Shown here: positions 1 through 64,000 of the stretch, piece after piece
How positions within the stretch are numbered: the first letter of the stretch is position 1
Layout: the number at the start of each line of letters is the position of its first letter
Assembly: GCA_003132025.1 (NCBI GenBank)
Contig: PKWJ01000037.1
Location: 1-64,000 of the forward strand
Direction of reading: 5' to 3'
DNA from: Gammaproteobacteria bacterium
GTDB taxonomy: Bacteria > Pseudomonadota > Gammaproteobacteria > Steroidobacterales > Steroidobacteraceae
Length of the DNA stretch: 64,000 nt
Position numbers and translations under genes: made by a program
The notes under the pieces: generated by a model
Databases searched by the model: none
Told to the model about the DNA's origin: nothing
The model's input: the letters and a program-made list of their open reading frames with translations, nothing else

Positions 1-1
1 G

Positions 2-730
2 CTGCCCGTGATCCTCGTGATCAACAAGGTCGATCGCCCCGACGCGCGCGTGGCGGAGGTCGTGGACGAGGTCTATGAGCTGTTCCTGGACCTAGACGCC
101 GACGAGCACCAGATCGAGTTCCCGATCGTCTACTGCAACGCCAGGGCCGGCCGGGCCTCACTTGACCCCGCCCAGGAGGGCACCAGCCTGCAGCCGCTGC
201 TCGATCTGCTGGTCGAGCACGTGCCGGTGCCCGAGTACGACCCCAGCCACCCGCTGCAGGCGCTGGTGTCGGAGCCGGTAAAGCCGGTGCTCGACTGCGT
301 CGTAATGTCGAACACCGTGCATGTTTATGTCAGCCAGTCCGACAAGGGCGAGCTGGTCATCGGCGCCGGGACCGACGCCTACACCTCCTACACCCAGCGC
401 GGCGGGCTGCACATCAGTGCCCACGCACTCGAGGCGGTATGCGAACTGTTTCCGATGTTTCGCCGGCTGCGCATGTTGCGCAACTGGGGCGGTATCGTCG
501 ACGTCACCCCGGATCGCTCACCGATCATCGCCAAAACGCCGGTACCGGGCCTGTACGTCAACTGCGGCTGGGGCACCGGCGGCTTCAAGGCCACCCCGGG
601 CGCCGCGCATCTGTTCGCCTGGACCATCGCCCACGATGAGCCGCATCCGATCAATGCGCCGTTCACCATTGAGCGCTTTCGCGACGGCCATCTGATCGAC
701 GAGGCTGCCGCGGCCGCGGTCGCACACTGA
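2..730 (+). CDS. Chimeric ORF: TypA/BipA GTPase fragment joined in frame to sarcosine oxidase beta C-terminus
   Basis: The reading frame is open at the window edge, so the 5' end is missing. About the first 80 residues read as the middle of the G domain of the TypA/BipA translational GTPase: an NKVD G4 motif, then [17 protein letters not shown], in the style of actinobacterial TypA. From [10 protein letters not shown] onward the protein is the C-terminal part of the sarcosine oxidase beta subunit (SoxB), with [13 protein letters not shown] and [13 protein letters not shown] normal SoxB has about 410 residues with an N-terminal FAD-binding fold; here only its last ~160 residues exist. The join falls at about 248-268, where both families carry a PLQALV-like stretch. 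soxD starts 10 bases downstream, so the SoxB part is in its normal operon place. This is most likely an assembly or recombination chimera rather than a working protein. Confidence 0.85.
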
Positions 731-740
731 AGACGTCCCG

Positions 741-1022
741 ATGTTACTGATCAGCTGCCCATATTGCGGCGCGCGCCCGGAACTGGAATTCACCCACGCC
801 GGCCAGGCGCACCTGGCGCGTGCGCGCGAGCCGGCGGCGGTAGGCGCACAGGACTGGGCGGATTTTTTATATATGCGCGACAACACCCGCGGCGTGCACG
901 CCGAGCGCTGGCGCCACACGCATGGGTGCGGCCGCTTTTTCAATGCGTTGCGCGACACCACCAGCGATCACTTCGTTGCCACCTACCGGGTCGGCGAGCC
1001 GCCGCCGCAGGGTGCGGCGTGA
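741..1022 (+). CDS. soxD: Sarcosine oxidase delta subunit
   Basis: The 93-aa protein is the small zinc-binding subunit of heterotetrameric sarcosine oxidase, which oxidises sarcosine to glycine and passes the methyl group to tetrahydrofolate in the cytoplasm. The N-terminal CPYCG pair and the later HGCGRFF supply the zinc ligands typical of the family, and the length is normal. The gene follows the SoxB fragment by 10 bases. Its TGA overlaps the GTG start of soxA as GTGA, pointing to translational coupling inside a soxBDAG operon. Confidence 0.95.
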   Translation: MLLISCPYCGARPELEFTHAGQAHLARAREPAAVGAQDWADFLYMRDNTRGVHAERWRHTHGCGRFFNALRDTTSDHFVATYRVGEPPPQGAA

Positions 1023-4000
1023 CCCAGGCGTTCCGCAGTGCCGACCGAGGACGCGTCGATCGTACGCGCCCGCTGCGCTTCAGCTTCGACGGTCGCAGCT
1101 ATGAGGGCCTCTCGGGTGACTCACTGGCCTCGGCGCTGCTCGCCAACGGCGTACACCTGATGGGCCGATCGTTCAAATATCATCGTCCGCGCGGCGTTCT
1201 TGCGGCTGGCGCCGAAGAACCCAGCGCACTGGTAAGCGTGCGCCGCGATGCTGCGCGCTACACCCCCAATCTGCGCGCCACCCAGGTCGAACTCTACGAC
1301 GGGCTGGAAGCCCACAGCCAGAATCGCTGGCCCAGCCTCAGCTTTGATGTCGGCGCAATCAGCGACCTGCTGTCACCGTTGTTTCCGGCAGGTTTCTATT
1401 ACAAGACTTTCATGTGGCCGCGCGGCGGCTGGAAAGCTCTCTACGAGCCCTGCATCCGCGCCGCCGCCGGTCTTGGCCGCGCGCCCCGAGAGGTCGATCC
1501 GGATCGCTATGCCAACCGCTACGCACATTGCGACGTCCTGGTCGTCGGCGGCGGCCCGGCAGGATTGGCCGCGGCGCTCGCCGCCGCCGACCGCGGCGCA
1601 CGCGTCATGCTGTGCGACGAGCAGGCGCAACTAGGCGGCTCGCTGCTGGCGGAAGCGTCCGGCGATCCCACCGATGCGTGGCTCGCGCGCAGCATCGAGT
1701 CGCTGCGTGCCCACGCCCGGGTGACGCTGTTGTCGCGCACCACCGCCTTCGGCTATTTCCCACACAACCTGATCGCACTCAATCAGCGCCTGACCGATCA
1801 TCTCGAGAATCCACGAGCCGGCCAGACCCGCGAGCGCTGCTGGCAGGTGCGTGCGCGGCAGGTGGTGCTCGCCACCGGTGCCATCGAGCGTCCCCTGGTG
1901 TTCCCGGGCAATGACCGGCCGGGCATCATGCTGGCGGCAGCGGCACGCAGTTTCCTCAATCGTTACGCAGTGGTGCCCGGCACGCGCGCGGTGGTGATCG
2001 CAGCCTGCGACGAGGCCTACCGGGCGGCGATCGAACTGCACCAGGCGGGCGTCGCCATCGCGATGATCGGCGATGTGCGGGCGCGCGCCGATGGCGACTG
2101 GCCCGAGGCGGCGCGCCGTGCCGGTCTGCCGGTGCAGACTCACACCACGGTGCTGGGCACCGAAGGCCGGCTGCGTATCAAGGCTGCGCGCCTGCTGCGC
2201 CTGGACACCGAGCGACGGCCGATCGGCGCCATTCAGTCCCACGCCTGCGACCTGCTGCTGATGTCGGGCGGCTTTACGCCCAGCGTGCACCTGCATTCGC
2301 AATCGCGCGGCAAACTGGCGTGGGACCAGCGCGTGCAGGGTTTTATCCCGGCGCAGGCCGCCGAACGCGTGCGTTCCGCCGGCTCATGTCGCGGGGTGTT
2401 TTCGCTGGCGGCAGCGATCGAGGATGGCGCTGACGCGGGTAGCTCGGCCGCAGGCGATGCGGCGGCGTGCACGACCGCCTTTCCTGCCGCACCGGACAGC
2501 TCGCGGGCAGCACCCGATGGCGCGATGGCGGGCTACGCCGGCGCCCTGCCCCAACCGCAAGCCGCGCCGGGCAGCAAGGCGTTTGTCGACTGGCAGAACG
2601 ACGTCACCACACGCGACCTGGCGCTGGCGCTGCGCGAGGGTTTCGTCTCGATCGAGCACATCAAACGCTACACCACCGCCGGCATGGCGACCGACCAGGG
2701 CAAGACTTCCAACTTGAACGCGCTCGGATTCGTCTCGCAGCGACTCGACAAGGCGATCGCTGAGGTCGGCCTGACCACTTTTCGCATGCCTTACACGCCG
2801 GTGACTTTCGGCAGCTTCGCCGGCTTTGCCCGCGGCGAGCTGTTCGACCCGGTACGAACAACGCCGATCCACGAGTGGGCCGTGCAACACGGCGCGGTAT
2901 TCGAGGATGTTGCCCTGTGGAAGCGCGCGCGCCATTTCCCGCAGGACGGCGAAGACCTGCACGCGGCGGTGGCGCGCGAGTGCCGTGCGGTGCGCGGCGG
3001 CTGCGGTATTTTCGATGCCTCGACGCTCGGCAAGATCGAAGTGGTGGGCCGGGATGCGGTCACGTTCATGAACCGCATGTACGCCAATGCCTGGACCAGC
3101 CTTGCGGTCGGGCGCTGCCGCTACGGCGTGCTGCTGCGCGAGGATGGGTTCGTGCTCGACGATGGCGTGGTCGCGCGCACCGCCGAGGATCGCTTCCATG
3201 TCACCACCACCACCGGCGGGGCCCCGCGTGTGCTGGCGCTGATGGAGGACTACCTGCAGACCGAATGGCCGGAGCTGCAGGTTTGGCTGACCTCGACCAC
3301 CGAGCAGTGGGCGGTGATCGCGCTCCAGGGCCCGAACTCGCGCCGCGTGCTGCAGTATCTGGTGCAGGACGTCGATCTGTCCGCCGCAGCGATGCCGCAC
3401 ATGAGCGTGGCGCGCGGCGCGATCTGCGGCGTGCCGGCGCTAGTGTTTCGCGTCAGCTTCACCGGCGAACTCGGGTTCGAAGTCAACGTACCGGCGGATT
3501 ACGCACTGGCGGTCTGGGCGGCGATCTACGAGGCGGGGGCCGCGCACGGCATCACCGCCTATGGCACCGAGGCCATGCACGTGCTGCGAGCCGAGAAGGG
3601 CTACATCATCATCGGCCAGGAGACCGACGGCACTGCGACCGCGGATGATGTCGGCCTCGGTTGGGCGGTCAGTAAGCTTAAGCCGGATTTCGTCGGCAAG
3701 CGCTCGCTGGCACGACTGGCGATGAGCGCACCCGATCGCCGGCAGCTGGTCGGCTTGCTGACCAGCGATCCGCAACTGGTGCTCGAGGAAGGAGCGCAGG
3801 TCATGCTTAGCTCCGGACAGCGCCCGCCCGCCCGGCCGATCGGTCATGTGACGTCGTCCTACTACAGCGCAACCCGGGAACGCTCGATCGCGCTGGCCAT
3901 GGTGGCCGGCGGCCGCTCGCGTGTCGGCCAGACCCTGTGCGTCGCAGCCACCAGCGGCGACGTGCCGGTGCAGGTCACGTCGCCGGTGTTCTTCGATCCG

Positions 4001-4024
4001 GAAGGAAAGCGCCTCGATGGTTGA
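1019..4024 (+). CDS. soxA: Sarcosine oxidase alpha subunit
   Basis: The 1001-aa protein matches the usual length of SoxA. An N-terminal 2Fe-2S-ferredoxin-like fold (around residues 20-110, SFKYHRPRG) is followed by a dinucleotide-binding motif VVGGGPAGLAAA near residue 174. The C-terminal ~400 residues form a GcvT/aminomethyltransferase-like domain that transfers the one-carbon unit to tetrahydrofolate. An Ala/Pro-rich low-complexity stretch around residues 465-520 separates the halves. The ORF track extends it to 764, but the GTG at 1019 overlapping the soxD stop is the sensible start; the extension would bury soxD. It acts with SoxB, SoxD and SoxG in sarcosine demethylation. The neighbouring SoxB is truncated here, so the complex could not form from this copy as sequenced. 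Confidence 0.95.
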   Translation: MTQAFRSADRGRVDRTRPLRFSFDGRSYEGLSGDSLASALLANGVHLMGRSFKYHRPRGVLAAGAEEPSALVSVRRDAARYTPNLRATQVELYDGLEAHSQNRWPSLSFDVGAISDLLSPLFPAGFYYKTFMWPRGGWKALYEPCIRAAAGLGRAPREVDPDRYANRYAHCDVLVVGGGPAGLAAALAAADRGARVMLCDEQAQLGGSLLAEASGDPTDAWLARSIESLRAHARVTLLSRTTAFGYFPHNLIALNQRLTDHLENPRAGQTRERCWQVRARQVVLATGAIERPLVFPGNDRPGIMLAAAARSFLNRYAVVPGTRAVVIAACDEAYRAAIELHQAGVAIAMIGDVRARADGDWPEAARRAGLPVQTHTTVLGTEGRLRIKAARLLRLDTERRPIGAIQSHACDLLLMSGGFTPSVHLHSQSRGKLAWDQRVQGFIPAQAAERVRSAGSCRGVFSLAAAIEDGADAGSSAAGDAAACTTAFPAAPDSSRAAPDGAMAGYAGALPQPQAAPGSKAFVDWQNDVTTRDLALALREGFVSIEHIKRYTTAGMATDQGKTSNLNALGFVSQRLDKAIAEVGLTTFRMPYTPVTFGSFAGFARGELFDPVRTTPIHEWAVQHGAVFEDVALWKRARHFPQDGEDLHAAVARECRAVRGGCGIFDASTLGKIEVVGRDAVTFMNRMYANAWTSLAVGRCRYGVLLREDGFVLDDGVVARTAEDRFHVTTTTGGAPRVLALMEDYLQTEWPELQVWLTSTTEQWAVIALQGPNSRRVLQYLVQDVDLSAAAMPHMSVARGAICGVPALVFRVSFTGELGFEVNVPADYALAVWAAIYEAGAAHGITAYGTEAMHVLRAEKGYIIIGQETDGTATADDVGLGWAVSKLKPDFVGKRSLARLAMSAPDRRQLVGLLTSDPQLVLEEGAQVMLSSGQRPPARPIGHVTSSYYSATRERSIALAMVAGGRSRVGQTLCVAATSGDVPVQVTSPVFFDPEGKRLDG

Positions 4025-4568
4025 TCTGTCCGCCCTGCGCCGCCCGCCGATCATTGCTGCAAGCCCGATGCTGCGGCTGCAGCCGCCGGCCGCACGCCAC
4101 ATCCTCCGCGCCGCGCCAGCGGTGCTGGAGGCGGCGGGCGAGGCGCTCGGGTTGTCGCTGTCGATGCCGGTATGCCGCGCATCGATCGCGGCTACCCGCG
4201 CGGCGCTCTGGCTCGGCCCCGACGAGCGCCTGCTGCTCGGTGAAGCATCCTCGGCGATCGAAACCGCCCGTAGACTGCAGCAGGCGTTGCAGCAGCAGCC
4301 GCATTCTCTGGTCGACGTCAGTCATCGCCAGGTGGCGTTCGCCATCACCGGTCCCCAGGCGGCCACCGTGCTCGCGGCCGGCTGTCCGCTGGACCTGGAC
4401 CCGGGCGCATTTCCGGTCGGTATGTGTACGCGCACGGTGCTCGCCAAGGCTGAAATCGTGCTCTGGCGCCGCGCCGATGACGGCTTCCATCTCGAGGTCT
4501 GGCGTTCCTTCGCCGCCTACGTATCGGGCGTGCTCGCCGAGGCGGCGCGCGATCTGGCAGACACCTAG
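4017..4568 (+). CDS. soxG: Sarcosine oxidase gamma subunit
   Basis: The 183-aa protein is the gamma subunit of heterotetrameric sarcosine oxidase, a GcvT-like structural partner of the alpha and beta subunits. Support comes from the phrases AALWLGPDERLLLG, SLVDVSHRQVAFAITGP and the C-terminal FHLEVWRSFAAYVSGVL, all standard in SoxG, and from its place directly after soxA. The ATG overlaps the end of soxA by 8 bases and has a good GGAAGG-type ribosome site just upstream. It closes the soxBDAG unit; the next gene is a regulator in the same direction. Confidence 0.93.
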   Translation: MVDLSALRRPPIIAASPMLRLQPPAARHILRAAPAVLEAAGEALGLSLSMPVCRASIAATRAALWLGPDERLLLGEASSAIETARRLQQALQQQPHSLVDVSHRQVAFAITGPQAATVLAAGCPLDLDPGAFPVGMCTRTVLAKAEIVLWRRADDGFHLEVWRSFAAYVSGVLAEAARDLADT

Positions 4569-4617
4569 GTGAGGTGTGGCGTGGCGTCGGCACGCCAAGC
4601 CACGTACGCTTAGCGCC

Positions 4618-5649
4618 ATGGACGCCCGGTCGAGCACGCTGCCCACGCACTTTGGCTTTCTGACCCTGCGCCAGTTCTCGATGATCGCCTTCACCAACGC
4701 CATCGAACCGCTGCGCATGGCCAATTACCTGGCCGAGCAGAGCATCTATCGCTGGTCGGTGTACACCTTCGACGGCCAGCCGGTGCCCGCCAGCAATGGC
4801 CTGACGGTGGCACAGACCGAGCGCATCGATGACGGCGCGCTGCCCGACATCCTGTTTGTCTGCGGCGGCGTCGACGTGCAGCACGTGGTGGACGATGCCC
4901 TGCTGCAATCGCTGCGCCGGCTGGCACGAAAGCGCATCGTGCTCGGAGCGCTGTGCACCGGCGCCTACGCGCTGGCCAAGGCCGGCCTGCTCGACGGCTA
5001 CCGCTGCGCGATTCATTGGGAAAACCTCTCGGCGCTACGCGAGACTTTCCCGCAAACCGAGTTCACGCCCGATTTGTTCGTCGTCGATCGCGACCGCTGC
5101 ACCTGCACCGGCGGCATCGCGCCGCTCGACCTGATGCTGCATCTGATCACCCCGCGCATCGGCAAGACACTCGCGGCCGGGATTTCCGACCAGTTCATCC
5201 TCGAGCGCGTGCGCGACGCGGACGACCCGCAGCGCATTCCGCTGGCGAAACGGCTCGGCGGCTATCACCGGTCACTGACCCAGGCCGCGGCGCTGATGGA
5301 GGCCAACGTCGAGGAACCACTGTCGCTGGAGGAACTGGCGCGCATGGCCGAGGTGTCGCAGCGCCAGCTGCAGCGCCTGTTTCGTCGCAGCCTGGGACTC
5401 ACCCCGGCGCAGTATTACCTCAATCTGAGGTTGCGCCGGGCGCGCGAATTGCTGCTGCAGACGGACATGCCCATCATGACCATCACCGTGGCTTGCGGTT
5501 TTCGCTCGCCGGCTCATTTCAGCAAATCCTATCGCGCGGTATTCGGCCATTCACCCAGCCGCCAGCGGCGTGATCCTGCCGGCAGCCGCAGCAAGCCCAA
5601 GCCCGGGCGCGCTGCGCGGCCGGCAACGCGCCACCAGCACGACCGGTGA
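4618..5649 (+). CDS. GlxA-family AraC regulator, GbdR-like
   Basis: The 343-aa protein has an N-terminal DJ-1/PfpI-like sensor domain (residues ~5-190, with LGALCTGAYALAKAGLLDG and the CTGGIAPLDL turn). Its C-terminal AraC helix-turn-helix pair includes LSLEELARMAEVSQRQLQRLF and the signature ACGFRSPAHFSKSYRAVFG. This architecture matches GbdR and related regulators that switch on glycine betaine, dimethylglycine and sarcosine catabolism. Its position between soxG and the dimethylglycine dehydrogenase gene fits that role. The ATG at 4618 is preferred because it gives the usual short N-terminus; a GTG at 4576 in the same frame is possible. The effector is inferred from context, not seen. Confidence 0.88.
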   Translation: MDARSSTLPTHFGFLTLRQFSMIAFTNAIEPLRMANYLAEQSIYRWSVYTFDGQPVPASNGLTVAQTERIDDGALPDILFVCGGVDVQHVVDDALLQSLRRLARKRIVLGALCTGAYALAKAGLLDGYRCAIHWENLSALRETFPQTEFTPDLFVVDRDRCTCTGGIAPLDLMLHLITPRIGKTLAAGISDQFILERVRDADDPQRIPLAKRLGGYHRSLTQAAALMEANVEEPLSLEELARMAEVSQRQLQRLFRRSLGLTPAQYYLNLRLRRARELLLQTDMPIMTITVACGFRSPAHFSKSYRAVFGHSPSRQRRDPAGSRSKPKPGRAARPATRHQHDR

Positions 5650-5815
5650 GCCACCAGCCACTGTCGGGAAAGCGCTGGTTTTTGTCACTTGCAGGCAACT
5701 CGCCGATGCACCGCGATACGACAATCGTGCACCGATCGGTAACTGCCTGCCGACGCGGCGGCACCCATGCAGCATCCAGCGGGTCTCGGAACGGGTTTCG
5801 AGCCGGAGACACTAT

Positions 5816-8275
5816 ATGAAGAGCCATGCGCGTGTGGTCGTGATCGGCGGTGGCGTCGTTGGCGTCAGCACCCTCTACCATCTGGTCAGGAAAGGCTGGA
5901 AGGATGTCGTCCTGCTGGAGCGCTCGGAACTGACCGCCGGATCCACCTGGCATGCGGCCGGCCTGCTGCCGCTGTTCAACATGAGCTATACCGTCGGCCA
6001 GCTGCACAAGTACTCGGTCGACCTGTACAAGCGCCTGCCGGGGGAGACCGGCCAGGAAGTCAGCTTCCATGTGAACGGCAACCTGCGCCTTGCTACCTGC
6101 GCTGCGCGCATGGACGAGTACCAGAAGTACTGCGGCACTGCTAACACCATCGGTGTTCCCTTCCAGGTGATCGGTCCGCAACAGGTCAAGGCGCTGTGGC
6201 CGCTGGTGAATCTCGGCGATGGCATCGATACACCGCGCATCGTCGGCGCCCTCTACCATCCCGACGACGGTCATATCGCTCCGGCCGACCTGACGATGGC
6301 GCTGCGCAAAGGCGCACGCAATGGCGGCGCCGACATCCACGAAAACTGCGAGGTCACCGCCGCGGCACGCAGCCCTTCAGGCGAATGGAGACTCACCACC
6401 AACCAGGGCGAGATCAGCTGCGAACACGTGGTATGCGCCACCGGTAACTACGCGCGCCAGACCGGCCGCATGTTCGGCGTCAACGTGCCGGCGATTCCGG
6501 TCGAGCACCAGTACATCGTCTACAGCGAGTCACCCGAACTCAAGGCCTACCGCGAGGGCGGCGGCCGCGAACTCGCGGTGCTGCGCGAATCCGACGCGTC
6601 TTATTATCTGCGCGAGGAGCGCCTGGGATGGATTCTCGGTCCATACGAGGCCGGAGCACCCGCCCGGTTTGCCGACGGCGTGCCCGAATGGTTCGGCAAG
6701 ACGCTATTCGAAGGCGACCTCGACCGGCTGCTGCCGCACGTGGAAGCCGCGCAGCGCCGCGTACCGGTGCTCGAGCACTGCGGCATCAAGGACATCGTCA
6801 ACGGTCCGATCTCGTACACGCCCGACGGCAGCCCGCTGATCGGACCGGCGGGCGGTCCGCCAAATCTGTGGCTCAACGAAGGCCATAGTTTCGGCATCAC
6901 CGCGGCCGGCGGCGCCGGCTGGCAGCTCGCCGAATGGATCGTCGAAGGCGAGCCCGGCATCGACATGCTGGCGGTGGATCCGAGGCGCTACGGCAGCTAC
7001 TGCACCAGGCGTTACGTGGTCACCAAGAACGAGGAGACCTACCGCAGCGTCTTCACGATCCACTTTCCCGACGAGGAGCGCCACGACGCTCGCCCGAGCA
7101 AGACCAGCCCGGTGTACGACAAGATCGACCGCCTCGGCGCCGTCTGGGGCCAGCGCTACGGCTGGGAACGCGCCAACTGGTTCGCTCCGCCCGGCGTCGA
7201 ACGCCGCGATGTGTGGAGTTTTCGCCGCAGCAATTATTTCGAGCACGTCGGGCGCGAATGCCGGATGATGCGCGAGCGGGTCGGCGTCATCGACCTGACG
7301 CCATTCACCAAGCACAAGGTCACCGGCGCCGGCGCCGAAAGCTGGCTCGACGGCCTGGTCGCCAACAAGGTGCCGGTCAAGCCAGGCCGCATCGCGCTCA
7401 GCCATGCGCTCACCAAGCGCGGCGGCATCCGTTCCGAGTTCACCATCACCAAGATTGGCGAACAGCACTACTACGTGATCAGCGCCGGCGCCGCTGAGCG
7501 CTACGATTCCGACTACCTGCAACGCATGCTGCCAAGCGACGGCTCGGTCAGCCTGCGCAACATCACCGGCAGCCGCGGCTGTTTCGTCGTCGCTGGCCCG
7601 CGTTCACGTGAACTGCTGGCGAAAATCGTCGATGTGCCGCTCGATAACGCCGCGTTTCCCTGGCTGACGGGCCAGGTAATCGAGGCCGGCTACGCCAGCG
7701 ACGTGTACGCGTTGCGCGTCAATTTCGTGGGCGCGCTGGGCTGGGAACTGCACTTCCCCATCGAGCACGCGCACCACCTGTTTGACGCCGTGTTCGCCGC
7801 CGGCAAGGAGTACGGCGTCGGCATGGTTGGCATGCGGGCGATGGAATCGCTGCGCATGGAAAAGTCGTACCGCATGTGGGGCAGCGACATGACGCGCGAC
7901 TATACGCCATTAGAGGCCGGCCTCGATCGCTTCGTGCGCATGAACAAGGGTGCCTTCATCGGTCGTGAAGCGCTCCAGCGCCAGCTCGCCGCCGGCGTGC
8001 CGCACCGCTTCGTGACCCTGGAGGCGCACGATGTGGGCGACGCCGATCCGCTCGGAAACGAGCCGATCTTCGCCGCCGACGCGAAAATCATTGGCCGCGC
8101 GACTTCCGGCTACTTCGGACACACGCTCGGCAAGAGCCTCGCGATCGGCTATGTACAGCCAGAGTACGCGGCGGTCGGCACTGAGCTTTCAATGGAGATC
8201 CTGGGCCTGCGACGACGGGCAACCGTGCTCATCGAATCGCCGTTCGATCCGGACAACAACGAACTGAAGGCCTGA
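5816..8275 (+). CDS. Dimethylglycine/sarcosine dehydrogenase family flavoprotein
   Basis: The 819-aa protein joins an N-terminal FAD-dependent amine oxidase (VVVIGGGVVGVSTLYHLV at residues ~6-23) to a C-terminal GcvT-like folate-binding half (from ~440), the layout of DMGDH/SARDH. The GSTWHAAGL motif carries the histidine used for covalent flavin attachment in this family. It oxidatively demethylates dimethylglycine or sarcosine and delivers formaldehyde-level carbon to tetrahydrofolate. The ATG at 5816 follows a GGAG ribosome site; the longer ORF in the track lacks homology upstream. With soxDAG upstream and a GbcA-like oxygenase one base downstream, dimethylglycine is the likelier substrate. 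Sarcosine, or another N-methylated amino acid, cannot be excluded. Confidence 0.9.
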   Translation: MKSHARVVVIGGGVVGVSTLYHLVRKGWKDVVLLERSELTAGSTWHAAGLLPLFNMSYTVGQLHKYSVDLYKRLPGETGQEVSFHVNGNLRLATCAARMDEYQKYCGTANTIGVPFQVIGPQQVKALWPLVNLGDGIDTPRIVGALYHPDDGHIAPADLTMALRKGARNGGADIHENCEVTAAARSPSGEWRLTTNQGEISCEHVVCATGNYARQTGRMFGVNVPAIPVEHQYIVYSESPELKAYREGGGRELAVLRESDASYYLREERLGWILGPYEAGAPARFADGVPEWFGKTLFEGDLDRLLPHVEAAQRRVPVLEHCGIKDIVNGPISYTPDGSPLIGPAGGPPNLWLNEGHSFGITAAGGAGWQLAEWIVEGEPGIDMLAVDPRRYGSYCTRRYVVTKNEETYRSVFTIHFPDEERHDARPSKTSPVYDKIDRLGAVWGQRYGWERANWFAPPGVERRDVWSFRRSNYFEHVGRECRMMRERVGVIDLTPFTKHKVTGAGAESWLDGLVANKVPVKPGRIALSHALTKRGGIRSEFTITKIGEQHYYVISAGAAERYDSDYLQRMLPSDGSVSLRNITGSRGCFVVAGPRSRELLAKIVDVPLDNAAFPWLTGQVIEAGYASDVYALRVNFVGALGWELHFPIEHAHHLFDAVFAAGKEYGVGMVGMRAMESLRMEKSYRMWGSDMTRDYTPLEAGLDRFVRMNKGAFIGREALQRQLAAGVPHRFVTLEAHDVGDADPLGNEPIFAADAKIIGRATSGYFGHTLGKSLAIGYVQPEYAAVGTELSMEILGLRRRATVLIESPFDPDNNELKA

Positions 8276-8276
8276 C

Positions 8277-9884
8277 TTGACCGAAGCGCTCGATCTCGCC
8301 GGGCTGATTGCCAGTCGCAGGCCTGGGCATAGCCTTCCGGCGCCGTTCTACCTGAGCCCTGAGATCTACCAGCGCGATCTGAGCCTGATATTCGGGCGTC
8401 ATTGGATCTTCGTCGGCGTCGAGCCGGAGATTCCCGAGGCCGGCGACCTGTTCACGGTCGACATCGGCAGCGACTCGATCATCATCGTACGCGACGATGA
8501 CATGGCCGTGCGCGCGTTTCACAACGTCTGCCGACATCGAGGCGCGCGGCTGCGGCCGGAGGGGCGCGGCATGGTCGCCAACCTGGTGTGCCCCTATCAC
8601 CAGTGGACCTACAACCTGCGCGGCGAACTGGTGCACAACCAGCACATGGGTGACGACTTCGAGCGCTGCCGCTTCGGCCTCAAGCCGGTGCACATTCAGA
8701 GTCTGGCCGGACTGCTGTTCATATGCCTCGCGGAAACCCCGGCCCCGGGTTTTGACGACATGCGCGCCGCGATCGAGCACTACGTCGCGCCGCATAACAT
8801 CGCCAACACCAAGGTCGCCTTCCAGAAAGACATTATCGAGCACGGCAACTGGAAGCTGACCATGGAGAACAACCGCGAGTGCTATCACTGTTCGGCCAAT
8901 CACCCAGAACTGACTGTGTCGCTGCTGGAATATGGCTTCGGTTACCAGCCGTCGATGGAAAACGTGGAACAAGTCAGGGGTTTCGAGGATCTGCTGACGC
9001 GTCAGCACCAGCGCTGGGAGGCCTGCGGCCTGCCATCGGCGGAGATCGATCGACTGGAGCACATCACCGGCTTTCGCACCGTGCGCCTGCCGATGGTGCA
9101 TGCCGGGGAATCGCAGACACTGGATACCAAGGTCGCCTCGCGCAAGCCGCTGGCCGAATTCCAACAGCTGGATCTGGGCGGGCTGTCGTTCTGGACCCAA
9201 CCCAACTCCTGGCATCACTTCATGAGTGACCACATCGTCAGCTTCTCGGTACTGCCGATCTCGGCGCACAAGGCGCTGCTGCGTACCCGGTGGCTGGTAC
9301 ACAAGGATGCGCAGGAAGGAGTCGACTACGATCTCAAGCGGCTGACGGAAGTCTGGGACGCGACCAACGACCAGGACAGCGCTCTGGTCGCCAATGCGCA
9401 CCAGGGCATCGTCAGCAGCGCTTACCAACCTGGCCCCTATTCGCCTTACACCGAAGGGCTGGTGGACAAGTTCTGCAACTGGTATCTGGGGCGGCTCGGC
9501 GCGGGACTGGAACTTGCCGCTGGCGCAAGCCCGACCAGAACGGCGCCAGCCTCGCGACCCGGCCGCAACGCTGCGGCGGCAACAGCTGCCGCGGTAGCGC
9601 CTGACGCCGGCACCGATGCGCGGCTGTACTCGATCAGCTTCAGCCAGTCCGGCCACACCGTGCCGTGCCGCGCGGACCAGAGCATCCTTACCGCCGCCGA
9701 AGGGGCCAGCTTGCCGCTGCCGTTTTCATGCCGCGAGGGCCGCTGCGGCACCTGCCGTGTACGGCTGGTTTCAGGCCAGGTGGATATGAAACACGCCGGC
9801 GGCATCCGCCAGCGCCAGATCGACCAGGGCGATATCCTGGTGTGCTGCAGCCGCCCCCTGTCGGATCTGGTCATAGAAAAATAG
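8277..9884 (+). CDS. GbcA-like Rieske oxygenase fused to a 2Fe-2S ferredoxin
   Basis: The 535-aa protein begins at a TTG one base after the dehydrogenase stop. Residues ~84-107 hold the Rieske cluster motif CRH-x17-CPYH. The mononuclear-iron region ENNRECYHCSANHPEL lies near residue 200, as in GbcA, the oxygenase that turns glycine betaine into dimethylglycine and formaldehyde. After an Ala/Pro-rich linker (~415-445) comes a plant-type ferredoxin domain with CREGRCGTC and a distal VCCSRP, which supply the four cluster cysteines. In the usual system the ferredoxin is part of the separate reductase GbcB; no FNR-type gbcB gene is seen here. Betaine is the inferred substrate, from the family and from the demethylation genes beside it; stachydrine-like quaternary amines are alternatives. 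Confidence 0.88.
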   Translation: MTEALDLAGLIASRRPGHSLPAPFYLSPEIYQRDLSLIFGRHWIFVGVEPEIPEAGDLFTVDIGSDSIIIVRDDDMAVRAFHNVCRHRGARLRPEGRGMVANLVCPYHQWTYNLRGELVHNQHMGDDFERCRFGLKPVHIQSLAGLLFICLAETPAPGFDDMRAAIEHYVAPHNIANTKVAFQKDIIEHGNWKLTMENNRECYHCSANHPELTVSLLEYGFGYQPSMENVEQVRGFEDLLTRQHQRWEACGLPSAEIDRLEHITGFRTVRLPMVHAGESQTLDTKVASRKPLAEFQQLDLGGLSFWTQPNSWHHFMSDHIVSFSVLPISAHKALLRTRWLVHKDAQEGVDYDLKRLTEVWDATNDQDSALVANAHQGIVSSAYQPGPYSPYTEGLVDKFCNWYLGRLGAGLELAAGASPTRTAPASRPGRNAAAATAAAVAPDAGTDARLYSISFSQSGHTVPCRADQSILTAAEGASLPLPFSCREGRCGTCRVRLVSGQVDMKHAGGIRQRQIDQGDILVCCSRPLSDLVIEK

Positions 9885-9886
9885 CC

Positions 9887-9927
9887 GCACCGGCGCTACC
9901 GTCCGCTGGCGCAGACGCAGCCGGTGC
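9887..9927. repeat. 8-bp perfect inverted repeat GCACCGGC/GCCGGTGC
   Basis: GCACCGGC at 9887-9894 pairs perfectly with GCCGGTGC at 9920-9927 around a 25-base spacer. It sits just after the Rieske gene stop and just before a perfect TATAAT. There is no T run, so it is a weak terminator candidate. It could be an operator or a stem in the 3' end of the message. Confidence 0.4.
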
Positions 9928-9932
9928 ACTCC

Positions 9933-9938
9933 TATAAT
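9933..9938 (+). promoter_or_regulatory. Candidate -10 box for the UBP/flavoprotein operon
   Basis: A perfect TATAAT lies 50 bases upstream of the UBP zinc-finger start in an otherwise GC-rich spacer. No convincing -35 hexamer is found at 16-18 bases upstream, so this is either an activator-dependent promoter or chance. Confidence 0.35.
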
Positions 9939-9987
9939 ATCTGTGCGCCGGATCGTTCCAGACCGCTGCTGCGCGTGGAGGTGCGCC

Positions 9988-10254
9988 ATGACGAGACGCT
10001 GCATTCATTTGGATTTCGTGAAGACCGATCACCAGAACACCCACGGCTGCGAGGAGTGCCTCAAGATGGGCGATACCTGGGTGCACCTGCGCCTGTGTCG
10101 TGCCTGCGGCCATGTGGGCTGTTGCGACGACTCAAAGAACAAGCATGCCACCAAGCATTTCCACGCTACCCGGCATCCGATCATCACCTCGATCGAGCCG
10201 GGTGAGGACTGGAGCTGGTGTTTCATCGACGAGCTAGTGATGGAGCTGAAGTGA
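9988..10254 (+). CDS. UBP-type zinc-finger protein
   Basis: The 88-aa protein is almost wholly a ZnF-UBP domain: GCEECLKMGDTW, then CRACGHVGCCDDSKNKHATKHF and a C-terminal histidine. In eukaryotes this fold reads ubiquitin C-termini; bacterial stand-alone copies have no settled role. The ATG at 9988 has a GTGGAGG ribosome site; an upstream ATG at 9943 would add 15 residues with no homology. The stop overlaps the GTG start of the next gene (GTGA), so the two are probably made together, an arrangement I recognise from other bacteria. Confidence 0.9.
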   Translation: MTRRCIHLDFVKTDHQNTHGCEECLKMGDTWVHLRLCRACGHVGCCDDSKNKHATKHFHATRHPIITSIEPGEDWSWCFIDELVMELK

Positions 10255-11963
10255 CGCCGGAGCCTATCGCGACCAACGAGTTGCTGCGCACGCGCCGCAA
10301 CCAGATGTTCCCGAAGCTCACGGCCGCGCAGATTGCGCGCCTCGAGCACCACGGTGAACGCCGGCAGACGCACGCCGGAGAGATCCTGTACCAACCCGGC
10401 GACCGGCCAAGCAAATTCTTCGTCGTGATCTCCGGCGACATTGAGCTCTACGTTTCGCAGCGCAGCGGGTACGAGCTGTTCTACACGCTGCTGCCAGGGG
10501 ATTTTACCGGCGAGATGAATGCGCTGCGCGGCAGTGCCGGCATGGCGCGCGCCCGCGTCGGCCACGACGGTATTCTTATCGCGATCGACATCGAGCGGCT
10601 GCGCCTCATCGTGCAGACCGATGCCGAGCTTAGTGAGCTGTTCATGCGGGCGTTCATTCTGCGCCGCATGGGGCTGCTGTCGGAGCACAGCTGCGACGTG
10701 GTGCTGATCGGTTCCGGCCATTCCGCCGACACGCTGCGGCTGAACGAATTCCTTACCCGAAATGCGATCCCGTTCGCGATGTTCGACGTCTCCGCCGACG
10801 CCGATGCGCAGGCGATGCTGGAGCGATTCCATGTGCCGCCCGAGGACGTGCCCGTGGTCATCTGCCGCGGCGAGCGGGTGTTGAAGAATCCGAGCAATTT
10901 CGAAGTCGCGGGCTGTCTGGGGGTCAACCCGCAGATCGACGCGACGCGGGTACACGATCTGCTGATCGTGGGCGCGGGCCCCGCTGGCCTTGCGGCCGCA
11001 GTCTATGCCGCCTCCGAGGGCCTCGACGTGCGCATGGTGGAAATCACCGCGGCCGGCGGACAGGCCGGCACCAGTTCCAAGATCGAGAATTACCTGGGCT
11101 TCCCGACCGGCATTTCCGGTCTGGCGCTGGCCGGCCGCGCGCTGTCGCAGGCACAGAAATTCGGCGCCAGTGTCAGCGTCGCCTTGCAGGCAACCGGCCT
11201 GCACTGTGACCGCAGGCCGTTTGTCGTGGACCTCGCCGAGGGTGGATCGGTGCGCGCCCATATCGTGCTGATCGCCAGCGGTGCGCAGTACCGCACGCTC
11301 GACATCGACAACCTGTCGCACTTTCTGGGCGCCGGCGTCTACTACGCCGCCACCGCCCTGGAAGCCAAGCTATGCGACAAAAAGGAAATCGTCATCGTAG
11401 GCGGCGGCAACTCGGCCGGCCAGGCCGCGGTGTTTCTGGCAAACTCCTGCAACCACGTTCATATCCTGGTGCGCTCGGATGGCCTGGCCGAGAGCATGTC
11501 GAGCTATCTGATCCGCCGTATCGAGCAGAGCCCGAATATCACCGTGCACGTCCATACCCAGCTGGTCGCGCTGGAAGGCGAGCGCGAGCTGCAGCGCATC
11601 ACCTGGCGCCGCGGCACTGACGGCACCGAGGAGCAGCACGAGATCGCACATGTATTCCTGATGACCGGCGCGCTGCCGAATACGCGCTGGCTGAACGGCT
11701 GCGTGGCGCTCGACGCTCGCGGCTTCGTCAGGACCGGACTGGATCTGCGGCCGGAGGACCTGCCGGCGCCGCGCTGGCCGCTGGCGCGCCAGCCGTACCT
11801 GCTCGAGACCAACCTGCCGGGAGTATTCGCGGTCGGTGACGTGCGCTGCGGCAGCGTCAAGCGCGTCGCCGCCGCGGTCGGCGAAGGTTCCAGTTGCGTG
11901 CAGTTCGTGCACCGCGCATTGCGCGAATTGTCCGACGCCGGGCAGGCGCCAGCCCAGGCGTAA
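10251..11963 (+). CDS. cNMP-binding/thioredoxin-reductase-like flavoprotein
   Basis: The 570-aa protein has a CRP-like cyclic-nucleotide-binding fold (residues ~20-130), a glutaredoxin/thioredoxin-like middle domain (~150-215) and a thioredoxin-reductase-like FAD/NAD(P) module (~225-560). The last holds LLIVGAGPAGLAAAVYA, IVIVGGGNSAGQAA and a C-terminal GVFAVGDVRCGSVKRVAAAVGEG. Where classical thioredoxin reductase has CxxC, this protein reads YYAATALEAKLC, so the redox disulfide is absent. It may therefore reduce a partner directly through flavin. The GTG start at 10251 overlaps the UBP stop. Serving as electron donor to the ferredoxin-fused oxygenase upstream is possible but is inference only. 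Confidence 0.85.
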   Translation: MTPEPIATNELLRTRRNQMFPKLTAAQIARLEHHGERRQTHAGEILYQPGDRPSKFFVVISGDIELYVSQRSGYELFYTLLPGDFTGEMNALRGSAGMARARVGHDGILIAIDIERLRLIVQTDAELSELFMRAFILRRMGLLSEHSCDVVLIGSGHSADTLRLNEFLTRNAIPFAMFDVSADADAQAMLERFHVPPEDVPVVICRGERVLKNPSNFEVAGCLGVNPQIDATRVHDLLIVGAGPAGLAAAVYAASEGLDVRMVEITAAGGQAGTSSKIENYLGFPTGISGLALAGRALSQAQKFGASVSVALQATGLHCDRRPFVVDLAEGGSVRAHIVLIASGAQYRTLDIDNLSHFLGAGVYYAATALEAKLCDKKEIVIVGGGNSAGQAAVFLANSCNHVHILVRSDGLAESMSSYLIRRIEQSPNITVHVHTQLVALEGERELQRITWRRGTDGTEEQHEIAHVFLMTGALPNTRWLNGCVALDARGFVRTGLDLRPEDLPAPRWPLARQPYLLETNLPGVFAVGDVRCGSVKRVAAAVGEGSSCVQFVHRALRELSDAGQAPAQA

Positions 11964-11982
11964 ATCGACGACGGCCCGCGAT

Positions 11983-13425
11983 GTGACGCGTTTGGCCCGA
12001 TCATGGCGATGCATTCCGATGGCGCTGCTGCTGGCAAGCCTGGCCGGTCCCGCCCCGGCACCAGCCCGCGGGGATGAACTTTCGATAACGCTGCAGCAAC
12101 AGCCCTGGACCGGCGACCTGGACGGCATGATCGCGCGGGGCTACATCCGGGTACTGGTGCCTTACAGCCGCACCTTGTATTTCGTCGACCTGGGCGGCAC
12201 CCAGCGCGGCATGAGCTATGACTTCATGCGCGCATTCGAGGACGATTTCAACGCCAGGCTCGGGCGCGGCGCCCTGCGCGTCCATGTGGTGTTCATTCCG
12301 GTCTCGCGAGCGCACCTGCTGCCGCTGCTAGTGGCCGGAGAAGGCGACATTGCCGCCGCCAACCTCACGATCACGCCCGAGCGCAGCAAAATCGTGGACT
12401 TCACGGCCCCGGCTGCCCGCGATGTGAAAGAGCTGATCGTCACCGGCCCCGGGGCTCCAGCGCTGGCGACGCTCGACGATCTCGCGGGCAAGGAGGTGTA
12501 CGTCAGTCGCGCCACCAGCTATTACGAGAACCTGCAGGCGCTCAATCAGCGCTTCCGGGAGCGCTCCATGGCGCCGATGAGACTGCGCGAAGCGCCTGGC
12601 AACTTCGAGACCGAGGACGCGCTGGAAATGGTCAACGCCGGCCTGGTGAACATCGTGGTCGCCGACGGCTATATCGCCAAGCTGTGGCGCGCGGTCTATC
12701 CCAACATCCGGGTGCGCGAGGACCTGGTGATACATCAGAACGGCGACATCGCATTCGCCATCCGCAAGGGTAGCCCGCAGCTCAAGCGCGCCCTCGACGC
12801 CTTCACGGCCACGCACGGCCAGGGCACGGAATTCGGCAACGTGACGCTGCAGAAATACCTGGGGCAGACGCACTGGGTGCAGAATGCCACCTCAGAACAG
12901 GAGCTGAAGAAATCCGACCTACTGGTCGATCTGTTTCAGAAATACGGCAAGCAATACGACATCGACTGGCTGCTGATGGCGGCGCAGGGCTATCAGGAGT
13001 CGCAGCTCGATCAGGGTCGGCACAGCCCCGCCGGCGCGATCGGCATCATGCAGGTGATGCCCGCGACCGCCGCCAAGATGCAGGTCGGCGACGTCACGCA
13101 GTTGGAGCCGAACATTCACGCCGGCGTGAAATACATCCGCTACATCGTCGATCAGTACTACAAGAATGAACCGATGGACAGCCTGAACAAGGTGCTGTTC
13201 GCGTTTGCGGCCTATAACGCCGGCCCGACGCGCATCGGCTCGCTGCGCACCGAAGCACGCTCGCTCGGCTTCGATCCCAACGTCTGGTTCGACAACGTCG
13301 AGCGCGTCGCCGCCTATCGCATCGGGCGCGAGACCGTGCAATACGTCGCCAATATCTACAAGTATTACATCGCCTACACGCTGGTGCGGGACAACGTCGC
13401 GCATAGCCTGAAGGAAACGCACTGA
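11983..13425 (+). CDS. MltF-like lytic transglycosylase with solute-binding domain
   Basis: The protein of about 480 aa combines a periplasmic SBP_bac_3-type domain (residues ~50-300) with a C-terminal SLT lysozyme-like domain (~320-480), the architecture of MltF. The SLT part shows GYQESQLDQ with the catalytic glutamate, GAIGIMQVMP and AFAAYNAGPTRI. An N-terminal hydrophobic segment MALLLASLAG preceded by arginines is a signal peptide. I prefer the GTG at 11983 (gives positive charges before the hydrophobic core); an ATG at 12019 is the alternative, and the track start at 11836 overlaps the previous gene. It would cleave peptidoglycan glycan strands in the periplasm. Its link to the neighbouring redox genes is unclear. 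Confidence 0.88.
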   Translation: MTRLARSWRCIPMALLLASLAGPAPAPARGDELSITLQQQPWTGDLDGMIARGYIRVLVPYSRTLYFVDLGGTQRGMSYDFMRAFEDDFNARLGRGALRVHVVFIPVSRAHLLPLLVAGEGDIAAANLTITPERSKIVDFTAPAARDVKELIVTGPGAPALATLDDLAGKEVYVSRATSYYENLQALNQRFRERSMAPMRLREAPGNFETEDALEMVNAGLVNIVVADGYIAKLWRAVYPNIRVREDLVIHQNGDIAFAIRKGSPQLKRALDAFTATHGQGTEFGNVTLQKYLGQTHWVQNATSEQELKKSDLLVDLFQKYGKQYDIDWLLMAAQGYQESQLDQGRHSPAGAIGIMQVMPATAAKMQVGDVTQLEPNIHAGVKYIRYIVDQYYKNEPMDSLNKVLFAFAAYNAGPTRIGSLRTEARSLGFDPNVWFDNVERVAAYRIGRETVQYVANIYKYYIAYTLVRDNVAHSLKETH

Positions 13426-13457
13426 CGCGCCGCGCCGCGCCGAGCGCCGGATCGCCC

Positions 13458-14468
13458 TCAGCCCGCTGTGGCCCTCGATGCCTTGGGATGACCGGCGCCA
13501 AAATTCCGATCGGCCACCAGACACAAAATCTCGAACATGATGGTCGCCCCGACCAACGCGGTGTTACCGGTCTGGTCGTAAGGCGGCGCGACCTCGACCA
13601 CATCGCCGCCGATAAGGTTCAGGCCGCGCAGCCCGCGCAGCAGGCGTTGCGCTTCCAGCGTGGTAATGCCGCCAACCTCCGGCGTGCCGGTACCGGGGGC
13701 GTACACCGGGTCGAGTCCATCGACATCGAACGAGATATAAGTGCGCCCATCGCCCACGACGCGACGCGCCTCCTCGATCACCCGTTCGACGCCGAGATCG
13801 GCGAACTCCTCGATGAACACCACCCGCATGCCGTGCGACTTGGAAAAATTGATGCCATCCATGAAGTTCTGGCCGCCGCGAATACCGATCTGGATGGTGC
13901 GCGTTGGGTCCAGCACGCCCGCCTCCACCGCCAGGCGAAAAGGCGCGCCGTGGGTGAACTTGGAGCCGTAGAATTCGCCCCAGGTGTCGCAGTGGGCATC
14001 GATGTGCACCATGCCGATGGGCGCATCGGCCGCGATGGCCCTGAATATCGGGTAGGTGATCGAGTGGTCACCGCCGGCGCTGATCGGCAGCACGCCGGCC
14101 GCATGTACCTCGCGATAATACGCCTCGATCTCCTCCACCTGCTTTTCCAGATCGTAGCGGTGCGACAGCCGTACATCGCCGATATCCGCCACGCGACACA
14201 GTTCATAGGGATTGATGCCCAATCCGAGGTTGAACGAGCGCATCAGGCTGGATGCATTGCGGATCTCACGCGGCCCGTGTCGGGCGCCCGGCCGATTGGT
14301 CACACCCAGATCGGTAGGCACGCCGATCAGACCGATGTCGACCTGCTCGAGCGTTGTCGCCAGCGGCGCGCGCATGAAGGTCGCAATCTCGGTGTAGCGC
14401 GGCTGCTTCATCGGCTCGTAGGGCGCACCACCGATGAGGTCAGGCCGGGTATAGTTGCTGTCGTTCAC
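13458..14468 (-). CDS. Agmatinase-family ureohydrolase
   Basis: The 336-aa protein is a manganese ureohydrolase: GGDHSITYPIF, HIDAHCDTW and SFDVDGLDPVYAPGTGTP carry the His and Asp metal ligands of the agmatinase/arginase fold. It hydrolyses a guanidino compound to urea plus an amine. Agmatine is the default substrate, but guanidinobutyrate, guanidinopropionate and related compounds are used by close relatives, and sequence alone does not decide. It starts 4 bases after the stop of the upstream SSS symporter gene, so it forms a transport-and-hydrolysis pair. An amine oxidase gene is divergent to the pair. Confidence 0.9.
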   Translation of the reverse strand: MNDSNYTRPDLIGGAPYEPMKQPRYTEIATFMRAPLATTLEQVDIGLIGVPTDLGVTNRPGARHGPREIRNASSLMRSFNLGLGINPYELCRVADIGDVRLSHRYDLEKQVEEIEAYYREVHAAGVLPISAGGDHSITYPIFRAIAADAPIGMVHIDAHCDTWGEFYGSKFTHGAPFRLAVEAGVLDPTRTIQIGIRGGQNFMDGINFSKSHGMRVVFIEEFADLGVERVIEEARRVVGDGRTYISFDVDGLDPVYAPGTGTPEVGGITTLEAQRLLRGLRGLNLIGGDVVEVAPPYDQTGNTALVGATIMFEILCLVADRNFGAGHPKASRATAG

Positions 14469-14472
14469 AGGG

Positions 14473-15858
14473 TCATTCTATCGCAGCCCGGCGGGCGCGA
14501 TAGCCCGCAGTGCTGACAACGACGTACACCAGCAGGCTGCCGCCCAGACCCGCGTAGATGGGCAGATCGGAATCCAACCCGGCCCAGGCCAGCAGCATGA
14601 CGACCAGAGTGCCGCCGACCGAGATCGAGGCCAAAGCGCCTGCGGTGGTGCCGCGCCGCCACATCATAGCTCCGATGACCGACACCAGCAGTCCGCCGAC
14701 CAGCAGGTCATAGGCCACGGTCAGGGCGACGATCACGTCGTGCATCGAGCATGACACCACGGTCATCACCGCACCCAGCGCCAGCGTGACGACGCGACTT
14801 TGAACGATCGAGCCGGCATTGCCCGCGCCGCGCAGGCGCAGGTAGACGTCCTCGAGCAGCACCGTGGATGCCGCCAACAGACAGGCACTGGCGGTGGACA
14901 TGATGGCGGCGAGCGCCGCCGCCAGCACCAGGCCGCGCAGGCCGACGGGCAGCACCGTATTGACGATCTCGGCGAAAGCAGCGTCCGCGTTGCCGAGCGC
15001 CGGCAGAAATACGCGACCGGCAGTGCCGATCAGGGCTCCGGCCAGCGCATAGCACAGACAGTACAGCCCGACCCCGATCCCGCCGACCCGCGCCACCCGC
15101 ACGCTGCGGGCCGTGAATACGCGCTGCCAGACATCCTGGCCAATGATGATGCCGAAGAAATACAGCACGAAGAACGAGACGATTTTCCCGGCGCCGATGT
15201 GCGTGAGAGAGAAGAATCCGGCCGGCAGGCGTGCCTGCATGGCCGACAGGCCGCCGGCGTGCAGGATCGCCCCGGGTAGCAGGATGAACAGAATTCCTAC
15301 AGTCTTGATCACGAACTGAATGATGTCGGTGAGCGTCAGCGACCACATGCCGCCGAGCACCGAATACGCCACCATGACGCCGCTACTGATGAAAATCGCG
15401 GGCGTGCGCGGAATTCCGACGATGACTTCCATCACCGATCCCACCGCAATCGTTGCCGTGACGGCGACCATCAGGTCATAGGCGACCATGACGACACCGC
15501 CAACCACACGGGCCGAGGCGCTGTAGCGCCGCTCGAGCAATTCGGGGACCGTGTACAGCTTCAGCCCGAGAATGCGTTCGACGAATACGGCGCTCAGCAC
15601 AATGATTCCAAGGCCAAGCATGAACACGAACCACATGCCCGAAATGCCGTACTGGTAGCCGAGCTTGACGCCGCCGACCGTGGATGCGCCACCCAGCACG
15701 ATGGCAGCCAGCGTGCCGGAATACAGCCACTGTCCGACCGAGCGGCCGGCCACCAGGAACTGATCCTGGGTGGTGGCCCGGCGGCGCGCCCAGAAACCCG
15801 CGCCCAGGATGCCGGCCATGTACGCGATGACAACGAGCAGATCGAGCTTGGCCGTCAT
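14473..15858 (-). CDS. SSS-family sodium:solute symporter
   Basis: The 461-aa membrane protein shows about 12-13 hydrophobic segments and the SSS (SLC5) features: DQFLVAGRSVGQW after helix 1, GGVKLGYQYGISGMWF and GGMWSLTLTDIIQF. It would bring a small solute in with sodium. Because it lies 4 bases upstream of the ureohydrolase in the same direction, its likely cargo is the guanidino compound or amine that enzyme uses. The start is 54 bases from the divergent amine oxidase start, so the two promoters share a very short region. Confidence 0.88.
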   Translation of the reverse strand: MTAKLDLLVVIAYMAGILGAGFWARRRATTQDQFLVAGRSVGQWLYSGTLAAIVLGGASTVGGVKLGYQYGISGMWFVFMLGLGIIVLSAVFVERILGLKLYTVPELLERRYSASARVVGGVVMVAYDLMVAVTATIAVGSVMEVIVGIPRTPAIFISSGVMVAYSVLGGMWSLTLTDIIQFVIKTVGILFILLPGAILHAGGLSAMQARLPAGFFSLTHIGAGKIVSFFVLYFFGIIIGQDVWQRVFTARSVRVARVGGIGVGLYCLCYALAGALIGTAGRVFLPALGNADAAFAEIVNTVLPVGLRGLVLAAALAAIMSTASACLLAASTVLLEDVYLRLRGAGNAGSIVQSRVVTLALGAVMTVVSCSMHDVIVALTVAYDLLVGGLLVSVIGAMMWRRGTTAGALASISVGGTLVVMLLAWAGLDSDLPIYAGLGGSLLVYVVVSTAGYRARRAAIE

Positions 15859-15912
15859 GGAACGCTATCAGCCGCTGGCGATCGATGCTCCGATCATGCC
15901 ACACTGCCGACG

Positions 15913-17523
15913 ATGCAAAACGGTGCGGGTTGCGGTTCACTCAGTCGGCGCCAGTTGCTGCGCATGATCGGAGTCACCGCAGGCAATGCCGCAATGTACC
16001 AGGCCATGAGCAGCCTGGGTTTTGCCGAGGACTCGCCCTATCGGGGTCCGATCGATCTGCAGGGCGCGCCGCGTAATACCTCGGTGCTGATCCTGGGAGC
16101 CGGCCTGGCCGGCATGACCGCCGCCTATGAACTGCGCAATGCCGGTTACCGGGTGCAGGTCCTGGAATTCAACGCCCGGCCCGGCGGGCGCAACTGGAGT
16201 CTGCGCGGCGGAGATACCTACACCGAACTCGGCGGGTTGACTCAGCACTGCCAGTTTGATCAGGACCTTTACATCAACCCCGGCCCGTGGCGCATTCCGT
16301 ATCACCACCGCGGCATACTCAACTACTGCAAGCGACTGGGTGTACCGCTGGAAGCATTCGTACAGATCAACTACAACGCTTATCTGCACAGCAGCCGCGC
16401 CTTCGGTGGCAAACCACAACGCTACCGCGAGATCAAAGCCGATTACCAGGGGCAGGTGGCGGAGCTGCTGGCCAAGACCACGCGACAGCAGGCGCTGGAT
16501 GCTTCGGTCAGCAGGGAAGACCAGGAAAAACTGCTGGCGTCGCTGCGCGACTGGGGTGCACTCGACAAGACCTATGCCTATGTCCCCGGCGACGCCAGCA
16601 GCGACCGACGCGGCTACAAGAAGGCGCCGGGCGGCGGCATGAGCGCCCGTCCGATCCCGTCCGAACCTATCGGCCTGAGCGACCTGCTCGACTCGAAGCT
16701 GTGGCAGGGCATTTACAGCGGCGATACTTTCGATCTGCAGACGCCCCTGTTTCAGCCGGTCGGCGGTATGGGCAGGATCGGTGACGCCCTCGGCCGTGAA
16801 CTCGGTCCGCTGATCCGCTACCACGCCCGCGTCACCGACATCCATCAGGATGCGCGGGGCATCAGCGTGCAGTACGAGGACATGCTGAGCCCTGGGTCGC
16901 AGCTCACCGCCAGCTCGGACTGGTGCCTGTGCACCATTCCGCTGTCGATCCTGGCGCAGATACCGATGAATGTCGGTCCGGCAATGGCCGCGGCCATCGC
17001 GGCCGTGCCTTATGCCTCGGCAGTCAAGGTCGGGCTGCAGTTCAAGCGTCGTTTCTGGGAGGAAGATGACGACATCTATGGGGGCATCACCTATACCGAT
17101 CTGCCCATTACCAACATCGGCTATCCGAGCAGCGGCTATCACAGCGCCGGCAAGGGTGTGCTGCTCGGGGCCTATATCTATGGCGTGGATGCAATGGAGT
17201 TCACTGCGATGGCGCCGCCCGAGCGGGTACAGAAAGCGGTCGATTACGGTAGCCAGATCCATCCGCAGTATCGCGAGGAATTCGACAACGGAGTCGCCGT
17301 CGCATGGCACCGTTCGCCGTTCGCCATGGGCTGCTACGGCATGTGGAACTCCGATACCCGCGCCAGGCACTACGACGATCTATGCCAGATCGATCAGCGT
17401 ATCGCCCTTGCGGGCGAGCACGCCTCCTACCTCCCCGGCTGGCAGGAGGGCGCGATTACCTCGGCGCTTGATGCCATCGAGCGGCTGCATCGACGCATCG
17501 TCGCGCAGGCCGGCAAGGCATGA
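15913..17523 (+). CDS. Tat-exported flavin monoamine oxidase family protein
   Basis: The 536-aa protein begins with a twin-arginine leader (LSRRQLLRMIG, residues ~10-20). It continues with an FAD-binding VLILGAGLAGMTAAYELRNAGY motif and GRPGGRNWSLRGGD-like sequence typical of MAO/polyamine oxidases. The C-terminal ALAGEHASYLPGWQEGAI is the second flavin contact. It should oxidise an amine in the periplasm. Its stop overlaps the start of a cytochrome c gene (ATGA), which suggests that electrons go to a cytochrome rather than to oxygen. Substrate unknown; polyamine or a product of the divergent ureohydrolase would fit. Confidence 0.87.
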   Translation: MQNGAGCGSLSRRQLLRMIGVTAGNAAMYQAMSSLGFAEDSPYRGPIDLQGAPRNTSVLILGAGLAGMTAAYELRNAGYRVQVLEFNARPGGRNWSLRGGDTYTELGGLTQHCQFDQDLYINPGPWRIPYHHRGILNYCKRLGVPLEAFVQINYNAYLHSSRAFGGKPQRYREIKADYQGQVAELLAKTTRQQALDASVSREDQEKLLASLRDWGALDKTYAYVPGDASSDRRGYKKAPGGGMSARPIPSEPIGLSDLLDSKLWQGIYSGDTFDLQTPLFQPVGGMGRIGDALGRELGPLIRYHARVTDIHQDARGISVQYEDMLSPGSQLTASSDWCLCTIPLSILAQIPMNVGPAMAAAIAAVPYASAVKVGLQFKRRFWEEDDDIYGGITYTDLPITNIGYPSSGYHSAGKGVLLGAYIYGVDAMEFTAMAPPERVQKAVDYGSQIHPQYREEFDNGVAVAWHRSPFAMGCYGMWNSDTRARHYDDLCQIDQRIALAGEHASYLPGWQEGAITSALDAIERLHRRIVAQAGKA

Positions 17524-17984
17524 GAGCGCTATTCGGTGGCTTGACGCTACGCCGGCTGGTTATCGCGCTGTTGGTAGCCGGAATTGTGGCCGCGGCTCAG
17601 GCCGATGATCCCTCGTTCGCCGTCATGGCCACACTGAGCAACGTCAGCGGCGAGGACATCTACAACCGCATCTGTCAGGGCTGCCACATGGCGCATGGCG
17701 AAGGCGCGATCGGCGCCGGCCGCTACCCGAAACTGGCTGATGATTCCACGCTGGCGTCCTGGCGCTATGCGGCACTCACCGTGCTCCAGGGCCGCAACAA
17801 TATGCCGGCCTTCAGTGCGCCGCCGCAGCTGGAGTGGGATAGCCCGACGCTGCATCTGAGCGATGCCCAGGTGGCCGACGTGGTCAACTACGTGCGCAGC
17901 CATTTCGGCAACAACTACAAGGAGCGCGTCACTGCCGACGACGTCGCGAAGCTGCCGCACCCTGCCGTGGGCGCTGCGCCTTAG
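17520..17984 (+). CDS. Periplasmic monohaem cytochrome c, partner of the amine oxidase
   Basis: The 154-aa protein has a signal peptide (LRRLVIALLVAGIVAAAQA), a single haem-binding CQGCH and a downstream NNMPAFSAP stretch that can provide the methionine ligand. It is a class I cytochrome c. The ATG overlaps the amine oxidase stop by 4 bases, so the pair is very likely co-translated. It is the obvious electron acceptor for that flavoprotein. Confidence 0.9.
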   Translation: MRALFGGLTLRRLVIALLVAGIVAAAQADDPSFAVMATLSNVSGEDIYNRICQGCHMAHGEGAIGAGRYPKLADDSTLASWRYAALTVLQGRNNMPAFSAPPQLEWDSPTLHLSDAQVADVVNYVRSHFGNNYKERVTADDVAKLPHPAVGAAP

Positions 17985-17994
17985 GATTTCGGCT

Positions 17995-18705
17995 TCAGGG
18001 CAGATATCCGAGCAGCTCGGAGCTGTTCATCACGTGGCAGTAGATCATGTTGATGATTTCCAGCTCATGACGATGCAGGTCGTCTGACGCGGCGGCGCAG
18101 CCGTCATCGACGACGATGACCGAGAAGCTTTCGTCGGCGAGGCTGCGCACGGTTGACGAGATGCACTGATCGGTGAAGATGCCGCAGCACACCAGCTGCG
18201 AGATTCCCAGGTTGGTGAGCATCAGCCGCAGGTTGGTGCCGGTCAGCGCACTGTCGGTGGTCTTGGTGACGATGATTTCGTCCGCCTGTGGGGCAACATC
18301 GGCAACGATCTGCGATTCCCACTCGTCCTTTGGCAACAGCAGGTTATTCCATCCCGGCAGTTTCTGGCTGAGCGAGCGGTCGCGCCCGTCCCTGGTCTGG
18401 CAGGCGATGCGGGCGTACAGGACTTCGTGACCATCGCCGCGGAAGCGATGCAACAGCCGCCGGATCGTCGGCAGCACGACGCGATGCATGCGTTCGTGAA
18501 ACGGCGTCCAGGCGTCATACATCGCCCGCCCGGGGCCGTCCAGAGTTGCGGGCTCCGGTCGTTGCAGATACACGTTCTGCACGTCGATGACGAGCAGCCC
18601 GAGTTTGCCGCGCTCCAGCTTTGGATCCGCCGGCGCCGGGGCTGCTGCGTAGTACAGCGAGCGGTAGGCCTGCTTCCAGGACACGGGTGGGCCAGTCGTC
18701 GTCAT
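17995..18705 (-). CDS. Isochorismatase-family cysteine hydrolase
   Basis: The 236-aa protein has the family triad in order: LVIDVQNVYL (Asp), VTKTTDSAL (Lys) and GIFTDQCISSTVRSLAD (Cys). These enzymes hydrolyse amides, ureides or isochorismate. The ATG at 18705 has a GGAGG ribosome site 5 bases upstream; the track start at 18759 lacks one. It converges with the cytochrome c gene. A second family member at 29183-29845 shares the same layout but sits in a different operon, so the two probably act on different amides. Confidence 0.88.
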   Translation of the reverse strand: MTTTGPPVSWKQAYRSLYYAAAPAPADPKLERGKLGLLVIDVQNVYLQRPEPATLDGPGRAMYDAWTPFHERMHRVVLPTIRRLLHRFRGDGHEVLYARIACQTRDGRDRSLSQKLPGWNNLLLPKDEWESQIVADVAPQADEIIVTKTTDSALTGTNLRLMLTNLGISQLVCCGIFTDQCISSTVRSLADESFSVIVVDDGCAAASDDLHRHELEIINMIYCHVMNSSELLGYLP

Positions 18706-18835
18706 CGCCGCCTCCAGCGCCGCATCGGCGGCGATTGTCCGCAGATGGTAGCAGCGCATCCGGTTTTAGGGTGCAGCTGCCGTCGCGACCCCGTATGCTC
18801 GTCGCGTGCGGTCACAGCTACCGAGGATCGCGTTT

Positions 18836-20209
18836 ATGAGCGCCGATCAAACAACATCGCAGGCAGCTCTCCGACACCAGGGCTGCCCTCGCCCGCCCAG
18901 TCCCACGCTGCGCGCGCGCGACGCGCGTGTCATCGCCAACATCGGCCGCCTGCGCTTCTCGCCGCTGAGCCTCGTCGGCGGCCGCGGCAACCACCTGATC
19001 GAGGAAGGCGGTCGTGAGCTGCTTGACCTGTCGGCTTCCTTTGGACCTGCGATCCTGGGCTACAGCCATCCGGCAATCGCGACCGCGGTCAACGCGGCGA
19101 CCGCGAGCATGGCCGGGGCCAGCCTGCTGGCGTTTCCGAACGAGAACGCCGTGGCGCTGGCCGAACAGCTGCTCGCGATCACACCGGGTTCGGGCGAGCG
19201 CCGCGTCTGGTTCGGCCACTCGGGTTCGGATGCCAACGATTGCGCACTACGCGTGGTACAGGCAGCGACCGGCCGCTCGCGTTTCATCTCGTTCATCGGC
19301 TCCTATCACGGCAATCTCAGCGGTTCGATGAGTATCAGCGGACACACCGCGATGACACACACGCTGCCGCGCGCCGGACTGGTGCTGCTGCCGTATCCGG
19401 ACCCGTATCGGCCCAGCTTCAGTGCCGAGGAGGTGCTGAGGCTGCTGGACTATCAGTTTGCCACCAGCTGTCCGCCGCAACAGGTGGCTGGGATCTTCAT
19501 CGAGCCGTTGATGTCGGACGCCGGCGTCATCGTGCCGCCCGGTGGATTTCTCGCTGCCATACAACAGCGCTGCCGCCGGCACAGCATCCAGCTCATCGTC
19601 GATGAGGTCAAGGCCGGCCTCGGCCGCAGCGGCCGCCTGCACTGCTTCGAACATGAGGGTTTGGAGCCGGATCTGGTGGTGTTCGGCAAGGGGTTGGGCG
19701 GCGGCCTACCGCTGTCGGCGCTGATCGGCCCGCGCGCGATCATGGACCATGCTGCCGCGTTCGCGCTGCAGACCACAGGCGGCAATCCGGTCGCGACCGC
19801 GGCTGGCCTTGCCGTGCTGCGTACTCTGGCCGCCGAGGGCCTGGTAGAGCGCGCCGCCAACCTGGGTCAGGCGCTCGCCGGCCGGCTGCGCGCGCTCATC
19901 TCGCGTCAGCCGATGATCGGCGACGTGCGCGGCCGCGGACTGGCGATCGGCATCGAGCTGGTCAGGGATCAGGCCACGCGCGAGGCGGTGCCGGTGGCGA
20001 CCACCGCCAAAGTGATCTATCGGGCGTGGCAGCTCGGCGCCGTGCTGTTCTATGTGGGCCTGCGTGGCAACGTGCTCGAGCTGACGCCGCCGCTGACGCT
20101 GAGCGACGCGGAGGCTGAACGGGGCGTCGCGATCATCGATCAGGCGCTGACCGACGTCGGCCGCGGCCTGGTTGCCGATGCGGACGTGGCACCGTTCATG
20201 ATGTGGTGA
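18836..20209 (+). CDS. Class III PLP-dependent aminotransferase
   Basis: The 457-aa protein is a class III (omega-amine) aminotransferase: FGHSGSDANDCALRVV, LIVDEVKAGLGRSGRLHCFE and the PLP lysine in VVFGKGLGGGLPLSA. Family members use 4-aminobutyrate, putrescine, beta-alanine, taurine and similar amines with pyruvate or 2-oxoglutarate. The ATG at 18836 is preferred to the GTG at 18806. An APC amino-acid permease gene follows after 59 bases in the same direction, so uptake and deamination of one amine or amino acid is likely. Confidence 0.9.
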   Translation: MSADQTTSQAALRHQGCPRPPSPTLRARDARVIANIGRLRFSPLSLVGGRGNHLIEEGGRELLDLSASFGPAILGYSHPAIATAVNAATASMAGASLLAFPNENAVALAEQLLAITPGSGERRVWFGHSGSDANDCALRVVQAATGRSRFISFIGSYHGNLSGSMSISGHTAMTHTLPRAGLVLLPYPDPYRPSFSAEEVLRLLDYQFATSCPPQQVAGIFIEPLMSDAGVIVPPGGFLAAIQQRCRRHSIQLIVDEVKAGLGRSGRLHCFEHEGLEPDLVVFGKGLGGGLPLSALIGPRAIMDHAAAFALQTTGGNPVATAAGLAVLRTLAAEGLVERAANLGQALAGRLRALISRQPMIGDVRGRGLAIGIELVRDQATREAVPVATTAKVIYRAWQLGAVLFYVGLRGNVLELTPPLTLSDAEAERGVAIIDQALTDVGRGLVADADVAPFMMW

Positions 20210-20268
20210 GCTATGATCGTCCGTGAGATACCGCCACCGGCTCGGGGCGCGGTCGGCACCGAGGATCG

Positions 20269-21675
20269 ATGGCTGTACTGATCAAGCGCCTCACCCTGCT
20301 CGAGGCCCTGGGGCTTTCGCTGGCTGTGGTCGCACCCACCGTCACGGCCGCCTTCAATATCACGCTGGTGGTTGGCGCCGCCGGTCCCGCCGCGCCGCTC
20401 GCATTCGTGATTGCCGCGGTGGCTACGGTGCTGATCGCGTTGTCGTTCATGGCGTTCACGCATCGCGTCGCGCACGCGGGTTCCGCTTACGCCTACATCA
20501 CGCACACCTTTGGCAGTCGGGCAGGGTTCGTGGCCGGCTGGGCGCTGCTGCTCACCTATCTGGGATTCGGCACCGGCTTCGCCGCGCTGGTCGGCAGCTT
20601 CACCAGCGCCGCGTTCAAGGATGTCGGCGTCAGCACCGGCAGCGTCGGCTGGCTGGCGATCGGCATCGTGGGGCTGGTAGTGGCCTGGTGGCTCGCGAAT
20701 CAGGACATGCGGCTCGCCGGCCGCGTAATGCTGCTTCTCGAGGCGCTGGCCATGGCCGCAATCGTTTACCTGTGCGTGGCGATCCTGCGCAAGGTGCACC
20801 CGGACAGCGAACGGCTGGCCGCGAGCTTTCGGCCGGCGCGCGCCTTCCATGGCTGGGTGGGCCTCGGCTTCGGGATGGTGTTCAGCATGCTCTCGTTCGC
20901 CGGCTTCGAAGGCGCGGCCACGCTCGGTGAGGAGACCGTCAACCCGCGGCGCGCGATTCCGGTGGCCCTGATCGGGGCGGTACTGCTGTGCGCAGTATTC
21001 TTCACCTTCGTCTCGTATTGCGAGGTGGTCGGATTCGGGCCGGATGGGATGCGCGAGCTCGCCAATTCCGACGCGCCGCTCGATGTACTGTCGCGCCGTT
21101 ACGTGTCTGGGCGGCTGTCGATCGCACTGAATCTGGCGGCGGCGACTACGTGTTTCTCGGGCGCCATCGGCGCGATCGCAGCCGGCGGCCGCGTGCTGTA
21201 CGCGCTCGGCCGCGTGGGACTGTGGCGCCGGCTTGCCGAAGTGCATCCGGTACACGGCACGCCCGCGCCGGCCATCACCGTCACCGCACTGCTGATCATC
21301 CTGCCTTTCCTGCTGTGGGCGCCGTTCGCCGGCGCCGGCAACTACTACAGCTACACCAGCGAAACCGGTGCGCTCTCGCTGCTGCTCATCTATATCGGCG
21401 TCGGTGGTGCGGAGGTCATCGAGGCCCGGCGCGAGGGCCGGTATCGGTGGGCCGCCACCTGCGCGCTCGGACCGCTGTTGCTGTTGTGGGTGCTCTATTG
21501 CAACGTCTACCCGGTACCCGACTACCCGAACAATCTGTGGCCGTACGTCACGCTGGCGTGGGCAGCTAGCGCACTGCTGATCATTCACTTTCGACCGGAG
21601 CTGGCCGCAGCGCCGTTACCGGAATACAGCCTGGCTGCCTCGGCACCGACCGGTGACACCCACCATCAGACGTAG
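20269..21675 (+). CDS. APC-superfamily amino acid/amine permease
   Basis: The 468-aa protein has about 12 membrane segments and APC features: LGLSLAVVAPTVTAAFN in the first helix, GSAYAYITHTFG and GFEGAATLGEETVNPRRAIP after helix 6. It imports an amino acid or amine by proton coupling. It follows the aminotransferase, and its 3' end overlaps the convergent glyoxalase gene by 10 bases. Confidence 0.9.
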   Translation: MAVLIKRLTLLEALGLSLAVVAPTVTAAFNITLVVGAAGPAAPLAFVIAAVATVLIALSFMAFTHRVAHAGSAYAYITHTFGSRAGFVAGWALLLTYLGFGTGFAALVGSFTSAAFKDVGVSTGSVGWLAIGIVGLVVAWWLANQDMRLAGRVMLLLEALAMAAIVYLCVAILRKVHPDSERLAASFRPARAFHGWVGLGFGMVFSMLSFAGFEGAATLGEETVNPRRAIPVALIGAVLLCAVFFTFVSYCEVVGFGPDGMRELANSDAPLDVLSRRYVSGRLSIALNLAAATTCFSGAIGAIAAGGRVLYALGRVGLWRRLAEVHPVHGTPAPAITVTALLIILPFLLWAPFAGAGNYYSYTSETGALSLLLIYIGVGGAEVIEARREGRYRWAATCALGPLLLLWVLYCNVYPVPDYPNNLWPYVTLAWAASALLIIHFRPELAAAPLPEYSLAASAPTGDTHHQT

Positions 21676-22058
21676 TGGCCGGCGCGCTCGAGTACCTCGA
21701 TCTTGTAGCCGTCGGGGTCGGTAACGAAATAGAAGCGCGCCGAACCATTAGGCGCGGCCAGCGATTTGATGTCGCCAGGCGCGTAGCCGAGGCGTAGCAG
21801 CAGATCGCGGTGCGCGCCAAGATCCTCGACGCAGAATGCCACATGGCCGTAGCCGGAGCCGTGCGTGTACGGCTCGCTCTGACTCTGGTTCCAGGTGAGT
21901 TCGATTTCGCAACCGCTATCTGCATCGCGCAGATACAGCAGCTTGAACGTCGGGAATTCTAGCCGGTGCGACTCCTGCAGGCCGAAGGCCTGCCGGTAGA
22001 ACGAAGCCGAACGCTCCAGATCGAGCACGCGGATCATCGAGTGAATGAGTTTCGCCAT
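21666..22058 (-). CDS. gloA: Glyoxalase I-type VOC protein (lactoylglutathione lyase)
   Basis: The 130-aa protein starts MAKLIHSMIRVLDLERSASFY and holds GYGHVAFCVEDL and VTDPDGYKIEVLER, the signature of GloA-type lactoylglutathione lyases (metal ligands His, Glu, His, Glu). It detoxifies methylglyoxal with glutathione in the cytoplasm. An AAGGAG site precedes the ATG at 22058; the longer ORF start at 22085 is unnecessary. It lies just downstream of the TTQ dehydrogenase cytochromes in the same direction, so it may be the tail of that operon and help cope with reactive aldehydes. Confidence 0.85.
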   Translation of the reverse strand: MAKLIHSMIRVLDLERSASFYRQAFGLQESHRLEFPTFKLLYLRDADSGCEIELTWNQSQSEPYTHGSGYGHVAFCVEDLGAHRDLLLRLGYAPGDIKSLAAPNGSARFYFVTDPDGYKIEVLERAGHYV

Positions 22059-22081
22059 GTTCGTCGCTCCTTGCGCCGATC

Positions 22082-22423
22082 TCATTGTACGGTGTCGAGC
22101 GACTCGATGTAGGCCGCGAGATTCGCGATGTCATCGTCGCTCAACGGCTTCGCGACCGCAGTCATGATGGCTGCGTAGGTCCCCTGGCGCCGGCCGTCGC
22201 GATATGCCTTGAGCGCGTTGATGACGTACGGACCGGACTGACCCGCGATCTTTGGATATTGCGGGATCACGGTCGAGCGCCCGTCCGAGCCGTGACAGGC
22301 AGCGCACTGAACGAATTTGTCACGCCCTTGCGCCACCGAGTCAGGCGCTGCGAGCGCACGCACCAGCAGCGCCGGCACTACCACGGCGATGCAAACGATG
22401 AATCCTCGGCCAACGGCGGGCAT
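22082..22423 (-). CDS. Small periplasmic cytochrome c (amine dehydrogenase operon)
   Basis: The 113-aa protein has a signal peptide (MPAVGRGFIVCIAVVVPALL), one CAACH haem site and the c553/c4-like sequence GSDGRSTVIPQYPKIAGQSGPYV. The ATG at 22423 follows AAGG. It lies 19 bases downstream of another cytochrome c gene and belongs to the TTQ amine dehydrogenase gene set, where it is a likely electron acceptor in place of the cupredoxin used in classical systems. Confidence 0.88.
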   Translation of the reverse strand: MPAVGRGFIVCIAVVVPALLVRALAAPDSVAQGRDKFVQCAACHGSDGRSTVIPQYPKIAGQSGPYVINALKAYRDGRRQGTYAAIMTAVAKPLSDDDIANLAAYIESLDTVQ

Positions 22424-22442
22424 CGGTGCACCTTGAGGCGAA

Positions 22443-22970
22443 TCAGTAGAGCACGATGTGCGGCAGGGCCAGCGTGTCCGCCGACGGGATCTGACCGGCG
22501 GCCAACAGCGCATCGACGATGCGTCGCCGGCTCGCGACGACATCGATGCGCGCCTGGCGCAGCTCTGCGACCTCGCTCGCCGTGTAGGGCTGGAAGTCCG
22601 CCGCTAGCTGCGCGCGGCTGTAGGTTGCCAGCAGCCAGTTGAGCACCGCGGCGATGTCAGCATCGGAGTTCGCGTTCAGGGCGACGTTAGGCACCTGTAC
22701 CAGGTAGCGGCGACCTTCCGGAATGCGCGTGAAATACCCGACTCGTCCGGCGAGCGTCGGAATCTCGGCTGCGGAGCTGCCAAACTCGCCGTGGCAGCCC
22801 TGGCAGTTGGTGGCATACAGCTGCGCCGTGCGCGGCATCGGCGCCAACTGCAGGCCCGAACGGCGAGTCTCGATGTCGGGTACATTGCTGCCGGACGCGG
22901 CAGGCGGGCTGCCGGCGCTGACGATCGAAGCTGCGAGTGCGAGCGCCAGCGCGGCCGCGAACTGTCGCAT
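22443..22970 (-). CDS. Periplasmic cytochrome c next to the TTQ small subunit
   Basis: The 175-aa protein has a signal peptide (MRQFAAALALALAASIVSA) and one CQGCH haem motif near residue 60. A long C-terminal part, VASRRRIVDALLAAGQ, is rich in Arg and Ala. It starts 8 bases after the small-subunit gene. Aromatic amine dehydrogenase clusters are known to carry a monohaem cytochrome here. It may take electrons from TTQ or help build the cofactor; with one haem it is not MauG. Confidence 0.85.
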   Translation of the reverse strand: MRQFAAALALALAASIVSAGSPPAASGSNVPDIETRRSGLQLAPMPRTAQLYATNCQGCHGEFGSSAAEIPTLAGRVGYFTRIPEGRRYLVQVPNVALNANSDADIAAVLNWLLATYSRAQLAADFQPYTASEVAELRQARIDVVASRRRIVDALLAAGQIPSADTLALPHIVLY

Positions 22971-22978
22971 GCGCGGCC

Positions 22979-23545
22979 CTATTCCGCGAGGCCGACCAGG
23001 CCGGCGCTGGAACAGTGGTAGACCATGCTCGAGGCACCGAAGCACCAGACGATATCGTTATTGACCTGCGGCCGGTAGGAAGGCATGTCGCCTTCCTGGC
23101 CCAGGCAGGCGCATCGCCCGCACGAGTCCTGGCCGCAGCAGTCGCGATACGCAATCAGATAGGTCCTGCCGTCATCCGGATTGATGCACGAGCCGATCCA
23201 CGAGGTCGGCGACGGCGAGGTGCCGGGCGGACAGGTGTGCGGTCCGCCGCCGCAGCAGGCGCACAGGTAGCCGTCGCTCGCGCAGTAGCGCCAGTAGTTG
23301 CAGCGCGTCGGATCGTTGGTCTGGGCATGATTGGCAAATTCGGAAGCGAACTTGCGCGCCGGCTTGGCGACTGGCCGCTCGCCGGCCTGTGCGCGGCGCG
23401 CCACCGGCAGCAGCGGCAGCGACGAGGCGGCCACGAGCCACAGCCCGCACTGCGACAGGAAGCCGCGGCGCGAAGTAAGTTGCGCCGCTCCGCGGCTCAA
23501 GCTCTCGATCAGGCCGTCGAAGCGGCCACTGCAGATCGGCTTCAT
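22979..23545 (-). CDS. TTQ amine dehydrogenase small (catalytic) subunit
   Basis: The 188-aa precursor has a twin-arginine leader (TSRRGFLSQCGLWL). It then has the cysteine-rich fold of methylamine/aromatic amine dehydrogenase beta chains: CNYWRYCASDGYLCACCGGG, CPPGT and RDCCGQDSCGRC. The two tryptophans that would crosslink to TTQ lie in TSWIGSC (about residue 116) and DIVWCFG (about 167). They are 51 residues apart, the same spacing as Trp57 and Trp108 of the Paracoccus enzyme. The two aspartates used in cofactor formation and catalysis appear conserved. The ATG overlaps the MauD stop (ATGA). Whether the amine is methylamine or an aromatic amine cannot be told from sequence alone. Confidence 0.92.
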   Translation of the reverse strand: MKPICSGRFDGLIESLSRGAAQLTSRRGFLSQCGLWLVAASSLPLLPVARRAQAGERPVAKPARKFASEFANHAQTNDPTRCNYWRYCASDGYLCACCGGGPHTCPPGTSPSPTSWIGSCINPDDGRTYLIAYRDCCGQDSCGRCACLGQEGDMPSYRPQVNNDIVWCFGASSMVYHCSSAGLVGLAE

Positions 23546-24168
23546 GTGTGACTGACCTCGTCCTGGTTGCGACTGGCGAGCCGCTGGGCCGCAAGGTACG
23601 CCTGGATGGTGCCGAAGCCGGTCTCCTCGGCGACGATCAGACTCTCGAGGTGTTCGCGACTGTTGACCAGGCCCTTGGCGCGGATGATCCCCTGCGCGTC
23701 GATCAATATGGCATACGGCAGCTTGCCAACCTGAAATGCGATGCCGACCTGGAGCGAATTGACGTACGGCAGGTGGCCGAGCCGAAACTCCTGAATCATC
23801 GCGCGCTGCTCGGCGGCCTCGCCGTCGCCAACCAGTACCACGTCCAGGCCCTCGGCGCCCGCAAGCGAGCGTGCGATCGGCAGCAGCTTCTTGCACACCG
23901 GGCATGATGGCGACACGAACAGCAGCAGCCGGCTGCGCGCCGCGGCCGCAGGTCCCCCGATCTCGACGCGATCTCCGGCGAGCGTGGCCACACTGATCGT
24001 CGGCGCGGGTTCGCCGACGGCCGGACCGTGATCGCTGGTCATGGCCCCCATCGGCGCGACACGCTCATGCAGCACACCGACCTGGCGGGCCAGCGCAAAC
24101 AGCAGCACCGCCAGCAACAGCGTGATCACCAGCTGGATCACAACGATGTAGGGCAACGCGTTCGCCAT
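23542..24168 (-). CDS. mauD: MauD-like thioredoxin-fold maturation protein
   Basis: The 208-aa protein has one N-terminal membrane helix (YIVVIQLVITLLLAVLLFAL) and a periplasmic thioredoxin-like domain with a CPVCKKLL redox motif near residue 92. MauD/AauD proteins are needed to form the many disulfides of the TTQ small subunit, which is encoded next. Order and overlap with the small subunit match mau/aau operons. Confidence 0.92.
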   Translation of the reverse strand: MANALPYIVVIQLVITLLLAVLLFALARQVGVLHERVAPMGAMTSDHGPAVGEPAPTISVATLAGDRVEIGGPAAAARSRLLLFVSPSCPVCKKLLPIARSLAGAEGLDVVLVGDGEAAEQRAMIQEFRLGHLPYVNSLQVGIAFQVGKLPYAILIDAQGIIRAKGLVNSREHLESLIVAEETGFGTIQAYLAAQRLASRNQDEVSHT

Positions 24169-24177
24169 GACCCTGAC

Positions 24178-24747
24178 CTAGAAACCGAGCCGCGCCCGAC
24201 CGGCGCGCAGGTTGTCATCGAAGCTGGGCGGCGCTAGCTGCAGGGCGATCTGCAGCACCGGGTAGAGAAATCCAAGCGTCACGACGAAGGCCAGTACGAG
24301 GCTGAGTTCCGCCGCGCTCAGCGCGCGTCCGTTCGTGGGCAGCAGCAGTACCAGGGCCAGCGCGGCGAGCACCAGGTTGCGGCCAACCATCCACGGCGCG
24401 ATGCCCTGGCGCCGTTGCGAACCAAAGCAGCCGCAGTCGATCGAGCGGCGGCCGCGGCCCAGGTTGATCGCAAGCGCACACGCATAGGCGAGCAGCAGCG
24501 CTGCGACAGCGAGTGCCCCCGCGACACGTGTGCGCTGCCACAGCAGTGCAGCCGCCGCCAGCGCCTCGGTCAGCGGCACCAGCAACGCCACTGGGCCTGC
24601 GAGCAGCTCGGGCAGGAGCCGGTAGTGGCGCACGATGGTCGGCCACTGCTCGCGCGCGCGCAGCTTGTGGAGAGCCGCGGCGCCGAACAGGGCCGCCAGC
24701 GCGAGCGCGAGCGTCAGCTGCGCCAGCGTATCGAGCATCTCACTCAC
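24178..24747 (-). CDS. mauE: MauE-like membrane maturation protein
   Basis: The 189-aa protein has about four to five membrane helices of the DoxX/MauE fold and a SIDCGCFGSQRRQG loop with a cysteine pair. MauE works with MauD in disulfide formation for the small subunit. It overlaps the 3' end of the large-subunit gene by 8 bases and precedes mauD, the standard BED order. Confidence 0.9.
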   Translation of the reverse strand: MSEMLDTLAQLTLALALAALFGAAALHKLRAREQWPTIVRHYRLLPELLAGPVALLVPLTEALAAAALLWQRTRVAGALAVAALLLAYACALAINLGRGRRSIDCGCFGSQRRQGIAPWMVGRNLVLAALALVLLLPTNGRALSAAELSLVLAFVVTLGFLYPVLQIALQLAPPSFDDNLRAGRARLGF

Positions 24748-25927
24748 CCCACACGGTCAACAGTTGCGGCGTGAAGCCAAGGGGTTTGGTCCTATAGAGC
24801 GGTTTACCGGTCGCGAGCCTGAAGCCGTAGATCCGGTAGCTGTCCGCGATCACGTACAGCAGCGCATCGGCGTCCTGCGACACCGCGATCGACTGTGCCG
24901 GCTCGGGCAGCTTCACGCGCTGGAGGCGCGTGCCGGTGGTGGCATCGAATTCCCACACCTCGGTGCCAGAATTCTTGTGGGTCCAGTCGCGCCCCCGGTG
25001 CATCAGTACGTACAGACGGCGCTTGGGGGAGTGGAAGTGGCTGATCTGCCAGCCGCCGGGTCGCCACCCGGCGCTGCGCTCCGCATCGCTGGTCAGCGAC
25101 CAGCTCGCGCCAATCACCGCCTGCTCGCCGGCAAGATTCACCGGAATGACCCTGCCATGGTAGGTCACCAGATAGAGCATCTGGTGATGCTTGTCCCAGC
25201 CGGAGTGCTCGAACGCGGGATCGTTCTTGGCATCGAAGACGTTCGCGGTGCGCTTGACGGTGGCGTTGGCCGACTCATCGAAGCTCACGGTCGCAATCGC
25301 GCCGTCGGCGCACAGCGAGGAGAATCGCGCTGGCCCCTGCGCGAAGATCAGACCACAGCCCGGGATGCCGATCGTGCCGACCGCCTTGCGCTCCTTGAGG
25401 TCGGTGACCGTCACGGCCGTCTGCGGCGCAAGGTTGTAGGTGAGCCCGTAGTGCCCATCCGGAGTCACATCAAAGTTGTACTTCTTGGAAACGATCAGCA
25501 GCCGCCCCGCCGGCAGCGGGATGTCCTCACTGACCTGCAGGGTGCGCGCGTCGCGCACCACGATGTAGTCGCTGCGCTTGCCGCGGGTGTGCTTCTCCCA
25601 GTAGGAATCCACGGCATAGAGCTCGCTGCCGTCGGGAGACACCGCGAAGTTCGGCCAATAGGCCTGGTTGAACATGCCCTCGACCTGGCCGCTGGTACCG
25701 TCCAGGACGTAGGTTCTGGCCGCCTCGGCCGCCGGGAACGCGACATCCAGGACATATAGCCGCCGCAGATCCGTTGGTGCCAGTGTCGCGGTGACGTGCG
25801 ACTCGGCGAGCTGCAGCTTCGCGTCCGCGGTGAGATCATCCGAATCGCCGGCAAGCGCGGGGCTCGCGAGCACCAGTGCACTCGCGGCGACGCCCGCGGC
25901 CAAGATGCCCCCGCTCCACCCCCTCAT
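24740..25927 (-). CDS. TTQ amine dehydrogenase large subunit
   Basis: The 395-aa protein has a signal peptide (ending ASPALAG). It is a predicted seven-bladed propeller of the methylamine/aromatic amine dehydrogenase heavy-chain family, shown by RLYVLDVAFPAAEAARTYVLDG, YWPNFAVSPDGSELYAVDSYW and RLYVLMHRGRDWTHKNSGTEVW. It binds the TTQ small subunit in the periplasm as an alpha2beta2 enzyme that turns primary amines into aldehydes and ammonia. It is the first gene of the BEDA set, 43 bases downstream of a TonB-dependent receptor gene. Confidence 0.92.
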   Translation of the reverse strand: MRGWSGGILAAGVAASALVLASPALAGDSDDLTADAKLQLAESHVTATLAPTDLRRLYVLDVAFPAAEAARTYVLDGTSGQVEGMFNQAYWPNFAVSPDGSELYAVDSYWEKHTRGKRSDYIVVRDARTLQVSEDIPLPAGRLLIVSKKYNFDVTPDGHYGLTYNLAPQTAVTVTDLKERKAVGTIGIPGCGLIFAQGPARFSSLCADGAIATVSFDESANATVKRTANVFDAKNDPAFEHSGWDKHHQMLYLVTYHGRVIPVNLAGEQAVIGASWSLTSDAERSAGWRPGGWQISHFHSPKRRLYVLMHRGRDWTHKNSGTEVWEFDATTGTRLQRVKLPEPAQSIAVSQDADALLYVIADSYRIYGFRLATGKPLYRTKPLGFTPQLLTVWGE

Positions 25928-25970
25928 CGGTCCCGCTCCTATCGTTGCCGCGCGGCCACCAGCACTGGCT

Positions 25971-28406
25971 TCAGAACTTCACGTTGAGCTGCATGCCGAC
26001 AGTGCGCGGCTGATTGGTCGAGTAGCGCACGGTCTGCGGAATGTTGAATTGGAAGCTGGTGTTGTTGGCGGAAATCAGCGCCACCTCGTTGGTGAAATTG
26101 GTAACAAAGGCGACCACCGACCATGGTCCGTGATCGAGGATCAGGTGCGCGTTCGCAATGTTGTACGACGGCAGATGGTAGCCGAAGAAGTAAGCGACAT
26201 CGGTCGACGGACCGACGAAGGAATCGTCGATGCGCGCCGTGAGCTGGTAGTTGGGAACGATTGGCGTCGTGTAAGCCAGCGATGCGCTCGCGGTATCCTT
26301 CGGTACGTTCAGGATCGGCACCGTGCAGCTGCCGGTCACCGGACACGGCCGCGTGACACCATCCGGGGCAAATGCCACCTGCGACAGGTAAGCCTGGAAC
26401 GACGCATTAGGCGCGGTGATCTTCGAGTTGGTGTAGGCACCGCTCACCGACATGGTCCAGGCCTCGGCCAGCTTGGCGTTGATCTCGAGCTCCGGGCCGA
26501 AGGCACGGCCGTCGCCGGCGTTGTTGTAGTACTGATAGCCGCAGGGCAGCGTGATGACCTGCTGCACACCGAGCCAGCGGATGTAGTAGACGTCGCCGTT
26601 GATCGTCAGTCGATTGTCCAGCAGTTTCGCCTTTTCGCCAACCTCGTAGTTCCAGGCCTCGTCGGGGCTGAAGGCGAGCACACCGGGCTGGCAGTTGATC
26701 GGCGGGCCGCTCGGCAGGATCTGGTTCGCCCCGCCGGGCCGGAAGCCCTTGGAAATCGTCGTGTAGAGGTTCAGGTCGTGCGTGGGTTCATACGACAGGT
26801 CCACTCGCGGGTTGAAGCCGCTGTCTGAGGCGCGCGTGACTTGCACCGGCGTGACCGCCTGATTGGGGTACGGGGCATCCACGCCCCAGGAAAACTCGTG
26901 CTGTTCGCTCTTGTACGTGTACCAGCGCACGCCGGCGGACAGCTTCCAGTGATCGTCGAACTTGTACGAGCCGTCCGCGAACAGCGCCGTCTGCCGCACC
27001 CAGTAAGGGTTCCAGGAGGTGAAGTACGAGCCGTCGGGAACGCTCGGTGTCGCGTTCAGCGGGCTGTTGCTGACCTCGTTCCAGATTGATTTCAATTGAC
27101 TATAGAACACTCCCCCGACCCAGTGCAGGCCGCCGACATCGTGCGAGGTCAGGCGCACCTCCTGGCTGAACTGGTGCGAAGGGTCGACCTCGGAGTACAG
27201 CACCGGCGCCAGCGGCGAGTTGCCCCCATTCGAATAATACAGCGACTCGGAAGCATCCTCGGCCTGGTGATTGAGCCGGGTGAAATACGATGTCGCGCTG
27301 GTCAGGTCGGCGAAGCCGACGTTGGCGTTGATCGTCAGGCCGTAGATCTGGACGTTATCATTCAGGAATTCGCGCAGCGGAAACACCTCGTAGTGCGCGT
27401 CGTAGATCTTGCCTGGCGACGCACTGGTGGGGCTCGAATCCAGCAGGTCGTAGCCTCCCATCGACAGGCGCTGATCGTACGCCATGGCGGTGATCGACAG
27501 ATCCTCGTTGGGCTGAAACAGCACCGTCACCCGGCCGTTGCGCATGTGCTCGACGTTGGCCCGCGGGATCTCGCTCTCCACCGGCGCGTTGTATACCGGC
27601 GTCTGATTCGGAGTCAGCAGCGTGGTCGCAGCGTTCGGCACGTTGACGGCAATCAGATTGATCCAGCCGCTGCGATCGAGGTCACCGCCGACGATGCGCA
27701 CCGCGATCTTGTCGCCCAGCGGCAGGTTGAGCATCAGATTCGCCCCACCGTTGGCGCCGCCGCCGTCGGTATACGAGCCGGTCACCTGCGCCGAGCCCTC
27801 GAACTGGTTGAGTTTCGGCTGCGCCGTGACGACCTTGACCGTACCGCCCATTGAACCCGAGCCATAGAGTGTGCCCTGCGGGCCGCGCAGCACCTCGACG
27901 CGATCGACGTCGTACAGGCTCGGGTCGATGACGACCTTGCCGGACTGAGACAGTGCGGGCGGTGACAATGGGATCTCATCGAGGTAGAAGCCGACCGTCG
28001 GCGCTGCGCCGCCGTTCGAGGCCAGACCGCGGGCTTCGTATTCGGTGAGGCCGGGGCCGGCCGAGCGCATCGACAGCCCAGGAACGTCGCGCGCGAGCTC
28101 CTCGACGTTCACGATGCCCTGCTCCTCGAGCTGGGTGGAACTCACCGCCGAAATGCTGATCGGCGTGTCCTGAATGGTCGACTTGACCTTCTCGGCGGTG
28201 ACGACGATCTCGGTGAGCCCGCCCTCGCTGGTAGCAGCGGCGCTCGTGTCCGCCTGCGCGCCAGGTACGAGATAGAACGCCGCTAGCAATCCCGATGCAC
28301 AGACGATGGCGGCCCGCGCCGCGGCACGCGGCGGCCAATGTTTGTAAGGACCAGCGCAACCCGTACACGCATCCACTGCCGTCGAATAACGGACTGTCGT
28401 TCTCAT
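25971..28406 (-). CDS. TonB-dependent outer-membrane receptor
   Basis: The 811-aa protein has an N-terminal leader, a TonB-box-like EIVVTAEKVKSTIQDTPIS, a plug domain with VDRVEVLRGPQGTLYGSGSMGG, and a beta-barrel ending in an aromatic residue (GMQLNVKF). It takes up a large or scarce ligand across the outer membrane. Because the amine dehydrogenase operon follows after only 43 bases, co-transcription is likely. The cargo could be an iron or copper chelate or an organic substrate; sequence does not say. Confidence 0.92.
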   Translation of the reverse strand: MRTTVRYSTAVDACTGCAGPYKHWPPRAAARAAIVCASGLLAAFYLVPGAQADTSAAATSEGGLTEIVVTAEKVKSTIQDTPISISAVSSTQLEEQGIVNVEELARDVPGLSMRSAGPGLTEYEARGLASNGGAAPTVGFYLDEIPLSPPALSQSGKVVIDPSLYDVDRVEVLRGPQGTLYGSGSMGGTVKVVTAQPKLNQFEGSAQVTGSYTDGGGANGGANLMLNLPLGDKIAVRIVGGDLDRSGWINLIAVNVPNAATTLLTPNQTPVYNAPVESEIPRANVEHMRNGRVTVLFQPNEDLSITAMAYDQRLSMGGYDLLDSSPTSASPGKIYDAHYEVFPLREFLNDNVQIYGLTINANVGFADLTSATSYFTRLNHQAEDASESLYYSNGGNSPLAPVLYSEVDPSHQFSQEVRLTSHDVGGLHWVGGVFYSQLKSIWNEVSNSPLNATPSVPDGSYFTSWNPYWVRQTALFADGSYKFDDHWKLSAGVRWYTYKSEQHEFSWGVDAPYPNQAVTPVQVTRASDSGFNPRVDLSYEPTHDLNLYTTISKGFRPGGANQILPSGPPINCQPGVLAFSPDEAWNYEVGEKAKLLDNRLTINGDVYYIRWLGVQQVITLPCGYQYYNNAGDGRAFGPELEINAKLAEAWTMSVSGAYTNSKITAPNASFQAYLSQVAFAPDGVTRPCPVTGSCTVPILNVPKDTASASLAYTTPIVPNYQLTARIDDSFVGPSTDVAYFFGYHLPSYNIANAHLILDHGPWSVVAFVTNFTNEVALISANNTSFQFNIPQTVRYSTNQPRTVGMQLNVKF

Positions 28407-28784
28407 GAATCACCGCCTCCCCTGCGATGGAATGAAAGCGCACGCGACGCAGCAAATATAACAGTCTTACAGCGAAGGGAAACGCACTAACAGATATGAG
28501 TTCTGGTCAGCATCATCCCGGTGCAGTGCTGGCTCCCCAGGCCCTCGATCGGTGCGTTGTACGCGCAAACGAGCATGTCGCGAACATTCAAGCGAGTTGC
28601 GTCACACGACGGGCGCAGCTCGTCGGCCACGCCGCGATTTTCGCGCTTGCCGAATCCGGCACGCATCACCACTTGATCATTTGCGCCGCGCGTGGTCCAA
28701 ATGGACACCGGCCAGATGGTCGGTCACCTGGCCGCGAACGGTCCTGTTCTGCCTACCGGTCCCCGTGCCGCAAGGGGGCGCCGG
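28407..28784. other. Intergenic stretch between receptor and CMD operon
   Basis: These 378 bases separate two minus-strand transcription units. The part nearest the receptor is AT-richer and holds its likely promoter. Overlapping ORFs on both strands (such as 28487-28708 minus and 28496-28861 plus) show no recognisable family and no good ribosome site. I see no RNA gene or repeat. Confidence 0.5.
28455..28483 (-). promoter_or_regulatory. Candidate promoter of the receptor/amine dehydrogenase unit
   Basis: On the minus strand a TATATT -10 box (28455-28460) lies in the only AT-rich patch upstream of the receptor, about 50 bases before its ATG. At 17 bases the -35 position reads GTTTCC, which is poor. 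An activator or a non-sigma70 promoter may be used. Confidence 0.35.
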
Positions 28785-29180
28785 CTACCGGAAGCGCTCA
28801 TCGATCGGCAGGTCGAGTGCGAATGCGTGCCGGTTGGTCTCGTTCGCAAGACCGACTATAGCCACCAGCTCTGCGTGCTGTTGCGGCGTCATGCCCTTGT
28901 GTCTGGCGGCAAAGCCGTGCGAGGCGATGCAATAGCGGCAGCCATTGGTGATGCTCACGGCCATGTAGATCAGCTCCTTCGTCAGCGGATCGAGCGCACC
29001 GGCCCCCATGACCTCCTTGGAATTGGCCCACATGCGCCGCAGGGTGGGCGGATGGTGCGCCAGTATCTTCCAGTAGTTGTTGACCCAATCGGTGTTGCGG
29101 GTAGCCATGATGTCGTCATACACCGCGCGCACCGCCGGCGAGGCGCTGACATATTCAATCGGGGTCGCGTTCGCGCTCAT
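28785..29180 (-). CDS. Carboxymuconolactone decarboxylase/AhpD-like protein
   Basis: The 131-aa protein belongs to the CMD/AhpD fold: LDPLTKELIYMAVSITNGCRYCIASH holds the CxxC-x2-H motif of peroxidase-type members. The ATG at 29180 has AGAGG upstream and lies 2 bases after the stop of the preceding hydrolase gene; the TTG start at 29186 in the track is less likely. It is the last gene of a four-gene operon with GS-like, FGase-like and isochorismatase-like enzymes, so it may protect against or process a product of that pathway. Confidence 0.87.
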   Translation of the reverse strand: MSANATPIEYVSASPAVRAVYDDIMATRNTDWVNNYWKILAHHPPTLRRMWANSKEVMGAGALDPLTKELIYMAVSITNGCRYCIASHGFAARHKGMTPQQHAELVAIVGLANETNRHAFALDLPIDERFR

Positions 29181-29182
29181 GG

Positions 29183-29845
29183 TCAACCTCTTTTACCCGC
29201 CAGGCGTTCGATCTCTTCCAGCAGTTCGCGTGTGCTGCGTTGCCTGCAATAGCCGCGATTATTGCGCAGCGACCATTCATGTCGCTCGGCCGACAGCGTG
29301 ACGCAGGCATCGGTCGGCAGCGTCACAAGATAGCCAAGGTCGCAGGCGTCACGCACCGTCGAATCCACGCATTGATCGGTCAGGCATCCGGCCACGATCA
29401 GATAGCGCGTGCCAAGATTACGCAGCACATAATCGATGTTGGTGGAGATGAACACCGATGATGAGGTCTTGGGAAAAACGATCTCATCCTCACCGGGGGT
29501 CAGTTCACTCACCATGTTCGCGTCCGGCGAACCCTTGGGCACGTTGAAGCCGGTGATCTTGTAATCCAGTGAGCGGTCACGTCCGTCTGCCGTCAGACTC
29601 TCGATCACGGTGTAGACGACTTCTATCCCGGCGCGGCGACAGGACTGCTGTAACAGCACCATATTGGGCAGCGCGCTGTGCTTCAAGGTGCGAAAGAAAT
29701 AGCCGTAGCGCTGCTCCTTCTCGGCCGCGCCGAGATGAGCATATTCACCGCCATCCCGGCTGCAGTTGTAGGTCTGCACATCGACCAACAGCAACGCGGC
29801 ACGCGCCGGGTCAATCTCGATCTCGCGACTCAGCGGCTGGCTCAC
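29183..29845 (-). CDS. Isochorismatase-family cysteine hydrolase
   Basis: The 220-aa protein shows LLLVDVQTYNC (Asp), FPKTSSSVF (Lys) and AGCLTDQCVDSTVRDA (Cys), the triad of the isochorismatase/amidohydrolase family. The GTG at 29845 overlaps the stop of the FGase-like gene as GTGA; the ORF-track start upstream is not needed. Its operon partners suggest it hydrolyses an amide made or released by the GS-like and FGase-like enzymes. It differs from the paralogue at 17995 in most of its length. Confidence 0.88.
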   Translation of the reverse strand: MSQPLSREIEIDPARAALLLVDVQTYNCSRDGGEYAHLGAAEKEQRYGYFFRTLKHSALPNMVLLQQSCRRAGIEVVYTVIESLTADGRDRSLDYKITGFNVPKGSPDANMVSELTPGEDEIVFPKTSSSVFISTNIDYVLRNLGTRYLIVAGCLTDQCVDSTVRDACDLGYLVTLPTDACVTLSAERHEWSLRNNRGYCRQRSTRELLEEIERLAGKRG

Positions 29846-30693
29846 GCGGATACCCCCATGAAGGCGCGCTCGGCCGAGCGTAGCGCCGCGGCTATACGCC
29901 CTGCCCACTCGGACTGACCGGCATCATCGAGCAGCAGGTCCTGGCGTATTTCGATCTCGACATGCGGCAGCCCGCGCGCCTCGCCATGGCGCGGAATGGT
30001 GTAGTCGGTCGCGTCGCTGACGAAATAGGGCTCGTTGTCCGCGATATGCAGATTGCCCTCACGGCGCAGCATGTCGAGCACCAGACCGGCGAAGCGCCGG
30101 TCACGGTTGTAGAGCACCGCGGCGTGCATGTCGCGTCGCACGCCACGGAAAATGTTGGTCATGCTGTGCTGGGCTACGAGAATGGTGCGGCGATTCGCGG
30201 CCAGCCGCTGATCCAGCAGCGCGCGTATATGGGCGTGGTAGGGATCGAATATCTCGCGCCGGCGAGCCACGATCTCCTGCTCGCTTAAGGCCACATTGCC
30301 GGGGATCGCGATCGATTCGCCGATCGTCGGGATCGATGAGGCCACGCCAGGATCGCGATTGCAGTCGATCACCAGGCGCGAGTAGTTCTGCGCCACCAGT
30401 GCGGCATCCAGCTCGGCGGCGACCCGCCGGGCGACCGCCAGCGCGCCGATGTCCCAGGCGATATGCCGCTGCAGTTCCGGATCCGGCAGCCCGAGATCGC
30501 CCAGGCGCGCCGGAATACGCCGGCTCGCGTGGTCGACTACGATGACGAAATTGGATTGTCCCTGACGACCGGACTCGAGTACGGCCGGGGGCTCATCGGC
30601 GCCGAGCAGCTGGTAGTCCGCGCCGCGGGCAGCATCACCGCCGGCAACTCCGCCTCCGATTGCATTCACATCACGATCAATAGACTTCGGCAT
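29842..30693 (-). CDS. N-formylglutamate amidohydrolase-like protein
   Basis: The 283-aa protein matches the FGase family: FVIVVDHASRRIP, IAWDIGALAVARRVAAEL, RLVIDCNRDP and a later VEIEIRQDLL. The reference reaction cleaves N-formyl-L-glutamate to formate and glutamate, the last step of one histidine route; no histidine genes are nearby. The ATG at 30693 overlaps the upstream GS-like gene by 17 bases. With a glutamate-amide-forming enzyme beside it, the true substrate may be another N-acyl glutamate or amino acid; that is inference. Confidence 0.86.
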   Translation of the reverse strand: MPKSIDRDVNAIGGGVAGGDAARGADYQLLGADEPPAVLESGRQGQSNFVIVVDHASRRIPARLGDLGLPDPELQRHIAWDIGALAVARRVAAELDAALVAQNYSRLVIDCNRDPGVASSIPTIGESIAIPGNVALSEQEIVARRREIFDPYHAHIRALLDQRLAANRRTILVAQHSMTNIFRGVRRDMHAAVLYNRDRRFAGLVLDMLRREGNLHIADNEPYFVSDATDYTIPRHGEARGLPHVEIEIRQDLLLDDAGQSEWAGRIAAALRSAERAFMGVSA

Positions 30694-31939
30694 AGCGGCG
30701 ACAGATCTCCGTCTCACTCAGATTGTCGAGCCCCTGGATCTCGGCGCGTTTGAACTGCAGGTAGGCAGCGAGCAGATCCGCGCCCAGCCACTCAACCGCG
30801 GCCTCACTGGCTTCGAGGCATTCCAACGCCGCGCCCAGGCTGTCCGGCAGCGCGGGTGCTGCTGTCGGCTCGATTTGCCGCTGATGACGTACGCCGTCGA
30901 GGCCAGCCTGCACCAGTATGGCGAGCGTCAGATAGGGACTGGCGGTGGCATCGGCGACGCGATACTCGATATTGAATTGCCGCGCGCGCTGCAAGGGATC
31001 ATCACCGGTCACTGGGCAGATGCGCAGCGCAGCGCCGCGGTCCAGCGGGGCTACATCGGCTCGGGTGGGAGCCCATCGATTCGGGCGCAGGCGGTAATAG
31101 GATGCCAGCGACGGCGCGGTCAGCGCGCACAGCGCCGGCATGTGATGCGCGATCCCGGCGATGAACTGATTTCCCAGCTGCGACAACTGCCATTGCCGCT
31201 GCGCGTCGTACAGCACCGGCTGGTCGCTACGATCGCGAAAACTCCAGTGAATATGAGTGCCGTTGCCGGTGCCGTTCGGCTCGGGTATCGGCGCCAGGCT
31301 GACGCGGTGCCCGAAGCGAAACGCTACCGCCTGCGCAAGCTCGCGAGTGATCACCGCGTCATCCGCGGCACGCAACCCAATCGCAGGCGCCGTCGTGACC
31401 TCGAACTGGCGCGGTGCGTATTCGCACAGGAACGAATCCGGAATCACTCCTGCCTGGCGCATTGCCGCCAGCAGCGCTTCACCGAACAATCCCTGGCGAC
31501 GATAACCATCGAGCTCGTAGGGCTGCGGCGGATGAGCGGCGACGCCGCTGTACGTGAACTCCTGTTCAAAGGTCGCGAGCAGTCGCAGTCCGGTGTCCTG
31601 CTCCAGCCGATGTAGTGCACGGCGCAGTACCTGCCTTGGACAGAAGTCCCACGGCGCCCCGTCCAGCGTGACGATGTCGCCTAGGTAGAAATATTCGGTC
31701 GCACTGCCGTCGAACGGTACGAACACGCGTGTGGACGCGTCCGGAATCAGAAACACCTCGCCGCTGGTGCCGAACGTCGTCATCTGGATGTTGCCGAAGG
31801 CGGACAGGAAAATATTAGTCGGGGCCAGACCGACTCCGCGCCGCAGCCGAGCCGACAGATCCGCCGCAGGGAAGCTCTTGCCGCGGAAATGACCGGACAG
31901 GTCGCTGGTTCCGACAAAGACTATCTGTTCGCGCTCCAT
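30677..31939 (-). CDS. Glutamine synthetase-like ligase
   Basis: The 420-aa protein has the GS catalytic barrel: TFEQEFTY (metal Glu), EVTTAP, NGTGNGTHIHWSF (ammonia/glutamate site) and RPNRWAPTRADVAP. The N-terminus is shorter than in housekeeping GS. It resembles the GlnA-like group that includes gamma-glutamylpolyamine and gamma-glutamylmethylamide synthetases. No adenylylation-tyrosine motif of GlnA is recognised. It leads an operon with FGase-like, isochorismatase-like and CMD-like genes, in a window full of amine catabolism, so gamma-glutamylation of an amine is the likely reaction. Confidence 0.83.
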   Translation of the reverse strand: MEREQIVFVGTSDLSGHFRGKSFPAADLSARLRRGVGLAPTNIFLSAFGNIQMTTFGTSGEVFLIPDASTRVFVPFDGSATEYFYLGDIVTLDGAPWDFCPRQVLRRALHRLEQDTGLRLLATFEQEFTYSGVAAHPPQPYELDGYRRQGLFGEALLAAMRQAGVIPDSFLCEYAPRQFEVTTAPAIGLRAADDAVITRELAQAVAFRFGHRVSLAPIPEPNGTGNGTHIHWSFRDRSDQPVLYDAQRQWQLSQLGNQFIAGIAHHMPALCALTAPSLASYYRLRPNRWAPTRADVAPLDRGAALRICPVTGDDPLQRARQFNIEYRVADATASPYLTLAILVQAGLDGVRHQRQIEPTAAPALPDSLGAALECLEASEAAVEWLGADLLAAYLQFKRAEIQGLDNLSETEICRRYAEVY

Positions 31940-32154
31940 CAGCGATTCCTCAACGCCACGTGCCGCGGCAGCTGATCACACTGGGTCGGCGAGCCGGCAT
32001 GGCTGGGAAGCCTATCATCCTCGGTCGATCGAAAGAACACGCCCGGCGCGGCTGACACCGCTGGCGCAAGCCGCCGCGTCCGCGGCCGGATTGCCCTTGC
32101 TCCGGCGCTGCGCCTGAAATAGCCTTGGCCCATCGCGGGACCAGGGAGCATTCG

Positions 32155-32994
32155 ATGTCAGTACACATTCGATCTGGCGTTCTGCTACTGGGAACGCTGC
32201 TGGCCGCGGCCAGCGTCGCGGCAATTTCCGCCGAGCCATCGACCGAGCCGTCGGCGCCGAGCCTGCAGCGCGCGTTCGCGATACTTCACGGCGCGCAGTT
32301 CATCGATTTGACCCATGCCTTCGGACCCACGACGCCGCATTGGAAGGGCTTCGCGCCGGAGACGGTCACCACGCTGTTCACCATTCCAAAGGACGGCTTC
32401 CATGCCGAGAGTTTCTGCCATCCGGGGCAATGGGGCACTCATGTGGATCCGCCGGCACACTTTCACGATGGTCTCAAGACCGTGGATCAGATCGATCCGC
32501 GGCAGTTCCTGCTGCGCCTGGTGGTGCTCGACGTGCATGAGAAGGTCGCCCGCAATCCCGACTACGTGGTCACGCTGGACGATGTGAAGGCGTGGGAATC
32601 ACGCCACGGCGCAATACCGGCTGGCGCCTTCGTGGCCCTGCGTACCGACTGGTCGAAACGCTGGCCGGATGACGCCGCCATGCAAAACGTCGACGCCCAG
32701 GGCGTGGCGCATTACCCGGGCTGGAGCAAAGCGGTGCTGCAGTATCTATACGAGCGGCGAAAAATCACCGCCTCCGGGCACGAAACCACCGATACCGATC
32801 CTGGGCTCGCGGTCACCAGGGATGACTATTCGCTGGAGAGCTATGTGCTGGGCACCAATCATTTCCAGATTGAGCTGCTGGCCAATCTGGATCAGGTGCC
32901 TGAAGCCGGCGCTCTCGTCATGGTGAGCTTTCCCAAGCCCGAAAACGGCAGCGGCTTCCCGGCGCGCGTGATCGCGCTGGCGCCGAAACACTGA
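32155..32994 (+). CDS. Secreted cyclase/kynurenine formamidase-like hydrolase
   Basis: The 279-aa protein has a signal peptide (SGVLLLGTLLAAASVAAISA) and the metal motif GQWGTHVDPPAHFH (HxGTHxDxPxH type, first position Gln-Trp here) of the cyclase/KynB family, plus FIDLTHAFGPTTPHW. Members hydrolyse formamides, lactams or isatin. The ATG at 32155 follows GGGAGC. Export to the periplasm is unusual for KynB itself, so a different amide is likely. The gene diverges from the GS-like operon and is followed after 23 bases by a PLP enzyme. Confidence 0.85.
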   Translation: MSVHIRSGVLLLGTLLAAASVAAISAEPSTEPSAPSLQRAFAILHGAQFIDLTHAFGPTTPHWKGFAPETVTTLFTIPKDGFHAESFCHPGQWGTHVDPPAHFHDGLKTVDQIDPRQFLLRLVVLDVHEKVARNPDYVVTLDDVKAWESRHGAIPAGAFVALRTDWSKRWPDDAAMQNVDAQGVAHYPGWSKAVLQYLYERRKITASGHETTDTDPGLAVTRDDYSLESYVLGTNHFQIELLANLDQVPEAGALVMVSFPKPENGSGFPARVIALAPKH

Positions 32995-33017
32995 ATCGGG
33001 ATTGCGGGAGAAATCCG

Positions 33018-34205
33018 ATGAGCGCTGCATTGCCCGGGCAATCGACCATCGCGGTGTGGGGCGGAGAGACCGGCCACGAAGCCTACGAGCATTCGACCCA
33101 GGTCCCGGTCGTGCACAGCGTGTCCTTCGGCTACCCCGATCTCGACAGCTGGCACGCGGTGGCACTCGAGCGCGCCCCAGGACACATCTACTCGCGCATC
33201 AGCAACCCGACGGTGCGTGCATTCGAGGAGAAGATCCGCGATCTCGAGGCAGCGCAGGCCGCCACCGGTTTTTCCTCCGGCATGGCGGCCATCAGCGCGA
33301 CGCTGTTCACTTTTCTGCGCCCCGGCAATCGCATGGTGTCCATCAAGGACAGCTACGGCGGCACTAACAAGCTGTTCACCGAGTTCCTGCCGTCGTTCGG
33401 CATCGAAGTCGCGCTGTGCGACACCAGCGACTTCGCGGGCATCGAAGCTGAGATCGCCGCGGGCTGCAGGTTGCTGTACCTGGAAACTCCGACCAATCCA
33501 ACCGTCAAGGTGGTCGATATCGCGCGCCTGGCGAACGCGGCCCATGCGATTGGCGCGCTGGTCGCCGTAGACAACACCTTCGCCACGCCGATCAACCAGA
33601 ATCCACTGTCGCTGGGCGCGGACCTGGTGCTGCACAGCGCCACCAAGTATCTGGGTGGTCATGCCGATGCGCTGGGCGGCGCCGCGTGCGGCAGCCAGGC
33701 GCTGATCCGCAAGCTGCAGCACTTCCGCGAGATCAACGGCGCCGCGCTGGCGCCGATGGATGCCTACAGCCTGCTGCGCGGCATGAAGACGCTGGCGCTG
33801 CGCATCGAGCGCCAGAACGACAGTGCGATGACGATAGCGCGCTGGCTGCAGGGGCAGCCCTGCGTGGAGCAGGTCAACTACCCGGGCCTCGAAACGCACC
33901 GCCACCATGATGTGGCCCGACGCCAGATGCGCGGCTTCGGCGGCGTGCTCAGTTTCAGCGTACACGGCGGGCTCGAAGCGATCAGGGTGTTCCTTCCCAG
34001 GCTGCGCTTTGCGCATCGGGCTGCCAATCTGGGGTGTGTCGAGACGGTCGTGGGACCGCCCTCAGTGACAAGCCATGTCGAGTGCACGGCCGAGGAGCGA
34101 GCGGCAGCCGGCATCCCGGAAGGCCTGGTGCGTTACTCCACCGGCATCGAGAATGTGACGGATCTGATCGCCGATCTCGAGCAGGCGCTAGCCGCAATTG
34201 CGTAA
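33018..34205 (+). CDS. Cys/Met-metabolism PLP enzyme (cystathionine synthase/lyase family)
   Basis: The 395-aa protein is a fold type I gamma-family PLP enzyme: SRISNPTVRAFEEKI, TGFSSGMAAI, LLYLETPTNPT, the Schiff-base lysine in VLHSATKYLGGHADALGG and the C-terminal VRYSTGIENVTDLIADL. The family covers cystathionine gamma-synthase, gamma-lyase, methionine gamma-lyase and O-acetylhomoserine sulfhydrylase. Exact activity cannot be assigned. It follows the cyclase gene closely and may be in its transcript. Confidence 0.88.
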   Translation: MSAALPGQSTIAVWGGETGHEAYEHSTQVPVVHSVSFGYPDLDSWHAVALERAPGHIYSRISNPTVRAFEEKIRDLEAAQAATGFSSGMAAISATLFTFLRPGNRMVSIKDSYGGTNKLFTEFLPSFGIEVALCDTSDFAGIEAEIAAGCRLLYLETPTNPTVKVVDIARLANAAHAIGALVAVDNTFATPINQNPLSLGADLVLHSATKYLGGHADALGGAACGSQALIRKLQHFREINGAALAPMDAYSLLRGMKTLALRIERQNDSAMTIARWLQGQPCVEQVNYPGLETHRHHDVARRQMRGFGGVLSFSVHGGLEAIRVFLPRLRFAHRAANLGCVETVVGPPSVTSHVECTAEERAAAGIPEGLVRYSTGIENVTDLIADLEQALAAIA

Positions 34206-34252
34206 CCTCAGCAGGCGAATCCTCTGGTAGGCGCCTGACCGCGCGCGTTGGA

Positions 34253-35026
34253 CTATGCGGGAAACGTTACGCCCGAGAGGCGTGCACACGCTGCCAGCAG
34301 CTGCTGCTGGATAGCAAGGTCCGACGCCGCGGGATGCGCCGCGCGGCGCTGCACATGGTAGAAATACTGCCCGCTCACCAGCGCCGCCGGCTCACCACTG
34401 GTCGCAAGCCACACCTGCGTGCGCGGAGCAGCGTCCATATCATCGGGTGCTCCGGGGCCGCCCATCTTGGTCGCCACCCAGCCGGGCTCCAGCGCATTGG
34501 ATAAAACGTCGGGCCACAGTCTGGCCACCGCGAATGCGAGGATCACGTCGTGCAGCTTGGACTCCGCGTAGGCGCTTGACCCGTTCCACCGCCGCTCGCT
34601 CCACGTCAGGTCGGTCATGTCGGCATCGGCGCCCCGATGCATGCCGGAACTCACATAAACCAACCTTCTGGGTTTGTCGATCCGTGCGGTGAGAATGTAC
34701 GGTGCGAGAGTGTTGACAGCGAATACCGCGGGCAGGCCGTCGACGGTGTCACCACGGCCGCGCTCGCGGTAGCCGATGCCGGCGTTATGTATCACCGCGT
34801 CGAAGACGCCCAGCCGGTTCACCTGCTCGGCCACTTCGCAGGTCGACCTGATGCTCGACAGATCGCCGATCACCGCGGCCTCGGCGCCCGCGACCGCCGA
34901 CAGCGCCTCGGCGGCGCGCTCGGCGCTGCGCGCGTGAAGCACGACGCGATGTCCGGCGTCGACCAGCAGTCGGGCCGCCATCTGACCCAACCCATCGGCG
35001 GAACCGGTAACAAAAATGCTCGCCAT
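34253..35026 (-). CDS. Short-chain dehydrogenase/reductase
   Basis: The 257-aa protein has the Rossmann motif TGSADGLGQMAARLL, the NAG motif in VIHNAGIGY, Ser in VSSGMH and the catalytic YAESK. It is a classical NAD(P)-dependent SDR resembling the retinol-dehydrogenase-like group. It stands alone on the minus strand and diverges from the small coupled cluster that starts at 35196. Confidence 0.88.
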   Translation of the reverse strand: MASIFVTGSADGLGQMAARLLVDAGHRVVLHARSAERAAEALSAVAGAEAAVIGDLSSIRSTCEVAEQVNRLGVFDAVIHNAGIGYRERGRGDTVDGLPAVFAVNTLAPYILTARIDKPRRLVYVSSGMHRGADADMTDLTWSERRWNGSSAYAESKLHDVILAFAVARLWPDVLSNALEPGWVATKMGGPGAPDDMDAAPRTQVWLATSGEPAALVSGQYFYHVQRRAAHPAASDLAIQQQLLAACARLSGVTFPA

Positions 35027-35152
35027 CGTGTTGCTCCCGATTCGATCTCAGACAGGTGTGATTCTTAGCATCTTCGTCGGCAGCTGGCGCCCCTGGCATC
35101 GCACGCATCCCATGGTCTTGCCATGATCACAGCACTGCGGCAAACTGAACAG

Positions 35153-35167
35153 TTACTAGAAAAGTAA
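35153..35167. promoter_or_regulatory. AT-rich inverted repeat TTACT-n5-AGTAA, possible operator
   Basis: Perfect 5-base arms (35153-35157 and 35163-35167) lie in a sharply AT-rich patch (AGAAAAGTAATAATTT) between the divergent SDR gene and the 56-aa ORF. CTGAAC at 35145 and TAATTT at 35168 sit 17 bases apart, so the repeat would lie between a -35 and a -10. Both hexamers are weak matches. Confidence 0.35.
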
Positions 35168-35195
35168 TAATTTATGGTGCCGCGAGCGCGGATGC

Positions 35196-35366
35196 ATGCA
35201 ACGACACAGCAAGCTTGATCAGGAGGCGGGCGGAATCCTTGGTAACGTTTCGCCGACGTTGCGACCGCTGGATGACGTACGCCGCTGGGGCGAGCGCATC
35301 AACGAGGCGCTGCGCGCGCCGTCCGCGAGCATCGTGCCCGCGGTATTCCTCCGAGGCGCGGGGTGA
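35196..35366 (+). CDS. Small coupled ORF of 56 aa, unknown function
   Basis: This ORF is too short for the supplied track. It starts MQRHSKLDQEAGG and ends in FLRGAG. Its TGA overlaps the GTG start of the PGDYG gene as GTGA, the same coupling used by real operon pairs elsewhere in the window, and that is the main reason to believe it. It has LDDVRRWGERINEAL, which could form a helix. No family recognised. It could also be the tail of a formerly longer gene. Confidence 0.5.
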   Translation: MQRHSKLDQEAGGILGNVSPTLRPLDDVRRWGERINEALRAPSASIVPAVFLRGAG

Positions 35367-35836
35367 GCGCGGCCGCGACGCCGCCGCTATTTCGCTCGAG
35401 CGGGCAACGGGGCTTCTCCAGCGCGCTCAGCGATGACCCGCGCCATGTCCATGCGCGCAAGTTCGAGCGCCAGGTGCAGGTACAATTCGCCCCCGAGCGC
35501 TGCACCGTGCAGACGCCCGAGGGGTTGGTGCATGCCCAGGCCGGCGATGCGATCCTGACCGGCATTGCGGGCGAGCGCTGGCGGGTATCGCGCGTGCATT
35601 TTGGCGACAAGTACCGGCCAGTGCCCCCCACCCGCTCCGGGGAAGCCGGAACCTACCTGAGCCTGCCGAACCGCATCCTTGCACTGCAGATGACCGCGCC
35701 ATTCGAGGTACTGCTGGCCGACGGCCAGTCCAGGCTGACCGGCAAAGCCAGTGACTGGTTGGTTGACTATGGCGATGGCAGCCTCGGCGTCGTTTCGCAG
35801 GCCATATTTTCCACCACCTACGAAATTCTCGGCTGA
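35363..35836 (+). CDS. PGDYG-domain protein
   Basis: The 157-aa protein reads as the PGDYG family. It has VQTPEGLVHAQAGDAILTG followed by GERWRVSRVHFGDKY and a KYRPVPPT motif, and a degenerate second half. Function is not established; such domains are found near nucleotide-sensing or membrane effector modules. The GTG start overlaps the 56-aa ORF, and the following membrane-protein gene starts 7 bases downstream, giving a three-gene unit. Confidence 0.72.
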   Translation: MSAAATPPLFRSSGQRGFSSALSDDPRHVHARKFERQVQVQFAPERCTVQTPEGLVHAQAGDAILTGIAGERWRVSRVHFGDKYRPVPPTRSGEAGTYLSLPNRILALQMTAPFEVLLADGQSRLTGKASDWLVDYGDGSLGVVSQAIFSTTYEILG

Positions 35837-35843
35837 TACACCC

Positions 35844-36881
35844 ATGGCTCTGCACCAAGTCATTCAGCGCGTGTTGCTGGTTGGCGTGCGATTGGAGAGC
35901 CTGCCCGCGCCCCCGAAGCCACGCCCGCCGCCCCGGCTGGTGCCGCTGATCGAATCGATCGCTGCGGCCCACCGCCGTTTCGATCTGCGAGCGATCCATT
36001 ACGGACACCGTTATCGCAGCGGCTTCTGGGCCATCTATCTCCTCAGCGCCGTCGCGGTGCTGTGCGCGGTGATGCCGCTGGCGCTCGGCTGGGACAGCTC
36101 CCAGCACGCGATGCATCCGTTCTCGGGACTGTGGGCGGTTGCGGAAGTACTGGTGATCGGCAGCGTCAGTGCCATCTACTACATGGGCCAGCGGCACGAT
36201 TGGCAGGGCCAATGGCTGCGCGCCCGTACCACCGCGGAGCTGACCTGGTATCTGCCGCTGATCGCACCACTGCTCGATTTCTCGGCGCCGCAGACGCAGG
36301 CCAACTGGTATCTGCGGGTACTGGATCCGGGCCAGCACCTGCGCGGCGTGGACGACGTGGCGGCACTGTGCGCGCGCAGCGAACCACAGGCCCGGGCGCT
36401 GCTCGCTCAGGCCTGGGAGGATCCGGAGTTCGTCGACAGCTACGCCCGATGGACCATCGATATCCTGCAGGCACAGAAGCACTATCACGCGCGCATCGCC
36501 CTGCGCCAGCACGCACTGCTGCACCGGGTGCACCGGGTGACGAGCGGGCTGTTCGGTCTTACCGCGCTTGGGGCGATCACGCATCTGCTGATGCATACTC
36601 TGTGGCTGACACTGGTGACCACGTTTTTCCCGGCGCTCGGTGCATCACTGCACGGAGCCCTGGCGCAATCCGAAGCCTATCGGCTCGGCGCGACTTCCGA
36701 GCGGCTGATGCACGAACTACAGGGCGCGATCGATAAAATTCGCGCCGCGCTCGCTCAATACTCGCACGGAGACGGTGTGGCCGGGCTCAAAGCCTCGGTG
36801 GAGGCCGCCATCTCATTGGTGCTTGAAGAGCATCAGGACTGGCACATGCTGGTGCGGCCGCATCATCTGCCGCTGGCCTAG
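35844..36881 (+). CDS. Two-TM-pair membrane protein, SLATT/DUF4231-like
   Basis: The 345-aa protein has a pair of hydrophobic segments near residues 55-75 (FWAIYLLSAVAVLCAVMPLAL) and 85-105, a long soluble middle with LRARTTAELTWYLPL, and further hydrophobic segments near 235-270. The early helix pair followed by a charged helical RARTTAE segment recalls SLATT/DUF4231 membrane effector domains; I am not certain of the family. The ATG at 35844 directly follows the PGDYG stop. The stop shares a CTAG with the convergent GH3 gene. Confidence 0.65.
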   Translation: MALHQVIQRVLLVGVRLESLPAPPKPRPPPRLVPLIESIAAAHRRFDLRAIHYGHRYRSGFWAIYLLSAVAVLCAVMPLALGWDSSQHAMHPFSGLWAVAEVLVIGSVSAIYYMGQRHDWQGQWLRARTTAELTWYLPLIAPLLDFSAPQTQANWYLRVLDPGQHLRGVDDVAALCARSEPQARALLAQAWEDPEFVDSYARWTIDILQAQKHYHARIALRQHALLHRVHRVTSGLFGLTALGAITHLLMHTLWLTLVTTFFPALGASLHGALAQSEAYRLGATSERLMHELQGAIDKIRAALAQYSHGDGVAGLKASVEAAISLVLEEHQDWHMLVRPHHLPLA

Positions 36882-39031
36882 GCGCACAGGCGAATACTCT
36901 GCACCAGCATCAGCGATCGATCGGCGCAGGGGCCAACCATGATTTCGACCTCGCCCGGTTCAAACACCGGCCGCAGGTCCAGCCCGAGAAACCGCAGCTC
37001 TGCGGCAGCAATATATAGAGTCACCGTGCCGCTCTCACCGGGCCGCAGTGCGATCTTGCCGAAGCCTTTGAGCTCCAGCAGCGGTCGCGCCACGCTTGCG
37101 ATCCGGTCGTGGACAAAGAGAAACACGGTCTGTTCTGCGGCTCGCGCACCGTCATTGGCAACGTCGACCCGCACCTCGATCTGCTCGCTTGCGGTCACCT
37201 CGTGCGGCGACACACGCAGGTTCGACAGACCGAAGCGCCCGTAGCTCAGGCCATAGCCGAATGGAAACAGCGGCTCATTGGGGAGGTCGAGATATTTGCT
37301 GGTGTAGGCGTTATCCGGATCGGCCGGCCGGCCGCTCGGCCGCTGGCCGAAGAATATCGGAACCTGCCCCACGGCACGCGGCCAGCTCATCGGCGTGCGT
37401 CCGCTCGGCGACACCTGCCCGGTAATGACATCGGCGATCGAATGCCCCGCCTCACAACCAGGAAACCAGGCCGCGAGCACCGCGTCGGCCCGCTCGATGA
37501 GCCACGGCACGGCCAGCGGCCGTCCCGAGAACACGATGGCGATCACCGGTTTGCCAAGCGCCTTGGCGCGATCGATGACGCTGAGCGCGAGCCGACGCTG
37601 CTGCCCGGGCAGGTCGAGACATGCGCGGCTGGCTGCCTCGCCGCTCATCGCAGCGGCTTCACCCACGCATAGAATCACCGCATCCGCCGCGCTGCAGATA
37701 TCCAGCGTCCCGGCGATTCCCGAGATGTCGTCGCCTCCGATAGTTACGCCCGGCGAGTGCACGACCTGTGCGCCCAGCAGCGCTGAGCGCAGGCCTGCCA
37801 CTACACTCACGTAGGTCCCGGGCTGACCGACGAGCGACCACGGGCCGCACATCTGGTCGGCCGCGTCGGCCAGCGGGCCGATGACGGCGAGGCGACGCAC
37901 GGCACCCGGCAACGGAAGAGCGGCGTCGTTCTTGAGCATCACGACGGCGCGCGCGCCGATCTCGCGCGCGAGGCGGCGGCGACGCTCCAACGCCGGTGCG
38001 CCCTCGGCGCTCGCGCCGCGCCGATACGGCTGCTCGAACAGGCCCAGCCGCAGCTTGAGCGTGAGGACGCGGCGCACCGCGTCGTCGATCTCAGTCATGC
38101 TCACCAGTTCGCGCTGCAGGGCCACTGGCAAACCGATGCGATAGGCGTTGGCCATCATGTCGATGTCCACACCAGCCTTCAGCGCCAGCGTTGCCGCTTC
38201 GGCCAGATCGGCGGCCACTCCGTGGCGCATCAGTTCGGCAATGGCGTTGTAGTCGCTGACGATGACGCCGTCGAACCCGAGTCGCCCGCGCAGCACGCCG
38301 CGCAGCAGCCCGACGTGAGCCGTCATCGGAATGCCGGCAAGATCGGTAAACGCGGGCATCACACCGGCCGCTCCGGCGGCGATTGCCGCGGCGAACGGCG
38401 GCAGATGCACTTCAAGCACGCTGCGCTCGGAGATGTCTACCGAGGCGTAATCACGCCCAGCGGTCACCGGCCCGTAGGCGCAAAAGTGCTTGGCTACCGC
38501 CGCCAGCGCCGCTGCGGCGGCAAGATCGCTACCCTGAAAGCCGCGCACCTTGGCGGCGGCGATCTGCGCCCCGAGCCACGGATCCTCGCCCGGACCCTCT
38601 GCAGTGCGCCCCCAGCGCGGGTCGCGCGATACATCGAGCATCGGGGCGAATGCCATCGCTATGCCGTCGGCGGCGGCCTCGGTGGCCGCCTCGCGCGCCG
38701 TGAGTTCCCAGGCCTCCGGATCGAACAGCGCCGCTTCGCCCAGCGGCACCGGAAACAACGTGCGATGGCCGTGGATGACATCGAATGCGATCAGCAGCGG
38801 AATGCCAAGCCTGGATTCCTCGACCGCCAGCCGCTGCATCTCATGCACCTGCCCGCCACCGTACAGATTGAGCAGGCTGCCGATCGTGCCGGCCCTGATG
38901 GCGTCGGTCGAATCACCGGCAATGACCGGTCCGGTCACCGTGTATCCGGCCGCTGTCATGGTGAGCTGGCCGAGCTTTTCCGCCAGGGTCATGTCGGCGA
39001 TGAGTGCCCCGATCCGATTCATGTGATCCAT
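36878..39031 (-). CDS. GH3 beta-glucosidase (BglX-like, cytoplasmic)
   Basis: The 717-aa protein has the three GH3 blocks. They are a TIM barrel with FAPMLDVSRDPRWGRTAEGPGEDP, VAKHFCAYG and the nucleophile aspartate in GFDGVIVSDYNA; a middle domain with VMLKNDAALPLPG; and a C-terminal fibronectin-like domain. No signal peptide is visible, unlike periplasmic E. coli BglX, so it should split imported beta-glucosides inside the cell. Genes for GH144 and GH94 enzymes nearby make beta-1,2-glucan oligomers (sophorose type) the likely substrate. Confidence 0.9.
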   Translation of the reverse strand: MDHMNRIGALIADMTLAEKLGQLTMTAAGYTVTGPVIAGDSTDAIRAGTIGSLLNLYGGGQVHEMQRLAVEESRLGIPLLIAFDVIHGHRTLFPVPLGEAALFDPEAWELTAREAATEAAADGIAMAFAPMLDVSRDPRWGRTAEGPGEDPWLGAQIAAAKVRGFQGSDLAAAAALAAVAKHFCAYGPVTAGRDYASVDISERSVLEVHLPPFAAAIAAGAAGVMPAFTDLAGIPMTAHVGLLRGVLRGRLGFDGVIVSDYNAIAELMRHGVAADLAEAATLALKAGVDIDMMANAYRIGLPVALQRELVSMTEIDDAVRRVLTLKLRLGLFEQPYRRGASAEGAPALERRRRLAREIGARAVVMLKNDAALPLPGAVRRLAVIGPLADAADQMCGPWSLVGQPGTYVSVVAGLRSALLGAQVVHSPGVTIGGDDISGIAGTLDICSAADAVILCVGEAAAMSGEAASRACLDLPGQQRRLALSVIDRAKALGKPVIAIVFSGRPLAVPWLIERADAVLAAWFPGCEAGHSIADVITGQVSPSGRTPMSWPRAVGQVPIFFGQRPSGRPADPDNAYTSKYLDLPNEPLFPFGYGLSYGRFGLSNLRVSPHEVTASEQIEVRVDVANDGARAAEQTVFLFVHDRIASVARPLLELKGFGKIALRPGESGTVTLYIAAAELRFLGLDLRPVFEPGEVEIMVGPCADRSLMLVQSIRLCA

Positions 39032-39196
39032 CTTCCGCTTCTGGCCACAACAATAGAGCGCCTGGCGCTTTTTCTATACCCTTCAGTGCCCGACCGTAGC
39101 AAGGTCGCGAGGCTTTCGGATAACGTGGGCGATTATGGACGACCGGTGTCCAGTCCCGGTGAAACCGTGCGCCAACATCGACTGAAAAGGCTACCC

Positions 39197-40537
39197 GTGG
39201 CCAAAATCGACCGATCTGCAGAAACCAGAGCCCGCGCCACATCCACGGGCGCGGCAAGCATGGGCCCTGCCCCAGCCACCCTCGCCCGCCTGCCCACTGA
39301 CAAGTTGCTCGAGGCGGTGCAGCGGCAGACCTTCCGTTTCTTCTGGGAAGGCGCGGCCGCGGCCAGCGGACTGGCCCTGGATCGGCGCAGTGCGCGCGAC
39401 CGGGGGGTTGAAGGGCCGGTAACGATGGCGGGCTCAGGCTTCGGCGTCATGGCGCTGATTGTGGCCGTGGAACGCGGCTGGGTAACGCGCGACGCGGCGC
39501 TGGAGCGTCTGCAGCGCATGCTCGACTTTCTGTTCCGCGCACCCTGCTATCACGGCGCCTTCTCGCATTTCATGGATCCAAGCACCGGGGCCACGATCCC
39601 CCTGACGCGCAAGGACGATGGCGGCGATCTGGTGGAGACCTCATTTTTGTGTATGGGCCTGCTGTGCGTGCGGCAGTACTTTGATGGCGGCAACAAGGCG
39701 GAAAGGAAGCTTAGGGCCTACATCACCGATCTGTGGCAAGGCGTCGAATGGAACTGGTACACCCAGGGCGGACGCCAGGCGTTGTACTGGCACTGGGGCC
39801 CCAACAATGGCTGGTCGATGAATCATGCGATCCGCGGCTGGGACGAGTGCCTGATGACTTACCTCCTGGCGGCATCCGCTCCGCGCCAAGGCATCGAGCC
39901 CGACGTGTATCACTATGGATATGCGGCGGGCCGCAATTTCCTGAACGGCAAGTCCTACTACGGCATCGAACTGCCGCTGGGCGTGCCCTACGGCGGCCCA
40001 CTGTTCTTCACTCATTATTCGTTCAGCGGGCTCGATCCTAGAGGTCTGAAGGACCGCTACGCAGACTACTGGCAGCAGAACGTCAATCACGTGCGCATCA
40101 ATCATGCGCACTGCCTGTCCAATCCGCAGCGCTACCGCGGCTACGGCCCGGCCTGCTGGGGCCTGACCGCCAGTGACGACAAGCACGGTTATGCGATGCA
40201 CGACCCGGTCAACGACAACGGCACCATCTCGCCCACCGCGGCGGTGTCAAGCCTGCCGTATGCACCGCGTGCTTCGATGCGGGCGCTGCGCCATTTTCTC
40301 GGCGCCTACGGCGGCAAGCTCTGGGGTAGCTACGGCTTCATCGACGCCTTCAGCGAGACCCGCGGCTGGTACGCCGACACCTTCCTCGCCATCGACCAGG
40401 GGCCGATCATCCTCATGATCGAGAACTACCGTACCGGCCTGTTGTGGAAGCTGTTCATGAGCGTGCCGGAGGTGCAGGCGGGGCTGCGCAAGCTCGGCTT
40501 CGACAGCCCGCATCTGCACCGACGGACTCGAAGCTGA
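39197..40537 (+). CDS. GH144-type glucanase (PF10091 glycoamylase family)
   Basis: The 446-aa protein matches the glycoamylase-like PF10091/GH144 family: FRFFWEGAAAASGLALDR, NWYTQGGRQALYWHWGPNNGW, WDECLMTYLLAAS and the late WGLTASDDKHGYAMHDP. Characterised GH144 members are endo-beta-1,2-glucanases. The GTG at 39197 has an AAAAGG site at the right distance; the track start at 38222 is an antisense run through the GH3 gene. No signal peptide is apparent, so it may act in the cytoplasm, or its leader is not recognised. It overlaps the GH15 gene as TGATG. Confidence 0.85.
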   Translation: MAKIDRSAETRARATSTGAASMGPAPATLARLPTDKLLEAVQRQTFRFFWEGAAAASGLALDRRSARDRGVEGPVTMAGSGFGVMALIVAVERGWVTRDAALERLQRMLDFLFRAPCYHGAFSHFMDPSTGATIPLTRKDDGGDLVETSFLCMGLLCVRQYFDGGNKAERKLRAYITDLWQGVEWNWYTQGGRQALYWHWGPNNGWSMNHAIRGWDECLMTYLLAASAPRQGIEPDVYHYGYAAGRNFLNGKSYYGIELPLGVPYGGPLFFTHYSFSGLDPRGLKDRYADYWQQNVNHVRINHAHCLSNPQRYRGYGPACWGLTASDDKHGYAMHDPVNDNGTISPTAAVSSLPYAPRASMRALRHFLGAYGGKLWGSYGFIDAFSETRGWYADTFLAIDQGPIILMIENYRTGLLWKLFMSVPEVQAGLRKLGFDSPHLHRRTRS

Positions 40538-41898
40538 TGGAGCCGCTCGACCTGTGGGTCGATCGGCAATACCGGCATGCCGCGCGCGCCATGCTACGGA
40601 GCGTATCGGCGCTCGGCATCGTCAAGACGCGGCCCGGCTTCGGCCAGCGCGTGGTGCCGAAGCCAGGCTCGATCGTCGCCTCCCCGGTGCTGGCCGCCTA
40701 CGATCCGGACCCCGACTATTTCTTCCATTGGTTTCGCGATTCGGCGGTGGTAATCGAGGCACTGCGGCTGCTGATGGAGGATGGCACTGCCGCAGCGAAC
40801 GCCATGGCGCAATTCTCCGACTTCGTGCACTTCACATTGTCGCTCCAGGGGCTGGATGGCCGCGAGCTGGTCGCAGCGCCGGCCTGGCGCGTGATAGTGG
40901 CTCCCGACTTCAAGAGATTCCTGCGCAGCGATGCGGACCTGGCCAGCGCGCACGGCGAGGTGATTGCCGGAGAGACCAGGGTCAATCCCGACGGCACGCT
41001 CGACATTTCCAGCTGGCCGCGCCCGCAGCATGACGGCCCTGCGCTGCGGGCCCTGACCCTGATGCGCTGGCAGCGCAGTGCGCGCCTGGAGCCGAAGCTC
41101 GCCGCCGCGGTAGCGGCACTGCTGAACGCCGATCTCGCCTACACGCAACAGCACTGGCGCGAGCCGTGCTTCGACCTGTGGGAAGAAGAGCTGGGGCTGC
41201 ACTATTACACGCTGTGCCTCGCCGGCGCAGCGCTGGAGGCGGGAGCGGCCTTCCTGCTGCAGGTTGGCGATTCACGCGGGGCGCAAACGGCTGCCGCGGA
41301 TGCCACGGCGATTTCTCACATGCTCGATGCCTACTGGCTCGAAGATCAGGGGTACTACAAATCGCGCGTGCTGGCGTCGGGACAGCGCTCCGCCAAGGAG
41401 CTCGACATCGCGATCGTACTGGCCACACTGCACGGCGGCGGCAGCGGCCGAAGCCATTCCGTCCATGACCCACGGGTGCATGCCACGCTCGCGCGACTGG
41501 AGGCCCTGTTCGGCGCAAGCTACGCGATCAATCGCGAACGACTGCCGACCCAGGGACCGGCCATGGGACGTTATGCCGGCGATGTCTATTATTCGGGTGG
41601 TGCGTACTACTTCTCGACCCTGGCCGCGGCCGAGTTGTGTTTCCGCGCGGCCGTTGGCACCACCGACGCCCAGGCGCTGATCAATCGCGGCAACGCCTAT
41701 CTGGAAATGGTGCGCCGTCATACCCCGCCGAGCGGTGACCTGTCGGAACAGTTCGACCAGAACACCGGCGCGCAGAGCTCAGCCAGGCACCTCGCCTGGA
41801 GCTATGCGGCTTACATTTCGTGCATCGCCGCGCGGCGCGTGGCTACAGGCAGGCAGCTTGCCGCATCGGGCCTGCCGGACTATGGTGCTGAGCGGTAA
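40537..41898 (+). CDS. GH15 glucoamylase-like hydrolase
   Basis: The 453-aa protein is an alpha/alpha-barrel of family GH15: YFFHWFRDSAVVIEAL, the general acid in CFDLWEEELGLHYYT (about residue 212) and the general base in GDLSEQFDQNTG (about 402). GH15 enzymes release glucose from alpha-glucans. Its place between a GH144 enzyme and an ABC-type transporter, with overlapping stops and starts, suggests a shared glucan-processing job, which is odd because the neighbours are beta-linkage specific. Confidence 0.88.
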   Translation: MEPLDLWVDRQYRHAARAMLRSVSALGIVKTRPGFGQRVVPKPGSIVASPVLAAYDPDPDYFFHWFRDSAVVIEALRLLMEDGTAAANAMAQFSDFVHFTLSLQGLDGRELVAAPAWRVIVAPDFKRFLRSDADLASAHGEVIAGETRVNPDGTLDISSWPRPQHDGPALRALTLMRWQRSARLEPKLAAAVAALLNADLAYTQQHWREPCFDLWEEELGLHYYTLCLAGAALEAGAAFLLQVGDSRGAQTAAADATAISHMLDAYWLEDQGYYKSRVLASGQRSAKELDIAIVLATLHGGGSGRSHSVHDPRVHATLARLEALFGASYAINRERLPTQGPAMGRYAGDVYYSGGAYYFSTLAAAELCFRAAVGTTDAQALINRGNAYLEMVRRHTPPSGDLSEQFDQNTGAQSSARHLAWSYAAYISCIAARRVATGRQLAASGLPDYGAER

Positions 41899-43772
41899 TG
41901 GCAGATTCACGCCCTCATCGAGGAGTGTCCGGCACGATAGCCGACCCGGAACAGGAGGAAGTTGCCGGCAGCGCTGCAGCCGATGCCGAGGAGACAGCGC
42001 ACTCCGGCCTTGTGCCGCAACTGGCCATGATGACGCGGGCACTGATGGCCTCGCCCGTGGGCAAGACGCTCGTCTGGCTGCTGCTCGGAATATTGCTGGT
42101 GGTGGTGGCGACCACCTACGGTCAGATCCGGCTCAACCGCTGGAGCAAGCCCTTCTATGACGCCCTGTCGCGCCGCGACTTCAGGGATTTCATGTATCAG
42201 CTGGCGGTGTTCTTCTTCATCGCCGGCATCCTGCTGGTGCTGAATGTCGCGCAGCGCTGGCTGGGCGAAACCCTGAAGCTCAAATTGCGGGAAGGCATGG
42301 TCGGAGACCTGATCCGTCTGTGGATGCTGCCGCGGCGCGCATTCTGGCTTGCCAACGCGGGACCGATTGGCGCCAACCCGGACCAGCGCATGCATGAGGA
42401 TGCGCGCCACCTGTGCGAGCTGTCGGGCGATCTAGGCATCGGTCTGCTGCAGGCCTCGATTCTGCTGATAGCCTTCAGTGGCGTACTGTGGGCGCTTTCA
42501 AGCGGCTTTGCGTTCCATATCGCGGGCCGGATCTTTTCCATCCCGGGCTTCATGGTGTGGGCTGCCGTCATCTACGCGGCCGCCGGCTCGCTGCTGAGTT
42601 ACTGGGTCGGCGGCACGCTGATCAATCGTAACGCCGAGCGTTATGCGCGCGAAGCGGACCTGCGAATTTCCCTGGTGCGCGTCAACGAACACGTCGATGG
42701 GATATCGCTCGCGGCGGGCGAAGCCGACGAGAGCCGGCGCGTCGAGCTGCATCTCGGGGCGGTACTGGCCGCTACGCGCCGGCTGGTCACTGGCCTCACC
42801 AACCTGACCTGGATTACTGCCGGTTTCGGCTGGGTCACGCTGGTGGCCCCGATCCTGGTCGCAGCCCCGCTCTACTTCGCAGGCAAACTGACGTTTGGCG
42901 GCCTGATGATGGCAAGCGCAGCGTTTACCCAGGCGCAGTCCGCCTTGCGCTGGTTCGTTGACAATTTCAGCGTCATCGCCGATTGGCGAGCGACCTTGCT
43001 GCGTGTCGCCAGTTTCCGGCGCGCCCTGGTCACGACCGACGTGGTTCCCCACATCGAAAGCCGCATCACCTACGCGGAGGGCGTGCCCGACAGGATCGTC
43101 ATGGAGAACCTGGAGGTTGCCTCCTCGAGCGGCTGCGACATGCTCCGGGAGCGGCAGGTCATCGTCAATGCCGGAGAACGCGTGCTCATCGTTGGCGAGC
43201 CCGGAACCAACAAGACGCAACTGTTTCGCGCGCTGACCGGGTTATGGCCCTGGGGCGCCGGCCGGATCGAGCATCCCAAGGACGAAGCCATTGTCTACAT
43301 CCCGCGCGGCACGCCTTACCTGCCTCGCGCCACGCTGCGTGAAGTGCTGGCCTACCCGATGCACGTTGAACGTTTCGACCAGGACGCATTTGCCCGCTCG
43401 CTGTCCCGCCTCGGTCTGCAGCGACTGGTGCCGGCGCTCGACACCACGCAGCGCTGGGATCGGGAACTCAGCGGCGATGAGCAGCTCACGCTGGCATTCG
43501 CGCGCGCGCTGCTGCAGGCGCCGCCCTGGATCCTCATCGATGACACCTTGCGCTCGCTCGATGGCGACACGCTGGAGCGCTTCATGGACGCGCTGACGCA
43601 CGAACTGCAAACCACCGGCGTGATCCATATCGGCGGTGGCCAGGCCCGCAACCCGATTTTTTCGCGCACGCTGCATCTCGTCAAGGCGCCGGCGGCACAC
43701 ACCGTCGGCCGCGACGACAGCCCGCCAGCGCCACGACCGACGACTGACAGGGGATCCACGTTTGGCCAATGA
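41898..43772 (+). CDS. YddA/SbmA-type ABC transporter fusion with degenerate ATPase motifs
   Basis: The 624-aa protein fuses a membrane domain of the SbmA/BacA/YddA (ABC_membrane_2) type (residues ~55-360; LNRWSKPFYDALSRRDF) to a C-terminal nucleotide-binding domain. The NBD motifs are off consensus: Walker A GEPGTNKTQ lacks the usual second Gly, the Q-loop reads IPRGTPYLP, the signature is LSGDEQ, Walker B ends in DD instead of DE, and the switch-histidine region reads IHIGGG. ATP hydrolysis may be weak or lost. It starts on the last base of the GH15 stop. The substrate is unknown. Confidence 0.85.
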   Translation: MADSRPHRGVSGTIADPEQEEVAGSAAADAEETAHSGLVPQLAMMTRALMASPVGKTLVWLLLGILLVVVATTYGQIRLNRWSKPFYDALSRRDFRDFMYQLAVFFFIAGILLVLNVAQRWLGETLKLKLREGMVGDLIRLWMLPRRAFWLANAGPIGANPDQRMHEDARHLCELSGDLGIGLLQASILLIAFSGVLWALSSGFAFHIAGRIFSIPGFMVWAAVIYAAAGSLLSYWVGGTLINRNAERYAREADLRISLVRVNEHVDGISLAAGEADESRRVELHLGAVLAATRRLVTGLTNLTWITAGFGWVTLVAPILVAAPLYFAGKLTFGGLMMASAAFTQAQSALRWFVDNFSVIADWRATLLRVASFRRALVTTDVVPHIESRITYAEGVPDRIVMENLEVASSSGCDMLRERQVIVNAGERVLIVGEPGTNKTQLFRALTGLWPWGAGRIEHPKDEAIVYIPRGTPYLPRATLREVLAYPMHVERFDQDAFARSLSRLGLQRLVPALDTTQRWDRELSGDEQLTLAFARALLQAPPWILIDDTLRSLDGDTLERFMDALTHELQTTGVIHIGGGQARNPIFSRTLHLVKAPAAHTVGRDDSPPAPRPTTDRGSTFGQ

Positions 43773-46053
43773 AGTCCGCAGCACCGCATCCGGCATCGGA
43801 TCGTTGCATTGGATATGCTTCGCGCTGCTGGTGGCGCTGCTGCCAGTTTTGGCGTCGGCGCAGGAGCTCGAACTGCGCCTGCCCGCTGCCGCCACCGATG
43901 CATCCACGCCGGTCGTGCTGCGCGATCTGGCCGAGCGCGTGCTGCCGGTCTATCAGGAAAGTGATCGCGAGCGCTATCTCGCGAACCTCGCGGCGCTGCA
44001 GTTCGTCTCCGGCGGCTTTGCGGCCGCCTATGCGACGCGCCAGGACCTGCGCCAATGGCGGCACAGCTCGCACGGCACCTGGCCAACCGACCGCTCGGTG
44101 GTGTACGACATCTACGCGCACGCGCGCGCGATCGAGGCAGAAGGTCGGCTGGACTTTGCTGCAGCCCTGGCGCAATCGTTCCAGGAAGTAGTGCCCAGCC
44201 TGAGCGACCCGGACGCCTACGAGATCACCTGGAACTTCGAGGCGCCAGCCCCCGAATCGCTGGAAGCACTGCAAAGCCAGTTCGATCGGCTACGGCCAAA
44301 AGGCTCGGTCACACTGCCTGAGGCCGTGGATCTCATCTGGGCCTATTTCTCTTTCACCGCCTACCAGCAGCTGCATCCGCTGGTCGATACGCTGGTGGCC
44401 GCGGACGACGGCCGGCGATATACCACCGACTCGGACGTGCTGATCCCAACACCCGATGGGGCTATTATTTCCGCCGTCGTGGTACGGCCGAGAAATGCCG
44501 CCAAGGCGCTGCCGACGCTGCTCGAGTTCACCATCTACGTGTATCCGGGCAACGATGCCATGGAGTGCGCCGCCCACGGTTACGTGGGAATCATCGCCTA
44601 TGCGCGCGGCAAGAACCGCAGCCCCGACAAGGCGGTGCCCTTTGAGCATGACGGCGATGACGCCCGCGCGGTGATCAACTGGATCGCCAGGCAACCGTGG
44701 AGCGATGGCCGCGTGGGCATGTACGGCGAGGATTACAGCGCCTTTTCCCAATGGGCCGCCGCCAAACGCCTGCCGCCTGCGCTGAAGGCGATTGCTACAT
44801 CGGCCGCCACCGCACCGGGTATCAATCTGACCCGACAGGGTGGCATCCCACTAAACGCCGCCTACCGCTGGGCTCGATTCGTCACCGACAACAAAACCCT
44901 GGACGAAGAGATCTATCGAGAGGATGCGCATTGGCGCTGGCTCGATCAGCGCTGGTATACGAGCGGCGAGCCTTATTGGGATCTGGCGCAGATCTACGGC
45001 ACCCCCAATGCGAACTTCCGGCGCTGGCTCGGCCATCCGAGCTACGATGGCTATTGGCAGAAGATGATCCCCTACCGCGATGACTTCGCCCACATCAACA
45101 TCCCGGTCCTGACCACCACCGGCTACTACGACAGTAACGAAGCGGGCGCGCTGTATTACCTGACCGAGCACTACCGATACAACTCCGGGGCCGACCAGAC
45201 GCTGCTGATCGGCCCTTACGACGAGGTGGCGATTGAGCGCGGACCGCTCAAGGTACTTCAGGGCTACCAGGTCGATAGCGCCGCTGTGATCGATCTGCGC
45301 GAACTGCGCTACCAGTGGTTCGACTCCATCTTCAAGGGCGGCGCAAGACCCGCGCTGCTGCAGGATCGCATCAACTACGAAGTAATGGGTGCCAACGCCT
45401 GGGAACACGCGCCGTCGCTTGCCGCAATGGCCAACGGATCACTGAGGTTCTACCTGGATTCCGGCCCCTCGATCGACAGCAACCGCCTGGTTGCGAAAAT
45501 GAGATCGAACCTTGCCTTCGCGCGCCAGACGGTCAATTTCGCCGATCGCAGTGACGCTGGTTGGAGTCCCACGTCCGACCTGATCAGCAAGAACGTTCCG
45601 CTACACAACCAGCTGACGTTCGTCAGCGAGCCTCTGGCTCAGCCGACGGAGATCAACGGCCTGTTCTCGGGGCTGCTGGATTTCACGGTAAATAAAATGG
45701 ACATGGACATCACCATCGCGCTGTACGAGCGCCTGGCCAGTGGCGACTACATCCGGCTGTTCGATCCGCCCTACACGTTTCGCGCAAGCTATGCGCAGGA
45801 CCGCAGTCATCGCCACCTGCTCAAGGCCGGCGAGCGCCAGCAATTGGGCTTTAGAAGTGACCGCCTGACGAGCCGCAGATTGCAGGCCGGCAGCCAGCTG
45901 GTCATGGTGCTCGGCATCAACAAGCGGGCGGACCAGCAGATCAATTACGGCACCGGAGCCGACGTGAGCGACGAATCCATTGCCGACGCCACATCAGCGT
46001 TGAAAATCCGTTGGTACGGCAGCAGCTACCTCGACATCCCGGTAAGACGCTAG
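43762..46053 (+). CDS. CocE/NonD-family (S15-like) protein lacking catalytic Ser and His
   Basis: The 763-aa protein has a signal peptide (ICFALLVALLPVLASAQ) from a TTG start at 43762 that overlaps the ABC gene by 11 bases. The middle is an alpha/beta-hydrolase of the CocE/X-Pro dipeptidyl-peptidase family and the end a jelly-roll. The family nucleophile motif, normally GGSYSGFTQW, reads GEDYSAFSQW here (about residue 321). The catalytic-His motif, normally GPYDH, reads GPYDEVAIERG (about 484), while the aspartate in TTGYYDSNE remains. It is therefore probably not a serine hydrolase and may be a binding protein. Confidence 0.85.
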   Translation: MANEVRSTASGIGSLHWICFALLVALLPVLASAQELELRLPAAATDASTPVVLRDLAERVLPVYQESDRERYLANLAALQFVSGGFAAAYATRQDLRQWRHSSHGTWPTDRSVVYDIYAHARAIEAEGRLDFAAALAQSFQEVVPSLSDPDAYEITWNFEAPAPESLEALQSQFDRLRPKGSVTLPEAVDLIWAYFSFTAYQQLHPLVDTLVAADDGRRYTTDSDVLIPTPDGAIISAVVVRPRNAAKALPTLLEFTIYVYPGNDAMECAAHGYVGIIAYARGKNRSPDKAVPFEHDGDDARAVINWIARQPWSDGRVGMYGEDYSAFSQWAAAKRLPPALKAIATSAATAPGINLTRQGGIPLNAAYRWARFVTDNKTLDEEIYREDAHWRWLDQRWYTSGEPYWDLAQIYGTPNANFRRWLGHPSYDGYWQKMIPYRDDFAHINIPVLTTTGYYDSNEAGALYYLTEHYRYNSGADQTLLIGPYDEVAIERGPLKVLQGYQVDSAAVIDLRELRYQWFDSIFKGGARPALLQDRINYEVMGANAWEHAPSLAAMANGSLRFYLDSGPSIDSNRLVAKMRSNLAFARQTVNFADRSDAGWSPTSDLISKNVPLHNQLTFVSEPLAQPTEINGLFSGLLDFTVNKMDMDITIALYERLASGDYIRLFDPPYTFRASYAQDRSHRHLLKAGERQQLGFRSDRLTSRRLQAGSQLVMVLGINKRADQQINYGTGADVSDESIADATSALKIRWYGSSYLDIPVRR

Positions 46054-46069
46054 GGGCGCACCGGCGCCT

Positions 46070-47407
46070 TCAGGTGCATGGCTCAATCGGCTTGAGTTCC
46101 ACCCGCCGGTCGAGCATATCGGACGCATCGTTGCGTCCGGTGCCGATCAGGTTCTCGCGCGATCCGGCGCCAGTCGCGACGGTGCGTTTTTTCAGCTGCG
46201 GCTGGTCGCCTTCCAGCCGCGACTGAACGTACTCGGCCCGCAGCTGCGACAGGCTGTCATTCATGGCTGCCGGTCCGGTCGGACTGGTGTGACCGGTGAT
46301 CTGCAGGCACGCCTGACTGGCCACTGCCTGCGTTGCGATCAGCTGCAGCCAGGTGCCGTAGCTGCCGCTGAATATGTTGTTGTCGGTCATGAACCTGACC
46401 GAACCAGGTCGGAACAGGAACTTCACCGCGAGGCGCTTCTTGCGCAGCCCGTAGTCCACCAGATCGCGGAACGCCAGCGTCGACTGCTCGGAGCGTCCGA
46501 GCTTGAGCAGGGTGAGATAAATGCCGTTGTAGACGCGCAGCTGGTCGCCGGCGGGGGTCTTGCGTGCGGTGGTGTAAAGGTCCAGCGCTTCGGTGTAGTG
46601 GCCTTCGTCGTAGGCGTCCTGCGCCTCACTCACCAGGGCTGCGGCGAGCAGGCCATCAAAATATTCCGGCCGGATCGGATCCCCTACCTTGCTCGCCTGG
46701 CAGGTGGCGATGTAGGCCTGGACGTTGGGGTCGTCGGTCCACACCGGACTGTCGCCGAATGCGGCGGTCGGAGTCGAATCGGCATCCGCGATGCGTGCGC
46801 GCGCCACCGACTTGGCGACGATCTTTCCGGTCTTAAGATCGGCCGTGACGAGACAGAACCGGTACGCTTCGCGTTCACCGCTGGTCTTCATCTGCGCATT
46901 CACCGGGGTGAAGGTACCCACCAGAACGCGCGGCTGCTGCTTGAGGCTCTCCGCGGTAATGCGCTGCACGGCATACTTCGGAAAATCCGACTTCACGATC
47001 CCGGTGATTCGGTCCTGGATGCTTTGCGTCGCCTTGGATTGATAGCCGGTCATGCCGTCGACCAGCGGATCGATCACGACCGTGCCCGCGCCTGCGTCCG
47101 GCGCCGGCGCATTGGTGAACACCGCGTGCGCAGCGTTGGCGACGGCCTCATCGAACCCGAGGACGGGTGGCGGCGGCGGCGGTGCCGGCGGCGCGGCCGG
47201 TGACGGGGTGGGTGTTGCTGCCGCCGGCGCTGCCGGAGCTGCCACCGGCGCAGCGCCTGCAGTGGGCGCCGACGCACCATGCTGGCTATCGTCCGGCGGC
47301 GTCAGTGGCGCGCAGCCAGCCGCGAGTGCGCCGAGCAGGACAGCGGCCAGTGCGCCGCACATCGGCCTACTGGCAGTTCTTGCTGATGTAAGCCCGCTGT
47401 TCGTCAT
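46070..47407 (-). CDS. OmpA-family lipoprotein with Pro/Ala linker
   Basis: The 445-aa protein starts with a lipoprotein leader (MCGALAAVLLGALAAGC lipobox), a Pro/Ala-rich linker (~45-80), a middle domain and a C-terminal OmpA-like peptidoglycan-binding domain (FRPGSVRFMTDNN, LQITGHTSPTGP, RAEYVQSRL, LDRRVELKP). The ATG at 47407 has AGGAGAGA upstream, so it overlaps the caspase gene by 41 bases; the ATG at 47362 is the alternative. It should be anchored in the outer membrane and hold the cell wall. The overlap ties it to the caspase-like protein. Confidence 0.87.
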   Translation of the reverse strand: MTNSGLTSARTASRPMCGALAAVLLGALAAGCAPLTPPDDSQHGASAPTAGAAPVAAPAAPAAATPTPSPAAPPAPPPPPPVLGFDEAVANAAHAVFTNAPAPDAGAGTVVIDPLVDGMTGYQSKATQSIQDRITGIVKSDFPKYAVQRITAESLKQQPRVLVGTFTPVNAQMKTSGEREAYRFCLVTADLKTGKIVAKSVARARIADADSTPTAAFGDSPVWTDDPNVQAYIATCQASKVGDPIRPEYFDGLLAAALVSEAQDAYDEGHYTEALDLYTTARKTPAGDQLRVYNGIYLTLLKLGRSEQSTLAFRDLVDYGLRKKRLAVKFLFRPGSVRFMTDNNIFSGSYGTWLQLIATQAVASQACLQITGHTSPTGPAAMNDSLSQLRAEYVQSRLEGDQPQLKKRTVATGAGSRENLIGTGRNDASDMLDRRVELKPIEPCT

Positions 47408-48497
47408 TGAGACTCTCTCCTAACTGGGCACTTTCCAGGATAGCCTCGCACTGGCTACCCCATGGCTTCTTCTTGGTCTCCACCGCCGCAGGCGGTGCCG
47501 CGGCTGGGGCGGCCTTCGACACGGTGCTCGGCGTTGGGGGCGATGTTTTCACGCTGGCGAGCGAGGCGGCCGCGGGTTTGGTCAGGTAGTCCACCCGATT
47601 GGTCGCCAGACCAGAAAATTCGCCGTTCGGGTATTTATTCAGGTAGGCCTGAAAATCGGCCACATTCCTGCTGTACTTGATCGATTCCCAGTACATCAGT
47701 TCAACCTGCTTGGGATCCACGGCAGTCGACGCGGGCGGCTGGCTCACGGCCGCGTGAAAATAGAAATCGCCCTGGATCGAGGCTTCCGACCAAGGCTGTT
47801 GCGCGCCGTGCGTATCGGCCTTGACCCCGGCGATGACTTTCTTGAACACTTGCTCCAGCGGTACGCCCGGCTCGGCCATGGCCTTCACCAATTCACCGGT
47901 AAACACGCCGTTGGTGCCGCTGGCCCCGTCCTGGGCTGTCTGACCGGGCGCCGCCGCGTAGGCGATGAAGGTGCCACTGGGCGCATCCATGCGGGCGAGC
48001 CCGCGCTCAATGCCGCGGGTCTTGGGCAGCGGGTTATCGCGGCAGGCATCGAGGATCACGATGTTCATTTCGTTCTGCGCCGCCTTCATCGCGCGCAGCA
48101 CCCGTGCGGCATCGAATGCATTCGCCTCCAGATCGGCCTCAGCCTGGATATCCGCATCGACCGGGATCAGGTAATTGGCACCCTCCGCCTGAACGCCGTG
48201 ACCGGCATAGTAGAACAGCCCCACCGCGTGCTGGTCGCGGCCGATCTTGGCGGTGAACTCATCGACGGCGCGATAGAAATCCAGTCGTTTGGCGTTCACC
48301 CGCACGATGGTCTCGAAGCCTGCCGCCTGCAAGGCGCGCTGCATCGCGGCGGCGTCGTTGGCGGGATTGATCAGCTTCAGGTTCGGGTTCACATAATCGC
48401 TGTTGCCGATGATCAAAGCGATGCGCGTCTCCGCCGCGACGCAGTGCGCCGCCGACAGGAATGTCAGCACCGTGAGGAGACCGATCGGAAGCCGCAC
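47367..48497 (-). CDS. Secreted caspase-family (C14) protein
   Basis: The 376-aa protein has a signal peptide (LLTVLTFLSAAHCVAAE) and a caspase-like p20 domain: IALIIGNSDYV, the catalytic His in GLFYYAGHGVQ (about residue 96) and Cys in IVILDACRDNP (about 147). A Pro/Ala/Thr-rich tail links to a short C-terminal helix region. Such periplasmic caspase homologues are common in Proteobacteria; their targets are unknown. It overlaps and precedes the OmpA lipoprotein gene, and a decayed paralogue lies divergent at 48645-49290. Confidence 0.9.
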   Translation of the reverse strand: MRLPIGLLTVLTFLSAAHCVAAETRIALIIGNSDYVNPNLKLINPANDAAAMQRALQAAGFETIVRVNAKRLDFYRAVDEFTAKIGRDQHAVGLFYYAGHGVQAEGANYLIPVDADIQAEADLEANAFDAARVLRAMKAAQNEMNIVILDACRDNPLPKTRGIERGLARMDAPSGTFIAYAAAPGQTAQDGASGTNGVFTGELVKAMAEPGVPLEQVFKKVIAGVKADTHGAQQPWSEASIQGDFYFHAAVSQPPASTAVDPKQVELMYWESIKYSRNVADFQAYLNKYPNGEFSGLATNRVDYLTKPAAASLASVKTSPPTPSTVSKAAPAAAPPAAVETKKKPWGSQCEAILESAQLGESLNDEQRAYISKNCQ

Positions 48498-48644
48498 CGC
48501 CTGCCCTGCCCAGTTGCTCGTTATCGGTCGGAAGTCTGGTGGAAAAAGCAGCGCCAGGCAACTAACTGCAGGTAGCCACGTTGGCGGCGCTCAACTATGA
48601 TTTCCAGGCGACGATTTAGTGGTCCAGCGGCAATTGATGGACCT

Positions 48645-49290
48645 ATGCAGTTGTCGAGCCGCACTACAACAAAGACGATGGTTATTCTCAGCTTTCCGGC
48701 CCGACGATCAGGGCTCGCCCTGATCGCCATCACGATACTGGCCGCGATCGCGCATGCCAGGCCAAGCGGCTGGGGCTGGTGATCGGCAGCGACAGCTACC
48801 AGCACGCCGACCCACTGGGCAATGCGCGTGCGGATGCCAGGGCCGTGGCCGATGCTCTCAGCGCGAGCAGCTTCAAAGTCACCCTGAAGCAGGATGTCGG
48901 CCTGCAGGCCATGAAAGAAGCCTTGCGCACCTTCCAGAGCGAGGTGGCCGGCGGCGATGAGGTGGTGTTCTACTATGCCGGCCACGGCGTGCAGCTCGAC
49001 AGCCGGGCGCTCCACTCAATCCGCTGCAGCCAGTCATGCTCGGGACCTGGCACGCCGCAGTCCTGCAAGGCGGCCTGAACTGGGCCGTCACGATATAGAA
49101 CAACCCCGACGGCACCTACCAATTCAAGGCGCAGACCGAGGACAGCGGCACTTATGCCGCCAGCAGTAACCAATGGCGCACGACTTCCGCGGTCACCGGT
49201 CAATCCAACACCGGATCCTATCGGGCAATCGACGCGCGCAGCGTGGAATTCTCGGGTTCAGCCGGCACCGTGGTGTGGAAGCGCCAATAA
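48645..49290 (+). pseudogene. Decayed caspase-family gene (frameshift, internal deletion, stop)
   Basis: Frame 1 gives a leader-like ALIAITILAAIAHA. A frameshift near 48757 moves the sequence to the frame that reads RLGLVIGSDSYQHADPLGN, ADALSASSF and EVVFYYAGHGVQLDSR, the first half of a caspase domain including its His. After about 49010 the frame changes again and the catalytic-Cys half is missing. The third frame reads LGTWHAAVLQGGLNW, then a TAG at 49096, then NNPDGTYQFKAQTEDSGTY and a tail ending GTVVWKRQ before TAA at 49290. At least three lesions show it is dead. It diverges from the intact caspase gene at 47367. Confidence 0.82.
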
Positions 49291-49319
49291 TGCGGCCGCG
49301 CTTCCAGCCCCGCCGCGCT

Positions 49320-52300
49320 CTAACCGACGTCGATCATCAGGTTATTGTCCGCCGCCGCCAGCCGCGCAAGCACCGTCGCCATCGCCACCAGCGCGGCTCC
49401 GCGCCGATGCGGGTTCGGTTCCAGGGTGAAGGCCAGAGATTGCCCGTTCAGTACCAGCCGGTTGACACCGCAGCCTGCGCCCGCGATCCGGTAGTGCACA
49501 TCGACTGGCCGCCCCCGCAGCGTGGTCTGCGCCCGCAGCCCGTCCAACGACGTGGGAATTACCGGGTCCACGCGTAGCGACTGCGACTCGCAGCTCAGGC
49601 CCAGAAAGCAGCGCACGATCAGCCCCAGCGCTATGCCGGCGCCACTCGAGTACACCCGCCAGCCGCCGTCGAGCGCAATCGTCCCGTCTGCAACCCGCCC
49701 GTACTGTGCGCTGGCCTGGTAACGATCTTCGAAGGCTGCATCGGAGCTGGAGTAATAACAGTTGGCCTGGCGCAGGCTCGCCTCCGGCACGATCGAGCGG
49801 ATACCGATCGGATTGGCCTGACACAGCGCATGAAAGAATCGTCGCGCCTCCCCGACGTGCGCCAGCACCTGCGCGTAGCGTAGATGCGCGTGCGTGTACA
49901 TCAGGCCGATCTCGCGGCCGAAGTATGTCGCCGTCTCCGCGCGCTGGAACATGCGCTGCAGACCGCCATGGTACGGTATCGGGCGATCGAACAGTCGCAC
50001 GCCATCGGTAGCGCTCAAGTGCGCATCAATCAGCTGCAAATGACTGCGCACCTCCTCCGGCGTCAGCATGTCCTCCAGTAGTGCGTGGATCATCGCCAGC
50101 ACGCTGTAGTGCACGCCGGTGGTCTCGTCGCTCGGGTGCAGCAGGTAGCGCACGCCGCCGTCGCGTTCGAATATCGCGTAGCCGGCGAGCACGCCGTCCA
50201 CCAGTAGCAGGCGTCGAAAATCCTGCAGCACTTTATCCGCCGGACCCTCGAGGCCGGCGGCGTCCTGCTCGCGCCCGATGCCGCGCAGCGCGCGCGCCAG
50301 CGTTTTCAGCGTCTGGAAATGCAACGTGACGGTCCAGGCGCTGCACATGTGTTCGCGCATCGCCGGATCGGCTGGCTGCAGCGAGTCGTTCCAGTCCCCA
50401 TGGCCGTACGCGGCCAGGGCAGTGCCGGCGATGACGCGCTTGCCTGTCAGCGCCAGGGCTCGTTGCGCGTGCTGCCACACGGTTGCGCGTTCGCCCTGCT
50501 CCGGGCCGCGCCGATCGAAGAATCGCACCGGTTCATCGAGCACGCCGGCATCGCCCGAGGCGATCAGATACTGCGCCAGCACCAGCAGCGGCCAGAAGAC
50601 AATATCGCCATGCGAGTCGTCGGCGCGGATGTCGCGCTCGCGTTCGAAGAACATGAACCACTGCGGCCAGTCGCCATCCGGGTTCTGCGCCGCCATTACC
50701 CGCAGCAACAGGTCGCGCATCGGCGCTACGCGCTCGAGCGCCAGCAGCATCTCGACCGGCCCCTGGCACACGTCGCGCGTGCCCCAGCCACCGCCGGAGT
50801 ACTGCTCCAGGCCCCGCGGCGAAAGGTAGTGCACCAGCGCATTTTGTGTATACCACGGCACCATGTCCGTCAGGTCAGCCAGCTGCTCGGCGTGCGGACC
50901 CGCGGCAGCGCAGCTCATGTTCAGCTCCGGAATCAGCGGCTCACCATCCGCCACTCGCAGCACGCCCGACGCTGCCTCGGCGATCAATCGTCCGCGGATA
51001 CGCAGGCCGACACGCGTCGCGGGCGCCGTGACCAGGCACACGTAGGGTTGCTGGCGCGAGTGTCGGTCGAGAAACAGCAGTTCATCCGCGCCGACCTGCT
51101 GCAATTCTGCGCCGGCATCGGGGACGATGACAAAACTCCCGTCCGGGAACCGGCCGCGAAGTTCGGTTCCGGCCCCGGGCGCGAGCACGATAGTCGCGCC
51201 CTCGCGCCACCAGTGCGCTGCGCCCGCCGCGCTGCCATCGTCGCCATTGAGTGACACATGGTGGCAGATCAGGAAGCGCGCCGGTGGTCCGGAGCTGACA
51301 TCGATGCTCAAGGCCATTTCGTGCGGGTCGCTTCTTGCCTCGGCGCGCACTTCGATCACGCCGTCGTCGTGCCGATAAACCCAGCGGCAGGCGTCGGGTG
51401 ACATCTCGAATGCGGACGGCACGTTCAGCAGTCGCCACGCGCCGCCGAGCTCGACGAACACGCGCTGTCCGTGCGAACGAAACAGCCCCAGATAGCTGTG
51501 CGTGGTGGAGATGCAGCGGTTGATGCTTACGTGTCCCTGCGTGAGCATCGAATGAAACACGCCGCTCATCCACACGGTCGAAGTCAGGGCCGTTTCATCC
51601 GGCGTCGTGTTCCGCCCGGTGCGCAGCACCTGCCCGTGCGGACGCAGCACCCGCAGCTCCTTCGCGCGCAGCACCACGTGGCGCTCGCCGTCATGGAAGA
51701 ACGACAGCCGCACGCCGTCCGGGTCGAGCTCCTCATGGCGCCACTGCGATCCGAACAGCGCGTGCAGCGCGTCGTCGTCCAGGTCAAGGCCGTTGACCAG
51801 CGGCGCCGCGCTGAACAGCGTCGCCGGCGCGGCCATCGTTGCCGCCGGCGGCGCGCGCCTGGATGCGAATTTGATCGTGGCCGGGCGTGCTTCCGGCAGC
51901 GCCAGCACTCGATTCACGCCGGCAAGATCCGCGTCCGATGTGGCATCGGGATGATCGGCTTGATAGGCGCCGAAGAAACCGGCCGCGACGCTGCCGTGCG
52001 GGTGCAGAGCAATCGGCGCGTCGCGCAGTACCACCATCGCGTGTTCATGCTGCAGGCGCCGCCCGGGAAGCTCATTGGCCAGGCCATTCGGGCTGTCGCC
52101 GCGACGGGTCGCGAGCCCGTGAAACTGCAAGGCGTCAGTGGCGTATGAGTCGGCTTCCCGCAGCGAGCCGATCAGGCACCAGGGAATCTTCTGGTCGACC
52201 GCAAGATTCTGCCGCGATGCCATGACGATGCCGTGTGGCGCGTGGCGCAGCGGCGTGTGATCGAGGTACTGGCTGACGTAATACTCGTTGAGTCGCACCG

Positions 52301-52721
52301 CGCCGTACGGTGCCAGCGCCAGATCCTGTGCATAACTCAAGTCCACGCGCAGCGGCCGCGAGCTCGTATTCTCCAGCCGCACGTGCCAGAACCATGCGGG
52401 CGCGCCGTCGGCCAGCACCAGCGCTATCGAATAATCGATGCCGCGCCACCTGCCGGCCCCCACCAGCAGGCCGTCGGCCGCGCCGGCAGCAAAGCGCGTG
52501 CCGCTGCGTGGCCCCAGCAGTGGCGTCCACTCGATCGTCTCACCATGGCACCGCAGATACAGATTGGTCGGGCCACCCTCCATCTCGTTGCCGACAAACA
52601 GGTTCAGCGAAACCGGATCGCAATCGAAGCGGCGCAGCGAGCCGTTGGCGTTGAACTCGGCCCGCAGTCCCGGCCGGCTGCGCAACTTGAAAGCAGTTGG
52701 AGCGATAAAGACTTCAGGCAT
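49320..52721 (-). CDS. GH94 glucan phosphorylase, 1,2-beta-oligoglucan phosphorylase-like
   Basis: The 1133-aa protein is a GH94 phosphorylase: an N-terminal beta-sandwich (NLFVGNEMEGGPTNLYLR), an (alpha/alpha)6 barrel with GGGWGTRDVCQGP and the catalytic aspartate in AYGHGDWNDSLQP (about residue 773), and a C-terminal jelly-roll. Its length, well above cellobiose phosphorylase, is that of 1,2-beta-oligoglucan phosphorylase. It would cleave beta-1,2-glucooligosaccharides with phosphate to give glucose 1-phosphate in the cytoplasm. It completes a beta-1,2-glucan pathway with the GH144 and GH3 genes upstream. Confidence 0.88.
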   Translation of the reverse strand: MPEVFIAPTAFKLRSRPGLRAEFNANGSLRRFDCDPVSLNLFVGNEMEGGPTNLYLRCHGETIEWTPLLGPRSGTRFAAGAADGLLVGAGRWRGIDYSIALVLADGAPAWFWHVRLENTSSRPLRVDLSYAQDLALAPYGAVRLNEYYVSQYLDHTPLRHAPHGIVMASRQNLAVDQKIPWCLIGSLREADSYATDALQFHGLATRRGDSPNGLANELPGRRLQHEHAMVVLRDAPIALHPHGSVAAGFFGAYQADHPDATSDADLAGVNRVLALPEARPATIKFASRRAPPAATMAAPATLFSAAPLVNGLDLDDDALHALFGSQWRHEELDPDGVRLSFFHDGERHVVLRAKELRVLRPHGQVLRTGRNTTPDETALTSTVWMSGVFHSMLTQGHVSINRCISTTHSYLGLFRSHGQRVFVELGGAWRLLNVPSAFEMSPDACRWVYRHDDGVIEVRAEARSDPHEMALSIDVSSGPPARFLICHHVSLNGDDGSAAGAAHWWREGATIVLAPGAGTELRGRFPDGSFVIVPDAGAELQQVGADELLFLDRHSRQQPYVCLVTAPATRVGLRIRGRLIAEAASGVLRVADGEPLIPELNMSCAAAGPHAEQLADLTDMVPWYTQNALVHYLSPRGLEQYSGGGWGTRDVCQGPVEMLLALERVAPMRDLLLRVMAAQNPDGDWPQWFMFFERERDIRADDSHGDIVFWPLLVLAQYLIASGDAGVLDEPVRFFDRRGPEQGERATVWQHAQRALALTGKRVIAGTALAAYGHGDWNDSLQPADPAMREHMCSAWTVTLHFQTLKTLARALRGIGREQDAAGLEGPADKVLQDFRRLLLVDGVLAGYAIFERDGGVRYLLHPSDETTGVHYSVLAMIHALLEDMLTPEEVRSHLQLIDAHLSATDGVRLFDRPIPYHGGLQRMFQRAETATYFGREIGLMYTHAHLRYAQVLAHVGEARRFFHALCQANPIGIRSIVPEASLRQANCYYSSSDAAFEDRYQASAQYGRVADGTIALDGGWRVYSSGAGIALGLIVRCFLGLSCESQSLRVDPVIPTSLDGLRAQTTLRGRPVDVHYRIAGAGCGVNRLVLNGQSLAFTLEPNPHRRGAALVAMATVLARLAAADNNLMIDVG

Positions 52722-52827
52722 GTCGCAGCTGTCCCCGCATTGAGTTCATCGATCGTATCGGCCGCTGCCGGCAAACGCCATATGCCCGGCGGTTGCAGCC
52801 GCCGGCAGGGACGCCGAAACTAGCGGC

Positions 52828-53370
52828 ATGAGCCCAGCCGGCATACGAATTCGTGCTAGTGGAGATGAGCCCGGGCTGGCAGCCGCGCTGGCGCAGGTCC
52901 TGATCGACTGCGTCGAAGGCGGCGCATCGGTGAGCTTCATGCGGCCACTGCCGCCCCACAGGGCACTGGCGTTCTGGCAGGGCGTGCTTGACAGCGCTGG
53001 GCGCGGCGAGCGCATCGTGCTGGTGGCCGAGGACACCGCGTCCGGCACCGTCGTCGGCACGGTGCAACTGCTGCTGGCGACGCCCGATAACCAGCCGCAT
53101 CGTGCCGACGTGGCGAAAATGCTGGTGCACCGTCGCGCCCGCCGCCGCGGCCTCGGCGCAGCGTTGATGCAGGCTGCCGAAGCTGCGGCCCGCGCCGCCG
53201 GCAAGACGCTGCTGGTGCTGGATACGGTCACCGGCGGCGACGCCGAGCGCCTCTACAGCCGCCAGGGCTGGCAGCGCGTTGGCGTGATACCCGGCTATGC
53301 GTTGTGGCCGAACGGCGGGCTGTGCGACACCACCTATTTCTATAAGGTCCTGGCAGCTGGGCGGCCCTAG
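52828..53370 (+). CDS. GNAT-family N-acetyltransferase
   Basis: The 180-aa protein has a GNAT fold with the acetyl-CoA loop RRRGLGAALMQAAEAAARAAG and the later YSRQGWQRVGVIPGYAL. The acceptor is unknown; similarity is to resistance-type aminoglycoside/phosphinothricin-like acetyltransferases at family level only. It shares a CTAG with the convergent yajQ stop. Confidence 0.9.
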   Translation: MSPAGIRIRASGDEPGLAAALAQVLIDCVEGGASVSFMRPLPPHRALAFWQGVLDSAGRGERIVLVAEDTASGTVVGTVQLLLATPDNQPHRADVAKMLVHRRARRRGLGAALMQAAEAAARAAGKTLLVLDTVTGGDAERLYSRQGWQRVGVIPGYALWPNGGLCDTTYFYKVLAAGRP

Positions 53371-53849
53371 TCGCGGAAGTTCTCGAACTGCAGCGGAAGA
53401 TCTATGTCGCACTTACGCAGCAACGCAATGGCGGCCTGCAGGTCGTCGCGCTTCTTGCCCGTCACGCGCAGCTTGTCGCCGTTGATCTGAGCCTCGACCT
53501 TGAGCTTGGCCTGTTTGAGACTGGCCACGAGCTTCTTGGCCGCGACCTGCTCGATCCCCTGCCTGATGGTGATGCCGCGGCGTGCCTCGCTCAGGTTTAC
53601 CTCGACCTCGCCAAGTTCGATACTGCGCGGGTCGATGCCGCGCGCCGCCAGGCGCAGCCGCAGGATGTCGAGCAACTGCTCGAGCTGATACTCGCTCTGC
53701 GCGAACTGCGTGATGATGAATTCCTGCAGTTCAAAGCGCGCGTTGCTGCCGCGCAGGTCGTAGCGCTTGGCTACTTCACGATTGGCCTGGTCCACCGCAT
53801 TCGAGAGCTCATGGGTGTCGACCTTGGAAACGGCGTCGAAGTACGGCAT
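53367..53849 (-). CDS. yajQ: YajQ-family nucleotide-binding protein
   Basis: The 160-aa protein is a YajQ/DUF520 member: VDTHELSNAVDQANREVAKRYDLRG, LEQLLDILRLRLAARGID, GITIRQGI and the C-terminal VTGKKRDDLQAAIALLR. Family members bind cyclic di-GMP or nucleic acid. The ATG at 53849 gives the standard MPxFD start; a longer start at 53870 adds seven residues. It stands alone and is likely a housekeeping gene. Confidence 0.93.
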   Translation of the reverse strand: MPYFDAVSKVDTHELSNAVDQANREVAKRYDLRGSNARFELQEFIITQFAQSEYQLEQLLDILRLRLAARGIDPRSIELGEVEVNLSEARRGITIRQGIEQVAAKKLVASLKQAKLKVEAQINGDKLRVTGKKRDDLQAAIALLRKCDIDLPLQFENFRD

Positions 53850-53891
53850 ATAGGATGCAATTACCCTCATCGGCGAGGAGCGCTTTGTAGC

Positions 53892-54632
53892 ATGAGCAAG
53901 GTCCCCGAGGTAACCCTGATTTTCTGGGTCATCAAGATTGCCGCGACCACTCTGGGTGAAACTGGCGGCGACACCGTGTCGATGTCGATGAATCTGGGCT
54001 ATCTGGTCGGCAGTGCGATCTTTGCGGCGATCTTCATCGTCGCGGTTGCGGTGCAGATCAGGGCCGCCCGGTTTCACCCATGGCTATACTGGACGACGAT
54101 TATCGCCACCACGATGGTCGGCACGACGCTGGCCGACTTCGCCGACCGTTCATTGGGAATCGGCTACACCGGCGGCAGTTCGCTGCTGTTCATTCTGCTC
54201 ATGGCGTCGCTGGCGCTCTGGTACTGGTCGCTCGGTTCGGTGTCCGTTCACACCGTAAGCTCACCCCGGGCGGAGATGTTCTACTGGATCACGATCATGT
54301 TGTCGCAAACCCTCGGTACCGCGCTGGGAGACTGGACCGCCGATACCGCGGACCTGGGATACACCGGCGCCGCCGTAGTGTTCGGGCTGCTGCTGGCATT
54401 GGTGGCGGCGGCCTATTTCTGGACCAGGATCTCCAGAACGGCGCTGTTCTGGGGGGCATTCATCCTGACCCGGCCGCTGGGGGCGGTGGTGGGAGACTTT
54501 CTGGATAAACCGGTCAGCGCCGGCGGGCTGGCGCTGAGCCGCTATGTCGCCTCCGCCGCGCTCATCATGTTCATCGTCGCCTGCATCGCAATTTTTCCCC
54601 AGCGTGCCGCGGCACGGACCGTTCCGTCGTGA
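53892..54632 (+). CDS. DUF347/COG4705 integral membrane protein
   Basis: The 246-aa protein contains four copies of the DUF347 motif, each of the type TLGxxxGD: TLGETGGDTVSM, TTLADFADRSLGIGYTGG, TLGTALGDWTADTADLGYTGA and PLGAVVGDFLDKP, spread over about eight membrane helices. The internal repetition suggests an inverted or tandem duplicated carrier; its substrate is unknown. The ATG at 53892 gives the conserved start; the next gene overlaps its stop as GTGA, so an MFS transporter is made with it. Confidence 0.87.
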   Translation: MSKVPEVTLIFWVIKIAATTLGETGGDTVSMSMNLGYLVGSAIFAAIFIVAVAVQIRAARFHPWLYWTTIIATTMVGTTLADFADRSLGIGYTGGSSLLFILLMASLALWYWSLGSVSVHTVSSPRAEMFYWITIMLSQTLGTALGDWTADTADLGYTGAAVVFGLLLALVAAAYFWTRISRTALFWGAFILTRPLGAVVGDFLDKPVSAGGLALSRYVASAALIMFIVACIAIFPQRAAARTVPS

Positions 54633-55843
54633 CAGGCGCGGCCGATCGCAGCGACTGGCCGCGCATCTGCGTGTTGCTGCTTGTGGGCGTCGTGTGTGCC
54701 ATGCAGATCGGTAAGGTGCCGCCGGCGCTGTCGCTGCTGCGGGCGGACCTGGATGTGGACCTTGTGGCCTCGGCCTGGATCCTGTCGATGTTCAGCGCCG
54801 TCGGCGCATTATCCGGCAGCGTAGCGGGCGCGTTCGCCGACCGCATCGGAGCGCGTCAGGTGACGGTCGCGAGCCTGTTGATCATGGCGCTGGCGACTGG
54901 CATCGGCGGCAGCGCCCATGGCGCGACACTGCTCCTTGCCAGCCGCGCGCTCGAGGGCGCGGGTTTTGTGGTCACGGTCGTGGCGGTACCCAGTCTTTTG
55001 ACTGCCGCGGCGGCCGAACCCGATCGGCGCTTCGTCCCGTCGCTGTGGGGCGCCTACATGCCGGTCGGGATTGCGGTCGCACTGGCCGCTGCCCCGCCAG
55101 TTCTGTCCGCCCTCGGCTGGCGCTGGTGGTGGGAATTCAATGCCGCGCTGCTGGCCGCACTGGCGCTGGCCGTTGCCTGGACGAACTCCCGCGGGCATTC
55201 CGGGCACACACGCCCGGCAGCGCAGTTGTCGAGTCTGTTTCGCGCAGCGCTGCTGCGGCCAGGCACCCTGCAACTGGCGATAATGTTCGCCTGTTACGCA
55301 TTCCAGTTCCTCGCCATCATGGGATTTCTGCCAACCATGCTGCAGCAGCGCGGCATGTCGTCCGGTGCGGCCGGGGAACTGACGGCACTGGCGGTGATCG
55401 CAAATGCCGTGGGCAATCTGTCGGCCGGGTGGCTGTTTACCCGCGGCGCCCGGCCGCGACGGCTCATCTGTACCGGCATCGCAGTGATGGTGGCGGCCGA
55501 GTTCATGGTGTTTTCCCGTTGGCTCCCGGTGTCACTGCAGTATTTCGGGGCGGTCGTGTTTTCGGCGGTCGGCGGCCTGGTCCCGGCGTCGATCTTCACC
55601 GCCATTCCCCGTATCGCTCCCGCTGACGCGCGCTCCACCACCATGGGTATCGTCGTCCAGGCCTCGCACATCGGCCAGTTACTGGGACCACCGACGGTGG
55701 CGGTGGTCGCGGCCACGGTCGGCGGCTGGCACGCATCACCGCTGGTCCTGGTGCCGGTGGCGGCGATCGGACTGGCAGCGGCATTGTCATTGCCGGTGCC
55801 TGATCGGGCCGGCACGCCAATCTGGCACAATGGCGGCGCTTAA
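54629..55843 (+). CDS. MFS transporter
   Basis: The 404-aa protein has 12 predicted membrane segments with the MFS motif A-like sequence GAFADRIGARQV after helix 2 and a long basic loop between helices 6 and 7. It resembles cyanate/NNP-type (CynX-like) MFS exporters. It starts on GTG overlapping the DUF347 stop. The BHMT-like gene follows after 28 bases in the same direction, so a shared transcript is possible. Confidence 0.88.
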   Translation: MTGAADRSDWPRICVLLLVGVVCAMQIGKVPPALSLLRADLDVDLVASAWILSMFSAVGALSGSVAGAFADRIGARQVTVASLLIMALATGIGGSAHGATLLLASRALEGAGFVVTVVAVPSLLTAAAAEPDRRFVPSLWGAYMPVGIAVALAAAPPVLSALGWRWWWEFNAALLAALALAVAWTNSRGHSGHTRPAAQLSSLFRAALLRPGTLQLAIMFACYAFQFLAIMGFLPTMLQQRGMSSGAAGELTALAVIANAVGNLSAGWLFTRGARPRRLICTGIAVMVAAEFMVFSRWLPVSLQYFGAVVFSAVGGLVPASIFTAIPRIAPADARSTTMGIVVQASHIGQLLGPPTVAVVAATVGGWHASPLVLVPVAAIGLAAALSLPVPDRAGTPIWHNGGA

Positions 55844-55871
55844 GACACCAGCATCATACCCGGAGGACGAT

Positions 55872-56948
55872 ATGCCGAGCACCGCAAGCAGCAAGACCGC
55901 GACTTCGCGCCTGCCGTTGAGCCGCGACCTGATGGGCCGGCTGGCACGCGGAGCGGTGATCTGCGCTGAAGGCTACGTGTTCGAACTGGAGCGGCGAGGA
56001 TACCTGCAGGCCGGCGCCTTCGTGCCGGTGGTGCTCACCGAGCATCCGGAGGTGGTCGAACAGCTGCACATGGACTTCGTGCATGCCGGCTCCGACGTCA
56101 CGCAGGCCCTCACCTACTACGTGCATCGCGAAAAATTGCGGGTCATCGGCCGGGAAAAGGATCTGCTGAAGATGAACCGCAAGGCGCTGGCGATCGCCAA
56201 GAAGGTCGCGCGCAAGACCGGCACGCTGTTCGCCGGCGATATCTGCAACACCAATATCTATGACCCGGCCAGCCCCAAGGCACTGAAGGAAGTCGCGAGG
56301 ATCTTCGAGGAACAGGTCGGCTGGGCCGCGGATGCGGGCGTGGACTACATCGTTGCGGAAACCTTCTCCTGGGGCGCGGAAAGCTTGATGGCGCTGGAGG
56401 CGATCAAAAAGTATTCCAAGGTGCCCGCCGTGGTCACGATGGCACAGCATCGGGAAGAGACCACCCGCGAGGGCTGGAGCATGGCCGAGACCTGCCAGCG
56501 GCTGGAGGCAGCGGGCGCCGACGTCGTGGGCCTGAACTGTCATCGCGGACCGGTGACCATCCTGCCGGCGATCGCGCAGATCCGCGCCTTGGTCAAGTGT
56601 CACGTCGCCGCCCTGCCCGTGCCGTACCGGACCACGCCGGATCAGCCCTCCTTCATGTCATTGACCGACCCGTGCTGCGACAATGCGCGCGCCTTTCCGG
56701 TCGGGCTGGACCCGTTCGTGTGCACGCGCGGGGAAATATACGAATTCGGCAAGGCAGCGTACGCCATGGGTGTGCACTACCTGGGCATCTGCTGCGGCGC
56801 CGGCCCGCACCACATCCGCGCGCTGGCCGAGGCACTGGGCCGGCGGCCGCCGGCGAGCAAGTACTCGGTGGATATGTCGAAGCACGCCTTCTTCGGCACC
56901 AACAAGCGCATCAAGCGCGTTCAGCGCGAATATCGCGCCAAGCTTTGA
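55872..56948 (+). CDS. Betaine-homocysteine S-methyltransferase-like protein
   Basis: The 358-aa protein is a zinc-dependent homocysteine methyltransferase: GLNCHRGP and YLGICCGAGPHHIRALAEAL carry the three zinc cysteines, with EGYVFELERRGY near the N-terminus as in BHMT. It would move a methyl group from betaine, dimethylsulfoniopropionate or another donor to homocysteine, giving methionine. The ATG at 55872 follows GGAGGA; the earlier start in the track is not needed. If betaine is used, the dimethylglycine formed would feed the dehydrogenase at 5816. Other methyl donors are possible. Confidence 0.88.
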   Translation: MPSTASSKTATSRLPLSRDLMGRLARGAVICAEGYVFELERRGYLQAGAFVPVVLTEHPEVVEQLHMDFVHAGSDVTQALTYYVHREKLRVIGREKDLLKMNRKALAIAKKVARKTGTLFAGDICNTNIYDPASPKALKEVARIFEEQVGWAADAGVDYIVAETFSWGAESLMALEAIKKYSKVPAVVTMAQHREETTREGWSMAETCQRLEAAGADVVGLNCHRGPVTILPAIAQIRALVKCHVAALPVPYRTTPDQPSFMSLTDPCCDNARAFPVGLDPFVCTRGEIYEFGKAAYAMGVHYLGICCGAGPHHIRALAEALGRRPPASKYSVDMSKHAFFGTNKRIKRVQREYRAKL

Positions 56949-56982
56949 CGCCATCCCAAGCCGCCATGGTCGCCGCGCGCGG

Positions 56983-57909
56983 TCAGGGTCGCGGTCGAAG
57001 CAGTGCCGCCAGTTCGCCGATGATGCCGCGGCGAAACGCCAGCACGCAGGCGATGAACACTGCCCCGATGATGACCGTGACCCAGCCGCCGACGATGTCC
57101 GACAGGTACTGCTGCAGCGTGACGACGACGGCCGCGCCGATCACCGGGCCAAAAAACGTACCCGTCCCCCCGAGCAGCGTCATCAGGATCACCTCTCCCG
57201 AGGTCGCCTGCTGTACGTCCGACAGCGTGACGAAGCCGAGCACCAGGGCCTTGAGCGACCCGGCGAGCCCGGCGATCGTCGCCGAGAGCACAAACGCCAG
57301 CAGGCGGTAGCGATTGACCTCGTAGCCGAGCGACACCGCGCGCGACTCGTTTTCGCGAATCGCCTTCAGCACCTGGCCGAACGGGGAGTGCACTACGCGC
57401 TGGATAAAAACGAACTGCAGCAGGAACGCGGCCAGCACCAGGTAGTACATGACCACGTCGGACTTCAACGGCAGCACGCCAAACAGGCTGCCGCGCGGCA
57501 CCGCCTGCAGCCCGTTCTCACCGCCGGTGAACGGAGCTTCCAGGTACACGAAGTAAATCAGCTGCGCCATCGCCAGTGTGATCATCGCAAAATAAATCCC
57601 GCGGCGGCGGATCGCGAGTATGCCGACCATCAGGCCCACCAGCGCCGACACCGCCACGCCGGCAGCGATCGCCGGCACCGAACCCCAGCCGCGCGCCGTC
57701 GCGAGCCATGCAGTCGCATAGGCGGCGGAGCCGAAAAAGGCTGCATGTCCGAATGAAAGCATGCCCCCGAAGCCGAGCAACAGGTTGTAGGCACAGGCGA
57801 ACATGGCGAAGCACAGCAGCTCCATCATGAATACCGGGTAGATCCCCAGCAGCGGCACACACAGCGCAAACACGCCGGCGATCACGTAAGGCACGGCGGC
57901 GCTGCGCAT
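56983..57909 (-). CDS. livM: LivM-type ABC permease
   Basis: The 308-aa protein is a branched-chain amino acid type permease with about nine helices: YNLLLGFGGMLSFGHAAFFG, IYFAMITLAMAQL and the cytoplasmic EAA-like region VLKAIRENESRAVSLGYEVNRYRL. It is the last gene of a livG-F-K-H-M unit and starts 4 bases after livH ends. The family also carries urea, short amides and aromatic compounds. Confidence 0.92.
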   Translation of the reverse strand: MRSAAVPYVIAGVFALCVPLLGIYPVFMMELLCFAMFACAYNLLLGFGGMLSFGHAAFFGSAAYATAWLATARGWGSVPAIAAGVAVSALVGLMVGILAIRRRGIYFAMITLAMAQLIYFVYLEAPFTGGENGLQAVPRGSLFGVLPLKSDVVMYYLVLAAFLLQFVFIQRVVHSPFGQVLKAIRENESRAVSLGYEVNRYRLLAFVLSATIAGLAGSLKALVLGFVTLSDVQQATSGEVILMTLLGGTGTFFGPVIGAAVVVTLQQYLSDIVGGWVTVIIGAVFIACVLAFRRGIIGELAALLRPRP

Positions 57910-57913
57910 GCGC

Positions 57914-58798
57914 CTATTCCCGGCCGAACAGGCCGGCGGGACGCGCGATCAGCACCAGCGCCATGATCACGAACACGACGATGTTCGATGCCTCCGGATA
58001 GATGACCTTGGTGAAACCCTCGACCACACCTAACGCCAGGCCGCTGACGATGGCGCCGAGGATCGATCCCATGCCGCCGATCACCACCACCGCAAACACG
58101 ACGATGACCAGCGAGTTGCCCATCAGCGGGCCGACCAGCACGACCGGCGCCGATAGCACACCGGCCAGCGCGGCCAGCGCGACACCCCCGCCGTAGGTCG
58201 CCACCACCAGCAGCGGCACGTTGACGCCGAAGGCCTGCAGCAGCGGTGCATTCTCGGTGGCGGCGCGAAGCGTCGCACCCAGGCGAGTGCATTCGATGAC
58301 GAACCAGGTGGAAAAGCAGACCACCACCGACACCGCGATCACCCAGGCGCGATAGATCGGCAGGATCATGAAACCGAGATCGAACGCTCCCGTGAGCCCG
58401 GCCGGGACAGGATACGAATGCCCGGAGGCACCGAACAGCTGGTGCAGCGTGCCCTCGATGACCAGTGCCAGCCCGAAGGTCATCAGCAGGCCGTACAGCG
58501 GGTCGAGCTTGTACAGGTGGCGCAGGAACAGCCGCTCCACCACGATGCCAAGTACACCGATCGCCAACGGTGCCAGCAGCAGCGCGGCCCAGTAGTTGAT
58601 GCCGAACCACTGCAGTCCCAGCAGCGCTGCGAACGCGCCCAGGGCATAAAACGCACCGTGGGCGAAGTTGACGATCCCCATCAGACCAAAGATCACCGCG
58701 AGCCCGAGACTCAGAATGGCGTAGAACGAACCATTCACCAGCCCCAGCATCAGCTGCCCGAGGATGACGGCGACCGGAACGCCGAACACTTCAGTCAC
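57914..58798 (-). CDS. livH: LivH-type ABC permease
   Basis: The 294-aa protein is the second permease of the Liv transporter: LVNGSFYAILSLGLAVIFGLMGIVNFAHGAFY near the N-terminus and IECTRLGATLRAATENAPLLQAFGVN as the coupling-helix loop. It pairs with LivM in the inner membrane. It lies between the binding protein and livM genes. Confidence 0.93.
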   Translation of the reverse strand: MTEVFGVPVAVILGQLMLGLVNGSFYAILSLGLAVIFGLMGIVNFAHGAFYALGAFAALLGLQWFGINYWAALLLAPLAIGVLGIVVERLFLRHLYKLDPLYGLLMTFGLALVIEGTLHQLFGASGHSYPVPAGLTGAFDLGFMILPIYRAWVIAVSVVVCFSTWFVIECTRLGATLRAATENAPLLQAFGVNVPLLVVATYGGGVALAALAGVLSAPVVLVGPLMGNSLVIVVFAVVVIGGMGSILGAIVSGLALGVVEGFTKVIYPEASNIVVFVIMALVLIARPAGLFGRE

Positions 58799-58825
58799 GG
58801 AATGTTCGCCGGGGCGCCAGCGCAG

Positions 58826-60031
58826 CTATTTGGGCGCGAGCGGGCACAGGCCCGTGATTGGACCGAATGCCTCTTCACCTTTCATCACTTTCAGTAATTT
58901 GTAGTAGTCCCAGGGATATTTGGATTCCTTCGGGGACTTGACCTGCATCACGTACATGTCGTGCACCATGACGCCATCGGCGCGGATGTAGCCGCCTTTG
59001 GCGAACATGTCATTGATCTTGGTCCTCTTCAGCTCCGCCATGACCTTGTCGGAATCGGTAGTACCGACCGCCTTGACGGCCTTGAGGTACGTCAGCGTGG
59101 CGGAGTAATAGCCGCCCTGGTCCATCGTCGGCTCCTTCCCGGTCTTGGCGAAATAGCGCTTGCTGAAGGCACGGGTCTCGTCGTTCAGGTCCCAGTAGAA
59201 GCCGGTCGTCAGGTACAGCCCCTGCGCGGTCTCCAGACCGAGGCTGTGGATGTTGGTGATGAACGCCAGCAGCGCCGCGGGCTTCATTTTCTTGGTGATG
59301 CCGAATTCGTTGGCCGCCTTGAGCGAGTTACTGAAGTCCTCGCCCGCGTTCGCAAGGCCCAGCACCTGCGCGCCCGAACCCTGCGCCTGCAGCAGAAACG
59401 ACGAAAAATCCGATGCCGCGAGCGGCACCCGTACCGCGCCCACAGTCTTGCCGCCGTTGGCTTCGACCACTTTGGATGCTGCGGTCTGCAGCTGGGTGCC
59501 GAAGGCGTAATCCGCGGTCAGATAGAACCAGGTCTTGCCACCATTCTGGACGATCGTGGTGGCAGTGCCGTTGGCGAGCGCCGTGGTGTCGTAGACGTAG
59601 TGCACGGTATAGGCGGTGCAATCCTCGTTAGTCAGCGATGCGCCGCCGGGACCGAGGGCGAAAAACGGAATCTTCTTGGCCGCTGCGACCTTGGACATCG
59701 CGATGTTGACGCCGGTGTTGGAGCCGCCAAACAGCACGTTCAGACCGTTCTGATCGGCCCACTCGCGGAACTTGGAGGCCCCGATATCGGGCTTGTTCTG
59801 GTGATCTGCGACCAGGATGCTGATCTTGCGCCCGAGCACCGTGCCGCCGAAGTCGGCAATGGCCATCTTGATGGCCTCGACCGCGCCGGTGCCGGCCACG
59901 TCGGCATAAGTCCCCGACAGGTCATCGATATCGCCGATCACGACATCGTCTGACGCGGCAGATACGGCCGATGCGCCCAGCATGGTCACCAGCGCGGTGG
60001 CCAGCCCAATCGTCAATGTCCTTAGTTGCAT
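58826..60031 (-). CDS. livK: Periplasmic ABC substrate-binding protein (LivK type)
   Basis: The 401-aa protein has a signal peptide (LTIGLATALVTMLGASAVSA). It then has the two-lobed type I periplasmic binding fold: VVIGDIDDLSGTYADVAGTGAVEAI, LNVLFGGSNTGVN and TWFYLTADYAFGTQL. It delivers the ligand to LivHM. The sequence resembles the group annotated for short-chain amides, branched amino acids or aromatic acids, so the ligand remains open. Its placement between the ATPase and permease genes is standard. Confidence 0.9.
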   Translation of the reverse strand: MQLRTLTIGLATALVTMLGASAVSAASDDVVIGDIDDLSGTYADVAGTGAVEAIKMAIADFGGTVLGRKISILVADHQNKPDIGASKFREWADQNGLNVLFGGSNTGVNIAMSKVAAAKKIPFFALGPGGASLTNEDCTAYTVHYVYDTTALANGTATTIVQNGGKTWFYLTADYAFGTQLQTAASKVVEANGGKTVGAVRVPLAASDFSSFLLQAQGSGAQVLGLANAGEDFSNSLKAANEFGITKKMKPAALLAFITNIHSLGLETAQGLYLTTGFYWDLNDETRAFSKRYFAKTGKEPTMDQGGYYSATLTYLKAVKAVGTTDSDKVMAELKRTKINDMFAKGGYIRADGVMVHDMYVMQVKSPKESKYPWDYYKLLKVMKGEEAFGPITGLCPLAPK

Positions 60032-60064
60032 TTCATCCCCCTAAATGAGAATTTTTTCCGCTGA

Positions 60065-60769
60065 TCACACGCCAAGATATTCGTGCACCATGGCCATCTT
60101 GCCGTCAAGCTCCGACGCGGCAAAGCCCTGCACCATCCGCCCGTGCTCCATGATGTAGAAGCGGTCCGCCAGCGCCGCGGCGAAGCGGAAGTTCTGCTCC
60201 ACCATGACGATGGTGTATCCCCTCTGACGCAGTTCGTGGATGGTGCGCAACAACCCCTGCACGATCACCGGCGCCAGCCCCTCCGAGATCTCGTCCAGCA
60301 GCAGCAGTCGGGCGCCGGTACGCAGCGTGCGCGCTACCGCCAGCATCTGCTGTTCCCCGCCGGACAGGCGCGTGCCCTGGGTTTCACGCCGCTCCTTCAG
60401 GTTGGGAAACATGCCATAAATCTCGTCGATTGACATGCCCCCGGGACCGACCACCGGCGGCAGCAGCAGGTTCTCCTCGGCCGACAGGCTGGCGTAGATC
60501 CCGCGCTCCTCCGGGCAATAGCCGACGCCCAGGTGCGCGATTCTGTGCGGCGGCAGGCCGATCGCTTCATGACCGTTGATCCGCACCGATCCCGAGCGCT
60601 TGCCGACCAGGCCGAGCAGGGCCTTGAGAGTGGTGGTGCGGCCAGCCCCATTCCGGCCCAGCAGCGTCACTACTTCGCCACGCTGCACGTTGAAATCGAC
60701 GCCGTGCAGAATGTGGGACTCGCCGTAGTAGGCGTGCAGCTCGCTGACGTGCAGTATTTCCGCAATCAT
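60065..60769 (-). CDS. livF: LivF-type ABC ATPase with Arg in Walker A
   Basis: The 234-aa ATPase has LSGGEQQMLAVARTL (signature), LLLLDEISEGLAP (Walker B) and VMVEQNF (switch His replaced by Gln, as usual in LivF). Its Walker A reads GRNGAGRTTTLKAL, with Arg where Lys is standard (codon CGC). Similar Arg variants occur in LivF-like proteins as far as I recall, so it may still work with LivG. The start overlaps livG by 4 bases. Confidence 0.92.
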   Translation of the reverse strand: MIAEILHVSELHAYYGESHILHGVDFNVQRGEVVTLLGRNGAGRTTTLKALLGLVGKRSGSVRINGHEAIGLPPHRIAHLGVGYCPEERGIYASLSAEENLLLPPVVGPGGMSIDEIYGMFPNLKERRETQGTRLSGGEQQMLAVARTLRTGARLLLLDEISEGLAPVIVQGLLRTIHELRQRGYTIVMVEQNFRFAAALADRFYIMEHGRMVQGFAASELDGKMAMVHEYLGV

Positions 60770-61542
60770 CCGTGCGCGCCACGAAGTACGGAATCCGTGG
60801 ATCCCATATAAGCCTGCTTGACCAACGGGTTATGCGACACTTCAGCGTACGACCCATCGGCGATGATACGGCCGTGCTGCAGCACCGTGATGGTATCGGC
60901 AATCGTTGCCACCAGGTTCATGTTGTGCTCGACCATAAGCACGGTGCGATCGGCCGCAGCGCGCTTGATGAGCGCGGTCACCGTGTCCACGTCTTCGTGA
61001 CCCATGCCCTGCGTCGGTTCGTCGAGCAACATCAGCTCCGGTTCCATTGCCAGCGTGGTTGCGATCTCGAGTGCACGCTTGCGCCCGTAAGGCAACTCGA
61101 CCGCGACCGTGCCGGCGAACCGCCCCAGGCCCACCGCATCGAGCAGTTGCATCGCCCGCGGGTCCAGAACCGCCAGGCTCGATCCGCGCCGCCAGAAATG
61201 AAACGACGTGCCCAGCGTGGGTTGCAGGGCGACGCGCACATTCTCCAGCACCGTCAGGTGCGGAAACACCGCCGACATCTGGAACGAGCGCACCATGCCG
61301 CGACGCGCGACCTCGGCCGCCCTGGCGAACGTGATGTCCTCGCCTTTGAAGAGAATGCGACCGCGGGTGGGTATCAGGAATTTGGTCAGCAGGTTAAAGC
61401 AGGTGGTCTTGCCGGCGCCGTTGGGACCGATCAGCGCATGAATCTGGCCGCGCCGTACCCGCAGATTGACGTCGTTGACGGCAAGGAAGCCGTTGAACTC
61501 TTTCGTCAGGCCGTGAGTTTCAATAATGAAATGCTCAGCCAT
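60766..61542 (-). CDS. livG: LivG-type ABC ATPase
   Basis: The 258-aa ATPase has a canonical Walker A (GPNGAGKTTCFNLL), Walker B LMLLDEPTQGMGH and the switch His in LMVEHNMNLV. The signature region reads ELPYGRKRALEIATTL, normal for LivG. It powers import with LivF. It is the first gene of the unit; the 125 bases upstream to the divergent gene at 61668 should hold the promoter, with a weak CATAAT at about 61589-61594 on the minus strand. Confidence 0.93.
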   Translation of the reverse strand: MAEHFIIETHGLTKEFNGFLAVNDVNLRVRRGQIHALIGPNGAGKTTCFNLLTKFLIPTRGRILFKGEDITFARAAEVARRGMVRSFQMSAVFPHLTVLENVRVALQPTLGTSFHFWRRGSSLAVLDPRAMQLLDAVGLGRFAGTVAVELPYGRKRALEIATTLAMEPELMLLDEPTQGMGHEDVDTVTALIKRAAADRTVLMVEHNMNLVATIADTITVLQHGRIIADGSYAEVSHNPLVKQAYMGSTDSVLRGAHG

Positions 61543-61667
61543 ATCGTGCAGCGCGGCGGTGGTGGCGGCTGCGCCCGTTTGTTCTGGACATTATGCGATA
61601 TCGGCACATGCTGCACACCAGCATCCTACTCCGCCCGGCACATCCGGCGCCGATGTAAATTACGACC

Positions 61668-62480
61668 ATGCCACTGAGTACCACTGGTGCTCATTCGCCA
61701 TGGGTGTTGGCCATGTTGCTGCAGCTGCCGGCGCTCGCGCGGGCTCAGGGCGGCCCGCCGTTCCTGACCAACGATCCGGGAACCCCGGGCGACGCCAACT
61801 GGGAGATCAATCTGGGTTCGATGCAGAGCTTCGTGCGCGGCGCGTCGTCGTACCAGGTTCCGCAGCTCGACATTAATCTCGGGCTCGGCGATCGTATCCA
61901 GCTGACCTACGAGATTCCCTACGGGCTGCAGACCAGTGCCGGAGAGCCGTCGCACAGCGGCTGGGGCAATGCATTCTCCGGCGTGAAATGGCGCTTTCTG
62001 GACCAGGGACAACAGGGCTGGCAGCTGTCGACTTTTCCTCAGATTGAGACTGGCGTTTCAGCGCACGCGCAGCTCACGGCAATCGGTATTGCCGGACCGC
62101 GCTACCTTGTGCCGCTGGAGGTCGCGAGGACGCTCGGTCCGCTGCAGCTCAATGCCGAGGCAGGCTACTACATTCCGGGGTATGGACCGAAGGAGCGCAT
62201 CCTCGGTCTTGTCGCCGGCCGCCCGGTCACCAGCCGACTGGAACTCGACGCGGAAATCTACGATGACCGGACCTATGAGGGGAGTTTCGGCACCGCATCG
62301 CATGCCACCACGCTCGATCTCGGCGGTCGATACCAGCTGCGTCCCGGCGTCATCGCGCTGTTTCTGGCGGGCCGCAGCCTCAACGGAATTGCCGACGGCC
62401 AGCCAGAATTCATCGGCTATCTCGGCGTGCAGATCCTGCTGAGCAACTACGGCCGCACGTTGAACAACTCACAACATTGA
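61668..62480 (+). CDS. Predicted outer-membrane beta-barrel/periplasmic protein
   Basis: The 270-aa protein has a signal peptide (WVLAMLLQLPALARAQ) and then alternating polar/aromatic stretches typical of a small beta-barrel (WEINLGSMQSFV, DRIQLTYEIPYGL, GVKWRFLDQG). It reads like the putative outer-membrane transporter group related to phenol-degradation MetA proteins. Function unknown. It diverges from the Liv operon, 125 bases apart. Confidence 0.7.
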   Translation: MPLSTTGAHSPWVLAMLLQLPALARAQGGPPFLTNDPGTPGDANWEINLGSMQSFVRGASSYQVPQLDINLGLGDRIQLTYEIPYGLQTSAGEPSHSGWGNAFSGVKWRFLDQGQQGWQLSTFPQIETGVSAHAQLTAIGIAGPRYLVPLEVARTLGPLQLNAEAGYYIPGYGPKERILGLVAGRPVTSRLELDAEIYDDRTYEGSFGTASHATTLDLGGRYQLRPGVIALFLAGRSLNGIADGQPEFIGYLGVQILLSNYGRTLNNSQH

Positions 62481-62521
62481 TCGCCGCACCGCCTTAGGAC
62501 CGCAGTGCTGCGCTCGTGCGC

Positions 62522-62557
62522 GGCAGAGGCAGAGGCAGAGGCAGAGGCAGAGGCAGC
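62522..62557. repeat. Hexanucleotide microsatellite (GGCAGA)x6
   Basis: Five perfect GGCAGA units and a sixth that differs in its last base run from 62522 to 62557. They lie between the beta-barrel gene stop and the glucosidase relic. Such tracts can vary in length by slippage; no ORF is controlled by it in the present sequence. Confidence 0.9.
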
Positions 62558-62588
62558 CGGTGACGATCATGACAATCGAAGAGAACCG

Positions 62589-62841
62589 TACTGGCTGTAC
62601 TGTCAGCCCCCACGCGAGTCGCTGTTCACCGAGAACGAGTCGAATTCGCAACGCCTGTAACGGCAAGCGCGAGAAATTCCATCGGGACCCGAATTGGCGC
62701 GACCTGGTTCTGTTCCATGAATAGTTTCACAGCGACAGTGGTTCCGGCCTGGGCGCAAGTCACCAGACTGGGTGGGCGCGAGTGGTGGCGAAGCTGATCC
62801 AGCAGTACTGCGAGTATCAACTACAGGCCAAGGCGCCCTGA
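62589..62841 (+). pseudogene. Relic of a GH63-like (MGH1-type) glucosidase
   Basis: Two blocks of one protein family are left in different frames. Block 1 (62589-62657) reads YWLYCQPPRESLFTENESN, as in the N-terminal half of large MGH1/GH63-type glucosidases (LLFTENETNTERL), and ends at TAA 62658. Block 2 (from about 62659) reads NGKREKFHRDPNWRDLVLFHE, a TAG at 62722 where the family has Tyr, then [17 protein letters not shown] and [13 protein letters not shown], which is the extreme C-terminus ([19 protein letters not shown]). The TGA at 62839 ends it. Several hundred codons between the blocks are gone. No function expected. Confidence 0.75.
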
Positions 62842-62871
62842 GGGCCGCGCCGGCCTGCCAGAGCGTTGCTT

Positions 62872-63234
62872 TTAGCGTTGGGCGACGGAAGCTACGCGCA
62901 CAGTCTCGTGTTGCCGAGAAAAGGAAGTCAGCGGCGCGCGATTGATGCCGGCGACTACTTTCTCGACTGTGTCCGTGACGCAGTGTTCGTCACTCGGGGA
63001 GACGACATACGAGCCATTGAGTGCGCGCCGGTGGCATACCTGTTCGGCAGCGGAATTGATGCGCTCATACATCACGGCGACGTCGCCGGGCCGATCAAAA
63101 TTCAGATCCCCAAGATGCACTACCGCCCGACCGTGGACCGCGTCAGTGGAGGAATCTGCAGCATAGGCAGCCGACATGCCCAGGATCGAAGAAGCCACGA
63201 TAGTACCGAGCGTAATCCGGAGTTTTAGCGACAT
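62872..63234 (-). CDS. UrcA-family protein
   Basis: The 120-aa protein has a signal peptide (ITLGTIVASSILGMSAAYA) and the UrcA pattern: VHLGDLNFDRPGDVAVMYERINSAAEQVCHR, then a second cysteine in EHCVTDTVEK, giving a likely disulfide. The family is exported and uncharacterised, frequent in Xanthomonadales, Steroidobacter and sphingomonads. A GGGAGG ribosome site precedes the ATG. Confidence 0.88.
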   Translation of the reverse strand: MSLKLRITLGTIVASSILGMSAAYAADSSTDAVHGRAVVHLGDLNFDRPGDVAVMYERINSAAEQVCHRRALNGSYVVSPSDEHCVTDTVEKVVAGINRAPLTSFSRQHETVRVASVAQR

Positions 63235-63592
63235 GTTGCCTCCCTGGAGGAACCGAATGCCCTGGTGGGCCGACCAAATGCTCTGTGACAGTGCGCATTG
63301 GTATTATCCCACGCTACATTGCACTCTACCAGCGCACATTTCATCGGAGCGTCGCATTTTGGCCGAATTCTTTGCCGATCACGCGTCAATAACCGTCCAT
63401 TTCCGCGCTTCCTGCTATCCTTTCCGCCGATCTGGCCGGCTCATAAGGCCATTCATGCACTTCTGTAGTGCGTAACGGTCGCCCGATTTTGACCTTTCCG
63501 GCCAAGGCACCAAAACCTGCGGCCAAAACTGTGCAACAGCGTGTCGGAGTGACTCCGCCGAGCTTCGTAATGTGGTCCGGGTTGGCGGGGCG
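63235..63592. other. Intergenic stretch upstream of the UrcA gene
   Basis: These 358 bases lie between two minus-strand genes and are AT-richer than the rest. Close to the UrcA start the minus strand has GGGATAATACC, a possible -10 region without a clear -35. ORFs here are short and unrecognised. I see no RNA gene, no mobile element end and no strong terminator. Confidence 0.45.
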
Positions 63593-63997
63593 TCAGCGCA
63601 CGCAGCGCAGCGAGGACACCTGATTCTTATCGTAGTCCTCATGAAACCCGTCGCTGAACAGCTGGCCCCAGGCGTCGTCGTCGCTGACCTGCAACGACGA
63701 CCAGTAATAGCCCGAGGCTCCTTTCAGCCTTCCGGTTTCATTGAATCCCCCGATGTCGGCTCGGTTGGCAAACTGCACCGCCAACTCACCCAAGCTCGGC
63801 ACGTGCCAGTCGTCATGGCCGAATGCCGCTAGGCTTCTGCAGTATTCAAACGCCTGACCCCACGTATAAACGCCGGGAGCGTCCGCGGGGGTGGTATAGA
63901 GGCTCTTGCCGGTATCGGGCGAAATGCCGGCGTAGACGGTGCCGTCTGGCATTCTGCCGCCGGCGGCAGGCACGAACGACGGTTTGCCGGTCTGCAT
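63593..63997 (-). CDS. DUF1566-type protein, probably 5' truncated by window end
   Basis: The visible 134 residues hold the DUF1566 (Lcl C-terminal) pattern: YTWGQAFEYCRSLAAFGHDDWHVPSLGELAVQF, YYWSSLQVSDDDAWGQLFSDG and the closing SSLRCVR. The domain is found in exported or surface proteins of unknown role. The ATG at 63997 is in frame with open sequence to the window edge, so the real start may lie outside. The stop is at 63593. Confidence 0.75.
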   Translation of the reverse strand: MQTGKPSFVPAAGGRMPDGTVYAGISPDTGKSLYTTPADAPGVYTWGQAFEYCRSLAAFGHDDWHVPSLGELAVQFANRADIGGFNETGRLKGASGYYWSSLQVSDDDAWGQLFSDGFHEDYDKNQVSSLRCVR

Positions 63998-64000
63998 CGA

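What the first reader, a model, noticed from the sequence alone, without database searches (positions are those of the whole stretch)
2..274. In-frame TypA-SoxB chimera joined at a shared PLQALV sequence
The first ~80 codons belong to the G domain of TypA/BipA, with an actinobacterial flavour ([14 protein letters not shown]). The rest is the C-terminus of SoxB sitting exactly where soxB should be. Both parent families contain a PLQALV-like stretch at the join (251-268), so a k-mer-sized identity or short-homology crossover would make this fusion. It also means the soxB gene appears broken here and taxonomic signals from the first 250 bases may mislead.
Basis: partly seen in the sequence, partly recalled or inferred. 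Interest (0 to 1): 0.75.

Follow-up and report, generated by a model that had tools for sequence, protein, structure and literature searches.

The report
Assembly chimera at a contig tip
The apparent TypA-SoxB fusion gene is almost certainly a genome-assembly error: about 244 bases from another bacterium (an actinobacterium) were stitched onto part of a sarcosine-oxidase gene at a short stretch that both genes can share, and the real first part of that gene lies on another contig of the same genome.

Summary
Confirmed and explained. ORF 2-730 is a TypA/BipA G-domain piece (residues 1-83) followed in frame by the C-terminus of sarcosine oxidase beta (SoxB, residues 82-234). It is an assembly artefact, not a gene. 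The window starts at base 1 of contig C59, so the TypA piece is the contig's extreme tip. The genome has its own TypA (C19), only 39% identical to the tip; the tip's relatives are mostly Thermoleophilia-type actinobacteria (70-84% aa). The soxB 5' end is on another contig: C5 ends after 86 soxB codons. In a same-genus genome the C5 end and C59 from base 245 onward align collinearly in one soxB locus, only 514 bases apart, so C59:1-244 is foreign. The join (245-268, HPLQALV) is where natural TypA and soxB genes can be identical for 22-23 bases (e.g. L059 and L026). Independently, many contig tips of this assembly share exactly 22 bases, the footprint of a graph word of about 22-23 bases. None of 59 relatives, 7 TypA-relative genomes or 80 TypA loci carries the fusion. 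soxB is split by an assembly gap, not shown to be broken in the organism.

The parts
2..244 (+). Foreign tip: internal fragment of the G domain of an actinobacterial-type typA (bipA)
   Evidence: TIGR01394 positions 117-197; 70-84% aa to Thermoleophilia-type actinobacteria, up to 82% nt; 39% aa to the genome's own TypA on C19; no counterpart in the same-genus soxB locus
245..268 (+). Join: (S)HPLQALV-coding stretch that natural typA and soxB genes can share exactly for 22-23 bases
   Evidence: soxB L026 identical to the window over 245-267, TypA L059 over 246-267; L059 and L026 identical to each other for 23 bases
245..730 (+). 3' part of soxB, sarcosine oxidase beta subunit; its 5' part lies at the end of contig C5
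   Evidence: TIGR01373 255-407; 91% aa to same-genus G008; C5 holds codons 1-86 and ends there
741..1022 (+). soxD, sarcosine oxidase delta subunit
   Evidence: TIGR01374, above curated cut-off
1019..4024 (+). soxA, sarcosine oxidase alpha subunit (start chosen by eye at the GTG overlapping the soxD stop)
   Evidence: TIGR01372, 1430 bits
4017..4568 (+). soxG, sarcosine oxidase gamma subunit (start chosen by eye)
   Evidence: PF04268, 8.5e-17

Best explanation
It is a chimeric contig tip made during metagenome assembly. Reads of the host (soxBDAG locus) and reads of an actinobacterium in the same sample share a word of about 22-23 bases at HPLQALV; the assembler, whose graph used a word of about that length, left soxB at that word and ran 244 bases into the typA of the other organism, where the contig ended. 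The host's soxB is normally laid out: 5' part at the end of C5, 3' part on C59 from base 245, with roughly 0.5 kb unassembled between. Shown: foreign affinity of 1-244, soxB split over two contig ends, words shared by natural parents, the 22-base tip signature. Inferred: that the join arose in the assembler rather than in a chimeric library molecule, and that the source is a metagenome.
For: Tip of contig; two families; own TypA elsewhere and only 39% identical; actinobacterial relatives; soxB 5' end at the end of C5; collinear same-genus locus with 514 bases between C5 end and C59:245; 22-23-base identity of natural parents at the join; many contig tips share exactly 22 bases, one tip is a 22-base palindrome; fusion absent elsewhere; such chimeric contigs are a described failure of de Bruijn assembly (PMC7299287).
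Against: No reads or assembly graph were available, so coverage at the join is unknown. The donor's own typA was not found, so exact identity of the donor at the join is not shown. GC content does not separate the two parts. The join is in frame, but any join at the in-register HPLQALV word would be.
Confidence: 0.95

Rival explanations
1. A chimeric library molecule (template switch or ligation at the same microhomology) was sequenced and became the contig tip. It is still an artefact, but made at the bench.
For: The foreign stretch is about as long as one read or a merged read pair (244 bases), and the microhomology would also favour template switching; nothing found here excludes it.
Against: The 22-base tip signature of the assembly explains the join without it, and a single chimeric molecule is usually outvoted by normal reads.
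Confidence: 0.03
2. A real rearrangement in the organism: a typA fragment acquired from an actinobacterium recombined with soxB and gave a fused reading frame.
For: The frame is open across the join.
Against: The foreign piece sits at the very contig end; the soxB 5' half survives at another contig end, in the position expected from a same-genus genome; no relative or TypA-relative genome has the fusion; the ORF is only an internal G-domain fragment joined to a C-terminal fragment, with no start region seen.
Confidence: 0.02

Closest known systems
Inter-species chimeric contig from a shared k-mer in de Bruijn-graph metagenome assembly
   Same: Sequence of two organisms joined at a word about as long as the assembly word, at a contig end next to an assembly gap
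   Different: Only that the shared word is in register in two unrelated coding genes, so the false fusion keeps an open reading frame
TypA/BipA translational GTPase (TIGR01394)
   Same: Bases 2-250 match profile positions 117-197, including the NKVD motif
   Different: Only an internal fragment, from another organism; the rest of the gene is absent from the contig
Sarcosine oxidase beta subunit SoxB (TIGR01373), heterotetrameric soxBDAG
   Same: Bases 245-730 match the C-terminal part of the profile and are followed by soxD, soxA, soxG
   Different: N-terminal part missing on this contig; codons 1-86 lie at the end of C5

Membership tests
Assembly chimera (artefact) | The two parts come from different organisms | tested here: met
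   Tip groups with actinobacterial TypA, host-type TypA separate at 100/100; soxB part 91% aa to the same genus
Assembly chimera (artefact) | The joined gene continues normally elsewhere in the same assembly | tested here: met
   soxB codons 1-86 at the end of C5; C5 and C59 collinear in G008 with 514 bases between
Assembly chimera (artefact) | The parents can share an exact word at the join as long as the assembly word | tested here: met
   22-23 bases for natural parents; 22-base shared tips in the assembly
Assembly chimera (artefact) | Coverage step or absence of spanning read pairs at the join | not testable with these tools
   No reads held
Genuine gene fusion | Present in independent genomes | tested here: not met
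   None in 59 relatives, 7 TypA-relative genomes or 80 TypA loci
TypA/BipA (TIGR01394) | Full-length match above the curated cut-off | tested here: not met
   93 bits against a cut-off of 757; positions 117-197 of 594
SoxB, sarcosine oxidase beta (TIGR01373) | Full-length match above the curated cut-off | tested here: not met
   261 bits against 529; only positions 255-407 on this contig, the rest being on C5 or unassembled

The most novel reading that the evidence does not exclude
A real in-vivo recombination between an acquired actinobacterial typA fragment and soxB at a microhomology of about 23 bases in this strain, giving an in-frame fused ORF.
Probability: 0.02. Interest if true: 0.35.

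Novelty: not a real feature. Interest (0 to 1): 0.05.

Why it matters
It matters only as data hygiene: the first 244 bases of this contig should be trimmed, the fused ORF should not be catalogued as a protein, and the genome should not be scored as having lost soxB. It is also a clean example of how a conserved peptide shared by unrelated genes gives an in-frame false fusion in a small-word assembly.

Tried and rejected
Looked for a second copy of the tip in the same genome: none. Looked for the donor among the 80 best genome-contig loci and 399 genomes of the class of the nearest relative: best 82% nt over the whole tip, so no donor was found among the genomes searched. Looked for the missing middle of soxB elsewhere in the genome: only a 53% paralogue on C53. 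Considered a conserved fusion: absent in all genomes examined. GC content of the tip is not different from the rest. Rfam gave nothing in the window. A literature search for a TypA-sarcosine oxidase fusion gave no relevant paper.

Full report
Observation. The ORF at 2-730 (+) is open at the contig start and reads 242 residues without a stop. Its first 81 residues match TypA/BipA (TIGR01394 positions 117-197, 1e-26) and residues 82-234 match the sarcosine oxidase beta subunit (TIGR01373 positions 255-407, 1e-77); downstream follow soxD, soxA and soxG. The chimera is therefore real as sequence.

Position. The window begins at base 1 of contig C59 (180,323 bases) of a 61-contig, 4.20-Mb genome with 97% completeness and 4.7% contamination. 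The TypA piece is the extreme tip of the contig.

Two organisms. The genome's own full-length typA (C19, 650-codon frame) is only 39% identical to the tip. The tip's relatives in public genomes are mostly actinobacterial, chiefly Solirubrobacterales and other Thermoleophilia, at 70-84% aa and up to 82% nt over the whole piece; a few are labelled Chloroflexi or otherwise. In a tree of the piece the host-type sequences form one side (100/100) and the tip lies among the others next to a Solirubrobacterales sequence (96/74; the alignment is too short to resolve more). The soxB side is 91% identical to a same-genus genome. GC content does not separate the two parts.

The rest of soxB. Searching the genome with the N-terminal part of the same-genus soxB finds contig C5, which ends after 86 soxB codons at 87% identity. 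In genome G008 the C5 end (up to two bases from its tip) and C59 from base 245 align to one locus on one strand, with 514 bases between them. So soxB is split by an assembly gap of about half a kilobase, and C59:1-244 has no counterpart there.

The join. Homology to soxB begins at 245 and similarity to TypA ends about 268. Natural members of the two families can be identical there: the soxB of L026 equals the window over 245-267, the TypA of L059 over 246-267, and L059 and L026 are identical to each other over 23 bases. Among 1760 TypA-soxB pairs there are 70 exact matches of 14 or more bases in register at this single place, against 113 spread over all other position pairs.

The assembler. 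Comparing 117 contig tips of the genome (six of them masked as N), several pairs share exactly 22 terminal bases: C25S-C26S, C60E-C19E, C14E-C29E, C1S-C52S, C3S-C21E, C7S-C46E, C15S-C54S, C36S-C35E, and the trio C12E-C39E-C50E (S = start, E = end); the start of C6 is a perfect 22-base palindrome. This is what contigs cut at forks of a graph with a word of about 22-23 bases would look like. C1S-C52S also share many more 20-mers further in, so that pair is partly a longer repeat. The tips of C59 and C5 share no such word with other tips of this genome; their partners would be in other organisms' contigs. A word of that length is as long as the identity at the join. The link between word size and chimera is inference. 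Chimeric contigs from k-mers shared between species are a described failure of metagenome assembly (PMC7299287).

Absence elsewhere. None of 59 relatives has a match spanning both parts; in seven genomes of TypA relatives the TypA frames are ordinary (609-1061 codons) and separate from any soxB; none of 80 TypA loci carries the soxB motif in frame, and all continue as TypA.

Conclusion. The fused ORF is an artefact, most likely of the assembler; a bench chimera and a true rearrangement are minor rivals. Read mapping is the remaining direct test.

Noticed in passing
contig tips of G000 (L128-L142, L148-L247): Several contig tips of this genome share exactly 22 terminal bases and one tip is a perfect 22-base palindrome, suggesting an assembly word of about 22-23 bases; other tips of this assembly may be chimeric too.
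   Followed up: partly
G000:C13, C31, C38 (L141, L164, L171): Both ends (400 bases each) of these three short contigs read N, i.e. masked in the stored data.
   Followed up: no
L081, L090: Actinobacterial-type TypA in MAG records labelled Rhodospirillales (L081) and Bifidobacterium breve (L090), which may be mis-binned or mislabelled contigs.
   Followed up: no
window 4576-8275: Downstream of soxG lie an ORF that by eye looks like a GlxA/AraC-type regulator (4576-5649) and one that by eye looks like a dimethylglycine/sarcosine dehydrogenase (within 5570-8275), a plausible glycine betaine demethylation cluster.
   Followed up: no
G000:C53:408744-409970: A second, intact soxB-like gene (50-53% aa identical, 439-codon frame), so the genome holds a paralogue.
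   Followed up: no

Follow-up and report, generated by a model that had tools for sequence, protein, structure and literature searches.

Gene organization of the locus

The window, by which we mean the whole 64-kb stretch of DNA that was analysed, carries on its minus strand, between positions 25927 and 22082, the genes of a predicted TTQ amine dehydrogenase. The order along this strand is a TonB-dependent receptor (25971..28406; PF00593/PF07715), the dehydrogenase large subunit (24740..25927), MauE (24178..24747), MauD (23542..24168), the dehydrogenase small subunit (22979..23545), a mono-haem cytochrome c (22443..22970), a second cytochrome c (22082..22423) and a VOC/glyoxalase-type protein (21666..22085; PF00903, 55 bits), and adjacent genes either overlap by a few bases or are separated by gaps of at most 45 bases. 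The large subunit of 395 amino acids has a beta-propeller and a signal peptide, and matched PF06433 with 217 bits. The gene for MauE, a membrane protein of small-subunit maturation (PF07291, 96 bits), has a GTG start and overlaps the large-subunit gene, while MauD is a thioredoxin-like accessory protein with a CPVCK motif that scored 226 bits against the TIGR02661 cut-off of 188.6. The small subunit, of 188 amino acids, matched PF02975 with 169.5 bits and passed the TIGR02659 cut-off (209.3 bits, cut-off 196.85). The TonB receptor lies on the same strand, 43 nt upstream of the large subunit, and probably shares its transcript; the VOC gene, which overlaps the stop of the second cytochrome, is probably the final gene of the operon. 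For the two cytochromes, each containing exactly one CxxCH motif, the starts were taken from the signal peptides and are likely at 22970 and 22423, not at 23045 and 22543.

Counting on the translation placed the TTQ pair of the small subunit at W116 and W167, 51 residues apart, which correspond to W57 and W108 of methylamine dehydrogenase (MADH). Alignment further revealed the equivalents of MADH D32 and D76 and the conserved Cys positions. The Trp of the CNYW motif, which would give a pair 82 residues apart, was rejected as a TTQ residue, since the MADH numbering leads to those of the SW-IGSC and VWC motifs (W116 and W167).

No MauG, MauF, MauJ or amicyanin was found among all open reading frames of the 64-kb window. 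An earlier sequence-only reading of this DNA had described four structural and accessory genes with both tryptophans at the usual spacing, two single-haem cytochromes, and the lack of MauG, MauF and a cupredoxin, and the profile matches, residue counts and open reading frames bear out this description. That reading would have been overturned by a mauG/mauF pair elsewhere in the genome, and for mauG a search of the whole source genome (4.2 Mb in 61 contigs) returned no match to PF03150 (CCP_MauG) or TIGR03791, with a small gap left by its 97% completeness. Contig C36 of the same genome holds a further TTQ locus (G000:C36:150905-151234), which comprises large and small subunits, its own cytochrome of the family defined below as A, and a divergent mauE-mauD pair, and which is likewise without MauG.

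Phylogenetic placement of the dehydrogenase

The large subunit scored far under the TIGR02658 cut-off (225 against 454 bits). In phmmer searches with this subunit, the best matches were the MADH heavy chains 1mg2 and 3c75 (E~1e-53), followed by aromatic amine dehydrogenase (AADH; E~1e-47), and the top PDB matches were MADH. Phylogenetic analysis of large and small subunits against MADH and AADH, which the sequence-only reading had proposed as a check, placed the window enzyme together with locus L052 in a clade that contains MADH with 100/100 support. On these trees, methylamine dehydrogenase, and not aromatic amine dehydrogenase, is sister to the window enzyme, and the locus is best described as a periplasmic TTQ amine dehydrogenase of an MADH-sister lineage with a predicted Trp-Trp quinone.

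Comparison with the mau cluster of Paracoccus denitrificans (L145) showed the same order of large subunit, MauE, MauD and small subunit, the same Trp spacing and membership of the same 100/100 clade, but the window locus lacks mauF, mauJ, mauG and amicyanin and has a family A cytochrome instead. The aau cluster of Pseudomonas aeruginosa RW109 (L152) is likewise without mauFJG and has the large subunit, MauE, MauD and the small subunit followed by mono-haem cytochromes; these are of family B and then A, whereas the window has A and then an unrelated Met cytochrome.

Two cytochrome families downstream of TTQ genes

The open reading frames downstream of TTQ loci sort into two cytochrome families, here termed A (a set of 172 sequences) and B (26 sequences at first, 97 later). 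In family A, CxxCH is present in 100% of the sequences, and elsewhere no column of Met, His, Lys or Cys exceeds 38% (n=172), while an axial Met was found in 97/97 sequences of family B. A conserved Asn lies 50 residues from the haem His in A, as against 68 in B. At loci that have both families, the order is almost always small subunit, B, A.

The best match of family A in both sequence and fold was Thermus thermophilus cytochrome c552 (1c52), with which it has in common a C-terminal F.P[FY]TA.EV..[LR] segment; the loop with the axial Met is where the alignment has its gap. By this comparison, family A is a c552-type fold minus a loop of about 18 residues with the axial Met; it differs from c552 in being dedicated to TTQ genes. 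The AlphaFold model of family A had a mean pLDDT of 89. O2 or H2O2 can probably reach the distal side of the haem, although an open haem does not follow from the missing Met alone.

The first cytochrome of the window (22443..22970), with a CQGCH motif and a signal peptide, belongs to family A (132 bits with our own HMM), and its Met loop is replaced by VPN/VPG, with V in the place of Met. The second (22082..22423) is an ordinary class I cytochrome c (PF00034, 44 bits) that has kept its Met (AAIMTAV); at only 19-20 bits with the HMMs of families A and B, it is on sequence grounds outside both. The sequence-only reading had let two cytochromes take the places of the missing proteins, and this is plausible for the first, a Met-less member of a TTQ-associated family, but the two are not equivalent.

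Frequency of MauG-less TTQ loci

A TTQ small subunit was detected in 46 of 196 genomes of the order, in 13 of 399 genomes of a phylum sample (one below the family cut-off and one a 23-residue fragment) and in 13 of 385 genomes of a second class (one a sub-cut-off, pseudogene-like match). Among 190 loci with both subunits, 167 had family A linked, 8 had mauF/mauJ/mauG, 6 were of a Rhodocyclales type and 9 had none of these, the last being lone pairs of large and small subunits or contig ends. MauG-less TTQ loci are therefore the rule, and the window is not special in this respect, contrary to the impression given by the sequence-only reading. The curated TIGR03791 cut-off is not diagnostic, as the mauF/J-linked MauG of genome G877 scored 251 bits against 444, and linkage to mauF/mauJ was consequently used as the criterion for MauG. 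Of 67 TTQ-positive genomes searched with the MauG model, 43 have some CCP/MauG-type protein and 24 have no match, among them G253, G385 and G602, each on a single contig; if TTQ forms in these 24, another route is needed.

Association of family A with TTQ genes

The presence of TTQ genes and of family A agreed in 581/581 genomes, 58 having both and 523 neither. With matches of the family A profile A1 counted at E<=1e-10, they occurred in exactly the 46 TTQ-positive genomes of the order (196 searched) and in exactly the 12 TTQ-positive genomes of the second class (385 searched). Some of the loci used to build the profile belong to the order sample, and most TTQ-positive genomes of the second class did not contribute to it; the search scores only the best candidates in each genome. 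True matches scored from about 117 bits upwards, and the next score was 49.6. Random pairing would give such agreement with probabilities of ~1e-45 in the order and ~1e-22 in the second class, both far too small owing to the relatedness of the genomes. Loci L053 and L136 were considered as exceptions and rejected, A being located elsewhere in both genomes.

Hitch-hiking in an operon could alone yield much of this co-occurrence. In G088, a complete genome on a single contig, A forms a mauE-mauD-A operon (L185) 1.2 Mb from the large and small subunits, and in G102 it lies on a different contig from the TTQ structural genes; the retention of A in these unlinked positions counts against pure hitch-hiking. 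On the perfect co-occurrence and the unlinked cases, A as a chance neighbour was rejected, and the link of family A to TTQ genes is obligate in these surveys.

Relationship between family A and MauG

Family A was found in none of the eight mauF-L-E-D-S-J-G loci. Amicyanin could have been the reason for its absence from MADH loci, but this was rejected, because amicyanin occurs in only two of the eight and the other six have neither A nor amicyanin; the absence of A thus tracks MauG rather than amicyanin. The pattern is repeated within single genomes, as G877 and four congeners (G959-G962) each have two TTQ loci, a mauF-L-E-D-S-J-G locus without A and an L-E-D-S-A locus without mauG. Five Rhodocyclales genomes have a TTQ operon with B and no canonical A. 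At a distance of 1-9 kb they carry a gene for a divergent, Met-less cytochrome with one haem, and after it come two MauG-like genes of the dihaem type, which are fused into one frame in two of the genomes. This divergent relative scored just 28-40 bits, and the sixth Rhodocyclales locus (L287) is too fragmented to judge.

In the trees of large and small subunits, the A-type members of the MADH-containing clade cluster together (92/86), and the mauFJG loci form a single clade (100/100) nested among A-type loci. The mutual exclusion of A and MauG therefore represents two or three events, the mauFJG clade once and the Rhodocyclales change once or twice. Family A is spread broadly over the tree, which makes MauG the more likely latecomer; the root was set at the midpoint as a drawing aid, so the direction of change is an inference only.

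Discussion

The MauG-less layout was already known, and what is new here is the definition of family A, its missing Met loop, the perfect co-occurrence with TTQ genes and the pattern of exclusion. The aau cluster of Alcaligenes faecalis reportedly lacks mauFGCJLMN and encodes a mono-haem cytochrome, orf-2 (Chistoserdov 2001). Expression of aauBEDA together with orf-2 in P. denitrificans reportedly gave recombinant AADH that was active (Hothi 2005). The question of how TTQ is completed without MauG goes back to the finding of TTQ in the MauG-less AADH. No description of family A was found in the literature searched, which did not cover those two studies. The present work points to a single candidate gene, which no TTQ-positive genome of the two surveys lacks.

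Taken together, the loss of the Met loop, the link to TTQ genes and the mutual exclusion with MauG suggest, with a probability of roughly 0.55, that the family A cytochrome helps to complete TTQ in place of MauG. The cytochrome at 22443, which the sequence-only reading had singled out when it supposed a different completing factor, is thereby the best candidate for that role. A fuller account, which we hold at somewhat below even odds, is that family A would be a mono-haem maturation catalyst with a deleted distal Met loop and would represent the more widespread system of TTQ completion, replaced by MauG/MauF/MauJ in the MADH lineage, with the window enzyme among its nearest MauG-less sisters.

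MauE and MauD, which by family serve disulfide folding, would fold the disulfide-rich small subunit, and family A would then help to oxidise and cross-link both tryptophans as MauG does elsewhere. An open haem could react with H2O2 or O2, and an oxidised haem would draw electrons from the tryptophans of the precursor. The electrons derived from the amine would leave by a different carrier, and for this the second cytochrome (22423-22082) is a plausible candidate acceptor here. Their direct passage from the enzyme to cytochrome c, which the sequence-only reading had considered, is possible. MauG acts by long-range electron transfer (PMC7876137), and a homologue of it adjoins the putative TTQ enzyme methanethiol oxidase (PMC5739008). 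Family A is mono-haem, so that a bis-Fe(IV) mechanism as in MauG is excluded and the chemistry would differ. MauG/dihaem CCP proteins (PF03150, TIGR03791) and family A both have c-type haem, and TTQ completion is proposed as their common task; they differ in size, architecture and number of haems (two against one), with no detectable kinship beyond the haem motif. If this role is correct, a small mono-haem protein accomplishes what had seemed to require a dihaem bis-Fe(IV) enzyme.

The main rival to a maturation role is that TTQ dehydrogenases without MauG have family A as their dedicated electron acceptor, in the way that MADH uses amicyanin, with TTQ formed autocatalytically or by another factor. 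At almost every locus A adjoins the small subunit, in 48 of the 80 loci read first it is the sole CxxCH protein just downstream, and in the order survey A genes equal TTQ small subunits in number (58 and 58). This count is tighter than a shareable maturase needs and counts against the maturation role; genome G801, with two TTQ loci and one A, is an exception to the 1:1 ratio. The loss of the axial Met loop, however, would be odd in a pure carrier, and a cytochrome with Met (B, or the second cytochrome of the window) is often present as well; A sits with mauE-mauD, away from the structural genes, in G088, and six of the eight mauFJG loci do without both A and amicyanin. On balance, the acceptor role appears unlikely, while deserving serious weight.

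A good deal less probable is that TTQ has no dedicated catalyst, its formation requiring no more than the subunits with MauE/MauD and O2, or that a periplasmic peroxidase of general function produces it, with family A in haem or redox quality control or the like. The first Trp hydroxylation in MADH is thought to be autocatalytic (PMC7876137), and the 43 genomes with some CCP/MauG-type protein would fit; the 24 without one, complete genomes included, do not, and the strict retention of family A would have to be explained otherwise. That the locus is an ordinary aau operon, with family A as orf-2 of A. faecalis (a species not among the best 80 named loci), is very improbable, because the window enzyme groups with MADH and not AADH (100/100), even though the gene order is identical and the AADH-like aauA locus of P. 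aeruginosa has the same layout with two cytochromes.

Natural controls for the maturation role are provided by the genomes that combine a MauG-type locus with an A-type one, and by the genome in which A stands beside mauE-mauD.

Genomic context of the TTQ loci

The small subunit of the window TTQ operon (22979-23545) lies above the equivalog cut-off that NCBIfam sets for amicyanin-linked MADH, and automatic annotation would therefore name it methylamine dehydrogenase (amicyanin); neither amicyanin nor MauG was found near this gene. Upstream of the operon and on the same minus strand, carboxymuconolactone-decarboxylase-like, isochorismatase, N-formylglutamate amidohydrolase and glutamine-synthetase-like genes occupy positions 28785-31939, and this gene set suggests that gamma-glutamyl amine catabolism is linked to the TTQ operon. 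At 15913-17984, the gene for a FAD amine oxidase that carries a twin-arginine-like signal is directly followed by that for a mono-haem cytochrome c; the pair resembles a flavin amine dehydrogenase of the periplasm together with a dedicated acceptor.

The same genome carries a second TTQ locus (L003:9985-15580, equal to G000:C36:150484-156079 in genome coordinates), in which the large subunit, the small subunit and the family A cytochrome, which lacks the axial Met loop, share one strand, while the MauE-MauD pair is divergent. This locus adjoins DAO-like, aminotransferase and aldehyde dehydrogenase genes, and its sequence contains 2 N bases at the small-subunit/cytochrome boundary.

Variant loci in other genomes

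An in-frame fusion of a family A cytochrome with a domain of the phosphotriesterase family (PF02126, 212 bits) was observed at L080:8224-9855 and likewise in L078, L079 and L094, all from one family of the surveyed order. On a Sphaerotilus plasmid, the TTQ locus is broken (L153:7001-8013), comprising a small-subunit remnant with cytochromes of families B (axial Met kept) and A. In Rhodocyclales (L299, L301, L371, L372 and L373), the gene for a divergent Met-less mono-haem cytochrome precedes two MauG-like dihaem genes, fused into a single frame of approximately 870-900 aa in L372 and L373; these genes lie a few kb away from a TTQ operon, and in L299 and L301 an aldehyde dehydrogenase gene is also found directly upstream.
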